Source of the DNA: Ornithodoros turicata
Lineage: Eukaryota; Arthropoda; Arachnida; Ixodida; Argasidae
NCBI RefSeq assembly: GCF_037126465.1
Contig: NC_088201.1
Span: 190,056,031-190,120,030, forward strand
DNA length: 64,000 bases
Reading direction: 5' to 3'
Below, piece by piece: positions 1-64,000 of the stretch. The notes beneath the pieces were generated by a model. That model did no database searches, had not been told where the DNA came from, and saw only the letters and a program-made list of their open reading frames with translations. The translations under genes were made by a program, and so were the position numbers. The stretch's first letter is position 1; each line of letters opens with the position of its first letter.

Positions 1-536
1 GGCGTCAGGACTCTAACCCAGACCACCTCGCAGTCTCCACACGGTCGGTTGGCGCGCTACCCCTCTCGGCCATTGGAGCTTGTCCGCATCTTGGTATCTG
101 AAGCACATTAGTATGCTCTTATGCTTTGTATGTTCTGTGCAACTGAGTAGACCATCTATTTCAACTGCCGTTAATGTGCCTTGCTCATCCGTGACTGCTA
201 CTTTTCATAAAAATGTGTTCAATTTTTCCAGAGGCGGTGTTGTCTGTACCCAGATTGTACTGCATATGATGAGTAAATTATACTCAAATGTCATTGTCTT
301 TGCTGCCATTGCAAATGTAGTAAACACACACATAGCAAAACGGAAGTAAGTCTATTTTCAAAAGAAATACACATAACTACATCACAAACTGCCACTGTGG
401 AATTCCATGACCTCTACTAAGGATGCTGCTCATGAGTGACTGTTTGAAACCAGGTTGCATTGTCCACCGGTATAAGTTATGGGCTGTATGCAGCTACCAA
501 GGCTGGAAGCAGGTTTAAAAAGTAAAATTCCCGCAA
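1..536. other. No recognised gene
   Basis: No coding exon, repeat or RNA gene could be supported here. An open frame of 89 codons on the plus strand (80-349) has no family resemblance and unremarkable composition. The stretch lies just 3' of the minus-strand YqaJ gene and may hold its 3' untranslated region or a further exon. Confidence 0.4.
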
Positions 537-2543
537 TCACGGGATGGAGTGTTCCAGAAAGTCATCGTCCCGAGGAACTGCCAAAATAAGGTAATCTTTC
601 TCAGCATACACAAAGAGTATGCCCTTCTTCAGCCCAAGAACATAGAGGGACACTTGAACCTGGGTGTAATATTGGTGACTCCTCTTCAGTGTGTAGGTAG
701 GGCCATTTTCAAGGTATGGTAGAAGTGGGGGATCCAGAATGCTGCCTTTTCTCTTGCTATATGGGCACTTAATCTCGAGGAGGCAGACATTGCCAGCTCC
801 ATCCCTGAAGAAGAGAACAGGCCAATTGAGCAAGGAGATAAAGACGAGAAAACATTTGGGTACCAGGGAAAAAATCAGCCACACATAATTTTATCAAGAA
901 AAAAAAAGGAAACAAGCTGCTGTAGTTTAACTTAGGCCTCGGTGCACATGCATAACTCCAGATCACCCTACCTGAATATTCCGTCTGGAGAGCAAGCCAA
1001 CCATGGGTCGTCTTGATTTATCACAAGGCCGAGTTGTGTGATCTCCACACTCTCGACGGCCTCAAAATTCCGTGTTGCCACCGGCTCCATGGCTATGCCA
1101 TATGCCATGGCTGTTGTTCGCACAAGCAAGGTATTGACCATCTTGACCGCTAGTTCTGAAGGAGAGCAGCGGCACCTTAGTATTCGGTGGCTCTGCAAGA
1201 TGTCGGCAAGTGTGTGCTTTACTGAGGCATAAGTACAAGTAGCATGCGTGTAAAACGACAATGTGTAAGCAAATTCGTTAAAACCTAAATCTGCTACAGT
1301 GGTGTACTGAATGCTGAACGCATAATACTGATTGGGAGGCGCATGTCGCTCTCAATGTGTACCTTTGTTCCTGTTACTCGAAATTCACGTGCTTTCAACC
1401 ACAAGGTCCGGCCTACCCCTGTTTCCGCACAGATCACGGAAATATCTTCTTTACTGACTGATACCTTCTCGTGGTAGAAAGTCCTTTCTGCTAGCGTTAT
1501 TTTGTCGAGGAAGGCCAATGCCTTGAGCACAATCCCACTTGCAGTCAGGCTGCATGCATAGCTCAGAAACTTGGGCCTAGATAATTCCCAGTCATACAAC
1601 GAGATGCATTCTCGTTCGTTAATGGGACTTTTATTGCTTGGTTCGGCCGAACTGTTTGTCACTGTACTACATTCTGCCTTTAACATATCTACTAATGGGC
1701 TGTCAATGTAACCAAAGTTTTTCAGAACATGGGTCACATGAACCTCTTGTACATCAGCAGGAAGGCCTGAAAAATGTTCATGTTGTACATGCAAGAACAT
1801 ATGTGCAACACATGCTATGTGTCCTAATATGCTGTGCAAGGAAGACCAGCTCTCATGCAGACGGCGGTATCATTTCACATTCTGAGAACTTGTACTCACT
1901 GACGTGTGCTGATACCTGCAGAAGCTCGAACAAACTTCGGGTATTGTGGTTTGGTACGGGAAGGAACGCCCCACTCCCTTGCACGACTTGTTTTCGATGA
2001 AGAGTCCTCTGTCTGCACATAAAGAGCTACAGCAGCTGCGTGCTTGCACTTACCAGCAGCCTCTGCCTTGCAGGTACATGTCGCTTCCTGCAGATATCTG
2101 GCTTCGCTGATCTGCGTCAAACAGAAGAAGAAATCGAAATTCCAACATGCAAATTTGAAACTGGGCCACAATCGCCCAAGTGATATTTTTCGAGCAATAA
2201 GGCCCCGGCCGGCATGAAAGTAGAACCACGCAATATTCGTGCTAAAAACGCCGGCCGGTTTCTTACTTTTATTCGCGTTTAGCCGAGCGGAGTTACGATA
2301 GTAAAAAGCCACGATACTTAGGTGAAGCGTTACTTGATGGCTGCGGTTGTTTATCTTTGTCTGTGGCACGCAAAAGCCTTCAATCACAGTGGCCGTCGTG
2401 TCACGTATTTCCCGCACGCCGTGGATATGCCTCGCGTCCACTAACGCTTTGCCCTTTTTTAGATTAGCCCCTCTGAAATAGCATTCCAGACCACTCAGTG
2501 GCGCGAACGCCGTTTGCAACTGGCACTGCGACAAGAGGGACAT
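537..2543 (-). CDS. Split gene: SWIM zinc finger plus YqaJ nuclease
   Basis: A multi-exon minus-strand gene. The first exon opens at ATG 2543. Exon 2 (2111-1916) carries the SWIM-type cluster CTCKAEAAGKCKH. Exon 3 is about 1766-1363. Exon 4 ends at 972 with donor GTAGGG and carries YGIAMEP and SPDGIF. Exon 5 (804-537) starts after TTCTTCAG and carries LLEIKCPYS and HQYYTQVQVSLYV. Known of the family: YqaJ is a lambda-exonuclease-like fold whose Glu/Asp and ExK residues bind metal; all are visible here. SWIM plus YqaJ proteins are common, often repetitive, in arthropod genomes. The joins of exon 1 to 2 and exon 3 to 4 are uncertain. It may be a domesticated or transposon-borne DNA nuclease. 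No frameshift was seen within the exons, unlike neighbouring copies. Confidence 0.7.
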
Positions 2544-2708
2544 GTATGCAATGCAACGTCAAAACCCAGACAAGACTTCCAGTTGTTAACCGCCAGCTGT
2601 TCTCCCATTAGTGGCCGTCCTGGCTCCTACAGCCGCCGATGAAACGTCCCGCAGAGGGCGCAAAACACAAAGCGCCGCAGCGCCGCCTGCAGGCCGCTCT
2701 GTGCCTAT

Positions 2709-3205
2709 GGGTCGATTCACACGATGCAACTTTCTGCTGCAACTCGGTTTCCGCTATAGTTGCACGCAACCGAAGTTGCACCAAAAAGGTCGCTTTCATA
2801 CGGCGAGCAACTCGGAATGCCGTAGTTGTCACCGAGCTCGCCAGATGGCGCGAAAAACATCATTTTCGTCCAATCGCACTGCGACTTCTGCTCGTTACGA
2901 GTTCAATCCGTTGCGAGTTTGATAATTTTGCGTAATTTCCACTGGTTAGTGATAATTTCATCGTCTCGCTTACTGCCGCTGCAATAACTGACACATGGAA
3001 GTCTTCCTGATTGGTCGCGCTTGCAAGGCGGAGCCGTGTGATTGACAGGTTGCACCTAGAGTTGCAGGAGAAATCGCTCGTGAAGCGATCGGCTCTGCAA
3101 CTCCTGCAACTCGGGTTGCGCAACCAGAGCTTCGCGTTCACACGGTGCAACTTGGTGGCGCAACCTGGTTGCGCGTAACTAAAGTTGCATCGTGTGAATC
3201 GACCC
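2709..3205. mobile_element. 497-bp MITE with 25-bp terminal inverted repeats
   Basis: The left end GGGTCGATTCACACGATGCA is repeated as its perfect reverse complement at 3181-3205. Both ends are flanked by TAT, a possible 3-bp target duplication. Subterminal sequence is rich in short GCAACT and GTTGCG motifs in both orientations. There is no coding capacity. Three-base duplications suit the PIF/Harbinger group, but the superfamily is not established. The element sits where a LINE ORF2 breaks off. Confidence 0.75.
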
Positions 3206-3745
3206 TATCAGGATAGTGAGAGCGCGGCTGCCAGCACGCCAGAAGCGATGACGAGAATGAGAAATGTCTAGACCGCGCTCGGTAACACAGTTGAAGTCTC
3301 CCGCCAAAATGACACCAGAGGCCCCAACAAAATAGTTATCCAAGCTGGCAAAAAATTCGTGTTGTTGCGGTCCGCGGTTCGGGACGTATATGCATACAAT
3401 CCGCAGGCCGCTCGATGTGTCAATCCAAACGACACGCCCGTCGGAATCTCGAGCGTGCCGAATCACTTTAACCCCACAGTGGGGCATGAGAATAATACCC
3501 ACCCCCTGCCTCCCGGCAAAGCCGAGACTCCAATATGATTTAGTACCGTGGGGTTTATCGAATAGCCGCATTTGGCGTGAAGAGCTAAAAAAGCTTCCCT
3601 GAACACAAATGATGTGAGTATGTAAGGCCTGATTTAAAATTTCGAGCTGTTTGGCAGGATGGGTGAGACCCCTTATGTTAAAAGAAACAATATTTAAACT
3701 ACCGGCCATAAAAAGAAAAAATAACAGCGGGACAGTAAAAATCAT
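3206..3745 (-). pseudogene. LINE ORF2 fragment: endonuclease domain
   Basis: Starts at a Met about 25 nt after ORF1. It shows the endonuclease blocks NIVSFNIRGL, SLGFAGRQGVGIIL and LAGDFNCV in the usual order. The block normally reading QET, which holds the catalytic glutamate, reads QGS here, so the metal-binding Glu is lost. The frame runs into the MITE end before the SDH block, so the domain is both truncated and probably dead. Confidence 0.7.
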
Positions 3746-3771
3746 GTTGGGAGTACTGCAGGCGCTAGATT

Positions 3772-5092
3772 TTATTCGCGCGAAGAGTAGGTTTCAGTAT
3801 CGGAACCCGATTCTGAGCTGCTTTCCGTCTCTTCGTACCAGCTAGCGCATGTACAGACGCCGTCGCAAGCATCACAGTGATCGCCCGCGGCAGTCCGCAC
3901 CGCGCGCAATTTCTGGGGTAGCCCCGCGCTGTCCGTAGCAGACGATTCAGCCGGCGATGCCGGTGAATCATCCACGACGGGAGGGGAGCGACGGCGCTTG
4001 GTTCTAACGCGCCTGCGCTTTCGCGACGACTTCGTGGAAGGTGACTGCGCTGCTTCCTGGGTGGGAGCGGGGGGCTCGACCACTGCGGTTGCAGCGTCCT
4101 CTGTTTCCATGGCGACGACGGCTTCCACAGCTGCGGGAGCAGGCGGCTCCACCGTAGCTGTCTCGATGATCACGGGGGCGGTAGCAGGTGGCTCCACCGC
4201 ATTCTCCTCGGCGGACACGGCAGCTGACGCATCGGGAGAGGGAAGCATGGGGAAGTCCTCGGCTCTGGTACCGGTTGGCAGGGCGGTGGGCTCCTCGGTG
4301 CTTGGAGTCTCCTCTGGCGTCTCCACATGGGTGAGATCCATGGTGGCGGACAAGTCATCCGACTCAGGGGGTACACAGGGTTAGGGGATTGCTCCTCCTC
4401 CCCCACGGGCAGATCGGGAACAGCCGCACGCGCGTAGCCGGCTACCGACGCAAACGTGCACCGCCGGCACTGACTAACTGCGTGGTCCGCCCCGCAGCGC
4501 GGGCAGGCGGCGGAACACTCCCCGTGCCCAAAGACTCCGCAACGAACGCATTTCAAAGTCGTACACTGGGCCGCGATGTGACTCTCCAACGAGCAGCGCC
4601 TGCAGAAGCGTCGCACGCCCCTGTACTCGGCCTGTACGGTCCATTGCGCAATGCGCAAGAAGTTCGGCACAGGCTTGGCCATATCCATGACGACACGGAG
4701 ATAGCCCGTGCGCCATTTGAACTTCTTGTGCATGACCTCGGTCACCTCATGAACAGTGCCAAATCCCCCAAGGGAGTTGCGCACATGTGCTCGAGGCGCA
4801 TCCAGTGGGAAGTACATGGTGAGGACTTCCTTCATACGTGACCCCATGAAGTGAAGCTTTACTTCCTTGCCCTTTATTGAAAGCAGAGGGGCTCCAGGAT
4901 TTCGGTCACCATTTCAGCGGAGGTGACCTCCACTTCATGACGGCTCCGACCGAGGGCTTGCACCCCGCTGATTCGCGCCGTTACAAAACACGTGGAGAGC
5001 GCCAATCCTAAATCGTCCGTCTCCAAGCCGCGTGGAAAGTACGCCGCGAACACACGTTCGCGGTTCGGGAATGCGCCGGCGTCCTAGCGCCG
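3772..5092 (-). pseudogene. LINE ORF1: nucleic-acid-binding CCHC protein
   Basis: The reading frame from about 5092 downstream contains FAAYFPRGL and ISGVQALGRS. It then shifts by one base near 4880 into the frame that runs to 3772. Three cysteine clusters follow near 4400-4600 (CRRCSLESHIAAQC, CVRCGVFGHGECSAAC, CPRCGADHAVSQC). A Pro/Ala/Glu-rich linker and a basic stretch (KRRRVRTKRRR) come near the end. This is the usual plan of Tx1/L1-type ORF1: RNA-binding domain, knuckles, disordered tail. The single frameshift makes it a pseudogene or marks a base-call error. Confidence 0.65.
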
Positions 5093-5308
5093 CCTTGCTG
5101 TCCGTCGCACGAGCGGAAAAAACCCGCCCGCGCGCGCAGCTACTTCAAGGCCAGTATCCTCCGAAGAGGGACTCGCTTACCTCACAGCAATGTTATCCAA
5201 TATGAGATGTTACACTGCACTGATGCACACAGTCAAACACAGGGGGGACACAGGAGGCGCCGAAGCGCTACACAACACTCGCCAAAACCAGGCGCAGTAC
5301 TGAGCTAA

Positions 5309-5329
5309 GCCTTTTCCTCTGCCTGACAT
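5309..5329 (-). pseudogene. Histone gene start (MSGRGKG), cut by a LINE
   Basis: The minus-strand ATG at 5329 opens MSGRGKG, the shared N-terminus of H2A and H4. The 20 coding bases match the window's own H2A at 16801 at 17 of 20 positions, so H2A is likelier than H4. After codon 7 the frame runs straight into the 5' leader of Tx1-like LINE E. About 50 bp of plausible leader separate this ATG from the GGT/ACC tail of another LINE at 5383. Seven residues are short evidence; the neighbouring histone relics strengthen it. Confidence 0.55.
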
Positions 5330-5382
5330 AGCTGCTACCTCTGCTGGAATGCGAGCGAGCGACTGATGCTTGCATACGGCGC

Positions 5383-5404
5383 TGGTGGTGGTGGTGGTGG
5401 TGGT
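5383..5404 (+). repeat. (GGT)n microsatellite, probable 3' tail of LINE D
   Basis: Seven GGT units on the plus strand, or ACC on the minus strand. They lie at the 3' limit of the minus-strand I-group LINE and are the best candidate for its tail. Confidence 0.6.
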
Positions 5405-5499
5405 AGTGACGTATTTGGGAAAAGAAAACGAGGTTTGCCTGCTTAGAGTTGGCGGCACGTTTCGTTTTCAGGGAGGGGGAAGGGGGAAGAAAGGGGGGA

Positions 5500-8400
5500 G
5501 GGGCTAGAGGAAGTCGAGCAGTTGGGTCTCTTCGAGGAAAAGGAGGAGGGCGTCACGGGTTTCTCGCCTGGTTGTGTAGGATCCAGTTGGATGGGTGATG
5601 TCCAGGCTGAGAAGGGGTGCTCTATTGGGGTGTGATATTTTCCGAACGAGGGTGTTGCGCTCCTCCGTGTAGTTGCTGCAGTGAAGGAGGAGATGTTCAA
5701 AGTCGGCTGTGACTTGGCAGGAGTGGCACTAGGGGGAGTCGGCTCTTCCTACCTTGTGCAGAAAAGCGGGTGTAAAGGCGCTGCCCGTTCGTATGCGGTG
5801 CAGGGCAGTACTCTTCCTTCTCGGAAGACCTTTTGTGGGGCATTTGGGTCTGTCTTGACCAATTGCTCCGAGTGCTCGTATTCGTACATCTTCAAAGTAC
5901 GCTGTTATGGAGTGGCGGGTCGCCTTGGGGTCGAGTGGCGCCTTGATGCAGGGATCCTGCTGGTGCGCTTCCGAAGCTAAGTTATCGGCCTCCACGACGT
6001 CTCTGATGTTCCAGGATAGTGTGTCCTCGGGCTTTGGGTGCTGCAGGCGGGCGAGGGCTGATCGGAAGTCACAGAGGACGACCACAGGTTGTGGTGGCAG
6101 GGCAGCTAAGGCTTTGGCTGCGTGGAAGATGGCGATTTGCTCTGCCGTGGTAGAAGAGACTTGACCCAGTGTGCGACCGTTCCAACTGATTCCCAGTGAT
6201 GGGATGCAGTAGGCTGAGGAGCTGGAAGCAGTTGAGCGGTTTACAGAGCCGTCGGTGAAGACTTTAGTGTGACGGGAGTAGCCTTCTTGAATGAAGTCTA
6301 AGGCGATAGCTTTGGCAACTATAGGTGAGATGTTTTTCTTCTTTCGGAGTTTCGGGATTGTTGTTTCGCAACAGATGTTGGGGAGTTCCCAAGGTGTCCT
6401 GAGGGAAGGCTCTTGTTGCTTTGTCTTTGTCAAAAGTTTGAAGGTTCGGAAGAGGTTGATGAAACGGGAGGAGCTGTGTTGCTCCAACCGTTTGATGATC
6501 TCCTTTCCCGCTCGGGATTTGCTGAGCCTATCGAATTGTAGGAGGAGCTTCTGCGTGGCACCAAGACGGAGGGAGCAAACTCTAGCTTCTGAGTAAGTTC
6601 TGGCGTTTGTAGCTGACTGGGGAAGACCCAGAGCTGTTCTCAGGCCGGCTCGGTGTATAATCTCCAGTTTTTCCATCCAGGTTTTGGAAGGGAGGATGAA
6701 GGGGAGCCCGTAGAGGATCCTGGAGACGGTGAGGGCATTGTGCAGAAGGAGTAGGGCTTCTGGAGAAGAGCCCCAAGTCGTTCCGCAGAGCCGCCTTTGT
6801 GCGTTGCGGTAGTGTAGGACTGCAGAGGCGAGGGAGGAAGCATGTGACTTCTAAGTCAGACGTTCATCGATGATGAGGCCCAGGAGCTTCTGTTCTCTGA
6901 ATTGGCGTCCCCCCTATGTTTAGAGTGGCTGGGTCTTTTCGCCTCCTCTTGTTAATCACCATGTAGGTAGATTTCTCCGGAGAGATGGTGAGCCCGGCTT
7001 TGGCTAGGTACGTTTGGGTGGAAGTTAGGGCTCTCTGGAGGTTTTTGGTGAGAGATGGAAGCCTGCGTCCGGTGGTCCAGATGGTCACATCATCAGCGTA
7101 AATGCTGACGTGGAGTGGAGGGGAGGATAGGGTAGAGCATAAGTGAGTCCTGCCATTACAATGTTGAAAAGCACAGGGCTGAGTATACTGCCCTGAGGGA
7201 GTCCTAAAGTGCAGGATTTCGTAATGCTTCGGACTGTACCCAGACGGACCTGCAGTTGTCCATTCCTGGAGGAAGTTGGTGATGAAGCGTATTGTGCGCC
7301 CGCAGACTTTGATTTGTTGGAGCTGGTTAACGACTGCCTGGGCGGTGACACTGTCAAAAGCTCTGCGTACGTCGAAAAAGGCCGCCAGGAGTGTCTGGGA
7401 CGATTTCTTGGCGTTGTCCGCCACCGAGCAGAACTCGAGAAGGGTGTCTGCAGTGGAGAGTGTCTTGCGAAAACCAGTCATAGTGGAGGGCAAGACGAAA
7501 CGTGAGTCCAGATACCAGAGTAGCCTGGTAAGAACCGATTTCTCCATAACCTTTGCAAGGCAGGATGTTAGGGAGATAGGGCAGTAGGAGTCAGGACTAA
7601 GAGGAAGCTTGCCCTGTTTGTGGATGGGGACTACGATGGAGTGTTTCAAAGCAGGAGGGACTGTGCCTGACTCTCAGATTGCATTGTATTTTGCAAGGAG
7701 TCTGTCTTGTGCTTGTGTTGTTAGATTCTTGATGGCCTGGTAGGTGACTCCGTCTTGACCTGGGCTGGTGCGACGGATGCTGCTATGCAAAGCAGACATG
7801 AGTTCAGTGCGCGTGAAAGGGGCGTCCATGCGGTGGTGAGGGAGCTGTGGTAGTTGTACTGCCGGCTGTGGAACTGCTGTCTGGGTGAAAGTTTCACCGA
7901 AGAGGTTTGCTGCTTCGGTGAGGGTGAGAGAATGGGCCAGGGCAATTTCCTGGAAGAGGTGCTTGTTGGAGCAGTTGCCAGTGAGCTTGTTTACCACTGC
8001 CCAAATCTTCGTGCAAGGCGTGTGTGGGGTGAAGGAGGTGCAGAAACCCTTCCATTGGAAACGTCGCAGGGCATTGGAGTACCGCCTCAGTACGGCAGAG
8101 ATTCGATTGAAGGAGAGTGTGTTGTCCTTTGTTGGGTTTTTACGTAGTCGGCGCTGTGCTCTCCTCCTGGCTGCTGAGAGGTTGAGAAATTTGAGGTCAG
8201 GGACTGGGTCCGTTGCCCTCTTGGTGATGGCCGATGTTGTCCCTTTTAGTGATGACTGTATAGCTGTTGTGATGTCACTGCTGTTGTCCAAATTGAGCAG
8301 GCTGCGGTAGCGATCCCAGTGTGTGACAGAGTGGCGGAATCGTGGAGGGGGTGCGAGGTTGCTAGTGGAGTGAGGGAGCGTGAGAAAGATGGGGAAGTGA

Positions 8401-9003
8401 TCACTTCCCATTGTATCTTTTCCTGCATCCCATGTGACGTGGAGACCAGGGGAGTAGATGGAAATGTCTATTGCTGAGTAGGAAGAGGCGGCCTGAAAAA
8501 GGTTGCTGCTCCAGAGTTCGCTACTGCCAGATCTAGTTCGTCGATGGCGTCAACGATTTCTGAACCTCGGGGGGAACACTTGTCACTACCCCAAAAGTGG
8601 TAGTGTGCGTTGAAATCGACACATATAATCAGGTTGCCTGGGCACTGATGGCGGATGTATTTGAGGCAGTCGGATAACAAGCCCCGAGGAAGACGCCGAT
8701 CCACATAAACGGATACAACTACAAGTGTAGTCTTTTGTAGTTTCACAGTGGCAGCTGCGAATTCGGCCGTGTCCCAGCAGATGTCCCGGAAGTCGAATGT
8801 GGAAGATTGTCCCTGACGAAGAGCGCAGCACATCCGGTGGGTAAGGCGGGAATGCCAGGGCTGACGTATTTTCGGTAGCCCTGGATTGTACTTGATTCAG
8901 GAAGACCACATTCACTGAGTGCCAGGATGGGTATCAGATACTTTCTGACGAAGAGGTTGACCTCTTGCAATTTACCGCACAGGCCCCTGCAGTTCCAGTG
9001 CAT
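5500..9003 (-). pseudogene. I-group LINE ORF2: endonuclease, RT, RNase H
   Basis: Segments in order: endonuclease start HWNCRGLCGKLQEVN (from 9003), endonuclease end GSDHFPIF (near 8400), RT blocks SYCPISLTSCLAKVMEK and AFFDVRRAFDSV, the catalytic YADDVTIW near 7100, RNase H with VFTDGSV and TAEQIAIFHAAKAL near 6200, and a CHSCQ...H...C cluster near 5680. The pieces fall in different frames (breaks near 8800, 8440, 7660, 6860 and 5900) with at least one in-frame stop. The RT active-site aspartates are intact. The enzyme copies element RNA at a nicked target; this copy cannot be translated as one protein. Confidence 0.75.
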
Positions 9004-9389
9004 GACTGTAGGGGTGGGCGTCGGGTCTCGTTGGGTTTTGTGTCCATGATGTGGGGTGAGGGCACAGTGCGTTCAGAGGGGTGGACGAGGTTCCGTTTGT
9101 CTGAGCTGAGTGGAGAGGGAACTCAGGCGGCGAAAAGGCTGATGATGCCGTCTTGGAGTGGGATGATAACCCAAGCAACATAAAGTGTAGGAATAATGTT
9201 GGTGCAACACTGGTTACGTTGGCCAATGTTGGCAATGTCGCTGCGACGTCCCATTCATATTGGAATACCAACGTTAATTCACAGCCATTGCCGCAATATT
9301 TATGCAACCCTTGATTACGAATATAAACTTTGGAAATGTTGCTGGAATAGGCATCTTATGATGTTATCCCAATGTGAAATTCCCAGCAC

Positions 9390-10340
9390 TGGAACAATGT
9401 CGGTGAAACGCTAGAAGTTATCCATAAAATCTGTAACATTGATCCGGCACTGATACAATGTTTTATTTCCAATGTGGGGCAGTCGCGACTGATCCAACGT
9501 TGTCAGAATATGGATACGACATAGCTGTACCGACGTGGCGTTCACAGCATTGGACCAATGTCGGACAAACATTGAGGGGTCTAGATCAAATTGGTAGCAT
9601 TCTTTCAGCATTGCTATGGTGCTTTTCTTCCAATGTGGAGCAGTCGCTGCCGGTCCAACGCTGTCAGAATATGGATACGAAATAGCTGTATAGACTTGGC
9701 ATTCACAGCGTTGGAACAATGTCGGGGAAACGTTGAGGGGTATACATCAAATTTATAACGTTGTTCCGGCATTGGTACGGTGCCGTTTTTCCAATGTGCG
9801 ACAGTCGCCACCGGTCTAACGATGTCAGAATCTGGATACGAAATAGCTGTATCCATGTGGCATTCACAGCATTGGAACAATGTCGTACAAACGTTGAGGG
9901 GTCTGCATCAATTTTGTAACATTCTTCCAGTATTGCTATGGTGCTTTTCTTCCAATGTGGGGCAGTCGTCGCCGTGTCAACGTTGTCAAAATATGAATAC
10001 GAAATAGCTGCACCAACGTGGCGTTCACAGCGTTGGACCAATCTCGGACAAACGTTGAGAGGTCTACATCAAATCTGTAACATTGTTCCAGCATTGCTAT
10101 GGTGTTTTCCTTGCAATGTGGGGCAGTCGCTACCGGTCCAACGTTGTCAAAATATGGGTACGAAATAACTGTAGCGACGTGGCGTTCACAGCATGGGAAC
10201 AATGTCGAAGAAACGTTGAGGGGTCTTCATCAAATTCGTAACGTTGTTCCGGCATTGGTACGGTGCCTTTTTTGCGATGTGGGGCAGTCATGACCGGTCG
10301 AACGCTGTCAGAATGTGGGTACGAAACAGCAGTACACATA
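9390..10340 (+). repeat. About six tandem units of ~161 bp (left arm)
   Basis: Units recur with the landmark ACAGCGTTGGAACAATGTCG near 9546, 9706, 9867, 10027 and 10189, a spacing close to 161 bp. Units are clearly diverged from each other. Small open frames of 75-112 codons recur in each unit but carry stops at the same places and are not genes. Confidence 0.75.
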
Positions 10341-12089
10341 TATGTGTTTCACAGTAAGTTTGGAGAGTCTACATAAAATTAGCAACGTCCTGCAGCATTG
10401 GTTTGCCTGTTCTGGTTCTGCCGTTGCGGCCTCTCTCATACAGTAAAGTGTCTTATGCGTGAATGGGACAACTGATTTATCAGCCCCGAGCAATACAGAT
10501 CTCCGGAACAGGATGTTCCATGACACACTCAAAAACAGGTTGCAGGTAAATTCGGAGGTTTACAAAGGGTTGCACAGATATGTTCCACAGATTTGGTGCC
10601 CCTAGATATACATTTCGAAAAGTTTAAAAACGGCAGTATGCAGCAGTAATGCACTAAACACAAAATTACACATGAACAAAGCAATAAATCTCCTTCTCCA
10701 CCGCGAAATATTATTTGGGTATTTCGGGCTACTTTTTCTCTCATTTTGGCGGAATCAGGGCCTCGCATCTAGTAACCCTGGAGCGGGGAAGCCGCAGGGC
10801 ACGCCGGCCAAACCAGACGCCATTCTCCGCGTTCTCATCAGATTATAATCGTCAGTTGAAGTTAATTTTGCTTTTTCTTGGCTTGGTTTGGAATTGAATC
10901 GAGTTGTGCTGGTTGGATAACGTCTGTGATGTCGCTAAGCACAGGTCTTCCTCACAGTGCTGGGATATATAGGAGGCTGTTACGACGGAGATTACCGGCG
11001 CTGCTCGCAAGTCCATCGTGTGCGGTTCAGGAATGATTTGTAGAAACAGCAGGTATGTAACGTTGAACTTGAGTCCATCTTTACATTTACATTTGTAGAG
11101 TATGCAAATAGAACATTGATTCATGGTGTGCTTCCAAATTGTTATTCAGCGTTGTTGGCTGCTTCAAATTTGTTCGTGGGGCAAGTGTTGTCATTTGTAT
11201 TTCAGCACCGAGTGTGATACATGGATGAAAGACAGATGTTGAGCAAAGGTCCAGCCTGTACACACTATATTTACGCTTCTTTTCTTTCATAATTATCTCT
11301 TCGAATTTGTCTATTGCGTTTGTTCACTTTTATGCAGGTGTAGTCGCAAAAAAGAAGACAAAATGGACGTCGGAACGACGCGGCTTCCTGCAAGGTTGGA
11401 GTGCCTTTCAATAAGTAGGACGGTCAGTTAATTGTCCCCGTTGTTCACGATAGAGAGCATGGAAAAATGCAACAGTATACTAAAGAAGTCTTAGGCGTGT
11501 CAAGTATTTCGGCAATTATGTTTTGTGTCCTTATTTATGAATATTTTGAGGGAATTATTCTTATTTGTGCAAGAAAAACGGCAGAAGCAACACTTATTTA
11601 ATAACAATTAAAAATGTAGTTGCGCTTAATTCGTATCTTCCCGGTACGTTAAATAAACGTTGTCAGTAAGCTGTAATTGCTGCACTTTTGAACATAATTG
11701 TTTTGCTCATAAATGCTTTGAAGGCGCAGCATATCTTCAGTTTCTCTTGAGCCGTAAAAAAAACAAATCAATGAATCCATCAACAGAAGTCCTGCTTCCC
11801 TTTGTCCCCAAGAAGTCCCTTTGAATGTTTGCCATTTTCAGTCCCCTTATTTTGACGTGGCGCCATTGAACATTGAAGTCACTGTGATGTCTCCACCAGT
11901 GCTATGATGTCCACATTGAAATATTTAAATTTGACTGCAGATGAGCAAGAAGAAAATTGTATCTTTTGTCTTTTTCAGGCCTGAACATCAGTAGGCAACA
12001 CACAGAAGCCATGAACATCCTCATATGTGAATAAACCATTATATTCAAAACATTTCATTTGCTTGCATGCTGCATACTACGACACTAGC
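10341..12089. other. Single-copy core of the TIR element, no gene seen
   Basis: AT-rich core without a long reading frame. A GGGATATATAGG motif near 10965 is TATA-like, but no transcript structure could be built around it. No transposase motif was found on either strand. Confidence 0.4.
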
Positions 12090-12890
12090 TATGCTCAAGC
12101 AGACATGTCGTTGCATCGTCGGAATGCCACGGGGAAGACGTTGGTGTAACGCCAGAACAACGTTAGAACAGGCGTAGGAACAGCATAGGGGCAAATGTTG
12201 CTCAAATGTCTGAACACTGCTGGCCACATTATATTGGAACAATGTGTGGGCATGCATTGCACTAACGTTGGAACATTGTGGGATCAGATGTTGCTGTAAC
12301 GTCCGAGCACTGTCAGTGCAAACATGGGACCAACATATAGGGGCGGACGTTGCTCAAATATCTGAACACTGCTGGGCAGATAATATCGGAACAGTGTGTG
12401 GGCATACATCGTACTAACGTTGGGACATTGTTGGAGAAGATGTGATCTAACGTCGGAGCAGTGTCAGCGCAAACGTGGGACCAGCATATCGGGGCAGATG
12501 TTGCTCGAATGTCGGGATACTGCTGGGCAGATCATATCTGAACAGTGTTTGGGCATACATTACACTACCGTTGGAACACTGTTGGAACAGATGTTGCTGT
12601 AACGTCGGAGCAGTGTCAGCGCAAAATTGGGAGCATCATAGGGGCAGATGTTGCCCACATGTCGGAACAATGTTAGGGCAGATGTGGGACCAACGTTGGA
12701 ACCCTAAAATATTGTCGTAATTCCAGCGTCGACTCGCATACCTTGTAAGGATGTGGTTGTTACGTCAGAAGAAACATTGCTTACCAATGTAGATGTAACA
12801 TTAAAGGAGGCGACATTCCCACACTGTTCCAATGTTGGAATCCCTCGTTACTCCAACATTGAAGAGTGGAAAAGACAACGTCAGTCCAAC
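12090..12890 (+). repeat. Tandem units of ~150 bp (right arm)
   Basis: The landmark GTGTGGGCATACATYR...ACTAACGTTGG recurs near 12243, 12397 and 12546, about 150 bp apart. Units share the GTTGGAACA/GTCGGAGCA vocabulary of the left arm but are a different unit. Confidence 0.65.
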
Positions 12891-14599
12891 GTTGGTGCAA
12901 CATTTTGTGTTACTTGGGAAGGGAAAGGATCGAGCGGACCGTGGCTGCAAGGCCAGGGCATTCAATGATGGCTCTGATAACAGTGAAGGCGATGCCTATG
13001 AATGACGCAATTGTGGGCCGAGCTGATGGCGAGGACTCCTTGCTAGCTGCGTCCCCACGTGGGTGCAGTGTAGAGGAGAGTTTTTCCTGGGAAAGCCGGG
13101 AAGTTGAAGGTGTCACAGTCCTTACAGTGTGCTTGGGTTGTGTAGACTGGGCGGGTCCATCATTGGTTTGGGTAGAGCCCTTTAAGATATCTCTGTACAA
13201 GGGCGAATGCCTTCCATTGGTGCTTTGTGTCGACGGTGACGCTTGTTTTTGTGGAGGGTCTGGTCGCTTATGGGGGGCAGAGTCTTTCTTGGGAGCTTTT
13301 TCAGGCTGGGGTTCGCCTGAGTCGGTGTCCGACCGGGTCGGAGATTTCCTAGTTTTTCCACCTCTTGCTTGCAGCATTTTTCTTGCCTTGCTTGTAGGGA
13401 TTTCCTTTTTCAGGCTGAGGCGGTGGGACAGCAGTTTCAAGTTGTCTCACAGTGCAGGACTTGTCAAGGGTGGAGTGGGCACTCCCACAGTTCGCACACT
13501 TGAGAGCTGTCTTGTCTGCGCAGTCGTTGGAGTCATGTTCACCAGCACAGAAAAAGCACTTTTTGGGGCGAGCACATGTGCCACCAACGTGGCCGAAACG
13601 ACCGCACTTATAGCACTGGACTGGCTTATGCCTGAAAACACTCACAGGGAACTTAACTGTGCCGATGTGGACGAACTTAGGCGTAGGGCTTGTAACAAAC
13701 ACAAGTTTGACAGATTCGGTCTTTCCTATGCGTTTGACAGACGTGACGGAAACTCCTGAGCGTAGCCGTTGGGAGATGAGAGGGTCACTGAGTGAAATGC
13801 CTGGCACATTGATGACACCAATAGCAGCGTGCTTTGGGGCTCGGAGGAAAGCACTGACTGGCGTGGAACATAGTCGTATGAGTCCCAGCAGCTTGTTTAC
13901 GCCACCAGTTGACTTCACGTCAACAGCAACTATGTTTCTGGCTCGGTTTACGCGTATTTCCGACAACTCGTTGGGAGCTTCAGAGGCGATGAAGTCTTCT
14001 AACTTAACCAGTTGGAAAGATGACACACTGTGTAGCTTACCAATTGGCCGAAAGAGCACTGTTAATCCCTGAGGGAGACAACGAGCTTGCACAGATTTCA
14101 TTGTATCATCGCTGGAGTCACTAGCACGGCGTTGAGCACGACGACGGCGTTTCCTTTCTTGTGATGGTAGCTCAAAATTTCCCTCATCTCCGGTGAAATC
14201 GGTGTCACTATACTGGTTGTAGGAGGCATCCGAGGAGGCGTCACATTGTGAGCTAGCGTCTAGCTGGTCTATTTCCAGAGGCTCGTCAACCGTCGGGGGA
14301 TTTTCCGCTGCGGAAGGATCCAGAGCTGCTTTGGCGTCCGCGAGTGGTCTTAGTTTGCGAGTCATGAGAGTATTCATCTCTTCCATGCTTGCTGAGAGCG
14401 CTGGCAGCGACCGACCGCAAGCTGGAGGGTCGGAGACACAGGCGAAAGTTTAAAAGCCCTGAGCAGGGCTGTTTAACAAAAAAAAAAAAAAAAACAGACG
14501 CGAAGGTCAAAACGCGGAAGTCGCGCGTCGGCGGCGCCTCTGAAAGAGGCTACCGACCTTGAAGAGCGCAGCAGAAGGTGCAGTCACGTGACTCGTCTG

Positions 14600-16690
14600 G
14601 TGAGCCCCTAAAGAGGCTATCGGCGGGATGGCTGGCCTTGAAGGAGCGAAAACAACAAGCGTCCGCTCGCTTACTAGCAACAACACCTCCCCTGCAACTC
14701 TCCATCTACGCGGACGACATCTGCCTGTGGACCAACGGCAAGGACCTTTGGAAAGTGATGAAGACCATCCAGAAGAGCGTGGACACTACGACCGAGTACA
14801 TCTGTGGCCTCGGACTCACCCCGTCAGCCGAAAAGACCAGGGTCATGCTGCTTGGTTCCACAGCAAACTGGTGTACCCTGCCGAACCGATCCTGATGGAA
14901 AACACCACTGGAACAGGTACGCGTCCACCGTTTTCTCGGAGTAACATTGGATTCCAGGTCTTCCTGGACGCCACTCGTCAAGGACCTCCAGACCAGATGC
15001 AAGACAACCCTGAACGTGACCAAGCGACTCAGCGGACGGCACTCCGGCTGCCCCCAGAGGACCCTCCTGACCATCCACAACGTCACCACAGCCGCACGGA
15101 TGCTGTTCGGACTCCCCTAGGCCAAGCCCAGCAGAACAGCGCTGGAATCCCTGGAACTGCTCCACCGTCGCGGACTGAAGCTGGCTCTCGGACTCCCACC
15201 TGGGGCGCGGAACGTCGCCGTGTACGCCGAGGCTGCCGCTCTCCCTCTCCAACTTCGAGCCACCCAACACCTGCTGAACCAGCTCACCAGACTGAACAGG
15301 GCAACAACCAGACGGGCGCTACTGCAGCGTCTAAGGGACAGACAACGGAGCCGTTTTTCATGTACACTTTTCACGCAAGACCAGCTGTTCCAGCCCATCC
15401 CACCAGTCCCCAGTCCAGATCCTACATGGAGGCACCTCGGGACCGCCATCCACACAACAATGCCAGGCCTGCCACGGAAAAAGGACGTTCCGGATGTGGT
15501 GGCACAGTTCCTTGCCGCCGAGCTACCAGGACTACCTGCACGGGTACACGGACGCCTCAGTGGACCCTGGACGACGTGCCTGCGCCCTGCCCTGCCACAT
15601 ACCTGCAACACAGTTCTCCGGGGCCGAAGGATTGTCCGGATCCCTCTCCTCCACGGAAGCAGAACTCCTGGCGATCACGGAAGCCCTGGACATCATCGCC
15701 AAGACGAGCGACACCAAAGCGGTTATCCTCACGGACTCCCGCGGGGCTCTGTCGAGGCTAAACAACAGTTATGAACACTGCCCTCTCTCTTTCAGAGCAC
15801 ACCAGAAGCTGCAGCTCCTCCTGGCATCCGGTCACCGCATCGCGCTGCAGTGGATCCCATCCCACAAAGGCATCCCCGGCAACGAGATGGCGGACTCCCT
15901 GAGCAAGCCGGCCACCATGAAGACCCTGGTCCGCCAGGCACCATCTACCACCAGCCAGGCTAAGATCATCGCCCTCCACGTGCGCAGCTTCCACCCGGAC
16001 AAGCCCACGTCGGAAGGGACAGCACCCCTACCCTGCATCACAGCCGGCCTAACCAGGGACGAGGCATCGCTGCTGCTCAGGCTCCGTGCGTCGTGCGCCT
16101 TCACCCAGGCGCCCAGACTCTGTGGCCTGGTCGACGACCCACGCTGCGGAACCTCCGGTGTCCAGGAGTGTGTTGCTCACCTAATCACCCGCTGCAGAGA
16201 TACTGCTTCTCAGAGAGATCTTCTTTTTCAGAACCTGTCCAGCGCCGGCATCACCGACCACAGCCTGGTTAACTGGTCTACCCCATGGACCCTCGACACC
16301 ATCGCCGACGTATCCAGAGGGAGATGCTGCAGTTCCTGAGCTCTACCGACCTGGACACCCGCCTGTAGCCGCCACCCTCCGGACTTCCACAGCCTGACGC
16401 TGCTTAGGGCAGCGTAGGACCCCGGACCTACCAGGACTCTAAGAGCCACCCATGACCCACCCAGACAACTAGGACCACTTCTCCAGCTGCCCTCGCTTCC
16501 CTCCACTGCCTGACGTCACCCACAGCATCGGACGGCCCACAAGGACCTGCCCCGCCCCGAGAGCCTGCCTGACCCACCCAGATCTCCAAGACCACCCCAG
16601 CAACCTTGAACCTTGCCACCCCGACCACCCCTGACTGATTCCCTCTCTTCTCTCTCTTTCCCTCCCTCCTCTCCCACCCTTTTCCCAGCG
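14600..16690 (+). mobile_element. 5'-truncated I-group LINE (copy C)
   Basis: A plus-strand non-LTR element beginning inside the reverse transcriptase and running through RNase H to a long C-rich 3' leader that ends at a pyrimidine tract near 16630-16690. It lies head-to-head with LINE D; short related segments (AAAGAGGCTA) near 14545 and 14613 mark the junction. About 110 bp after its probable 3' end lies the start codon of the H2A relic. Confidence 0.7.
14686..16339 (+). pseudogene. LINE ORF2 C-terminal half: RT end and RNase H
   Basis: Begins with LQLSIYADDICLWTNG, the RT catalytic box, then continues in other frames. From 15494 the frame gives RNase H blocks YTDASVDP, STEAELLAITEAL, LTDSRGALSRL and WIPSHKGIPGNEMADS. 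Acidic catalytic residues and the terminal His/Asp are present. A terminal region ALRxRASCAFTQAP with late Cys/His residues follows. At least two frameshifts (near 14900 and 15500) separate the parts. Confidence 0.7.
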
Positions 16691-16800
16691 GGTGAAACTT
16701 GCCGTTGGTGTTGACAGGCAGACCTTCCCGTTTTCCCTCTACGCCACTCCACTCCACTCGCTTCGGCAAGTCTGTCGTTAACCTCTCTAGCGTCAACATC

Positions 16801-17186
16801 ATGTCAGGTCGTGGAAAAGGTGACAAAAAGGTGGAAAAGCCAAGGGAAAGAGCAAGACCCGATGCAGCAGGGCAGGGCTCCGGTTTCCCGTCGGTCGTAT
16901 TCATCGTCTCCTGCGCAAGGGCAACTACGCCAAGCGCGTGGGAGCAGGCGCCCCCGTTTACCTGGCCGCCGTGCTCGAATACCTCGCTGCTGAAGTGCTC
17001 GAGTTGGCGGGCAACGCTGCTCGCGACAACAAGAAGACGAGGATCATCCCCCGTTACCTCCAGCTGGCCATCCGCAACGACGAGGAGTTGAACAAGCTGC
17101 TGTCGGGCGTCACCATCGCGCAGAGTGGCGTGTTGCCCAACATCCAGGCCGTCCTCCTGCCCAAGAAGACGGAAAAGAAGGCCTAA
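16801..17186 (+). pseudogene. H2A: Histone H2A with one frameshift
   Basis: The core nucleosomal protein H2A. ATG 16801 begins MSGRGKG; the frame shifts near codon 13-14 (about 16840). It then runs unbroken through [18 protein letters not shown], the histone fold ([20 protein letters not shown]), the acidic-patch segment [11 protein letters not shown] and the tail [10 protein letters not shown] to TAA at 17186. Against the near-invariant animal sequence it has a Cys in the N-tail, Gln to Arg before FPVG, His to Tyr in the PRHLQ segment, and Gly to Ser in AQGGV. A good 3' stem-loop follows. It looks like a recently dead replication-dependent H2A, although a sequencing error at the shift cannot be excluded. 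Confidence 0.9.
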
Positions 17187-17219
17187 GCCTACCGGACACT
17201 GTGAGGAAGAACAGAAAAC

Positions 17220-17235
17220 GGTCTTTTTCAGGACC
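17220..17235 (+). terminator. Histone mRNA 3' stem-loop (H2A)
   Basis: GGTCTTTTTCAGGACC forms a six-pair stem with one G-T pair and a TTTC loop, followed by ACCACCA. It lies 34 nt after the H2A stop, the expected place for the stem-loop-binding-protein site of replication-dependent histone mRNA. Confidence 0.85.
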
Positions 17236-17950
17236 ACCACATGTTTGTCAAGGCGGGCTAGCGCACTGCGAGTACAAAAAAAACTGAATCTGCTTTGTGT
17301 CCTGTTTCTTGCATTTTTGATGGCGCGTTTGCGCCTTTTCCTATCGCTCGAATGGTGACAGCGTTACTTCCCCCCGTTTATTTATTTATCGTTTATTAGT
17401 CGTCGTCTGTCTTGTTAAGGGTAACATGGTTTTCTTGCCGTCCCCTGTTGCAAAAGCGCGTCAACATACACACAGAACAGCGCCATGCCGGGCGGCTCTC
17501 GGAATTCCGGAGGGGTCGGTCGAATGCCGCGCTTCCCGTTCACTCGTTTTATTTATTTATTTACTTATTTAGTTAGTTAGTTGGTTATTGAAATACTTAT
17601 GCAGCTCAGGCGCCCGCTTTAAATAAAAAAAAAACGAGATGGAGCAAAACACACCGCTTTGGCGCGTCTTTAAAAAAAGAAAAAGGCGCCTTTCGTGCTG
17701 TTTATTAGCGCTGTCGCTTATGAGCATCACGGGAAACGTTCGCTTCCCGTTTCGCTGGGGGCAAACCCTTTGGGCGTTCGGGACAACGAGAGCACTACGA
17801 AGAGCGCGCGCCACGCACTGCAATAAAGGTCCCGTGCTTCGCCAGCCCAAGAAATATGCCCCCAGCAAAACTTACTTGCTCTTATGCGCATCCAACAGCT
17901 CGCGTTTGGGTTTCAACGCAGTGCAAAGCCTTTGCAGTAAGCAATTGGGT
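17236..17950. other. Spacer between H2A and H3 relics
   Basis: The spacer between the convergent H2A and H3 genes. It contains T/A-rich runs (TTTATTTATTTA near 17540) and no supported exon. Open frames present do not match a histone. Confidence 0.5.
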
Positions 17951-17966
17951 CGCCCTAAAGAGGTCC
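17951..17966 (-). terminator. Degenerate histone 3' stem-loop (H3)
   Basis: On the minus strand GGACCTCTTTAGGGCG lies about 43 nt after the H3 stop. It departs from the ideal GGCCCTCTTTAGGGCC at two positions, both of which break or weaken stem pairs. Confidence 0.6.
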
Positions 17967-18008
17967 GTTTGTTTGTTGTTGTTGCTGCTGTGTGTCGAAG
18001 CGGGCCGT

Positions 18009-18419
<411 letters not shown>

Positions 18420-18479
18420 CTAAGGGAGGTGCCTATCTTCCTAGTCTATCATAGCTTTATACTAATTTAAATCCCTCTC

Positions 18480-21400
18480 TCATTTTTCTAACAGTACACA
18501 ACTGATCGGTCCCACTAGATGACGTCTCATTGCTTTTGCACTGGAGTCCGACAGTACGCCATTACTCAACACGTCCTGCCATGCCTCTTGTGCTTGTCTG
18601 CTTATACTTATTCTATATATGCTATTTTTCATACTTGCCAACTCACCCGTGCTGTATCCTCTTCGTTTCCGTTTGGTTCGCCTGACTCCTAAATCAGAGG
18701 CCCCCCAGTGGGGATGCTTCTCTTTTACTGTCCCTTTAAATTGAAGTGATGTTTTGTGTCTCATTATAATCCGAATTTTATAAGGCCGTTTTTTATTGAG
18801 AAGTATCCGCTCTCCCATGTTTCCCTAAATTTTTGTTCTGCCAAACGAATCAGTTCTCTTCCAAGCCATAATTTAACAAAGAAATTAACCCTTTGCCTCG
18901 CGTGCCCCGGTTCCCATAATTTTGCCCCATGTTGTACAGCTTGGGACAAAAGTTTACGGAACACTGGGGTTCACATTTCTCCAATGGAGCGACAACCTAG
19001 CTGCAAAAACGAGTGAACATACATACTGAGAGATGGATCGAATAGCCCGCCACCCGTTTTCTATTCGATCGCTTCGTGACAGCTAGCAGGGAAGCGCTCC
19101 GATGAAGAAATACGCAGGCGCCGTGTTCCGTAAACTTTTGTACCAAGCTGTACTCTACGTCCATTGACCCAGGATTGATAGATGATCTCTGCACTGATTA
19201 GAGTGAAGAGCTGTTTCTTTCTTTTATCTACACGTGGCAAGTGGGCTCCTGTTGCTTCTTCATAAGTGATGCCTGTAATTTTGAAAAATTCGGTGCATTT
19301 GTTCCAGAGGAACCTCGACATTTTGCAGTCATATACTGCATGTCTAATGGTTTCCTCTTTCTTACATATGGCGCAATGGGATGCCGAGTTTTTTCCCCAG
19401 TGGAAGAATTTTGCTTTAACAGGTAGCGCATCGTGCGCTATTTTCCAGAGGAGGGTGCGTCTTTTTCCTTCTAAGAAATGACTGAAAACCCTTTCCCAGC
19501 CCTGTGGCGTTAATGCTGAGGTTGTTTTCATTTCTATTTCTAATCTAAGTGCGTCGTAAATTTCCATAACTTTACATGATGTGGGTTCTAGGTTTGGTGA
19601 TAATGCTTTAATTTTTAAACGCGCTTTTCTTGCTTCTTCGTAAAATTGTGGGATTTCTTCTGATTTTGGAGTTGTTAGGGAGATTCTTTCATGAGTGAAG
19701 AGTCTAACCTGTACTCCTAGCCAGAAAGCCGTTAGGTCTTTCCCCATTCCTTCATTTTCTAATCTATCGTGCACCATTTTTAAAGCGTAGGCTTTACCCA
19801 GTGTATCTAGATCTGGTATTCTTAGTCCACCCTGTTCCTGTTTTAACATAAGCTCCTCCTGTGCAATCCATTGAGTTGTCTGCCCTGCCCATATGTAGTT
19901 GAAGATTATCTTTCTGAGCTATATTTGGAAGTATTTTGGTGCTTTTCCGCATGCTAATAAGTAGGTGATCTTAGGAATGATTATTGTTTTAACTAATTTT
20001 GCTCTTCCAAGGAGCGAGAAATCTTCGTTTTCTTTCATGATCTCTCCGGAGTTTTGTAGGCAATTTAGCCAGTTTCTTTCTGTCATACCATTTTTGTTGA
20101 AATAGACACCTAGGATTTTTGTTTCACTCTTTACGTTAACACCCAGGTTTTCTTTTGGGGATCAGTGGCCTAGGTAGATAGCCACGCTCTTTTCCCTGTT
20201 CAATTCGGCACCACTAATCGTACCATATTCCATAACACTGTGTAGTGTCTCTTTGGCAGAGACCTCTTCTGGTACTATTATTGTAAGGTCGTCGGCATAT
20301 GCTATGATCGGCTTCCTCCTGTTTCCTATGGGCAGATGCAAGGTTTTTATTTTTTGATTGCAATTTAAGCTGTTTAATAAATGGTCGAAAGCCAGGACGT
20401 ATAAGAGAGGAGATAGCGGGCATCCCTGTCTAACTCCCCTCTCTATCCTGAAAGGGTCACTTACTCCTTCCGTGATTAAAATTACGCTTGTTGCTCCTGT
20501 GTATAAAGCTTTAATTCCGTCTATTACGTTTTTTTGTCCACTCCTTTGGTCTCCAATTGTATGATTAAAAAAACATGTGTAGTCTGTCAAAAGCCTTTTT
20601 TTTTTTGTCTAAAGCCATTAAAATTCCGTCTAGGGACCTGTCTTTTGTCCATTCAATGATGTCTCTAATTAGGCCTGTTTGATCGGCAATTTTTCTACTT
20701 TTAACGCCTGCGGCTTGGAAGCCTGAGATGAGAGTCTCCGACTTTTCGCTTATCCTTTGTTCTATCGTTTTGGTGACAATTTTGTAATCTATGTTCAATA
20801 GGGTAATCGGCCGCCAAGCTTCAAGGTTCTCCTTGTCTTCTTCATCTTTGCATATCAGTCTCACTTGCCCTTTAACAAATTCTTTTGGAAAGCGCCCAGT
20901 CTGGAAGGCGTGGTTAACGGATTTGACTAAGGTGGACCCAATCAAGTTCCAGTATTTCTTAAAGAATTCTCCAGAGATGCCATCTGGACCTGGGGATTTC
21001 CTGTTTCTGAGCGTTTTTACCACGTCTGCCACCTCTTTCAGTCCCACCTTAAGCGGTTGCTCGCATGTTCTCGCTCTGAGAGTGCTCTTTGACGTTGGGT
21101 CTTTATATAACCCCTCATAGTAGCACTTTGCTACTTCAGCCATTTCCTTTGCCGACTCTACTATGCGCCCCGTTTGTGTACACAGGTGCTGCATAGGCGT
21201 TTGGCTGTGGGCAGCCTGGTTCGCAAGGAGGCGCCGGGAGCACCACTCCTCCTGCTCAAAGGCCTCTTTTTCATATTTGAAAAGTGCGGCTTCCCATTTT
21301 TCCTCCCAGAGCTTTTGGAGGTGGGATTTTGCCTGCTGCATGCTCACTCCGGCTTGAGACCACTGCCCTTTTGCTAGGTGACTGAGGTGTGTTTGCAGAC

Positions 21401-22322
21401 CCTGTATATCGCACCTCCTGTCGTGCGCTATAGTCTTTCCCCATTTCCTTAGGCACATCTGTATTTTCTTTTTAACGCTTATCCAGTCCTCCAGACTATG
21501 GCAGTTTGTTTTTGCGTCATTTAGTATTTCTTTGACTTCATTATCAACTCTTGTATCTTCTAGCAATTTAATATTCATTCTCCAAGGAGGAGCTTTTAGG
21601 GTAGGCATGCCGATGTCATTTAAATTGATTAGCAGACATTTGTGGTCTGTGAGACCAAGGCTATCGATAGTGACTATGTCTTTGATATTTTTACATAGTA
21701 CATTGTTTATGTAGTATCTATCTATTCTACTTGCCGCTATGCCTTTAAAGCAAGTAAACCCGCTTTCTCCTTTTTTCTTATATTTCCAGACATCTATTAA
21801 GTGAATAGCATTTAAAATCATTTGTAGTGCTTTTGCTCCACATGAATTTTTATGTTTTTTTGTTGTCGTATCTTTATCCGGGTCTTCTACACAATTAAAG
21901 TCACCTGCTACAATGAAATAACGAGCTCCGAGAAAAAATTTTGGTACTTCTTGTGAGTAGAAAATTTCTGAATCCTGTCCGCCGTTAGGGCCATATATAT
22001 TTAGGAGTCTGATTGGCATTCCGTTAACTGTGATGTCTGCTGTTAAGATTCTTCCTTCTGTGTCTCTTTGGAAATTCGTAATTGTGATGCTTCTCCGCAG
22101 GAGAATTATACCAAATCCCCTTGAATTATGGGTTCCGAAACTCCAGAGAGATTTGACCCTAAAAGTATCCTCAAAGCTGATAACTTCCGCTCTTCGAGAG
22201 ATATGGGTCTCCTGCAGAAGAATCACATCCACGTTAAGGAATTTTGCAAGTTCCAATAGTTCATTTTGTTTAACTTTTTCGCGAAAACCGCGTATATTTA
22301 GGGACAGGATTTTAATATTCAT
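18480..22322 (-). pseudogene. Tx1-like LINE ORF2: endonuclease and RT
   Basis: Met at 22322 opens NIKILSLNIRGF. The endonuclease blocks ILLQETHIS, VAGDFNCVED, SRIDRYYIN and GLTDHKCLL are intact. RT follows with SPGPDGISGEFFKKYW, AWRPITLLNIDYKI, RGVRQGCPLSPLLY and the catalytic IAYADDLTII. A C-terminal zinc cluster CAICKKEETIRHAVYDC lies near 19300 and a last conserved block AQEAWQDV...SDSSAKAM near 18560. Frame is lost in the A/T run near 20600, at a stop near 20162, and again between 20160 and 19850. Catalytic residues survive, suggesting recent decay. Confidence 0.75.
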
Positions 22323-22401
22323 TCTGGCGTCTAATGGTAATTTTTAAGCCAATTGGCTCGTTAAGCTATTTCCAGGGGTGGTGCTGCTACATTAGTTGTT
22401 T

Positions 22402-23547
22402 TTATTTACTCTCTTTTCTGCTTCCTCTACCCTTTCCTTTTTTCCTAGTGCTCCTCCTGGGCGTCTGGAGGAATTTTTCTTTCTCTGTTTTCTCCTCCGC
22501 TTCCGTCACTTCCACTAAGGTTTTTTCTCCTTCCGAATCGGACCAGGAGATAGCCGATTCCGGGGTGGCTACCACAGTGTCTGAGGAGAGTGTGTCATCC
22601 GTTTCGGATTCGGCGCATTCACTTTCCGTGTCGTCCACCGTTTGTACAGTCTCTGGGACAACTACCTCTCCTGTGCCGTCACTCTCTGCTGATTGCACAG
22701 GTGCGTTTCTCTCATCCCCTTTTTCGGGGACTACAGGTTCATGTTCCTGCTCTTGTTCCCTTTGATCAGCCACTTCAACTTCCCTTATCTCATCCCTTAC
22801 GTTTACAGCTTCGTTCCCGGTTGTTTCCTCAGTTATCTTAGGAGAACCATTAGCGTCCAACCAGAAATTCCTCATTTCATTTCCATAATTTTTTTCCTCA
22901 GCCACATCTTTTCCCCATGCTGGTTCTCCTCTGCGTACTTCCCATCTCCTGCCCTCACTCTTCTCTCCGCATTCTGCACACCCTCCTTCTACCATTCTCC
23001 CGCATCCTTTACACTTAACCGCTTCACAATCTCTTGCCAGATGTGTGTTTGATTCACATCTGGCACAACGGCTTTCCACACCCATATAGTAGCACTCTAC
23101 TCTTACGCCTTTGACTGTAATGAAATTTGGCAACACCCCTGTCAATTCCATAAGGACAAGGCGCGTACCAGTCTCGCAGTCCGCGCGCTCTCCTCCACAC
23201 CTTTCGCGTGTGGTCTTTGTGACCTTCCCATAGCCCTGCAGAGCTGTCTCCAATTCTGTGTCAAGGTAGTCAATCGGGTAACGGTAGACCGTCACCCTTT
23301 TGACTTTGTTGTCGAGTAGCCACAACTCAACTTCTTTGTCTCCCAATTTCAGTTTTCCACTCTCTCTCAATAGTCGCGCACCTTCAAGGTTATGGGCTAC
23401 TACTTCGTAAAAACCCCTGCCCAGGCTTTGCCCTCCTCTCACTAAATCAGGAGCGACTATCTTTGCCGCTGAGAGGATGTGCTTTAAAAAGAAGCCGGTG
23501 GGCGCACGCACCTTGAAGGCGAGAGGCCGTTGAATGACCTCTGCCAT
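22402..23547 (-). pseudogene. Tx1-like LINE ORF1, intact frame of 381 codons
   Basis: An uninterrupted ORF from ATG 23547: an N-terminal alpha/beta-like region (MAEVIQRPLAFKVRAPTG), then VTVYRYPIDYLDTELETAL and FITVKGVRVECYYMGVE. A double knuckle CARCESNTHLARDC / CKGCGRMVEGGC follows, then a long acidic, Glu/Ser-rich tail ending in a basic GKGRGSRKE. It should bind element RNA in the ribonucleoprotein. It sits 79 nt upstream of ORF2. Classed as pseudogene only because the partner ORF2 is dead; this frame itself is whole. Confidence 0.7.
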
Positions 23548-24069
23548 CTCTATTGTAATGCACCGATAGAGGTTACGACTCTACTAGCTCTGCAAAGGGA
23601 TACACTAAATTTCTTACGGTTTTTAAACTTACCGACTCGATCAGAAAATTTGTTTACATTTTATTGATTACAGAAAGAAACGCGAAACGAAGGCAGTTAA
23701 AACACCCTGCTTGGGCTATCCTCTAATCAGAAACCGCGTTTCTGGCGTGCCTATGAGAAACACTCTCTGGCGACATGCCAAAGAGAGGCTCTCTAAATGC
23801 CGCGCAGTGGGGAGTATCTCTCTTTGAGTTACCAAGCTTTATTACCGCAAGGAAAAATGTACTATGTTTGAATACTTTAACTTTTGCTACTAGTTATTAG
23901 TGATCTATCCCTTTATAGACAGACTACACTACTGCTTACTGGTACTCCCTCGTAGAGGAGAGGTGGTACCGTGGTAGCCGATCACAAAACACGCACCACA
24001 AAAAGGCCGCGATATACTAAACGCGCGCACACTGCACAAAACGGGCTTCTTTGCGGGTTTTATTCTTCA
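23548..24069 (-). promoter_or_regulatory. 5' leader of Tx1-like LINE A
   Basis: About 520 bp between the LINE B 3' terminus and the ORF1 start. It should contain the internal promoter of the element, as in other LINEs, but no specific motif could be assigned. Its first bases (minus strand TGAAGAATAAAACCC) define the element's 5' end at the tandem junction. Confidence 0.5.
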
Positions 24070-27000
24070 CTCTTGTATTGCACACTGCTAGGATGAACAC
24101 CTATTTGAGGTGTCCATCTCCCAACAATTTGTCCCTATTATGTCCCTAATTCTACTTGTTATTTCTTTCTAGCAATCTGCAACTGATCAATCCCTCTAAA
24201 AGGATATCTCATTGTTTTTGCACTTGAGTCCGACAGAGCGTTTTCATTTGCAACGTACTGCCATGCCTCTTGTGCTGGTCTACACATTTTGAATACATCT
24301 GTCTTGACTATTTTACTCACAAACTTACCTCTCCTGTGTCCTCTTCTTTGTAAAGTTGTTGTTCCATTATTGTCTTTTACTAATTGCGCCATATTTCTTG
24401 TTCTATGGTTCAATACTTTACAGTCGGATTTTCCTACCCCTATTGAGTGCTGTTTTTTGTTTACGCTGTTCATTATATCGCGAATTTAATTACTCCTTCT
24501 CTAATGGCAAAATACCCACTCTCCCATGTTTTTTTTAATTCCTCCATTCCTAGCCTGGCTAGTTCCCTTCCTAGCCACAGCTTTACAAAGAAATTTACCC
24601 TTGCTCTTGCTTGACTAGCTTCCCACATTTCTGCTCCGTGTTGTACCCTGCACCTGTTTACCCAGTATTGATAAATAATTTCTGTGGATATTAACCTAAA
24701 AAATTTTCCTTTTTCTTTTTTGAACCCGGGGTAGGTGAATTCCCACCCCTTCTTCGTACGTGATGGGTGGTATACGGAAAAATTCGGCACATTTTTTCCA
24801 TAAAAATTTTGGCATTTTACATTCGAAAATCGCGTGTTTTATGGTTTCATCCCTTTTGCATATAGTTCAGTATGTAACTGAACTTTTACCCCAATGGTAG
24901 AATTTTGATCTTACTGGTAGCACTTCATGTGCCACCTTCCATAGTAATGTCTTCCTTTTTCCATTTAAGAAGAAGCTGAAGATCCTGTCCCAGCCTTCTG
25001 TTGTTATTGTAGAAACGTGGTTCTCTTCTGCTTTTGTTCTGATCAGATGATATATTTCCATAACAGAGTTGGTGGATGGATCGGCATCTTTTATTTGCGC
25101 TCTGATTTGGATCAAGGCATTTTTTGCTTCTGAGTAAAAGGGTGGTGTTTTTTCAGATTTAGGACCGATTAAGCTTAGTTTATTTTTATTGAAAAGTCTG
25201 ACATCTTGACCAATCCAGAAGGATGTCAGTTCGCTTCCTATTCCTTCTTTTTCCAGAGAGTCATATGTCTCTTTCAAGGCATATGCTTTCCCTAAGGCAT
25301 CAAGCTCTGGAATGTCTAGACCACCTTTTCCTTTTTCTTGTATTAGTGTGTCTTGTGCCACCCATTGCGTCGTTTGTCCCCATATGAAGTTAAATATTAT
25401 TCCTCTCAATGATTTGACAAAACTTCTAGGTGCTCTGTCACACTTGAGTAAGTTACCTTCGGAGTTACCAAACTTTTAATTACCTGAGCTCTACCAAGTA
25501 AGGAAATGTCATCCGCACTTGTTTGTTCTATTATTTCTTTACATTTCCCGATACAGTCTTCCCAGTTTCTGGGTGAAACTCCCTCTTTGTTAAAATATAT
25601 TCCGATAATTTTGGTTTCTTTTTGAACTCTAATTCCTAAATCTTGTTTCGGTGTTAAATTACCGACTTTGCAGTACGGTTGCAGTACGGTTACGAGATTG
25701 CAGTACTTTTTTCTCTGTTGAAGCTTGATCCACTAATTTTGTCGTATTCCGTTACTGTATTAAGTACTTCAATTGCTGATTTTTCATCTGCCACTATTAC
25801 CGTTAGATCATCAGCATACGCGATTATTGGTTTGGCCGGGTTTTTGATTGGTAGGTGCATAGTTTTAATTCCTTGGTTGCAGTTTATTCTATGAAGCAAG
25901 TGGTCAAACGCCGGGACATAGAGCAGAGGAGACAGAGGGCATCCCTGCCTTACCCCCCTCCCTATCCTGGAAGTTTGAGTTAATCCCCCATTAATAATTA
26001 ACGAGCTGGATGCTCCAGCGTAAAGGGCTCTAATACCTTCAATGATGTCTAGTTTTGCTCCTTTATGATTTAATTGATCCATAAGGAATACGTGTTCCAG
26101 GCGATCAAACGCCTTCCTTTGGTCGAGGGCCAACATGACTCCCTTGACGTTCCTGTCATTGGTCGATTGTACAATGTCTCTTATTATACCTATTTGGTTA
26201 GTGCTGTTTCTATTTTTAACTCCTCCTGCTTGAAAAATAGAAATGTTGTTTTCCCAACTGCTGTCCTTAAGTTTTTCTCTACTCTTTTTGTGACTATTTT
26301 ATAATCAATATTTAATAGTGTAATCGGACGCCAAGCATCGAGTAACTCCCTTTTTTCCTCATTTTTGCATATTCGTTTAACATGGCCTTTCAGAAAAGCT
26401 TCATCAAAAGTTCCTCTCTGGAAGGCTTTGTTTACTAGATTTACCAGAGTAGGGCCTATTATGCCCCAGTATTTTTTTAAAAATTCACCCGGGATCCCGT
26501 CGGGTCCGGGCGCTTTTTTGTTTTTGAGGTTTCTGACTACGTGCGTCACTTCCCCTAGTTCCAGACGGAGTGGGCCATGGGCTGTTCTGGTAGTTGTAGT
26601 TTCTTCAGTTTTTTTTTCGCTTTTATATAGGTTTCTGTAGTATGCTGTGGCGATTTTTACCATACCAAGTGCTGAGACTGCCTTTTGGCCGTCTTCCTCG
26701 CGTTAGCACGTCATGGGGGATTCACCCCGGGCGGCTGCGTTCGCAAGGAGACGCCGGGAGCAGCATACCTCCCGCTCAAAGGCCTCATGTTCATATAGAT
26801 AATTTGCGGCCTCCCACCTCTCATCCCATGTCTTTTGGAGGTGGGATTTGGTCGCCTCCATGCTCAAACCGGCTAGAGACCACCGCCCATTTTGGAGGTT
26901 CCTTGGGTGCGTTTGTAGCCTTTGTATTTCGTGACGTTTTTCCTGTGCCATTTTTTTGCCCCAGTCTCTCAGTCTGGTTTTAATTCTATTTTTAAAGACA

Positions 27001-27316
27001 CCCCAGTCCTCCAGAGATTCTCTTCTCTTAATAGCTGTACGATTTCCTTATTTATTTCTGGGTGATTTAAAAGACTGACATTCATTCTCCAGGGTGTTTC
27101 TCGCAACGTTGGCATTCCGATTTTTTTAAACTGTACTAAGACACCTTTATGATCAGTTAATCCTATTGTTTCAATTACTTTTGCTAATGTTCCGTTTTTG
27201 ACTAGCGAGTTGCTCGCATAAATTATATCTATTCTACTTGCACTAATTCCTTTGATACAGGTATACCCCTGTCTTCATTATTATTAAATTCTCAAACGTC
27301 TTTTAATTTTGTAGCT
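24070..27316 (-). mobile_element. Second Tx1-like LINE (copy B), 5' truncated
   Basis: A relative of LINE A but clearly another subfamily; only ORF2 is left. Visible are part of the endonuclease region near 27200, SPGPDGIPGEFLKKYW-like and AWRPITLLNIDYKIVTK near 26350, RGVRQGCPLSPLLYV near 25950, IAYADDLTVIV near 25810, and the conserved C-terminal block AQEAWQYV...SDSSAKTM near 24230. The 3' terminus CAATACAAGAGT-type sequence at 24070 is shared with LINE A. The upstream part is cut off at 27316 by a fragment of another transposon. Multiple frameshifts. Confidence 0.75.
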
Positions 27317-27319
27317 CAG

Positions 27320-27412
27320 GCAAGGCGGTCCAGCGACCATCGCCGATTTTTTCTGAAAAAATATATGTTGTAGCCCAGCGCCCGGCAGGAATGAAATGAC
27401 AAATATATAGAG
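27320..27412 (+). repeat. Stray fragment of the 4.3-kb transposon terminus
   Basis: Matches 28096-28190 closely (CTCAGGCAAGGCGGTCC start, AGGAATGAAATGACAAATAT end) but lacks the outermost GGGTGATTCC. It is followed by short duplicated AGAGAACATA motifs up to 27440, a sign of patchwork repair. Confidence 0.7.
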
Positions 27413-27439
27413 AACATAGAGAACATAAACACAAAATAT

Positions 27440-28078
27440 AGAGAACAACCCCCATTCCCCCATCGCTGAAGAAGCTACTTCTGGATAATGCTCTTCGACT
27501 AAGAGTTGGAGTTGCTAGGGCTATTCACTATCGCAAAGAGCAGGCTGAGTTCAGCAAACAAGATCAGATTCGGAACCTGGTGGCTGATATCCGTAATGGG
27601 CCACTCCATGTGTTCGGCAACCACGCAAAACGTGCGGGTTACTTTTGTAGTGGTCCAAAAGAAGGGGAAGTCAATCACGTCCGAGAGCTCAGGAAATGCG
27701 GAATTTTCAATGAAAGCCTTGTAGCGATGAGTCGTTTGGCAAACAATGGTAGCAGCTTCATCCTTGACGTTAACAATAATGCAACATTTCAATTCTCTCG
27801 TTGCAAAGTTTTCTGGCGGAAAACGAACAAACTTTTCTCAGAAGGGATCATTCGGAATGCGGGCTTCAGGGACTGTCGTGTCTTTCAGCTCTAAGCAGTA
27901 CCATCGTGCTGTACATAAGGCAGTGTACAACACCAGCCCTGGGAAGTATGCAAAAATTATGCTGAAGCGTAAAGCAGCTGTTCGTGCTGCTTGCATAAGG
28001 CATCGGAGTTCTGGGGCTGCTTGCTGTAAGCGTTCACTTGAAGGTGCGCCTTGCAAGCGTGCTTCCAGCGACAACCAC
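27440..28078 (+). pseudogene. Inverted fragment of the MULE transposase exon
   Basis: A plus-strand copy of the middle of the Mutator-like gene: it matches the minus-strand segment 33010-32367 and the third copy at 53855-53215 in protein and DNA. Recognisable pieces are SLKKLLLDNALRLRV-like, QDQIRNLVADIRNGPLHVFG, YFCSGPKEGEV and HKAVYNTSPGKYAKIMLKRKA, with frameshifts near 27780 and 27890. It ends at exactly the same base as the minus-strand copy, where the 4.3-kb transposon starts. Confidence 0.8.
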
Positions 28079-28759
28079 TGGGTGATTCCATTCCAACTCA
28101 GGCAAGGCGGTCCGGCGACCACCGCCGATTTTTTCTGAAAAAATATATGTTGGAGCCCAGCACCTGGCAGGAATGAAATGACAAATATTTTGGCTCTAAG
28201 TGTTTGCACTCGCGAGTAAAAAATTCAGAAAGAAAATGACCCGGGAAAAGAGCTTTCAGATGAAGCGTTTTTGGGATTTTATAACTCGCCAAAGGAAGCG
28301 TGCAAAGTATTGAATTTTTTTGTGGATTACGACAGGTGTGCGACCTCTCGGAAGGCGTAGACAAAACAAGAAAATATTTTTTAGATTTTTAGTCAAAAAT
28401 GGCCAAACTTGCTTTTTAAGGCAGAATTTACTCACCTTCCTCGCTCCACCGTGCCCATCCTATACAAGTTAGAGAGATATGCCGCATACCACTGCGTAGA
28501 ACAAAGCATGGGCTGCAATTTGGTACCAAATTTGCAGCTCTGAACAAAGTTGCTCTTCCGTACGGGGCCGTCAAATTGGGGTCGCTCTCGAAAAAAAGCG
28601 ATATTTGGGCGCTTGTATCTCAAAAACCCCAGTCTCGATTTTCTTCAAACTTAGCACATGTCTAGAAGGATATATATTCCCCTCGTAAACGAGAAATGGA
28701 GGGTTTTTTCCTAGCACAACAAAAACTACAACGCGTCAAACTTGGAGACCCGGACAGAT
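28079..28759 (+). repeat. Left long inverted terminus
   Basis: Mirror of 31680-32366. Shared landmarks include TCGCGAGTAAAAAATTCAGA, CTATACAAGTTAGAGAGATA and AACTACAACGCGTCAAA. Differences are scattered substitutions and small indels. Confidence 0.8.
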
Positions 28760-29354
28760 AACGCCACTATCAGTTTACCATGGAATCATGTAATTCTCGG
28801 TGTGCCGCAAGCAGACTTTATGCCTGTTTGCGGTGTACGGATGCTATGAAGGGTGAACATGTGCTCTGTACGTTAGCGTACCCCTCATGTTTTCTAACAC
28901 TGAGGCACAACGTATCTAAAAGACGGAAAAAGGTACAGGCAAGAAAAAGTCAAGAAACGCATGCATTTGCCTGTTTTCTGGACCTCTTCTGGCAGTAATG
29001 TAACGGTGAGCAGTATAAAAACCGTAGAAGGACACGAAAACGGTTGCTGCACTACCTCTCAGCACTACTCAACACGTATATGTCGTAAAATGTGATGAAA
29101 GCGAGGATGCTATATGCTCGTGAGCCTTACGTGCGCGCCAGAGAAAACAGTCGCCAAGTCGAGCAATTTACGTGAATCATTTACTGTATTTATTTACACT
29201 GACTGTGGCTTTGCTGATAAGGTCACCGTTGATTCTCCATGTCGCCGAAGGCGAAAAACAAAAAAGCAGGCTATTGGAATTTTCCTTGTAGCTCGTACAG
29301 CACACAGTAGAGCCTCGTAACGCTTACAGTACAGTACAGGCTTAGTACAGTCTA
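28760..29354. other. Transposon interior, no gene recognised
   Basis: Between the left terminus and the nested MITE. A short frame MESCNSRCAASRLYACLRC (28780) has paired cysteines but no family match; it may be a remnant of a zinc-binding N-terminal domain. Confidence 0.35.
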
Positions 29355-30146
29355 CAGGGTGTCCCACCGAAAAAGGCCCAGGCGCTAAAGAAAAAGCGGA
29401 GTGCTCTACACAAATGGAACCAACTGTACGTTCTTGGCAGTTGTGTGGTCTATCCAAAAATATTTTTCATCGCCCCTTGTCAATTAAGTAGCGGTAATTT
29501 TCTATTTTTTTAATTATCGGTTTTAGCTCTCAGATGTCAATGAAGAAGTTGTAGTACATGTCGAAAAAGACACAACTGAAATGGTTCGAGTTCGCTATGG
29601 CTCGTTTTTTCCCGAGTTTCTGATGCCGGGCGGACCGCAGATCGCTGCCCACAATGCGGCACCTGTGAGCGACGATTCCAGCGCCCTCTGGCGTACATTG
29701 ACCTTGAGATTAGCGCTTTGAGACCATCCTTGGGCCACGTCACACAAGAGGAAGATATTTCACCTGTTTCACGGCACACCTATCAGAGTGCACTGCAATC
29801 GTCGCGCGCGGGCGCCGAATTATGGGGAGCGCTCTGTGGTGCGCGCGGCTTCGGAAACCAATTTTTTTAACCCGGGAAAAAACGAAACCACAAGCCATAG
29901 CAACCTCGAACCACTTCAGTTGCGTCTTTTTCGACATGTACTACAACTTCCTCATTGACATCTGAGAGCTAAAACCGATAATTAAAAAGTTAAAAAATTA
30001 ATTACCGCTAATTAATTGACAAGGGGCGATGAAAAAATATTTTTTGGATAGACCACACAACTGCCAAGCACGTACAGTTGGTTCCATTTGCGTAGATCAC
30101 TGCGTTTTTTCTTTAGCCCCTGGCCCTTTTTCGCTGGGACACCCTG
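29355..30146. mobile_element. Palindromic mariner-type MITE nested in transposon
   Basis: Ends CAGGGTGTCCCA on both sides with TA at 29353-29354 and 30147-30148, the Tc1/mariner duplication. About 240 bp or more of each arm are near-perfect inverted copies, so the element can fold into a long hairpin. No transposase. It inserted just past the stop codon of the transposon's gene. Confidence 0.8.
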
Positions 30147-30153
30147 TATACTA

Positions 30154-31134
30154 TCAAGCAGTTCTTGACATCTTTGAAACGGCTTGACCACTCGCGTTCA
30201 CCTCCTTTGACCACAGGTGGGAAGATTGGATTCCAGGTACTGGTCGCGTTGTGACCCACTCCTCCTTCTTCGCGGCAGGGAACACCTCTAGCTTCGAGCT
30301 GTCCAAGTGAAGAAGCTTCGTCTTTTCAATTCTAGTACTCAGTTTAGAGACCATTGTGGTCGCGGAATTTATGATGTCCGTTGAAGGCGATCGCAAGTTG
30401 TACACAGAGGCGAGGTGTTTCACGAGGCCGCCAATGCCATCGGCAGCGCCATTGCCGTGGCCAGTCCCAGAGAACATCCACTTCGTAACGTGGGTTTTCT
30501 GTGCAAATTCGTCAAACTGGTATCGATTTTTGAAATGGCTGGCCGCTCCATCTGAGACAAATATTGCTTCCGTGAGGACAGGCACATTGTCATCAAGCCA
30601 GTCCTCTACCAAACCTAGCGCCGCAAGAGCGTGGGAGGAGTCGTGGCTCGTATCATCGCTGAGTACAGCAAAGCTGTAGGTGTGCTTGAATGTAGTCACC
30701 ACGCACGTGAAGACTGAAACTTGCTCATTGCGCCAGTGGTATCCCTGAATAGCACGTGGGATCACAACAAACTGTCGGGATTTCTCCTTCACTAGTGATG
30801 GTGGTTTCAGTGGAGAAATGTCTCCAAATGAAGAGCTGAGAATTGCATTCAAGCCTTCTACAATCTCACCTTCGTCAGTGAAGCTTGTGTCCAGTGAGGA
30901 GCATGGAACATCCACGGCGGTGTCTGATGCCTTCTTGATGTGCAGGCAGCAGTTGTGACACAGGTAGTCCGTTCCATGCACTTCACTAAATTGTTCCGCA
31001 CTCAGAGCATTTCTGAGCAGCCCATCATCCAGCGACGACACACGGACGAAGTTCTTACGAAAGAGTACCCTCCGCTGGTGTCTTTTCATGTAGTCCGCAC
31101 AATAAATGCGGTCCTTACTGTACTTCGCGCTCAT
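30154..31134 (-). CDS. Transposase-like protein of the 4.3-kb transposon
   Basis: An intact frame of 326 codons from ATG 31134. The N-terminal part has CHNCCLHI, a small cysteine cluster. The central part reads QGYHWRNEQVSVFTCVV, then AVLSDDTSHDSSHAL, then AIFVSDGAASHFKNRYQF, then TGHGNGAADGIGGLVKHLAS. The spaced acidic residues in these strand-like blocks suggest an RNase H-fold (DDE-like) transposase core. Similar HWRN..SDD..SDGAA..KN..HGNG..DGIGG proteins occur in many arthropod genomes, but I cannot name the superfamily. An upstream exon before 31134 is possible. Position between the inverted ends supports a transposase role. Confidence 0.6.
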   Translation of the reverse strand: MSAKYSKDRIYCADYMKRHQRRVLFRKNFVRVSSLDDGLLRNALSAEQFSEVHGTDYLCHNCCLHIKKASDTAVDVPCSSLDTSFTDEGEIVEGLNAILSSSFGDISPLKPPSLVKEKSRQFVVIPRAIQGYHWRNEQVSVFTCVVTTFKHTYSFAVLSDDTSHDSSHALAALGLVEDWLDDNVPVLTEAIFVSDGAASHFKNRYQFDEFAQKTHVTKWMFSGTGHGNGAADGIGGLVKHLASVYNLRSPSTDIINSATTMVSKLSTRIEKTKLLHLDSSKLEVFPAAKKEEWVTTRPVPGIQSSHLWSKEVNASGQAVSKMSRTA

Positions 31135-31679
31135 GGCTCAGACACAGTATCAAGCAAAAACAACGCTGGGGATACGAAATTTGTAAACTCAGTGAATAAT
31201 GATTGCAGAACCACTGTGACGTGTGTGTAGAGTGGGCAAGGGTGAAAGCAGACAGTGTGAAACAGCGAAAGTAAAGTAAACGAGAGTCTCTGACGCCCGG
31301 CGCCCAGGAACAAGACCTTGGGGGCATCCAACACCTAGCCTTGGTAGCAATCAGATGTACCAAGACCCAGCAAACACTCACTTTTTCGTCTCAGCCTTTA
31401 GTTTGAACGTCCAAAGCCGGAAATGATGAGAACGCTAATCTTGTTAGTGGCAGGCAATGGTCGTCGGCTCCGACCATGGGTGGTCGGTTCGCTGGGACAA
31501 AGAACAAAGAAGTTGCCGACGCATATTAACTTTCGCGTGAAAAAGTTGGAGGAAAGTTGTCAAAATAAGCCTCGCGGAACCAAGAGAATGTTGCAAAAAA
31601 ATGAAGAGGAAGGAGAATAAAGGAAAAGGGTTTGCTGGGCAACGAAGGTCAGAAGCGCTGCGATAGTCTGCAAGGAAGA

Positions 31680-32366
31680 TAGCTGTTCGGGTCTCCAACT
31701 TTGACGCGTTGTAGTTTTCGTTGTGCTAGGAGAAAACCCTTCATTTCTCGTTTACGAGAAGAATATATACCGTTCTAGAGATGTGTTAAGTTTGAAGAAA
31801 ATCGAGACTGGGGTTTTTGAGATACAAGCGCCCAAATATCGCTTTTCTCGAGAGTGACCCCTATTTGACGGCCCCGTACAGAAGAGCAACTTTGTTCAGA
31901 GCTTCAAAATTTGGTACCAAATTGTACCCCAAGCTTTGTTCTACGCAGTGGTATGCGGCATATCTCTCTAACTTGTATAGGATGGGCACGGTGGAGCGAG
32001 GAAGGTGAGTAAATTCTGCCTTAAAGAGCAAGTTTGGCTATTTTTGACTAAAAATCTAAAAAAATATTTTCTTGTTTTGCTTACGCCTTCCGAGAGGTCG
32101 CACACCTGTCGTAATCCACAAAACATTTCAATGCTTTGGAAGCTTCCTTTGGCGAGTTCTAAAATCCCAAAAACGCTTCATCTGAAAACTCATTTCCCGG
32201 GTCATTTTATTTCTGAATTTTTTACTCGCGAGTGCAAACACTTAAAGCCAAAATATTTGTCATTTCATTCCTGCCAGGTGCTGGGCTCCAACATATGCTT
32301 TTTCAGAAAAAATCGGCGGTGGTCGCCGGACCGCCTTGCCTAATTTGAAATGGAATCACCCAGTGG
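31680..32366 (-). repeat. Right long inverted terminus
   Basis: Reverse complement of 28079-28759; see that entry. The interval 31135-31679 between the gene and this terminus holds no supported exon. Confidence 0.8.
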
Positions 32367-34685
32367 TTGTCGCTGGAAGCACGCTTGCAAGGCGCACCTT
32401 CAAGTGAACGCTTACAGCGAGCAGCCCCGGAAATCCGATGCCTTATGCAAGCAGCACGAACAGCTGCTTTACGCTTCAGCATAATTTTTGCATACTTCCC
32501 AGGGCTGGTGTTATACACTGCCTTATGTACAGCACGATGGTACTGCTTAGAGTTGAAAGACACGACAGCCCCTGAAGCCCGCATTCCGAATGATCCCCTC
32601 TGGGAAAAGTTTATTCTTTTCCCGCCAGAAAACTTTGCAACGAGAGTATTGAAATGATCTGCAGCATTATTGTTAACGTCCAGGATCAAGCTGCTACCAT
32701 TGTTTTCCAAACGACTCATCGCTACAAGGATTTCATTGATAAATCCGCATTTCCTGAGCTCTGGGACGTGATTGACTTCCGCTTCTTTTGGACCACTGCA
32801 AAAGTAACCCGCACGTTTTGCGTGGTTGCCGAAGACATGGAGTGGCCCATTACGGATATCAGCCACCAGGTTCCGAATCTGATCTTGTTTGCTGAACTCA
32901 GCCTGCTCTTTGCGATAGTGAATAGCCCTAGCAGCTCCAACTCTTAGTCGAACAGCATTATCCAGAAGTAGCTTCTTCAGCGATGGGGGAATTGGGGTTG
33001 TTCTCTTTGCCAAAGCAATATCTCGAAGACGACTCGAATAAGGTGGTTGCGACATTCTATCTTCTGAACTACCTGATGCTGGTACGGTGCAGCTTCAAGA
33101 ATTGACTTGTATGTGCTCGAATCACCGTCAGCGATCAACTGCAAGTACTTTACCCCGTGCAACTCAATGCTGCGCCTGAAGCCTTCAACGACGATATCCT
33201 TCTCCATACTGGTAGAGCTGCTGTCCCAGTTCTTGGAGCACAGATGCTTTTTTGGGCTCGACCCTGCCTTGCAACTTGCGCACAGTGTGCAAAATTTGTT
33301 CCGGACGCCTAGGAACAGTACTTTCTTTGTGCGGTACCCAACAATTACAGCCTGCAAAAACGAAAAAAAATGTCAGGATTGTATTCCACAAAACTCTACC
33401 CGCAATGACAATGTTTCCCGGAATTATGCATCTCTATGCGTATCGTACAAAGTCATGGCACAGGATGTACACCACTCTAGTAAGTGTGTTTACCAAAAGA
33501 CAGCAGTGCCACTAATAGAACCAGAGGGGTCAACTTTTTCCTCCAAATAAATGCTCATAGTGTTCCTTCCGCAAATGGTGGGCGCAGACTTCCTGTATAT
33601 CCCGTCTGCCAAGCGGTGTGCAAGATAAATCCTTCTTTTTCGGGAACCTTTATTTAGTGTAGATAACAATATTTACTTACCAAGCCAGAAAGAGCGCCGT
33701 ACTTGTTCTTGTATGAACGTTTGTACCAAGCACCATCGGCAACGACCGTAATTATAGGAAAACCGTCAGCATCGACGTCCCCAGCCTCCCTAGCTAACCA
33801 AGCTTCCTCAATGCCTGCTTTTCTTATTTCTTCCCAAGCTGTTTTGTCCATTCCTAGCATTCCATTAGCAACAATATCCTGATACTTACTGTACGTGCTA
33901 CTAGCCATGCCGGGTATGTTCAGAGCACCTAGGAGCTCGAGAAGGCCTGAGAAACCAGAACCTATAGACACGATACCGTTCACTGCTGAGGAATTGACGT
34001 CCATGCGTTGTTGAACAAGTTGATCAACTGGTGCCTCCGTTGTGACTACATCTTTCCTCAGACGCATCCTGCATTTCAAACTGAAAGAGCTACACAGACC
34101 TCGCCGATGTTCTGATACAATTTCCATGTCAGTCAGGCCGCAACCAAACGGACTATGTACCGACAAACTTTGGAAAGACGAGAAGAAGTGATCAATCTCC
34201 ACAATACGCCGACCATTCACACTGCTTGTGCGCTGACTCTGTGTCTGGTGAACATTGCCAGTATCGAAAGGTGGAGACCGACTGGGTGTAACAGCGGCAG
34301 TGGTTGGAACGGGAGTTGCTCTGGAACCGGCAAGCTCGTCACAACCTGAACTGCAGGGGACTACATTATCTACCCCAGCTGAATCAGCAAATGACGAATT
34401 TGAAGGACGAATTTCGCTTGTGCTCGAAGCGAAACAAGCATTCCGACCGACATCACTTACAGTTTGAGGAACAACACTAATGCCGAAGGTTGAGCCTACA
34501 AGGGTATCTGCGCGATGTGGAGTCGTCGAGGTGCAACGATCACTCGGAACAGCACGGCTGGAGCATCCTGCATTACCGAAATCTCTCAAATCCGCAGGTT
34601 CCGTCACATGCCTGCCTCTACCACGTAAACTCGCAAAGTCCTTCTTCTTACGTTTCCGTTGTCCGTAGAGGTGACTTCGAGCCAT
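32367..34685 (-). pseudogene. Mutator-like transposase gene (copy G1), truncated
   Basis: Exon 1 (34685-33680) is basic then Ser/Thr-rich, followed by SIGSGFSGLLELLGALNIPGM and the first acidic block VVADGAWYKRSYKNKYGALSG. A GTAAGT donor at 33679 follows. Exon 2 starts at 33351 after TTTTTGCAG: AVIVGYRTKKVLFLGVRN, the zinc-like CTLCASCK...HLC, then LIADGDSSTYKS with the second acid. A 10-bp deletion near 33048 shifts the frame before SRLRDIALAKRTTPIP. The gene is cut at DNHW by the 4.3-kb transposon. It is the Mutator-like transposase family found in insects and ticks. The 3' YqaJ part seen in the copy at 52-55 kb is missing here. Confidence 0.8.
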
Positions 34686-34752
34686 AATGGGTAAATACTA
34701 TGAACACGCAGAAAACACACAAGGGCAGAGAGCAAATGAACAGGACAAGAAA

Positions 34753-35107
34753 GTGAAAAAAAACGCGTAACTTAGCCACGAATTGGTCCCTTCAGGACGA
34801 GCCGAAACCACGGACGCCGATCAGCTGCTGCGCAATACGCGGAGGTTTACAAGCGGAGTACGTTCGGGCGCTGCGAGCGGACGGCGCCACCTTCCGGAAT
34901 CAGTGGTAAACGCGCCTTGGATGCATGCCTGTACTCACTTTTAATCCTTTTTCGGAAAAGCAGAATGCTAAAAACACACAAAAGACGGGTCATTTGAATC
35001 CTGAAACATGTCCCCGGTTAACCTCAGAAGCGGGTTGTTTTTATTTGCTTTTATTTATTCATTTGGATTTTTTGAAGCTGTAGCGACAAAATTCGTTTCT
35101 TTTTCTT
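34753..35107. other. Upstream of MULE copy; no gene
   Basis: Homology between the two MULE copies stops near 34752 (after ACAGGACAAGAAA), marking the probable 5' limit of that element. The remaining sequence to 35107 has no supported feature. Confidence 0.45.
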
Positions 35108-35437
35108 TTTTAAAAAAATACAGCGCTAGAGCGATATTTCAGTTCTCAGAGTTAAGAGATCTTGACGTCACCTTTCCAATGAAAGTTTCCGCATTCCGAT
35201 CTGTCTCATAGTTCGGCGACAAAACCAATGTGAAGTTCACATAGAAAACACAGGGGTTCCCACCTTCAGGGGTCCTTAAAAAAATTACAACGCTAGAGCA
35301 ATATTTCAGTTCCCAGAGTTAAGAGATCTTGACGTCACCTTTCCAATGAAAGTTTCCGCATTCCGATCTGTCTCATAGTTCGGCGACAAAACCTATGCGA
35401 AGTTCACATAGAAAACAGGGGGTGGTATGTCCTCTTA
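35108..35437 (+). repeat. Two tandem copies of a 168-bp unit
   Basis: The block from CGCTAGAGCGATATTTCAG to TTCACATAGAAAAC occurs at about 35123 and again at 35291, nearly identical. It lies immediately before the Penelope-like reading frame and may be part of that element's leader. Confidence 0.8.
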
Positions 35438-36302
35438 ACAAAGCACATCCGGCCATCAAGTTCACCCATTCTTATTCCCCTTTAACTGTTAACTTTCTCG
35501 ATGTCCAAGTAAAGTTAACCAACGGGGTCTTGTCCACAAACCTGTTCCGTAAACCTACAGACTCTCAACAGTATCTAGCATTTAACAGTTGTCACTCGCG
35601 TCATACTAAACTTGCCATCCCTTACAGCCAAGCACTTCGACACAGGCGTATCTGTTCCAGTGACGATGACTCATCGGTCGTTTTCCACCTAGCTTAGTTG
35701 ACGACGCTCTTGACAAAGCCCGCAAAGCAGATCGCAAAGCCCTGTTCGAAAACCACAAACGCGTGTTAGATAATGGTTCCGTAAACCTCATCTTAACATT
35801 TAGCAGCAATATTCCAAGCGTTAACAATATACTAAACCGTAACCATGGTATCCTTCTCCAATCGGAGCGCATGGGTAAAATTTTCCCTCAGCCACCGGGG
35901 GTAGCCTACAAGCGCGCGCGCAACCTGCACGATAATCTAGTTAGCTCTAAGGTTAGCAAAGCAGCGCATCCAGGAAACGGCTGTCACCCGTGCGATGGTC
36001 GAAGGTGTGAAATATGCAAATTAATACAAAGCACCCAAGTACTTAAAAGTACTAATTCCAATTTTTCCGTCAAAATTAATGGTGACTTCGACTGTAATTC
36101 ATCTAACGTCATTTATGTCATTCAGTGCGGCATGTGCCAAGCACAATACGTAGGTCAGACTAAAACATCATTTCGGATCAGGTTCAACAACCACCGATCT
36201 GACGTTACAAAAAAAGCCAAACCTCCCGGTCTCTCACCATTTCAAACAACCAGGTCATTCACTAAAGAATGTGTCACATTTTATTCTCCAGTCAAATTTT
36301 AG
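35425..36302 (+). pseudogene. Penelope-like RT C-terminus and GIY-YIG endonuclease
   Basis: First frame (to 35697): IKFTHSYSPLTVNFLDVQV, TNLFRKPTDSQQYLAFNS and IPYSQALRHRRICS, the end of a Penelope RT. A frame change near 35690 leads into ALDKARKADRKALFE. A further frame then has CHPCDGRRCEICK and the nuclease core VIYVIQCGMCQAQYVGQTK with FRIRFNNHRSD. GIY here reads VIYVI...YVG, normal for Penelope. The frame ends at TAG 36302, short of the usual C-terminal helix. Not translatable as one protein. Confidence 0.8.
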
Positions 36303-36679
36303 CTCAGATCGGTGCAGGGAACAACGCCAATCTTATCTCATTTACAAATTCCAATCAACCATTAACGAAGATCTGGGAGCACTTTCAACGGTAAGAAATT
36401 TGGCCGCCTAGATGAGCTACACTTTCCTCCTTTTCGTTTCCTTTCTGTTTTTCTTTCTTTCTTTTTTTCAGCAAAGTTTGAAGCAGTGCTCACCCTGTCC
36501 GGAATTTTCCCCAAATCGGACAGTGACCTACGGCGAATGACATCACCACCCGGACTTGACCTTCTGCAATATTCCCGAATCTGACTCAATGACAAACGCC
36601 TGTGGCGTACCCGTACAGATTATGACGTCATGTAGCAAACCTATTTAAGAAACGTGTAATCAGCTACGCATCTTTTGTC

Positions 36680-36713
36680 CTGACGAAGACAGTGCCACTG
36701 TCGAAACGTTGAC
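36680..36713 (+). ncRNA. Hammerhead ribozyme-like core of Penelope end
   Basis: CTGACGA, then hairpin GACAGT-GCC-ACTGTC, then GAAAC: the invariant catalytic core with a perfect six-pair stem II. Stem III would be very short (ACGT palindrome). A convincing stem I partner was not found, so activity is uncertain. Confidence 0.6.
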
Positions 36714-36834
36714 CCCTTGCCCATTTTACTTTTTAACGTCTCCCCATGTAATAAACTAGTGTTTGTAACTTCACTAAAATCTGTTCCGCGTCTTTTTTTT
36801 TTTTGAACTTCTGTAAAACATCGTGGCCGTTTGA

Positions 36835-36878
36835 CAATATATATATATATATACAATAATTTTTGACAATATTTGACA

Positions 36879-36904
<26 letters not shown>
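36835..36904. repeat. (TA)n tract before ribozyme array 1
   Basis: Two TA runs separated by an imperfect duplicate of TTGACAATAT. Each hammerhead array in this region is bordered by such a tract. Confidence 0.8.
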
Positions 36905-36905
<1 letters not shown>

Positions 36906-36909
<4 letters not shown>

Positions 36910-39900
36910 AGTCCCAAACGTCGCCACACCAGCATTGGACAGCTGTTTCGGCCTTATTGGGCCTTCATCAGCAATGCGTAGGTGGGCGACGTTTGAGCGA
37001 GTGGCGTCGGAAGGTCACGTGGAACGTGATGTCCTCCCGTCAGGGTGAGTGACTCACCTCTGAAAGCCCAGTGCGAAGCCAGTAAAATATTAAATGAAGA
37101 AAAATAGCATACGCTCTTTGGCTGCACGTTGAACATATGTTTATAAGTCCCAAACGTCGCCACACCAGCATTGGACAGCTGTTTCGGCCTTATTGGGCCT
37201 TCATCAGCAATGCGTAGGTGGGCGACGTTTGAGCGAGTGGCGTCGGAAGGTCACGTGGAACGTGATGTCCTCCCGTCAGGGTGAGTGACTCACCTCTGAA
37301 AGCCCAGTGCGAAGCCAGTAAAATATTAAATGAAGAAAAATAGCATACGCTCTTTGGCTGCACGTTGAACATATGTTTATAAGTCCCAAACGTCGCCACA
37401 CCAGCATTGGACAGCTGTTTCGGCCTTATTGGGCCTTCATCAGCAATGCGTAGGTGGGCGACGTTTGAGCGAGTGGCGTCGGAAGGTCACGTGGAACGTG
37501 ATGTCCTCCCGTCAGGGTGAGTGACTCACCTCTGAAAGCCCAGTGCGAAGCCAGTAAAATATTAAATGAAGAAAAATAGCATACGCTCTTTGGCTGCACG
37601 TTGAACATATGTTTATAAGTCCCAAACGTCGCCACACCAGCATTGGACAGCTGTTTCGGCCTTATTGGGCCTTCATCAGCAATGCGTAGGTGGGCGACGT
37701 TTGAGCGAGTGGCGTCGGAAGGTCACGTGGAACGTGATGTCCTCCCGTCAGGGTGAGTGACTCACCTCTGAAAGCCCAGTGCGAAGCCAGTAAAATATTA
37801 AATGAAGAAAAATAGCATACGCTCTTTGGCTGCACGTTGAACATATGTTTATAAGTCCCAAACGTCGCCACACCAGCATTGGACAGCTGTTTCGGCCTTA
37901 TTGGGCCTTCATCAGCAATGCGTAGGTGGGCGACGTTTGAGCGAGTGGCGTCGGAAGGTCACGTGGAACGTGATGTCCTCCCGTCAGGGTGAGTGACTCA
38001 CCTCTGAAAGCCCAGTGCGAAGCCAGTAAAATATTAAATGAAGAAAAATAGCATACGCTCTTTGGCTGCACGTTGAACATATGTTTATAAGTCCCAAACG
38101 TCGCCACACCAGCATTGGACAGCTGTTTCGGCCTTATTGGGCCTTCATCAGCAATGCGTAGGTGGGCGACGTTTGAGCGAGTGGCGTCGGAAGGTCACGT
38201 GGAACGTGATGTCCTCCCGTCAGGGTGAGTGACTCACCTCTGAAAGCCCAGTGCGAAGCCAGTAAAATATTAAATGAAGAAAAATAGCATACGCTCTTTG
38301 GCTGCACGTTGAACATATGTTTATAAGTCCCAAACGTCGCCACACCAGCATTGGACAGCTGTTTCGGCCTTATTGGGCCTTCATCAGCAATGCGTAGGTG
38401 GGCGACGTTTGAGCGAGTGGCGTCGGAAGGTCACGTGGAACGTGATGTCCTCCCGTCAGGGTGAGTGACTCACCTCTGAAAGCCCAGTGCGAAGCCAGTA
38501 AAATATTAAATGAAGAAAAATAGCATACGCTCTTTGGCTGCACGTTGAACATATGTTTATAAGTCCCAAACGTCGCCACACCAGCATTGGACAGCTGTTT
38601 CGGCCTTATTGGGCCTTCATCAGCAATGCGTAGGTGGGCGACGTTTGAGCGAGTGGCGTCGGAAGGTCACGTGGAACGTGATGTCCTCCCGTCAGGGTGA
38701 GTGACTCACCTCTGAAAGCCCAGTGCGAAGCCAGTAAAATATTAAATGAAGAAAAATAGCATACGCTCTTTGGCTGCACGTTGAACATATGTTTATAAGT
38801 CCCAAACGTCGCCACACCAGCATTGGACAGCTGTTTCGGCCTTATTGGGCCTTCATCAGCAATGCGTAGGTGGGCGACGTTTGAGCGAGTGGCGTCGGAA
38901 GGTCACGTGGAACGTGATGTCCTCCCGTCAGGGTGAGTGACTCACCTCTGAAAGCCCAGTGCGAAGCCAGTAAAATATTAAATGAAGAAAAATAGCATAC
39001 GCTCTTTGGCTGCACGTTGAACATATGTTTATAAGTCCCAAACGTCGCCACACCAGCATTGGACAGCTGTTTCGGCCTTATTGGGCCTTCATCAGCAATG
39101 CGTAGGTGGGCGACGTTTGAGCGAGTGGCGTCGGAAGGTCACGTGGAACGTGATGTCCTCCCGTCAGGGTGAGTGACTCACCTCTGAAAGCCCAGTGCGA
39201 AGCCAGTAAAATATTAAATGAAGAAAAATAGCATACGCTCTTTGGCTGCACGTTGAACATATGTTTATAAGTCCCAAACGTCGCCACACCAGCATTGGAC
39301 AGCTGTTTCGGCCTTATTGGGCCTTCATCAGCAATGCGTAGGTGGGCGACGTTTGAGCGAGTGGCGTCGGAAGGTCACGTGGAACGTGATGTCCTCCCGT
39401 CAGGGTGAGTGACTCACCTCTGAAAGCCCAGTGCGAAGCCAGTAAAATATTAAATGAAGAAAAATAGCATACGCTCTTTGGCTGCACGTTGAACATATGT
39501 TTATAAGTCCCAAACGTCGCCACACCAGCATTGGACAGCTGTTTCGGCCTTATTGGGCCTTCATCAGCAATGCGTAGGTGGGCGACGTTTGAGCGAGTGG
39601 CGTCGGAAGGTCACGTGGAACGTGATGTCCTCCCGTCAGGGTGAGTGACTCACCTCTGAAAGCCCAGTGCGAAGCCAGTAAAATATTAAATGAAGAAAAA
39701 TAGCATACGCTCTTTGGCTGCACGTTGAACATATGTTTATAAGTCCCAAACGTCGCCACACCAGCATTGGACAGCTGTTTCGGCCTTATTGGGCCTTCAT
39801 CAGCAATGCGTAGGTGGGCGACGTTTGAGCGAGTGGCGTCGGAAGGTCACGTGGAACGTGATGTCCTCCCGTCAGGGTGAGTGACTCACCTCTGAAAGCC

Positions 39901-40270
39901 CAGTGCGAAGCCAGTAAAATATTAAATGAAGAAAAATAGCATACGCTCTTTGGCTGCACGTTGAACATATGTTTATAAGTCCCAAACGTCGCCACACCAG
40001 CATTGGACAGCTGTTTCGGCCTTATTGGGCCTTCATCAGCAATGCGTAGGTGGGCGACGTTTGAGCGAGTGGCGTCGGAAGGTCACGTGGAACGTGATGT
40101 CCTCCCGTCAGGGTGAGTGACTCACCTCTGAAAGCCCAGTGCGAAGCCAGTAAAATATTAAATGAAGAAAAATAGCATACGCTCTTTGGCTGCACGTTGA
40201 ACATATGTTTATAAGTCCCAAACGTCGCCACACCAGCATTGGACAGCTGTTTCGGCCTTATTGGGCCTTC
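36906..40270 (-). repeat. Retrozyme-like array 1: 236-bp unit, 14 full copies
   Basis: Fourteen consecutive 236-bp units plus a cut fifteenth, as far as can be read identical to each other. Every unit contains a complete hammerhead ribozyme on the minus strand (stem I at 36932 plus multiples of 236, last full one at 40000-40045, cut one at 40236). Known of retrozymes: small non-coding retroelements whose tandem transcripts are cut by hammerheads into monomers and circularised. Unit size, tandem order and ribozyme in each unit fit. The uniformity implies very recent expansion or homogenisation, or assembly collapse and expansion of a satellite. Confidence 0.85.
36932..36977 (-). ncRNA. Hammerhead ribozyme, first of 14 in array 1
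   Basis: Minus strand, 5' to 3': stem I GCATTG, core CTGATGA, stem II GGCC-CAATAA-GGCC, GAAA, stem III palindrome CAGCTG, cleavage triplet GTC, stem I return CAATGC. Stem I pairs perfectly over six bases and every catalytic position is present. The very short, self-complementary stem III is typical of animal type-I hammerheads that cut best as dimers. The same motif recurs every 236 bp. Confidence 0.85.
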
Positions 40271-40340
40271 GACGTTTGGGACTTATAAACATATGTTCAA
40301 CGTGCAGCCAAAGAGCGTATGCTATTTTTCTTCATTTTAT
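40271..40340 (+). repeat. Inverted partial unit closing array 1
   Basis: From GACGTTTGGGAC to CTTCATTTTA this is the reverse complement of about 70 bp of the 236-bp unit, so the last unit can fold back. A (TA)n run follows to 40358. Confidence 0.85.
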
Positions 40341-40358
40341 ATATATATATATATATAT

Positions 40359-40875
40359 AGATACTCATGGAACGATGCGACAGCACCAGAGGACACGTGT
40401 TTCGCCGTGTTTGCGGCTCGTCGGCCCTGGGTAGCTGCGCATCGTTCGGGATTGGCAAACCAGGGGTCACTCAGCGAGCGATATACACCTGGGAGGGTGA
40501 CTGAGCACTCCTCAATGCCACAGTGCAAGCCAGTGAATTATAAAGAGGGGGGAAAAGCCATTAAAAAATAAGAAAAAATGACGCTAGATGTGTTTGATAT
40601 TCAAACTTACAGATTAAGATGGCTTCTATGGCTGCACGTAGAAAAACAGATACTCATGGAACGATGCGACAGCACCAGAGGACACGTGTTTCGCCGTGTT
40701 TGCGGCTCGTTGGCCCTGGGTAGCTGCGCATCGTTCGGGATTGGCAAACCAGGGGTCACTCAGCGAGCGATATACACCTGGGAGGGTGACTGAGCACTCC
40801 TCAATGCCACAGTGCAAGCCAGTGAATTATAAAGAGGGGGGAAAAGCCATTATTTTTTAATGGCTTTTCCCCCCT

Positions 40876-40881
<6 letters not shown>
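40359..40881 (-). repeat. Ribozyme array 2a: 289-bp unit, about 1.8 copies
   Basis: Units start AGATACTCATGG at 40359 and 40648. Hammerhead-like motifs lie at 40386-40430 and 40675-40719 (minus strand), but the core reads CCGACGA instead of CTGACGA. The array ends in an inverted repeat around 40850 (AATGGCTTTTCCCCCCTC mirrored), then a (TA)n run to 40923. Confidence 0.8.
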
Positions 40882-40923
<42 letters not shown>

Positions 40924-40925
<2 letters not shown>

Positions 40926-41093
40926 TGAAAAGTTGGGGTTGGATCGGACGGCTACGTAATTATAGCTGAAATAAATGGGAGACAGAAGACGAAAGTAGAG
41001 GAAGTAACAAAAAAGGGGTTTATTAAAACTTATCAATTATAAAAGTTAGGGAGGATATCTATGTTACGGCGGAATATATATATATATTTATAT
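40924..41093. other. Spacer between arrays 2a and 2b
   Basis: About 170 bp with no match to either array unit, ending in a short TA tract. No gene or repeat recognised. Confidence 0.5.
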
Positions 41094-41815
41094 AGATACT
41101 AATGGAACGATGCGGCAGCACCAGAGGACACGTGTTTCGCCGTGTTTGCGGCTCGTCAGCCCTGGGTAGCTGCGCATCGTTCCGAATTGGCAAACCAGCG
41201 GTCACTCAGCGAGCGATATACACCTGGGAGGGTGACTGAGCACTCCTCAATGCCACAGTGCAAGCCAGTGAATTATAATGCAGGAAAAAAGCTATTAAAG
41301 CAACAAATAAATGATACTAGACGTGTTTGTAATTCAAACTTACAGATTAACATGGCTTCTATGGCTGCACACAGAGAAACAGATACTAATGGAACGATGC
41401 GGCAGCACCAGAGGACACGTGTTTCGCCGTGTTTGCGGCTCGTCAGCCCTGGGTAGCTGCGCATCCTTCCGAATTGGCAAACCAGCGGTCACTCAGCGAG
41501 CGATATACACCTGGGAGGGTGACTGAGCACTCCTCAATGCCACAGTGCAAGCCAGTGAATTATAATGCAGGAAAAAAGCTATTAAAGGAACAAATAAATG
41601 ATACTAGACGTGTTTGTAATTCAAACTTGCAGATTAACATGGCTTCTATGGCTGCACACAGAGAAACAGATACTAATGGAACGATGCGGCAGCACCAGAG
41701 GACACGTGTTTCGCCGTGTTTGCGGCTCGTCAGCCCTGGGTAGCTGCACATCGTTCCGAATTGGGAAACCAGGGGTCACTCAGCGAGCGATATACACCTG
41801 GGAGTGTGTATCTGT
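41094..41815 (-). repeat. Ribozyme array 2b: 287-bp unit, about 2.5 copies
   Basis: Units begin AGATACTAATGG at 41094, 41381 and 41668. Each includes a minus-strand hammerhead with intact core CTGACGA: 41121-41165, 41408-41452 and 41695-41739. Related to array 2a at roughly 90 percent by eye, but a distinct lineage. Confidence 0.85.
41121..41165 (-). ncRNA. Hammerhead ribozyme, array 2b
   Basis: Minus strand: stem I CCAGGG, core CTGACGA, stem II GCCG-CAAACA-CGGC, GAAA, stem III palindrome CACGTG, cleavage TC, stem I return CTCTGG (six pairs including one G-T). All catalytic bases are present. Confidence 0.85.
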
Positions 41816-42008
41816 AAGTTTGAATTACAAACACGTCTAGTATCATTTATTTGTTCCTTTAATGACTTTTTTTCCTGCATTATAATTCACTGGCTTGCAC
41901 TGTGGCATTGAGGAGTGCTCAGTCACTCTCCCAGGTGTATATCGCTCGCTGAGTGACTCCTGGTTTGCCAATTCCGAACGATGCGCAGCTACCCAGGGCC
42001 GACGAGCC
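41816..42008 (+). repeat. Inverted partial unit closing array 2b
   Basis: Reverse complement of most of the 287-bp unit, ending inside the ribozyme at CCGACGAGCCGCAA. This copy has the CCGACGA core of array 2a. A short TA-rich stretch follows. Confidence 0.8.
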
Positions 42009-42044
42009 GCAATTTGTAACGTATATATAATATGTGTATATATG

Positions 42045-42300
42045 TTTACAATTTGATCGTGCACTCCCAGCCAAGGACAGCTGTTTCGCTCTACTTGTAG
42101 CTCGTCAGCCTGGCGTAGGGAAGTGACACGATCTTGGGTCGGCACAACATTGCGTCTCGGCGAGACGTCAATGTTCCACGGTGACGACGCCACCTGTGGA
42201 GGCCGCAGTGCCAGCCAGCAAGTACATATAAAAAATATCAAAAAAATATAAAAATAGCCGAAGCTCTGCAGCTGCTCAACGTGCAGCTACAGAGCTTCAT
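42045..42300 (-). repeat. Ribozyme unit 3 with terminal inverted repeat
   Basis: A single unit of a third family. It contains a minus-strand hammerhead and ends near 42250-42300 in an inverted repeat around GAAGCTCTG.AGCTGC. TA runs border it. Confidence 0.75.
42070..42114 (-). ncRNA. Hammerhead ribozyme, unit 3
   Basis: Minus strand: stem I GCCAGG, core CTGACGA, stem II GCTAC-AAGTA-GAGC (weaker), GAAA, stem III CAGCTG, cleavage GTC, stem I return CTTGGC (six pairs with one G-T). Core complete. Confidence 0.8.
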
Positions 42301-42359
42301 CCATTCTTTATATTATATATATATATATATTTACAATTTATATATATGTTTACAATTCA

Positions 42360-42835
42360 AGCGTGCCACAATGCACTGCGGCCTCCAGAGGTGTTGCTAA
42401 CACCCTGGAACATTGATGTCTTGCAGAGACACAGTGTTTGTGCCGACCCAAGAGCGTGTCACATCCCTACGCTGTGCCGATGAGAACCAAGAAGCTCGAA
42501 ACGGCCGTCCACAGCTGGGATTGTGGCACGCTTGAATTGTAAACATATGCCTCACGTGCAGCCATGAAGCATTTGCTCAATTCTATATTTGTATCTGTAC
42601 TTACTGGCTTTGCAATGCGGCCTCCAGAGGTGTTGCTAACACCCTGGAACATTGATGTCTTGCAGAGACACAGTGTTTGTGCCGACCCAAGAGCGTGTCA
42701 CATCCCTACGCTGTGCCGATGAGAGCCAAGAAGCTCGAAACGGCCGTCCACAGCTGGGATTGTGGCACGCTTGAATTGTAACCATATGCCTGACGTGCAG
42801 CCATGGAGCATTTGCTCAATTTTATATTTGTATAT
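42360..42835 (+). repeat. Ribozyme array 4: 239-bp unit, two copies
   Basis: Two nearly identical units (block GCCTCCAGAGGTGTTGCTAA near 42380 and 42620). The hammerhead is on the plus strand, opposite to arrays 1-3. Confidence 0.8.
42471..42515 (+). ncRNA. Hammerhead-like motif, array 4 (core variant)
   Basis: Stem I GCTGTG, core CCGATGA (normally CTGATGA), stem II GAG...CTC, GAAA, stem III palindrome CGGCCG, cleavage GTC, stem I return CACAGC with six perfect pairs. A second copy is at 42710-42754. The U-to-C change in the core may abolish or slow cleavage. Confidence 0.75.
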
Positions 42836-42837
42836 TT

Positions 42838-42838
42838 G

Positions 42839-42879
<41 letters not shown>
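42838..42879. repeat. (TA)n(TG)n tract
   Basis: Eleven or so TA units passing into GT units, between arrays 4 and 5. Confidence 0.85.
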
Positions 42880-42947
42880 AAAGAGAAAACAGCCGAAGCT
42901 CTATGACTGCACGTTGAGCACATGTTTATAAGTTAACTCTGCACTCC

Positions 42948-42996
42948 CAGCAGAAGAGACCTGTTTCGTTCTACATGGAACTCGTCAGCCCGGCGC
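42948..42996 (-). ncRNA. Degenerate hammerhead, unit 5
   Basis: Minus strand CTGACGA, stem II GTTC-CATGTA-GAAC, GAAA, then CAGGTC in place of the palindromic stem III. Stem I (CCGGG with TTCTG) is poor. The flank ACGTTGAGCACATGTTTATAAG resembles array 1. Probably a decayed copy of a fifth family. Confidence 0.6.
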
Positions 42997-43295
42997 AGGA
43001 AAGTCCCTGTACGATCAATCAACTTATCAACATATACATATCATTTTATTTTCTACACATTGTACCGCAACCAGGGACAAAAGGCTCAAGCAAGCTTGAC
43101 GAAGGCCCCTAGTACCTGCAGTACGGACCAGCGTAACCCACATCTCCACTTTCCATCTTCATAATCAAAGACATAACAGCATTTTCACTCACCATATAAA
43201 CTTGTTTCAATTTATTCTCTGGTTCTCTCGCAACATATCTCTCATATCATACCTGCACTATAGAGATCAACCAAGCAACATTTTAAAATTCTTGT

Positions 43296-43800
43296 CCACC
43301 CAGTCCACCCCGGCATCGCAGAAAGAGATAACACAGGCATGGCCTATAGCGTCCGACTTTCGCTGGGATAATACTTTCCGTCTCCCAATTTTGGGAGCTG
43401 CTACTTTTTCTACTACCACTCTGTGGGCTGGCTTTCGATCCTTCTTTCGTCGGATTGAAAGCGACTGCGCTCAAAAAGTAACCGAGCGTCATGGTCCGGT
43501 GCTCCGAAAAGTATGATGTTCGGCTATTTTTTCCGATTGGAGAGCTCATGAATATCGCTGTCAGTTATCATGAATTCGGGTGAATTCGGCACGCTCTTCA
43601 TATTGGCGGGGTAAAAAAGTAACTTTCGCTTGCAAATTTCCGAGTTCAGTTCGCGAATATTAAGATAATAACTTACGATACATGACATTCACATCAGGAT
43701 GTGGCAGAAACCTAATAAGAAGTAATGCCGTTAACCGCATGATTCTAGGTGGCGTAGTTTTCTTATTATAATCCAATGACATGGTTTCTGGGACACCCTG
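43296..43800. mobile_element. Partial mariner-type MITE (lacks left arm)
   Basis: Matches the centre and right arm of the palindromic MITE at 58413-59272 (shared CATCGCAGAAAGAGATAA and the end TGGGACACCCTG, then TA). The left arm is missing, so the copy starts at an internal break. Confidence 0.75.
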
Positions 43801-44944
43801 TATAGTGTACACTTCACATCCCAAACCAAAATTGCGTGTATACAGACGCATACCAGCACAACCTGAGTTGAATTTCCATGCTGGTCTCATTCATACGTAT
43901 TCGTGGAGAGATTAGAATCATCTATCAGGCGCAAAGAATAAGGTCCTGACATTTCCCCCTCGTGTGGCTTGTCAACGTAACCTCCTTTCTTCCCAGCTTT
44001 GCGCTCAAACTACGAGCCGTCAAAAAAGAGGCGGAGCTAAGGGTCCATTTCCACGGATTTTTGGCGAATTTATTTCGGCACTTGCCCTTGCATTACGAGT
44101 GGGGCTATGTGCTATACTGAGTAAAATGACCTCGGGGAACGCATTTCCGCAAAGAAAACGTTAGGTTGCCTTGGGAAATTAACTTTCCGTCAATTGTATT
44201 GAAATAGAAATGTTACCAATATGTGGCGAAAGTTATTGGCACAAAGAAATCCCTTGACCGCATGTCTCTCCGGGGCCTACGTTTTTTTACTATGAATTTC
44301 TATCATGGTTGGTGGACCACCCTGTATATATACTTCTACTGTTCTTGGGCACAGTAATAACGACATTGTTATTATTATCATCGTTTTTATATTTAACGAG
44401 AATTTCAGAAGAGCAAAGTGGCATAACGAAGGGAGTAAAGCGCACGATCACTGTAATAATATGGTTTATTTGTATGTTTATTTTTATGAGATACAATTTT
44501 TAAATAGGTTCAATCTACTGCTTGCGACACACACTTGCCTGAAATCTTCTAGACGTGCAGCAGCTTGTATGGGCTCAGCCGACCCTGAAGCAGATGTATA
44601 TGCCATTCTTGTGTTTGAGGGTGGGCAATATTCCGTACGAATATGCCGTAGGATGAAACGATCTTCCAGCACCTGGAACGATTTCAGACAGGGTAAACCG
44701 CGACCTATAGGTTTTAAACAAGTATGTCGCAAGCGGTACTTTTCCTTCCCGTTCTTTTTTTTATGTGTGGAATGGTGTTTATTTGGCGTTGTTAAGGTAT
44801 GTGGGTTCATCACATCCTATGTGTCTGTGCGTCTGTGTGTGACACTCCTGTTTGCCTTGGGCAGCTCAGCCACCACCCTCTCCCTCATGCGCGCGCATAA
44901 ACTGCCCTGCAACCATCAGCATACCGATGAGTGATTGTGAATGC
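43801..44944. other. Intergenic; solitary mariner-like end near 44327
   Basis: No supported gene. CCACCCTGTATATATA at 44317-44332 resembles the end of another mariner-type element, but no matching left end was found in the window. A plus-strand frame of 209 codons (44305-44934) has low-complexity Ile/Phe runs and no family match. Confidence 0.4.
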
Positions 44945-45253
44945 GCTTACCCCTTCTGGTACGCACTTTCATTACCCAGTAAATAAGTCTTCCGTGGAAT
45001 TTGATTAATGTGCGCAGCGAGCCCTTTCACTGTATACCCTCTCAAAATCCAAGTTCTAATGAGGAAGCCTTTCCGACCTAACAGGCTTTCAATTGATCTA
45101 CACTTCACTCCGCCTTCATTATCTAAGTATGTGTTTTGCTTCATCTTTCTGTTGTAATTTTTTCTAGGAATATCAAGTCGCCCTGTGGTCAGGCTGACCT
45201 TTCAGCAATAAACGTATCCGCCCCTTTCCGGTCACATGATGGATTGTACAGGG

Positions 45254-45261
45254 TATAAATG
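45254..45261 (+). promoter_or_regulatory. TATA box, lipocalin copy 1
   Basis: TATAAATG in GGGTATAAATGCCC, 60 bp before the ATG at 45321. It is conserved in the second copy at the same distance. Confidence 0.65.
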
Positions 45262-45320
45262 CCCGAGGATATCGATGAACGACCACCGGTACATCAAGCA
45301 TACGCTATACGGCACCCAAG

Positions 45321-45416
45321 ATGGACTGCAAGTTTGCTGTTGTCGTTTTCTGCCCTTTCGTTGTCGGCGATGCCGGCGAGCCCGATGTGCGTGAGTGCTT
45401 CGAAAATGTATGGAAT
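45321..45416 (+). CDS. Lipocalin-like first exon (copy 1), rest not found
   Basis: ATG 45321 opens a 32-residue exon: a short basic start (MDCK), a hydrophobic signal core FAVVVFCPFVVG, then an acidic stretch ending FENVWN at a GTAAGT donor. It parallels the minus-strand gene at 63635, whose exon ends YNIWD. Tick lipocalins start with a secretion signal followed by an NxW motif. No second exon could be found to the right, up to 49 kb. This may be an orphan exon left by an inverted duplication, or the gene may have a very long intron. Confidence 0.5.
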
Positions 45417-45902
45417 GTAAGTATAATCGAAACTGCCACACTTTCACTTCTCACAGTGCGACTCTCCCTGAACCATCGTAGACGTTTGCGCTTTATCAAA
45501 TATCACGATAATGTGCCTCCAAATTCCAGTGTGACGCTTTTGTACTGAAGTTTCAGGAAACTATTCCCTAGGGCTGTACTGCAAGTGCTGCGCACTCTCG
45601 TGGTCTTCTAATATGTGGCAAAGCAACCGCAGGGGATATTCGTATTGACATCTTGTCGCACGCCTCAATTCGGCCAACAGCTTAAGCGAGCTTTGGTCCG
45701 GTGCTAAACTGAGGTACTCCTACCTGTGATAACTTATGCGTATGTGTGCCGCATCGAGTGTTCGTCACGAACTGCGTACCAAACCTAGCTTCTTTAAGTT
45801 TACATTCGTTTGTCCATGCTGGATGTTCATTAACCTAGAGGCATGTCCTTGGAATGATAGGCAATCAGAGATGTGTTGGGTTCTATCCCTGCCACAACCA
45901 CT

Positions 45903-48900
45903 GGTAATTTAGGTGTGTGGGTGCCACATCGAATATTCGTCACGAACAGCGTACAAAACTTTGTTCCTTTAAGAGGACATATCACATAGGTCTCAACTAA
46001 AAAATGAACTTTTTCTGCGATAGATGGCGTCACACGCGCGGCCTTCTCACTCCTCAGACTTTGTAAGAAGTGCATCGCGTCTCTGATTGGAGGACACGAC
46101 AAGCCCACGTGACAGGCGGAGACCTATGAGCTGGGTTGTGTTTCCTTTATTTTTAGATTTCCTCCTTTCCCCGATTTGCTTTTGCGCGGTGTATTTGGTT
46201 GTCTAGCGTTTGCTGTTTGGTGTGTACGTTCTACTGGCATTTCTCGAACATGCCGTGTGACTGTCGCGTACCGCCGTTACCACCTCGCTTTCTCGTGGAT
46301 GAAGATTGCTCTGATCGGTGTATTGTCATCAAGCAGGAGAGCTGATCGGTAGCAGCGGGCTAAAGCTTTTCACCCGATACGCAGAGACTGTCTGTGGAGG
46401 TGTCTATTCGTGATATGGTGATCGTAGTTTTCAGTTTTCGTGGTGTCACAGGATCACGTGTCCCTGAGAGTATCGGGGGACTCCAGTTGAGCTGAATAGC
46501 AATTTTTGTCAGAGGCAACGGTATCCAGAAAGGACGCGGGGTTGTCGACGGTCACATGACAGTGCAACAGCCCGTTGCAAAACATCCCTGCTTTTCTTGC
46601 CAGTGACATTTACGCTGTTGAACCATGACGTTCGTTGCTGTCGATTGGTGTCGTGAAAGCGCTCCCTCAATCGGCTCGCATTATTTCATAGTAGAACTCA
46701 AGGTCGCACAGGACTGCTAGCAAATTTCGATAGGGTTTCGCACTCCCCTTTAGAGCATTGCGCGGGCCTTGTCGGGCCGGGCTTTACGTTTTTCGCACGT
46801 GCCCGTGCCAGGTTCGGACTCGACAACACATACCATGGTGCGACATGTACGTCAACGGACTTCATGAGACTCGACAGCTGAATTTTTTTGTCCATTTTCA
46901 TGCCTATTTCGTGTAACGGGTCTCGGTTCTTCTTCTTCATAGGGGTTAGGAGATGTCAACCAGATGGCTACGGCTTGCTACTCCGAATTCCACACACATG
47001 CACTCACACACGTTGGGGCCCACAGGCGTGGTGGCCGCGTTTGAACAGCAGAGGGAGCGTACTTCAACAAAGCCAGAGAGGAGCAACCGCGTACACACGA
47101 CACCGCTCTCTCCGTGAAGCAGATGGAGACGCTGATCAAGAGGAAAGCCGAAGTGCTGAGTTCTCAGGCGTAGGGTAGGGTTCTGTACGACCTGCTCTAT
47201 CCTGGGGTGCGGATCCAGTTTGGAATTTCCCGCGGGTAGCGGGTCGGTTGCGGGTGATATTATTGACACCCGCGCGGGTTGCGAGACTGTTGCGGGCAGC
47301 GTTTTTGTCACAAGCACTGCTGGCGGGTCGGCCACGAACAAGCAACGGCTACAGCAACAACAACGAAGAGAAAAGATCATACCAAATAATAAGTAAACAA
47401 AGGCGCCGCAGCCTGCTGGTCGGGTCCGGTTGGGTGCAGATTTCCTTTTCTGGTAGTGCGCGGGTCTTGTCAGAGGAGGTAGGGGTCGGGTATGGATTTC
47501 ACCCTCAAATAATGGGTTGCACGTCATACGGTCCAAATGCCCATTTTGTCCAACTACCAAGTGTCCGTCTGGCTTACGCGAACATTTGGGAAAACAAAAT
47601 GCGTGATAGCGCTTTTCTATAGAAACCGCTGTCTTGTCCCCCGTCCCGAGTTTCTTCAGCTATCAAACAAACCAAAGAGTACACGTATACACAGGTCATG
47701 CGTATTTTGGCACTGTAGTCGCCTCTTGAGAAGGGGTAGAGCACTGCATGGGCCGGATTTTCAGGCCCGTGCCCTGCCCATACACCAATATTTCCATACT
47801 GAGGCCCTATCCAAATCCACCTCTGCTCTAAGTGTTCCCCAGGCTCGCAGCGGGCCCGATGGCCAGTCCCATTTGTTCATTCCAATTTTCCTTCTGTGTT
47901 CTCGGGAAGGATAGCTCCATAACTTACCCGAAAATCGTGCCAAAATTTTGGCGGCGATTTTGAGTAAATGGCCGCCGGATTTGGCCAATTTCGTGATACA
48001 GTGTGCGTGCAGACGGCAAGTGTCAATTTGCTACTTCCTTCACTGTATTATTGTTACTTTTTTATGGGGTTTAATGCTAGCCGGGCCTTCCTCAACCACG
48101 ATAAAAATTTCATAATTCCAAGATAAAGCAACCTGTCTTCCAGTCTGTTCAGGCTGACGTGTTGAATTGTTTGTCTGAATATTCGATATTTCGGACGCGA
48201 CTGTTTATCATAGTGTAGTTTGCATCAATTGCGGACTATCCGATTCAAAAATAAAAGAAAGTGTTTATTTCCGCGGCAATCGAACTACGATTTCATTTTC
48301 ACGTCAGAGATTGCAGGCGAATTTCCATCCTTTCCACGGTGCATATACAGTTCATAAAAGGAGGCTTTTGACCACTCGATAAATAATTTGTCGTTTTTAG
48401 TGTTTAAACATATGATCGTCCGACTACAGCGAAGGATTCTTAGGAATACATGCAGAATGCTCATGACAAATAAATCCGGATTTGGGTAGTATGCCGCAAA
48501 ATCTTGTGGCAAACGTCCCCACCCTCACGGTCATCGCAATATGTTTGGTTTGGCTGGTCCATAAGGCCCTAAACCAATGTGCAAAACACCACAAACGCAT
48601 TTGATTTTATTTATATTTTTGCATGCGGTGGGTTTGTTGTGTGGGCCCCGTCACAGAACATCCGCGTCTGCACGAGCGGGCTGCCAAAGGCTTGGTCGTC
48701 GCGTCGACCTCGGCGAGCAGACTACTAGATAGCCGTGGAGAAGAGGACTGCGCAACGGCGCCAACTGCGTCTCGCACACGGCACAGACGCACGCATGGTT
48801 CTCCCTTGCAGCTTCTTCGGAGATTTACTTGTTTAGCGTTCGGCTGATTTTGCAGTTCGCCGCATCACGCATTGTGATCCCAGAGAAACGTAAACGATGA

Positions 48901-48959
48901 AAGGCGCGTTGGTTGGCAGTAGCCAGCTGAAGTTTATGCATGCCATAAACTGCAGCATG
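45903..48959. other. Unassigned 3-kb region
   Basis: No gene supported. Noted: 45910-45975 repeats, diverged, a segment of 45725-45790 (GTGCCACATCGAATATTCGT), so this is a dispersed repeat. A 31-codon frame at 46250-46345 (MPCDCRVPPLPPRFLVDE) follows a GC-box-like, CACGTG-containing segment and could be a first exon. 47195-47520 is rich in CGGGT/GCGGGT runs on the plus strand, a MITE-like composition. Remaining open frames look random. Confidence 0.4.
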
Positions 48960-49921
48960 CCATAAACTGCAAGCCAGCGACAGGTTGTCCGTGGATGCTG
49001 ACGTGGAAATCGTCACTTTTAGCTATCCCGGAGCTACAACGGCCCGTCTGAGAGAAAAAATCCGTTGACTGCACCCAGCAGTAGACTGGATCGTCATGTA
49101 TATCGGTGGCAACGATATCCAGGATGGGAAGAGTGCCGCAGCTGCTTTGCGGGAAGTCTCAGTAAGAACAGATTGCAACTATTTCAATCTCTGTGCTGCT
49201 AAAACCTATTTCCTCTGACACGCCAGGGAAGATTCATTTCCATGAATTGTCTTCTTTCACAGGATACCGTTCAGGTGGCGAAAGGCTACGCGGAGCATAT
49301 ATTCCTGTATAAGCTGATGCCACAGACAAGGCGTCCTGAACTTTCTGGCACAATTCAGAGATATAACGCGATGCTGCGCACGATTTCAGCTGTCCGTGCC
49401 GGTGACGCTACGGTGTTGAGCATTGACGTGAGTAGTCGCTTCTCGAACGCTAACTCTGGAACTTCCCGGTGGTCATGGCAGGTATTTTATACAGTATGCT
49501 CGTCAGTTTTGGAAAAACAGTGCGACAAAAAGTAACTGGGGCTACCTTTGTGGTGCTTGAATTACAAACAGGTGCTGGTCTTGATGCGGTAACTGTTTGT
49601 AATCCAAGTAGCACAAAGCTAGTTCCCAGTTGCTTTTTATCGCGCAATTTTTCCGAAAATAAAATGCGTACGAAGTACTGGCACATGCCTACCAGGAATT
49701 CCCGTTTATTTGTATTGCTGTCTTTGTGAAGTGCTGTTTGCAAAAACATTCCGTATATACGTATGTTCAAATATCTTTTCCAGCACAAGGTCTTTACCAG
49801 GAACAAGGAGGTGAAAGAGGGGATGCTTTCACGGGATGGCTTTCACATTTCGAGGGGACGGGGGTTATCGTGCCTAGCAGGCATCCTCCGCACAGCCCTC
49901 GTGAAACGCTATGGACCATGA
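48960..49921 (+). pseudogene. SGNH/GDSL-type esterase, three exons, one stop
   Basis: Exon 1 (about 48960-49162) gives VEIVTFSYPGATTARLREKI, then an in-frame TGA, then DWIVMYIGGNDIQDG, and a GTAAGA donor. Exon 2 (49263-49427) starts after TTTCACAG: DTVQVAKGYAEHIFLYKL and TVLSID, donor GTGAGT. Exon 3 (49784-49921) follows TTTTCCAG: SRDGFHISRGR, ending at TGA. GGND (block III) and DGFH (block V, catalytic Asp and His) mark the SGNH hydrolase fold. The block I serine motif was not clearly seen. All three exons join in frame. Such single-domain SGNH proteins accompany retroelements in ticks. The stop makes this a pseudogene. Confidence 0.6.
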
Positions 49922-51700
49922 CTGAAAGCACCGGGTCCGCGTCGTGGCATCGTACTCATGCCAATGGAGTCATGTGAAAAATGTCGTGCTAAGGGGACAC
50001 CCCATGAGTACATGCAGGCCTGTGCGCTCACCGTGGTGAACGCTCACCATTTTAGCCGCCATGTTATGACGACACAGAACGATGTTACCACCATTACCTG
50101 CTGTATTATAACAACCATGTCATCTGATCCCCAATCCTATGCTCACTTCTGTCAGCAGCAGCAACGTAGCCAAAGCTTTTTGTAACCTGTTACTTCTGCC
50201 ATCGCATACTTTGCCCCATGATTAGTGTACAAATGGCCCACATCTTACGCAGGACCTGCCCGATAAAATTTTGTGAACAACTATCATCATTCCAATGGCG
50301 ATTTTGTAATGGCTCCATGCCTCTGCCAGCTTCCGGCTGGGTTGTCTGCTCGTTACCCTAGGCACCCTGAGACCAGTAGTTTCCTTAGAAGTTGGTCCAG
50401 GGCACATATGCCCCCCTCCCCGTGATATTTCCTGGAGCAGAAACTCTAAACACAGCGAGGTGGTGCATGATAATGCGTGTGAAATTTGAAATTGAAAGGC
50501 TACTGCGTTGCTTGCCACTATGAGTGCGAGTCACTGATGCACACTGTAGCCTGAATGAGATGGCTGGGTATTTTCCTACGGGTGCAACTCGTGCGATGTG
50601 TTTTGGTTAAAAAAAATATATTATGCTTCATAGCAAGGTTTTCAAGGGAAAAAATGTATTTCTCCTCAAATTCGTATTGTGGTCCGTACAGATATGTTTG
50701 CAGTGTTCCCCCGGACTAAAGTTGTTCTTCAGATGAAATCTAGTCAAGGTGACCAATAGCCATTGTTAGTAACCATTGGTTCACAGATTCCTGCAAGCAG
50801 AAAATCCTAGACAGCCAGCACCCGAAAGTTAAAAAGAAATCAGTAGCATGTGTTCACTATTGGTAGATTAGAGATAGTATTTTATTGAAGAACGCAGCAT
50901 GGTATACATCGTCACGTTTTCTGCATTACTTATGCGTATCAGCTCATGCTTGTAGCCTCAGAATGTTCATTCGTGGATACAGTATCCAACAGAGCACATT
51001 TCATCATTGACGATGTGGCATAAACACATAATGAAGTGCCATACAGTCCGCTGCATGTAGGCGCACTTGGACATGAAGGTCTCGCACATACGGCATCAAC
51101 ATATAGCATCCTGGTGGACAGAGCCATATTCATAATATGGGAATAGTAAAAACTTAGAACGTGTTACTCAGCAACGGGTTTCCTTTTTGAGCAATGAAGT
51201 AGCAACTGGTAGTTGCTTTTGCCATGCTTGTCAGTTGGCAGCTAAGGCCTCAGAGTGTGTGTTTATGAAAAAAAAAAACCAACAGGGCACCATTCATCAT
51301 TGGCCACATAATGCTGAACCAGGTACAACACTGGCAAGGGCAGGTGCTTCATAATCAGGGAGAGAGTGGGAAATTTTCAAATGACAGATAAGGACAGTAA
51401 CACTTACGAAGTTTGACCTTTGGGCGTCTGGCCATCATATCTGCAGTAGTACTGGAAACCTGAATCTGGCAATTTTCATATGTTGAAATGACACCCAAGT
51501 AAAGGCAAGATGGCAAGAGGACGTAACGTAGAGCGACATGTTGGGATGTTGCTCGTGCTCAACAATGCGGGGAACTGGCGACAGTTGGGAGACAGCTCTG
51601 CACAATTATGATACTTACCGGCCTTGTCAAAATATCAAAATGGATTCATACTCAGGATATCGAGATCTGAACAGGCTGGTGGAGCTTCAAAAGTGCTAGG
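49922..51700. other. No gene; degraded retroelement end at 50383-50430
   Basis: TTTCCTTAGAAGTTGGTCCAG (50383) resembles the conserved segment of the CAC-tailed elements at 54.4 and 59.9 kb but is badly decayed. Degenerate units related to the tandem pair at 51722 recur near 51475-51610. Otherwise nothing recognised. Confidence 0.45.
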
Positions 51701-51721
51701 AACACCATTCATGTTTCTTTC

Positions 51722-51975
51722 CACAATTTTCATACACTCAAGCCAAGGTAGAATACCATGATGGCCTCACACATATAGCATCAACGTGTGGACGTGTTTC
51801 AACGATGCCTGGGAAGAACGACGGTTTGGGGACAGCTTTGCTATATTTTCATACACTGAAGCCAAGGTAGAATACCATGATGGCCTCACACATATAGCAT
51901 CAACGTGTGGATGTGTTTCAACAATGCCGGGGAAGACGATTCTACGGTTGGGAGATTGTGCACCATTCTCATACT
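51722..51975 (+). repeat. Tandem pair of ~124-bp units
   Basis: CACTSAAGCCAAGGTAGAAT and the following hundred bases occur near 51735 and 51858 with few differences. They lie just beyond the 3' end of the MULE-YqaJ gene and may be its subterminal repeats. Confidence 0.7.
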
Positions 51976-52351
51976 TAGATCCTCACGTGCTGATGGCTGG
52001 ATTCAGATTTCACACTCTTACGCCATGTTTAAAATATGACAAGCATCCCACTACTAGTCTGTGAATTTATACATAGAAATATATTAATATATGAATATAA
52101 ATATTTAGGAAAATTGAAAAATATGCACAGATATGTACAGTAAAAATGGAAAAAGGATATGCAGCATGAGCAAAAGTCGAAGATATGTATATGGAAAAAC
52201 ATTCAGTAAATTATGAAGCAAAATGGATGAATATACATTAAAACACTTGGCAAAGGTGGAGCCGCACAAACTAAATGACACGTAAATCCACAGTCTAGCC
52301 ATAATTACATAATAATTACGCTGTGTATTACACGTAATACACAGCGGCAGG

Positions 52352-55300
52352 TTAGTTATCTTTACGAGTCTTCCGTTTGTTTCTGGATGAATCGCCCTGA
52401 TTGGAAGTTGTTTTGGCGGCATCACAGAGCGAGGCAACCTGATGGTCACTCTCCTTGTTATCTCTGAGCTGCAGCCCACGGGACTGACGAGGGCCAACCA
52501 ATTCCGGTAGAAGGCTATGCGTGTAGAACAGTTGAAGGTGGCCAATCATTTTGCTCCAGAACCCATCATTTCTCTCGATCTTCTGGACAAAAATTTCCTC
52601 ACCTGAATATACCACAAAAAGACAAAACTGACGTCGAGTGATGTGGAGCTGTCCCTGCACCTGATAGTGGTAGTCATGGTTTTCCTTCAACGAAATATTA
52701 CCAGAGTTATCAATAGTGCAAAAGGTGATTTTTTTTTGCCCGCACTCCCTCCACAGGGGTAAGGGACCGAGCCGAATAAGGGCACTTCACTTCCACGACA
52801 GTGTCGTCACCGACAACCCCATCAGGTGTTGCAGCAAGGTATGCAAACTCCCAATCAACAACAAGGCCGCATGGTGAAACAGTCACCCCTAACTCATCCT
52901 GCAGCTTAGCAATTGCAGTGGGCTCAGTATCGCGACCATATCGGAGAGCCTCAGTGTCAAAACGACCATACAGCAAGTAACGAACAGTACTTGCACTGCT
53001 CGTTGCATCTCGTATCTTGCATACCTTGCCAAAATTAGAAGCGGTGAGTCGCTTTCGCCTCCTCCTGCATCTACAAAGTTCTCCCTTCTTGACCTCGAGT
53101 ATCAGCCTCGAGCTGCCATGCATCTGGTTGGGAGAGCACAAGGGAATCCGCCGCAGCAGCTTCAACATAGTCATCGTGGTTCATGTCTGGAGCATCAACT
53201 GTGGAACCATAGTGGTTGTCGCTTGAAGCACGCTTGCAAGGCGCACCTTCAAGTGAACGCTTACAGCGAGCAGCCCCAGAACGCCGATGCCTCATGCAAG
53301 CAGCATGAACAGCTGCTTTACGCTTCAGCATAATTTTTGCATACTTCCCAGGGCTGGTGTTGTACACTGCCTTATGTACAGCACGATGGTACTGCTTAGA
53401 GTTGAAAGACACGACAGCCCCTGAAGCCCACATTCCGAATGATCCCCTCTGGGAAAAGTTTATTCTTTTTCCGCCAGAAAATTTTGCAACGAGAGAATTG
53501 AAATGTTCTGCAGCATTATTGTTAACGTCAAGGATCAAGCTGCTACCATTGTTTGCCAAACGACTCATCGCTACAAGGCTTTCATTGAAAAGGCCGCATT
53601 TCCTGAGCTCTGGGACGTGATGGACTTCCCCTTCTTTTGGACCACTGCAAAAGTAACCCGCACATTTTGCGTGGTCGCCGAACACATGGAGTGGCCCATT
53701 AGGGATATCAGCCACCAGGTTCCGAATCTGATCTTGTTTGCTGAACTCAGCCTGCTCTTTGCGATAGTGAATAGCCCTAGCAACTCCAACTCTTAGTCGA
53801 ACAGCATTATCCAGAAGTAGCTTCTTCAGCGATGGGGGAATGGGGGTTGTTCTCTTTGCCAAAGCGATATCTCGAAGACGACTTACACAGTTCCGAAGAA
53901 GGTGGTTGCGACATTCTATCTTCTGAACTATATGATGCTGGTACGGTGCAGCTTCACGAATTGACTTGTATGTGCTCGAATCACCGTCAGCGATCAACTC
54001 CAAGTACTTAACACCGTGCAACTCAATGCTGCACCTGAAGCCTTCAACGACGATATCCTTCTCCATACTGGTAGAGCTGCTGTCCCAGTTCTTGCAGCAC
54101 AGATGATTTTCTGGGCTCGACCCTGCCTTGCAACTTGCGCACAGTGTACAAAATTTGTTCCGGACGCCTAGGAACAGTACTTTCTTTGTGCGGTACCCAA
54201 CAATTACAGCCTGCAAAAACGAAAAAATATCAGGATTGTATTCCACAAAACTCTACCCGCAATGACAATGTTTCCAGGAATTATGCATCTGTATGCGTAT
54301 CGTAAAAACTCATGCCACAGGATGTATACCACTCTAGTAAGTGTGGTGGTGGTGGTGGTGGTGATAGGGCTGGCCGTTGTCGGCCTCACGTATGTGGGCA
54401 ACGTCACGACTGACGCCCTGGGGGAATGTGCGTCCTGGGCCGACTTCTAAGGGAACTGTGCCGACATATGTCTGAAAGCGTCTGAGGTAAGTGTGTTTAC
54501 CAAAAGACAGCAGTGCCACTAATAGCACCAGAGGGGTCAACTTTTTCCTCCAAATAAATGCTCATAGTGTTCTTTCCGCAAATGGTGGGCACAGAGTTCC
54601 TGTATATCCCGTCCGCCAAGCGGTGTGCAAGATAAATCCTTCTTTTTCGGGCACCTTTATTTAGTGTAGATAACAATATTTACTTACCAAGCCAGAAAGA
54701 GCGTCGTACTTGTTCTTGTATGAACGTTTGCACCAAGCACCATCGGCAACGACCGTAATTATAGGAAAACCGTCAGCATCGACGTCCCCAGCCTCCCTAG
54801 CTAACCAAGCTTCCTCAATGCCTGCTTTTCTTGTTTCTTCCAACGCTGTTTTGTCGATTCCTTTAGCAACAATATCCTGATACTTACTGTACGTGCTACT
54901 AGCCATGCCGGGTATGTCCAGAGCACCTAGGAGCTCGCGAAGGAGTGAGAAACCAGAACCTATAGACACGATACCGTTCACTGCTGAGGAATTGACGTCC
55001 ATGCGTTGTTGAACAAGTTGATCAACTGGTGCCTCCGTTGTGACTACATCTTTCCTCAGACGCATCCTGCATTTCAAACTGAAAGAGCTACACAGACCTC
55101 GCCGATGTTCTGATACAATTTCCATGTCAGCCAGGCCGCAACCAAACGGACTATGTACCGACAAACTTTGCAAAGACGAGAAGAAGTGATCAATCTCCAC
55201 AATACGCCGACCATTCACACTGCTTGTGCGCTGACTCTGTGTCTGGTGAACATCGCCGGTATCGAAAGATGGAGATCGACTCATGGGTGTAACAGCGGCA

Positions 55301-55686
55301 GTGGTTGGAACGGGAGTTGCTCTGGAACCGGCAAGCTCGTCACAACCTGAACTGCAGGGGACTACATTATCTACCCCAGCTGGATCAGCAAATGACGAAT
55401 TTGAAGGACAAATTTCGCTTGTGCTCGAAGCGAAACACACATTCCGGCCGGCATCACTTACAGTTTGAGGAACAACACTACTACCAAAGGTTGAGCCTAC
55501 AAGGGTATCTGCGCGATGTGGAGTCGTCGAAGTGCAACGATCACTCAGAACAGCACGGCTGGAGCATCCTGCATTACCAAAATCTCTCAAATCCGCAGGT
55601 TCCGTCACATGCCTGCCTCTACCACGTAAATTCGCATAGTCCTTCTTCTTACGTTTCCGTTGTCCGTAGACGTGACTTCGAGCCAT
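52352..55686 (-). pseudogene. Mutator-like transposase joined to YqaJ nuclease (G2)
   Basis: Exon 1 55686-54688: basic start, Ser-rich region, SIGSGFSLLRELLGALDIPG, VVADGAWCKRSYKNKYD. Intron 54687-54211 (GTAAGT...TTTGCAG). Exon 2 from 54210: AVIVGYRTKKVLFLGV, CTLCASCK...HLCC, LIADGDSSTYKS, then HKAVYNTSPGKYAKIML. It runs on into KRLTASNFGKVCK, RYGRDTEPTAIAKL, ATPDGVVGDDTVVEVKCPYS and YHYQVQGQLHITRRQFCLFVV, a YqaJ nuclease with its E...D...ExK metal site and QxQ motif, ending at 52352. Two one-base shifts (near 53085, and in an A-run near 52730) break it; both could be base-call errors. Transposase plus exonuclease in one gene suggests coupled cutting and end processing. Confidence 0.75.
54345..54486 (-). 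mobile_element. 142-bp CAC-tailed retroelement in MULE intron
   Basis: Flanked by GTAAGTGT at 54337-54344 and 54487-54494, an 8-bp target duplication. The intron of the other MULE copy (33480) has a single uninterrupted GTAAGTGT, so it is a true empty site. On the minus strand the insert ends in (CAC)n. It matches 59931-60056 in its core (TAGAAGTCGGCCCAGGACGC). It is a 5'-truncated non-LTR or SINE insertion. Confidence 0.85.
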
Positions 55687-55751
55687 AATGGGTAGATACT
55701 ATGAACACGCAGAAAACACACAAGGACAGAGAGCAAATGAACAGGACAAGA

Positions 55752-57156
55752 AAACCCATACACGGCTAAAACAACGGCTGTGATTCTACAGAACGATCTC
55801 TTTCTGCCATGCGAGTATATCATTTCTTGGACCGTTCTCTATGGAACAATTTTTGTCCAGAACGCAGCTCGGGATATTACATACATGGTTGTTGTTAACC
55901 TCACATCGTTTCTTGTTGAAATATTGGCTGGGAAACGTGCTGTAGTACAATCCCCAGCGCTGCACTGCAGTGACTGTCTAGTTTCGGAATGCAAAACATA
56001 ACGTAAATAACAATCGAACTGCAGGACACCTGTGAAACACTGTTAGGGTACATCAGTATACTGGCACCTTATAAAATTGTGTGATGACAAACAACGATCA
56101 AAGCCTGCAGCGCAATAAATACCCACAATCTCCGTTGCCTCCCATTGTTTTTTATGGGCGTACGCTGCGCTTTAGGGCCTCCCAACATGGTGGCCCGAAT
56201 GCACGCCTCTCCCCCACGAGTCCCTCTCCCATGCGCGATCCAGCCTTTATAGATAGAGATCAGTGATTGGAAAGCAGCCCAAATCTCGCCAAGTCCGCTA
56301 TTCAGTCGGCTACCGCCTAGTGCGCGTCGATGCAGTGTAGTTATATGCCTGACAACAACACTAGTGGAAACACTAGTACCTGCTGCGCTTGCGCCGTACG
56401 CATTTCTTGCGTGAGCAACGAGATGGCGCCACAGGCGCCTTGGCTAGGCAAGCCTGTTCGAATAGTGACAAGCAAAGGGGTCTACTCAGCTGCCTAGTCA
56501 GACGGCTTCGCTGGCGCGAGGTGTTGGAACGCAGCCTAAATTGGACTGGGTACACCCCAGCACACCTACGTAGAGCAAAAAGTAAAACAAAAAGAAAAGG
56601 GGAATGGTAAAAAAAAACAGTCAAGCAAAAAGCCACAATCAAAAGCCACAGTCAAGCCGAGAGTCAAGCACCGTGTAAGTCACAACATAGTGTCACGGAT
56701 GTCGATCACATTCCCGCAAAAGACCCGTCGAGAGATCATGCTGCTAGGCATGGCTACGTTCTTGGGGATTAAATACCGACTGCGTGTTGATATAATTGAA
56801 GATGGATTCGTGATCTGTCTTGATTACGTTGTTGTTCGATCGTTGTGTTGAATAAAAACTCGGCTGATATTGAGGATACTCTGGAGGGCGTTTATTGTGC
56901 TCCCTAATATGTACTTGAAAGAACGTAGCAGCTCGTTATGTATTTGCTGTCTCCGTTCACATCACATTTTTCTTTAAATCGACCTGTACAGTCGGGCCCA
57001 TTCACAACGCTTGCCCGCTCTGGCGGCGCCCACACTTCGCATTCTGAAAACGCAAAATACATGTTACTTTATATCTTCCATCCATGTCAACTGAGAACAA
57101 GGAGCGTTAGAAGTACCTGAGGCAGTAATGCCTGTACCTTCATCTTCGGTCACACT
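55752..57156. other. Upstream of MULE copy G2; no gene
   Basis: Homology with copy G1 stops near 55751. No exon supported. A segment at 56690-56900 with TGTCACGG at its start and AATAAAAACTC near its end looks like part of an LTR, but no partner or duplication was found. 56370-56620 contains overlapping frames without family match. Confidence 0.4.
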
Positions 57157-58335
57157 CCCAGTAAACCACAGACATCCCCTTAATATCCTTGTGATATCCT
57201 GACTCAGAGGTTTGAACGTCTCAGGGAGCATGCCACAAATCCCATAGACATAATCTGTACGTCCAGGGGTACAAAAAAATTTCCCCGTGTTGCACATTCC
57301 ATGAACATCCCACAAACGTACAGTAGACGTCCGGATGCTGACAGCTTTGAGATCGAGACGCCGCATGGATGTTTATTGGGAGCTTGAAGTTGCTTTTATC
57401 ATCTTCAAAGCTATAGCTAGGTTCAGAGCCTCACGCAAAAAGTAAACTTAAGCAGTTTTATTTCCCACTGCTACTGGTTTCGGCTCCATTAACGGACCCG
57501 TAACTACAGAGAGTGGCCACCACATAACTATTTCGTTCCCTCTTTCCCCTCTGTACCCGCTTTTTGGTATTTCCCATAACGGACACAGAGCGCTGCGGTT
57601 TAAATAAAGCAAACAGAGATGCGAAAAAGCTCACAGTCCAAAAAGCTTCGAAAGGCACTAGCATTTCCTTTCCAAGAGAAAACAAATACTATATATTGCT
57701 TGTCTCGCGAACTTCCGCGGGTACTGCTCGCGTACGAAACAAAATAGAGGGTGAGCTGTCTAAGTATAATTCGATTATGCACAAAAACAACAGTCAAATG
57801 AGGGGTTCCGTGATGCATTAACTCTGAAACAAGGTAACGCCCGTGTTTCTTACTGCTCTTGGTCTGAGACACTCAGTAGGTTCATCGACAGTCAAATTTG
57901 AGAATGCCACAGAATTCCGCATCTCTGCCACTGACAATAAGTGCTCAATGTAACACAGACGGTCAGTTTTGGAAGGAGCAAAATCTTGCGCAGGACCGCC
58001 CTTTGTTTCTGAGAAACGTCATTCAGCCCCTGTTTGCACGTACTTTTTGGTTCGTGATGCGATCACCTCAGAATATCCAAATCTCGATGTACCCAAGATA
58101 TTACAATATCCCCTACAAGGGATATCCAGAATTGGATATTCCCAACAACTAAAATATTTTGAGGAGACAGACTGGACGTCCATGTGACGTCCATGGAACA
58201 TAGCTACAGTTGTGACATCTGCGACATAGTTTGGATCCAATCACAAATATCCATGGGACATAGATAGGATGTCTCGCTGTCTTGGACGTCTGCGACACAT
58301 TTTGGACGTCTCCAGGATATTCGTGGTTTACTGGG
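57157..58335. mobile_element. 1.18-kb TIR element, CCCAGTAAACC ends
   Basis: The left end CCCAGTAAACCACAGACATCC is mirrored at 58315-58335. The 2-bp duplication CT lies at 57155-57156 and 58336-58337. The right third is filled with degenerate GGACGTC/GGATATCC palindromic motifs; the middle is unique. No transposase. End motif, 2-bp duplication and repeat-filled interior match the design of the 3.7-kb element at 9170. Confidence 0.75.
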
Positions 58336-58412
58336 CTGTTTCTACTATCAAAATTTGCTTCGTGTTTTACGCCAGAGCAGTACACGCAGAACCAAATCCA
58401 CGTTCCATTATA

Positions 58413-59272
58413 CAGGGTGTCCCAGAAAACGTGTCATTGAATTATAATAAAAAAACTACACCACCTAGAGCCATGCGGCCAATGGCATTTGTTCTTACTG
58501 GATTTTTGCCACCTCCTCATGTGAATGTCGTGTAACGTAAGTTTAATTATGTAAATTCTTGCGAGCTTAAGTCTAGTAATTTGCCTAGTAAAGGTCCCTT
58601 TTTTACCCCACCAATGTGAAAAGCGTGTCTAATTTTGTCAAATCAATGATAATTGACAGGGATATTCAGTAGCTGTCCTATCGGAAAAAATAGCCGAACA
58701 TCAGGCTCTACGGAGGTCGCACAAAGTAGCGCACGATGAATTTTTCAGCGCAATCTTTGTCAGTCCAACGAAAGGAGGTTGGAAACCCAGCCCTCCCCGA
58801 CATCGCAGAAAGAGATAAAACAGGCACGGCTTATCACGTCCGACTTTCGCTGGAATAATGCTTTCCCTCTCCCAATTTTAGGAACTGTTTCTTTTTCTAC
58901 AACGCTCTGTGGGCTGGCTTCGGAACCTCCTTTCGTCGCACTGAGAGCGATTTCGCTCAAAAAGTCATCGCCCGAAAAACACAATATTCGGCTATTTTTT
59001 CCGATGGGATAGCTCGTGAATATCACTGTGAATTATCGTGAATTTGAGTGAATTCGGCACGCTCTCCATATTGGTGGGGTAAAAAAGTGACCTTTACTTG
59101 GCAAATTTCCGAGTATTCAGTTCGCAAATATTTACATAATTAAATTTGGAGTACATGACATTCATATTAAGAGGTGGCAAAAAGCTAAGAAGAACAAATG
59201 CTGTTGACCGCATGATTTTAGGTGGCGTAGTTTTTTATTATAATTCAATGATACGTTTTCTGGGACACCCTG
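58413..59272. mobile_element. 860-bp palindromic mariner-type MITE
   Basis: CAGGGTGTCCCAGAAAACGT at the left, mirrored at the right, with TA at 58411-58412 and 59273-59274. Arms are near-identical for about 150 bp (GTGTCATTGAATTATAAT...TTTTGCCACCTC) and pair more weakly towards the centre. No transposase. Confidence 0.8.
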
Positions 59273-59689
59273 TATAAGCACGCAACCATTGACTGCCGCG
59301 CATCCTGGCACTATATCTAAAAATGGGTCACAAGCCAGAAATTCTCAAACTAGATGCTGAAGTATGGGCACAAAATGATGAACTACTACTAGTAGTTGTA
59401 CTACTCAAGGCGCTAAAACAACACAGACGACGACATACACAAATAGTCCTATCTGAAACCTGCGTGTTCTTTTAACACTTTTCGTGGCATGCAGTACCAA
59501 CAACCCCAGCCAAACACTTTAAGCCGTCCTGCCCTCCACAAAAAGTAGGTAAGAAGATTTATCGTATTTCAACAGTGACAGAACTCATATTTCAAATGAT
59601 TCTAGAGATGTAACGTTCGGCGATTGTCGAGGTAACTCGATGCGTCGACAAGAGTAAGGGGAAAGCGTTTATTGGTCTCCACTGACAAT

Positions 59690-60056
59690 AGACCCTATTT
59701 AGCATCGTTCATCACATCATCATCAGGACACATCTCATCCTGCCCCATTGTGCCTTGGGATAGTGGGCCGCACCTTACGTGGCGAATTTTCCCATTCGTT
59801 ATAATTAATTTATTCGTTGTTGTTGTTGGTCTGCAGGGAGCACCGGAGTCCGCGCTGTCAAATAGTCGAATCCCGGTGCTGGCTTTGCTGTCTGGGGTTT
59901 TTCCTCGTTTTTACTCAGACAGTATCAGACACATATCGGTACAGTTCCCTTAGAAGTCGGCCCAGGACGCACATTCCTCAGGGCGCCAGTCGTGACGTTG
60001 CCCAACTCGGAGTGGCAGACAACGGCGAGCCATTTCACCGTCACCACCACCACCAA
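59690..60056 (+). mobile_element. CAC-tailed retroelement 3' end
   Basis: Plus-strand copy of the family seen at 54345. It extends further 5', through GGTGCTGGCTTTGCTGTCTG and the conserved TAGAAGTCGGCCCAGGACGC, to a (CAC)n tail at 60037-60056. No coding frame; either a SINE or the 3' leader of a LINE. The 5' limit is approximate. Confidence 0.65.
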
Positions 60057-60966
60057 CAACACCCGCGCGTCACTTGCTTTTCATGACACATCAACTGATC
60101 TCGACAATCAGCGAGCATAGCCGACTTCCCTGCCAGGGCAGAAAGGAATGAGGAAAACTCGATATGAGATGAACGTTGAGGGAATCACAAGCTACGCGGC
60201 TAAGCGAAAGCAAAACAGTGGCCGTGTTAGAAGCAACAGCCTATCGTACAACTTGTTCCGCAGTAAAACTTCATTCAATGCTGGGCCATCTGTTATTTGT
60301 CCGGACAGCAAGATCTATGCATCATCTGCTGATTACGTTAAAAAGGAGTGCTTGCTATTTCACAAAAAAATAATAGAAATAAATATTGAGAAAGAAATGA
60401 AAGCAAAGATAATAATTAAAAAAAAGGGAAATGAAAGTTAAGTGGAAATGAACAGTTAGTGCAGCACAGGCACGACATGGCTAAAAAGGAGTCCGCGCTT
60501 CTGCTACCTACTAAAGCTCGCTGTGATATTCCGCGCCACGGCACTGTCGAAACTGATGCTTTTCTGCAAAGCCAGTCCCGTGAAGCCTTTCTCTAAGTTA
60601 ATAACAATAATAGTACTAGTAATGATAGTCTTTATTTACGTGCACAAGAACAGCACCCAAGTTGCCCACTCCAAAACACATAATGGCTTATCAATCAATG
60701 TATTTTAATACCAAATTGAACCTCAGTTTTCAGCCCTTAGAACGGTTTGCTTTCGTAATGACCTGCCTCCAGACGGAACCCGCCAATTTTTCGAACACAA
60801 GATTGTTCCAACTTTGAACTTCCGACTTATCTGAGCGCCAACTGTCATCTGATAGCTTGGCCTTCCCCCCTCTATAGGTTATATCTTTTGGTGTATTATT
60901 CTTCAGAAAAGAGTATGAGCTTCCCGATGTTGTCAATGTTTAGAATCAAACCTTAAGGTCACCAAC
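60057..60966. other. No gene recognised
   Basis: A/T-rich, with a purine-rich frame at 60148-60441 of no family. Later exons of the lipocalin gene could lie here; none could be identified. Confidence 0.4.
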
Positions 60967-63635
60967 CGAAATTAGTGGCAGAAGGTTTACCCACACCTCG
61001 GCATCAAAGCAAACTGGTGGCACTCAGCTTTTGGAACAAAAATCAGGCCCTGTGTCTTATAAAAGCCTCAAGAGAACGATTGTTCACTAGTATAAGTACT
61101 CACTGTCGTCTTCACGGTTTTTGAAAATGTTGCACGCATAACCGTCTGAGAACAGCAGCGTGTACGTCCGTACTGTCTCTGTAAAGAACACAATTTGCAC
61201 GTGCGTGTATACACATTGTGGCGCAAAATAAAAATAGAAAGCAGTTCACACAATAACACATCGTTCGGTTAAGGCTTCGTCGAGACCTGCTCAGTGTGCT
61301 GGACGCATTTTCTGTACTGAATAGGAGGCCATTTTTCAGAATGCTGACACGTTTAAAAGACAACCTAGCTCTGCAAAGGTCATTGTTGGAGCGTATGTAT
61401 TAGGAAATCATATGTTGCACAAGCACTTCAAATTTCAAGCTACTTGGTCTGCACAAGGAAAGCCATTACAAAAGAGCAGTTTGCCTCTGTATCCTTCTAT
61501 TAATTAGTATCCATGGATCTACAGTTTCTACGAGCAATATACTTGTCTCACGTATCAATTCTTGTGAATCTTGTAGAAGAGTGTTCAGTTGCTGTTGGCA
61601 CGATCGTGCAACACGACATGCGATCTTCGCGATATTCCGCATTATTTAAAAGGCAGTACACTCTTTTTATTACTGACTACGGGATCTGACTAATCTGGAT
61701 GCAAGTGTACTTACCGCCATTATTTTTAATAGTCATCTCCGTGTCATTTACTGTTACATTGTAATCGGTTGGTAGTCCGCTGTGGATATGATATTGTTGA
61801 GTTACATTATTGCACTATCATCAATTAATCAATCCTAAGTTCACTTACTCTGTTCTACCCACGTTAAGATGTGTCATTGCCATTTTCAATTCTAACCTGT
61901 CACGGTCCTTAGACTTTCGCATCATGTAGTCACACCTTTCATAGACACCGAACCATCTCTTGAACAAGACAAACATACCCTCAGTTTCCGACGCGAGTAT
62001 CTGAAACAATAAAAACAAAACAGCACAGAAATTGTCTTTACATTTCATTTTTGCAGTACTGTACGTTTTCTGGTAAAGGTAGGCTTCGGTATCATCGTAC
62101 CTATTGACAGGACCCGAAAATGCAGTACTGGTAAATCACGTAGCGTTGACAGGGCAAGTGACTGTTAGAGGTCACATTTTCCTATTGAGCACTCGCATTT
62201 GAAGCGAGGTCAAACTACCTCTTGGAGTTCGCGACATCCCCTCAACACAACGTTAACATTACTGCCATCGGTCTGTGTGATCCACAGGGCTGAAAAAAAG
62301 AAAGAAAAGGACATCGAGATGTTTATTTTAAAAAAAATCTAATCAATCGAATTTATTTTGTTTAAATCTGATTGATTTGATTTAATCAACTCCTTTAGGT
62401 CTCCATCATAACTGACTATTTTCTTCATAATAGTGAAGTACGAGGGCGTCGTAAGCATTCGTGGGTACATATCATTAAATGTACACCGCGTGACACGTAA
62501 GATTTCCTTGGATTAGGTATACTATCAACTCAAAGTACCAAACAAACAAAATGTTTTAGACAAAGCTTCGCGAATATGAAATAATCCTCAGTGTTTTTTA
62601 CGCAACACGAAAATTGTTCACATCTTGTGCGCTAACAAACTTAATGTACGGCGCAAAATATTAGGACTTCATTATTAAGGTTTTAAGGTAACTCGTTGGA
62701 AAATAATGAGTTAATAAGTGCATCAATGGATGCATGGGAAATAATGCATCCGAACTTGGCCGATGCAACGATGAGCTATTGGCCTGAGTGTTGTTGACTG
62801 ACATATCTTGCGTGAAAATCTACTCCAATTACTGTTTTGGAATGACGGTGAGGAATAAAACCTGATATTTTACGCTCTACATTGTGGAGCCCTCTAAGCC
62901 TCACGGAGTAATTTCCTTTACAGGAAAAAATATGTGGCAAAAAATCGCAATTAAAATCAATGATAAAATAAGATGATTTAAATCACACAACCCTGGGGAT
63001 CAGCTTCCGTCTCAGGAAACGTCCACGCCTTGCTCTAAAGGACGGCTGTCGACGAATAACCAGCGAGTGGTTGTGGCAGGGATAGAACCCAACACATCTC
63101 TGATTGCCTATCATTCCAAGGACATGCCTCTAGGTTAATGAACATCCAGCATGGACAAACGAATGTAAACTTAAAGAAGCTAGGTTTGGTACGCAGTTCG
63201 TGACGAACACTCGATGCGGCACACATACGTATAAGTTATCACAGGTAGGAGTACCTCAGTTTTGCACCGGAACAAACTCGCTTGAACTGTTGACGGAATT
63301 TAGGCGTGCGACAAGATGTCAATACGAATATCCGCCGCTGCTAGTTCAGGACATATTAGAAGATGAAGAGCGTGCGTGGTATTTCCATTACAGCCCCAGG
63401 GAGCAGTTTCCTGTAGCTTCACTACAAAGGCGTGATACGGGCATTGAGAGGCACATTACCGTGACATCGGATAAAGCGCCCACATCTAGGATGGTTCAGG
63501 GAGAGTCACACTATGAGGACTGAAAGTGTGGCACTTTCGATTACTTACATCCCATATATTGTAGGAGTGATGTTCAGGTTCGCAATAGGCGACAAGGAAA
63601 AAATAAAAAACCACAACAGCAAATTTGCGGTCCAT
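60967..63635 (-). CDS. Tick-type secreted lipocalin, exons 1-3 (4)
   Basis: Exon 1 63635-63549: MDRK, hydrophobic signal FAVVVFYFFLVAYC, then EPEHHSYNIWD, donor GTAAGT. Exon 2 62000 to about 61859, after TTGTTTCAG: ILASETEGMFVLFKRWF, then CDYM and LELKMAMTHLNV. Exon 3 61178-61104 after CTTTACAG: VRTYTLLFSDGYACNIF. A possible exon 4, 61022-60967, gives PPVCFDAEVWVN. The order signal, NxW, strand with paired basic-aromatic residues, Cys, and a late YTLLFSDGYAC strand is that of tick histamine-binding-type lipocalins, which sequester small host molecules in saliva. The exon 2 donor is ambiguous (GTAGAA keeps frame; GTAAGT 10 nt later does not). Last cysteines not located. TATA box 65 bp upstream. 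Confidence 0.65.
62285..62995. mobile_element. hAT-type MITE in lipocalin intron 1
   Basis: Left end CAGGGCTG and right end (inverted) CAGGGTTG resemble hAT termini. Flanks GTGATCCA and GGGATCAG agree at five of eight bases, compatible with an old 8-bp duplication. Both ends are rich in TTTAAATC/GATTTAAA motifs. No transposase. Confidence 0.5.
63239..63523 (+). other. Conserved antisense frame in lipocalin intron 1
   Basis: The plus-strand frame after TATCACAG reads VPQFCTGTNSLELLTEFRR, RCQYEYPP, ILEDEERAWYFHYSPRE and MVQGESHYED, ending in TGA 63523. The same frame is recognisable in copy 1 (minus strand 45720-45465) with one internal stop and many replacements. It could be an exon on the opposite strand or a passenger repeat. 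No family recognised. Confidence 0.35.
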
Positions 63636-63692
63636 CTTGAGTGCTATATAGCGAATGCTGATGTAGCGTTGATGGTTCATCGATATCCTGGG

Positions 63693-63700
63693 CATTTATA
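63693..63700 (-). promoter_or_regulatory. TATA box of the lipocalin gene
   Basis: Minus-strand TATAAATG in GGGTATAAATGCCC, 65 bp upstream of the ATG at 63635; the same context as in copy 1. Confidence 0.7.
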
Positions 63701-64000
63701 CCCAGTACAAGCCATCATGTGACCGGATAGGGGGGATACGTTTATTGCTAAAAGGTCAGCCTGACCACAGGTCGGCTTGTTATTTCTTCGAAAAATATAA
63801 CAGAAAGAGAAAGCAAAACAAATATTTAGATAATGAGGGTTGCGCGAAGTGTAGATGAATTGAAAGGCTGTTGGATCGGAAAGGCTTCGTCATAAACACA
63901 TGGGTTTTGACAGGGTACAGTGAAAGAGCTCGCTCCGAAGATTCCTCAAATTCCACGGAACACTTTTTTACTGGGTAATGATCCCACGTACTAGAAAGGG

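Follow-up and report, generated by a model that had tools for sequence, protein, structure and literature searches.

Insertion ends of a 236-bp hammerhead retrozyme array in Ornithodoros turicata suggest copying by Penelope-like machinery

The window analyzed here, a stretch of 64,000 nucleotides of the Ornithodoros turicata genome (contig NC_088201.1, positions 190,056,031 to 190,120,030), contains the remnant of a Penelope-like element (PLE) followed by a series of hammerhead arrays. The features are listed below in window positions.

35430-36837, plus strand: 5'-truncated PLE remnant with the end of the reverse transcriptase (RT) and the GIY-YIG endonuclease; its frames are broken and its 3' end lies in (TA)n
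36677-36713, plus strand: minimal hammerhead of the PLE (pattern scan)
36838-36903, no strand: target tract on the left side of array A, AT-rich/(TA)n (sequence; uninterrupted in the duplicate locus L067)
36904-40270, minus strand (RNA strand): array A, made up of 14.3 retrozyme units of 236 bp, all identical (lag-236 run, TRF)
36932-36977, minus strand: first of 14 type I hammerheads, then one every 236 bp, the last at 40000-40045 (pattern scan; model R1)
37087-37134, minus strand: one unit's example of the putative "tail", RNA nt 40-87, which lies between two RT start sites (from the starts in 37 insertions)
40242-40268, minus strand: incomplete 15th hammerhead at the end of the first cDNA arm (partial match to model R1)
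40270-40342, plus strand: inverted second arm of array A, covering RNA nt 15-87 (inverted repeat, BLAST)
40343-40358, no strand: (TA)n separating arrays A and B (sequence)
40359-40882, minus strand: array B, belonging to a 289-bp family (1.7 units), with an inverted arm at 40850-40882
41094-42012, minus strand: array C, belonging to a 287-bp family (2.5 units, cores canonical), with an inverted arm at 41810-42012
42040-42318, minus strand: insertion D, approximately 1 unit, inverted arm at about 42273-42318 (BLAST, read by eye)
42344-42833, plus strand: insertion E', belonging to a 239-bp family (1.9 units), with an inverted arm at 42344-42372
42881-43035, minus strand: insertion G, decayed retrozyme fragment with a hammerhead at 42955-42991 (pattern scan, model R1)

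Self-comparison of the window gave a single uninterrupted lag-236 match from 36904 to 40270, and TRF likewise assigned a period of 236 to array A. The fourteen identical 236-bp units over 3.3 kb of a preliminary description were thus confirmed, with 0 differences among the 14 units compared. The copy number is the one given by the assembly; identical repeats longer than the reads can be mis-sized, and the unit number alone may be wrong. That an assembly artefact created the array length or the inverted arms is nevertheless extremely unlikely, given that ends with the same offsets occur at many unlinked loci with distinct flanks and that the PLE shows the same. No stop-to-stop frame of at least 130 aa was found within array A. 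The GC content of the unit is 0.50, and that of four units 0.48-0.50, against a published retrozyme mark of <50% in the text and 45% in the legend of Fig. 1C. The circular fold of the 236-nt unit has a predicted minimum free energy of -84.4 (z = -5.45 against 100 shuffles).

The hammerhead motifs named in the same description (stem I GCATTG/CAATGC, CTGATGA, stem II GGCC/GGCC, GAAA, CAGCTG, and the GTC triplet) were all found on the minus strand, where 14 complete cores are spaced exactly 236 bp apart, with the predicted cleavage point 3' of GTC. Stem I is the open stem, which makes the ribozyme type I. In the 236-bp family an unpaired extra A lies between CTGATGA and stem II, while the core is otherwise intact; stem I contains an internal loop, and loop II comprises 6 nt. 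In the proposed search with Infernal, against Rfam RF00163 (Hammerhead_1) the units scored 28.2 bits (E = 0.0015 in a 10-kb search) and were not called at the gathering thresholds (gathering score 34), perhaps owing to the extra A, whereas model R1, derived from seven further hammerheads in the window, detected all 14 units at 70.1 bits each (E = 8e-18, roughly calibrated). A loose hammerhead pattern matched 20 times in the window compared to a mean of 0.005 in the control, and a strict pattern 17 times compared to 0, the control being 200 random first-order sequences of the length of the window. The fold is also supported by covariation across eight copies of the window, in which 94.5% of cells are paired and 14 of 21 pairs show double changes, while slid controls were paired at 34-45%. 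A 19-mer pattern used to look for relatives in viral contigs yielded 10 matches, which were put down to chance.

The period, the type I hammerhead, the short palindromic stem III, the tandem layout and the lack of a long frame fit the metazoan non-LTR retrozymes as far as the available part of PMC7229834 describes them, in agreement with the animal retrozyme reading of the preliminary description. According to this source, both also share the unit size, the coexistence with PLEs, and a stem III of two pairs under a palindromic tetraloop. The 236-bp units fall within the 150-450-bp repeat range given in the accessible literature for metazoan retrozymes, from which the extra A of this family and the U4C cores of its sister families differ. 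Further, a putative type I retrozyme is mentioned for another tick, Argas monolakensis (PMC4918200, available part). Newt and salamander satellite hammerhead repeats resemble array A in the short palindromic stem III and the tandem arrangement, although their units measure 330-350 bp and their insertion ends do not feature in the descriptions at hand. For the axolotl, the available part of PMC7229834 reports RNA circles from hammerhead repeats. Plant LTR retrozymes are similar in having hammerhead-bounded repeats thought to move via RNA circles, but the portion of PMC4918200 at hand ascribes to them mostly type III hammerheads, LTRs, PBS, PPT, and 4-bp target duplications. Identity with a plant LTR retrozyme, which needs a type III hammerhead, was rejected.

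The first cDNA arm of array A lies on the plus strand, the retrozyme RNA on the minus strand, and the insertion extends to 40342 via a 73-nt inverted copy that is 99% identical. At L067, a duplicate of this locus 21 Mb away, the PLE remnant and insertions C, D and E' are present, and plain (TA)n stands at the positions of arrays A and B. Hammerhead arrays of related families fill the adjoining 40359-42833. The starts of array B lie at RNA nt 33 and 142 (core U4C), and those of array C at nt 33 and, off-site in the other arm, at about nt 255-268, with three Rfam Hammerhead_1 hits of 40.6 bits. Insertion D has a hammerhead at 42070-42114 and starts near nt 39 and 87 in the numbering of the 236-bp unit; insertion E' (core U4C) starts at about nt 85 and 39, and the sole trace of a possible short inverted end in insertion G is a 13/14 match. 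The extra A, the inverted arm, these neighboring families and the link to PLEs had all been absent from the preliminary description.

To compare insertion ends across the genome, we used the 38 loci of the best matches listed (285 matches), a set that for this reason favors young copies. L045 and L046 were dropped before counting, since their flanks marked them as duplicates of L044 and L047. L047 and L049, each present in two pieces, were each merged into a single insertion interrupted by a later one, and the right end of L052 was left out of scoring. In the 37 insertions among the matches listed, 50 of 54 cDNA-start ends fell within two windows, which were set after inspecting this family: 26 at RNA nt 33-45, with 18 exactly at 39, and 24 at nt 76-91, with 14 exactly at 87. 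In the example unit, site 1 (nt 39) corresponds to 37135 and site 2 (nt 87) to 37087. The remaining four ends were off-site (one each in L022, L032, L035, and L050). The 19 far ends in these matches were scattered; none coincided with site 1, and 4 fell on site 2. Insertions with two orientations had convergent arms in 18 of 19 cases and divergent ones in L056, the other scored insertions among the matches listed having one orientation. When both ends were on-site, each end used a different one of the two sites in 14 of 15 insertions in this set, the exception being L042 with site 2 twice.

The flanks of the 236-, 239- and 287-bp families and of the PLE are AT-rich, and half of the on-site start ends of the 236-bp family (25/50) have strongly alternating A/T in the 12-nt flank. 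In (TA)n targets, pairing to AUAU in the RNA can move the apparent start by a few nt. Target repeats at both ends were found in L049 (13 bp) and L026 (up to 14 bp), matching the target duplications of metazoan retrozymes, which exceed 4 bp when present in the accessible descriptions. No other adjacent candidates for a target duplication were seen in the insertions scanned, pure A/T repeats being unscorable.

These data bear on the possibility that array A is ordinary satellite DNA, namely a single-unit insertion that was expanded by unequal crossing-over or gene conversion and in which the hammerhead is a passenger. Homogenization could indeed yield both the 0 differences among 14 units and array-wide private variants such as those of L031, where the same core variant occurs in 7/7 units, and L023, where a different one occurs in 9/10. 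However, the array is altogether absent from the duplicate site, and dispersed insertions of very different length share two start places and inverted arms, neither of which crossing-over predicts. In addition, the cores of this family retain their catalytic residues in 215 of 224 cases, although cores with more than five edits would have escaped, and we regard the satellite explanation as very improbable. The copies found elsewhere in the genome show that the retrozyme moves, and an RNA circle was probably its template.

Two sister families were scored in the same manner. In the 239-bp family (10 insertions, windows fixed beforehand), all 13 scored start ends were on-site and 5/5 pairs used one site each; three ends were left unscored, two because they lay in masked bases and one because it was not reached. 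The 287-bp family was less strict than the 236-bp family, with 12 of 16 start ends on-site and 4 off-site in a sample of two fetched insertions and nine chosen flanks (copies in eight), scored with windows drawn around the starts found in the study window. In both fetched pairs (2/2) each end had its own site.

The stop-to-stop frame of the PLE remnant (35670-36302) itself had no Pfam match at 0.001, but its homologues P0001 and P0002 contain PF01541. A protein search with the endonuclease frame returned three relatives, and intact relatives of the PLE contain RVT_1. Open PLE frames of 927 aa occur in this genome. The hammerhead motif of the PLE recurs in 8/8 fetched PLE ends. Opposite PLE neighbors within 8 kb had their 3' ends outward in 26 of 26 cases and never the reverse, along with six tandem cases. 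Head-to-head pairs of the abundant PLE, the pairing being inferred from spacing, had one short and one tailed end in 4/4, and a probe spanning the PLE tail and ORF start had 40 scored matches, 20 of which end at probe position 49-50. Inverted termini, a short "tail" at one end only, AT-rich targets and tandem copies are also features of the Penelope elements of Adineta vaga (PMC3846280) and of PAc of Anolis (PMC11167929), the latter further resembling the retrozyme in a hammerhead near the start sites and in both strands being cut and extended, insofar as the available parts of these papers describe them. Biochemical work on the lizard PLE places RT starts at two adjacent internal sites bounding the tail (PMC11167929, same part). 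Unlike PLEs, the retrozyme is apparently non-coding and its tail sequence is not recognizably shared, the alignment being no better than with a shuffled PLE tail (1782, 855, and 1545 of 2000 shuffles did as well). Nor did the tail fold better than shuffles (z = 0.34, 1.01, 0.43, and -0.47), and the idea of a stable, conserved hairpin in it was abandoned.

A retrozyme mobilized by a LINE, with one-ended target-primed reverse transcription and inverted arms from occasional twin priming, seems to us quite improbable. The window does contain LINE reading frames, and two insertions have end repeats of 13 and 14 bp, a length known for LINEs too. Cervera and de la Peña 2020 (PMC7229834, available part) also name LINEs as possible helpers. 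On the other hand, preferred internal starts at both DNA ends, one site for each, and AT-rich targets are the pattern of PLEs in the same genome, and arms that overlap in sequence are unexpected from twin priming on a linear template. Alternatively, PLE machinery could have acted while the inverted arm arose by snap-back of the RT on its own cDNA or by self-priming, without a second DNA end. The part of PMC3846280 at hand puts forward self-priming as the origin of PLE inverted repeats whose junctions are palindromic, and in L019 and L055 both arms reach one common RNA position and overlap by 15 and 24 nt, as expected of snap-back. Such an event would determine where the inner joint lies and not the second outer end, whereas the inner joints scatter across the 19 joints listed and the outer ends, those of L019 and L055 included, lie on flanking DNA at preferred, different sites, which argues against it and makes it unlikely.

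The reading that we favor, with a probability of about 0.84, is that array A is a young insertion of a metazoan non-LTR retrozyme, whose circular RNA would have been copied by PLE machinery from both ends of cut DNA. Read from the sequence are the fold with its covariation, the (TA)n insertion, the two preferred starts, the convergent arms, the one-site-per-end rule, the array-wide private variants and the PLE signature. In the proposed life cycle, a tandem transcript would cleave itself into 236-nt monomers, which a host ligase would close into a circle. The GIY-YIG endonuclease and telomerase-like RT of a PLE would then cut AT-rich DNA, and both freed 3' ends would prime cDNA on the retrozyme RNA, one using site 1 (RNA nt about 36-39) and the other site 2 (nt about 82-87). 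Both sites lie 3' of the hammerhead cut, with a spacing of approximately 48 nt. By circling the template several times, each RT could produce identical tandem units, and the two converging cDNAs would be joined at variable points. Self-cleavage, the circularity of the RNA and a PLE protein as the acting enzyme are what we infer from these features. With one start site given to each DNA end, a full insertion would be a pair of converging rolling-circle cDNAs. As the template is probably a 236-nt circle, the arms would consist of many short units, unlike those of PLEs.

The available part of the 2020 paper already considers PLEs strong candidate helpers on the grounds of shared hammerheads, tandem layout and co-occurrence (PMC7229834). 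The insertion ends add genomic evidence on which machinery spreads animal retrozymes, and this evidence favors PLEs. For purified PLE protein they further predict where RT starts and that each DNA end takes one site, a rule that would also account for the inverted, "one-tailed" ends already described for PLEs. The inverted second arm and the paired starts set these insertions apart from metazoan retrozymes as described in the accessible parts of PMC7229834 and PMC4918200. No report of this signature for retrozymes was found in the open-access listings and passages searched. It appears rather likely that animal retrozymes are RNA-circle parasites of PLEs, one PLE complex using one RNA with two start sites about 48 nt apart, one for each DNA end. 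The order of hammerhead cut, site 1, tail and site 2, common to PLE and retrozyme, may be the reason why both keep the hammerhead.

Comparison of the arms in the 19 two-arm insertions revealed an insertion-private variant fixed in both arms in four of them, which, like the core variants of L031 and L023, speaks for a single circle as the source of each array. Ten had no variant common to both arms, and in five the only such variant was a common one. At least one arm had a variant missing from the other in 12/19 insertions, mostly in short arms, and such arm-specific variants could result from later mutation or from two templates.

The fourteen identical 236-bp units with a complete minus-strand hammerhead each, claimed in the preliminary description, were recovered as one perfect periodic run at 36904-40270 (array A) with 14 identical cores and a truncated 15th one. 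All named parts were present (stem I GCATTG/CAATGC, CTGATGA, stem II GGCC/GGCC, GAAA, palindromic stem III, GTC) in a type I hammerhead with more stem I pairs past an internal loop, a 6-nt stem II loop and an extra unpaired A between CTGATGA and stem II. A viroid hammerhead has an extra A at the same place. The Rfam hammerhead models suggested as a check did not report these units at gathering thresholds but gave 28.2 bits at relaxed ones, and a model built from seven further hammerheads of the window, with the 236-bp family left out, found all 14 units (70.1 bits, E 8e-18). In eight hammerhead copies, 94.5% of pair cells were standard, compared with 34-45% in control structures slid by 1-3 columns, and both sides had changed at 14 of 21 pairs; motifs of this kind almost never arise in random sequence. 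The predicted fold of the 236-nt unit as a circle had a z of -5.45 against 100 dinucleotide shuffles. Array A RNA probably cleaves itself and is circular. As a design, array A is a new example of the animal retrozymes already known, and the new part is its insertion signature. The following features surround it:

Left of array A: 5'-truncated Penelope-like element (PLE) that carries a GIY-YIG endonuclease and a minimal hammerhead of its own
40270-40342: inverted piece of array A, 73 nt, then (TA)n
Past array A, in order: retrozyme-like insertions B (289-bp family), C (287-bp), D, E' (239-bp) and fragment G
G000 C1:169056300-169061200 (locus L067): counterpart of window 34805-43295 from an inverted segmental duplication, 96-98% identity

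An inverted piece was found at the RNA 5' side in each of A, B, C, D and E', the last of which lies on the strand opposite to array A. Units of the four families align at 48-91% identity, and GTGCAGCC and ACTGGCTT, both outside the hammerhead, are identical in all four. The duplicate L067 lies 21 Mb off on the same contig of the 1.07-Gb genome. It shares the PLE remnant (97.7% identity over 34805-36904) as well as C, D, E' and G with the window, and it has a single uninterrupted (TA)n in place of arrays A and B. This uninterrupted tract speaks against local growth as the origin of A and B; on the simplest reading of the two sequences, both arrays would have entered the (TA)n after the locus was duplicated.

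A genome search with the 236-bp unit gave at least 285 matches (408 candidates, 40 scored). From the matches listed, 38 loci were fetched and their pieces placed on RNA coordinates that count from the cleavage site; after removal of two duplicates and joining of two split insertions, 37 insertions were analyzed, the window's included. Among these, 26 of 54 start ends, where the cDNA begins on flanking DNA, fell at nt 33-45 (site 1; 18 exactly at 39) and 24 at nt 76-91 (site 2; 14 exactly at 87), while four lay outside both windows (L022, L032, L035, L050). Among 19 far ends, none fell in the first window and four did in the second one. Together, both windows make up 12.3% of the unit, giving a nominal chance of 6e-41 for windows that were set after the data had been seen. 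Two-arm insertions pointed inward in 18 cases and outward in one (L056), and 14 of the 15 with both ends on-site had one site per end (0.0016 against shuffled partners), the exception, L042, using site 2 twice. Since on-site starts were exactly 39 (15/15) or 87 (9/10) in (TA)-like flanks and had medians of 36 (11 ends) or 86.5 (14 ends) elsewhere, their sharpness is partly due to (TA)-AUAU matching; the choice of start site is visible also without it. Joints between arms varied, the extremes being an overlap of 24 nt and a gap of 48 nt, and two insertions had terminal repeats (13 bp in one, 14 bp in the other).

Some cDNA starts show short stutter-like duplications (window 42800-42845, 42320-42357 and 36838-36890; L043 at about 3680), for example ATACAAAT present twice, which are reminiscent of a telomerase-like reverse transcriptase (RT) re-priming repeatedly. 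Older copies (67-84% identical) close to young ones in L022, L028, L035 and L056 suggest that the same spots are used repeatedly.

In ten insertions of the 239-bp family, all 13 scorable start ends lay inside the windows preset on the 236-bp family (39 or 85-90), and all five two-ended insertions had one of each site. Two fetched 287-bp insertions had start pairs of 140/33 and 33/140; together with copies in scanned flanks, 12 of 16 ends began at nt 27-39 or 133-147, the others being L019 (26), L022 (16), L043 (53) and L070 (126). By eye, the L070 end reads as the 289-bp family, where its start corresponds to nt 142. In the fetched loci, core position 4 was C in 43/43 matches of the 239-bp family and 26/30 of the 287/289-bp family. 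Hammerheads with U4C are reportedly less active in vitro but able to support viroid infectivity (PMC3088659), so cleavage in these families may be slow or require dimers. The 239-bp family with this change is expanded (window 42461-42764; L077-L095).

Hammerhead cores in 39 stretches were exact in 193 of 224 cases and kept the catalytic residues in 215, a count that misses any core with more than five edits. One cleavage-triplet change (GTA) was shared by 7/7 cores in L031, one stem II change by 9/10 in L023 and a conserved-core change by 3/4 in L041. Such array-wide private variants would fit many-fold copying of one circle; homogenisation could also produce them. Copying from one RNA would likewise suit L049, L052, L053 and L054, where a variant absent from every other analyzed insertion is fixed in both arms, as if both were copied from the same RNA species. 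The remaining 15 two-arm sets had no shared variant (10) or only a common one (5). In 12 of 19 sets a variant in at least one arm was missing from its partner, mostly in short arms, where later mutation is indistinguishable from a second template.

A search with the PLE endonuclease yielded 7,334 candidates, among which 150 matches were scored; 12 of these lay within a 927-aa open frame. One such frame (745 aa seen) has RT and GIY-YIG domains, the latter slightly under the curated cut-off. The remnant frame beside array A alone had no Pfam match at 0.001; its closest homologues do have one. Among PLE neighbours within 8 kb, 26 pairs lay in opposite orientation with outward-facing 3' ends, none lay opposite the other way round, and six were tandem. 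In four of the outward-facing pairs, examined by both outer flanks, a short end (...GAACTTCT) was always matched with an end about 34-41 nt longer. Seven of these eight ends adjoined (TA)n; the remaining one, in L070, lay beside a TATA-rich CCCTATA stretch. With a probe spanning PLE tail and ORF start (511 candidates), 20 of 40 scored matches stopped at position 49-50, a few nt from the tail end. The end analyses thus give retrozymes and PLE in common AT-rich targets, convergence and a one-tailed rule. In both, the hammerhead cut is followed by site 1, then the tail, then site 2, the sites lying at +39 and +87 in retrozymes and about +98 and +139 in PLE (hand count). A recognition sequence common to both tails was looked for and not found, nor was a significant fold of the retrozyme tail.

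The Anolis PLE protein is reported to cut and extend both strands, with two adjacent internal start sites bounding the tail and the strands alike (PMC11167929); the available parts of that report hold no statement of the one-site-per-end rule seen here in retrozymes. Adineta PLE are described with inverted pLTRs, one with a 31-bp tail (PMC3846280). From these sequence patterns we infer that a PLE protein would be the acting enzyme in retrozyme insertion. The insertion signature would connect animal retrozymes with PLE machinery, and it opens the mechanism to direct testing.

Directly past the PLE tail, a 237-aa frame (L076:749-1462) carries a GDSL-like lipase/acylhydrolase domain (PF13472) and has remote sequence similarity to an ORF1 protein of known structure (4c1b, E 0.00026). 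In L068, a short additional PLE fragment whose end is tailed adjoins the short end of the PLE pair in the same (TA)n region.

Elsewhere in the window, a hammerhead pattern scan gave no match in the tandem repeats at 9380-10335 (161 bp), 12173-12683 (152 bp) and 35110-35417 (167 bp). The frames 54661-55698, which matches a Mutator-like transposase (PF20700), and 33654-34697 (minus strand) resemble each other by eye. Two frames have the look of histone pseudogenes: an H3-like one with substitutions at 18009-18419 (minus strand; Pfam Histone) and, at about 16696-17091 on the plus strand, a shifted one identified by eye as H2A-like.
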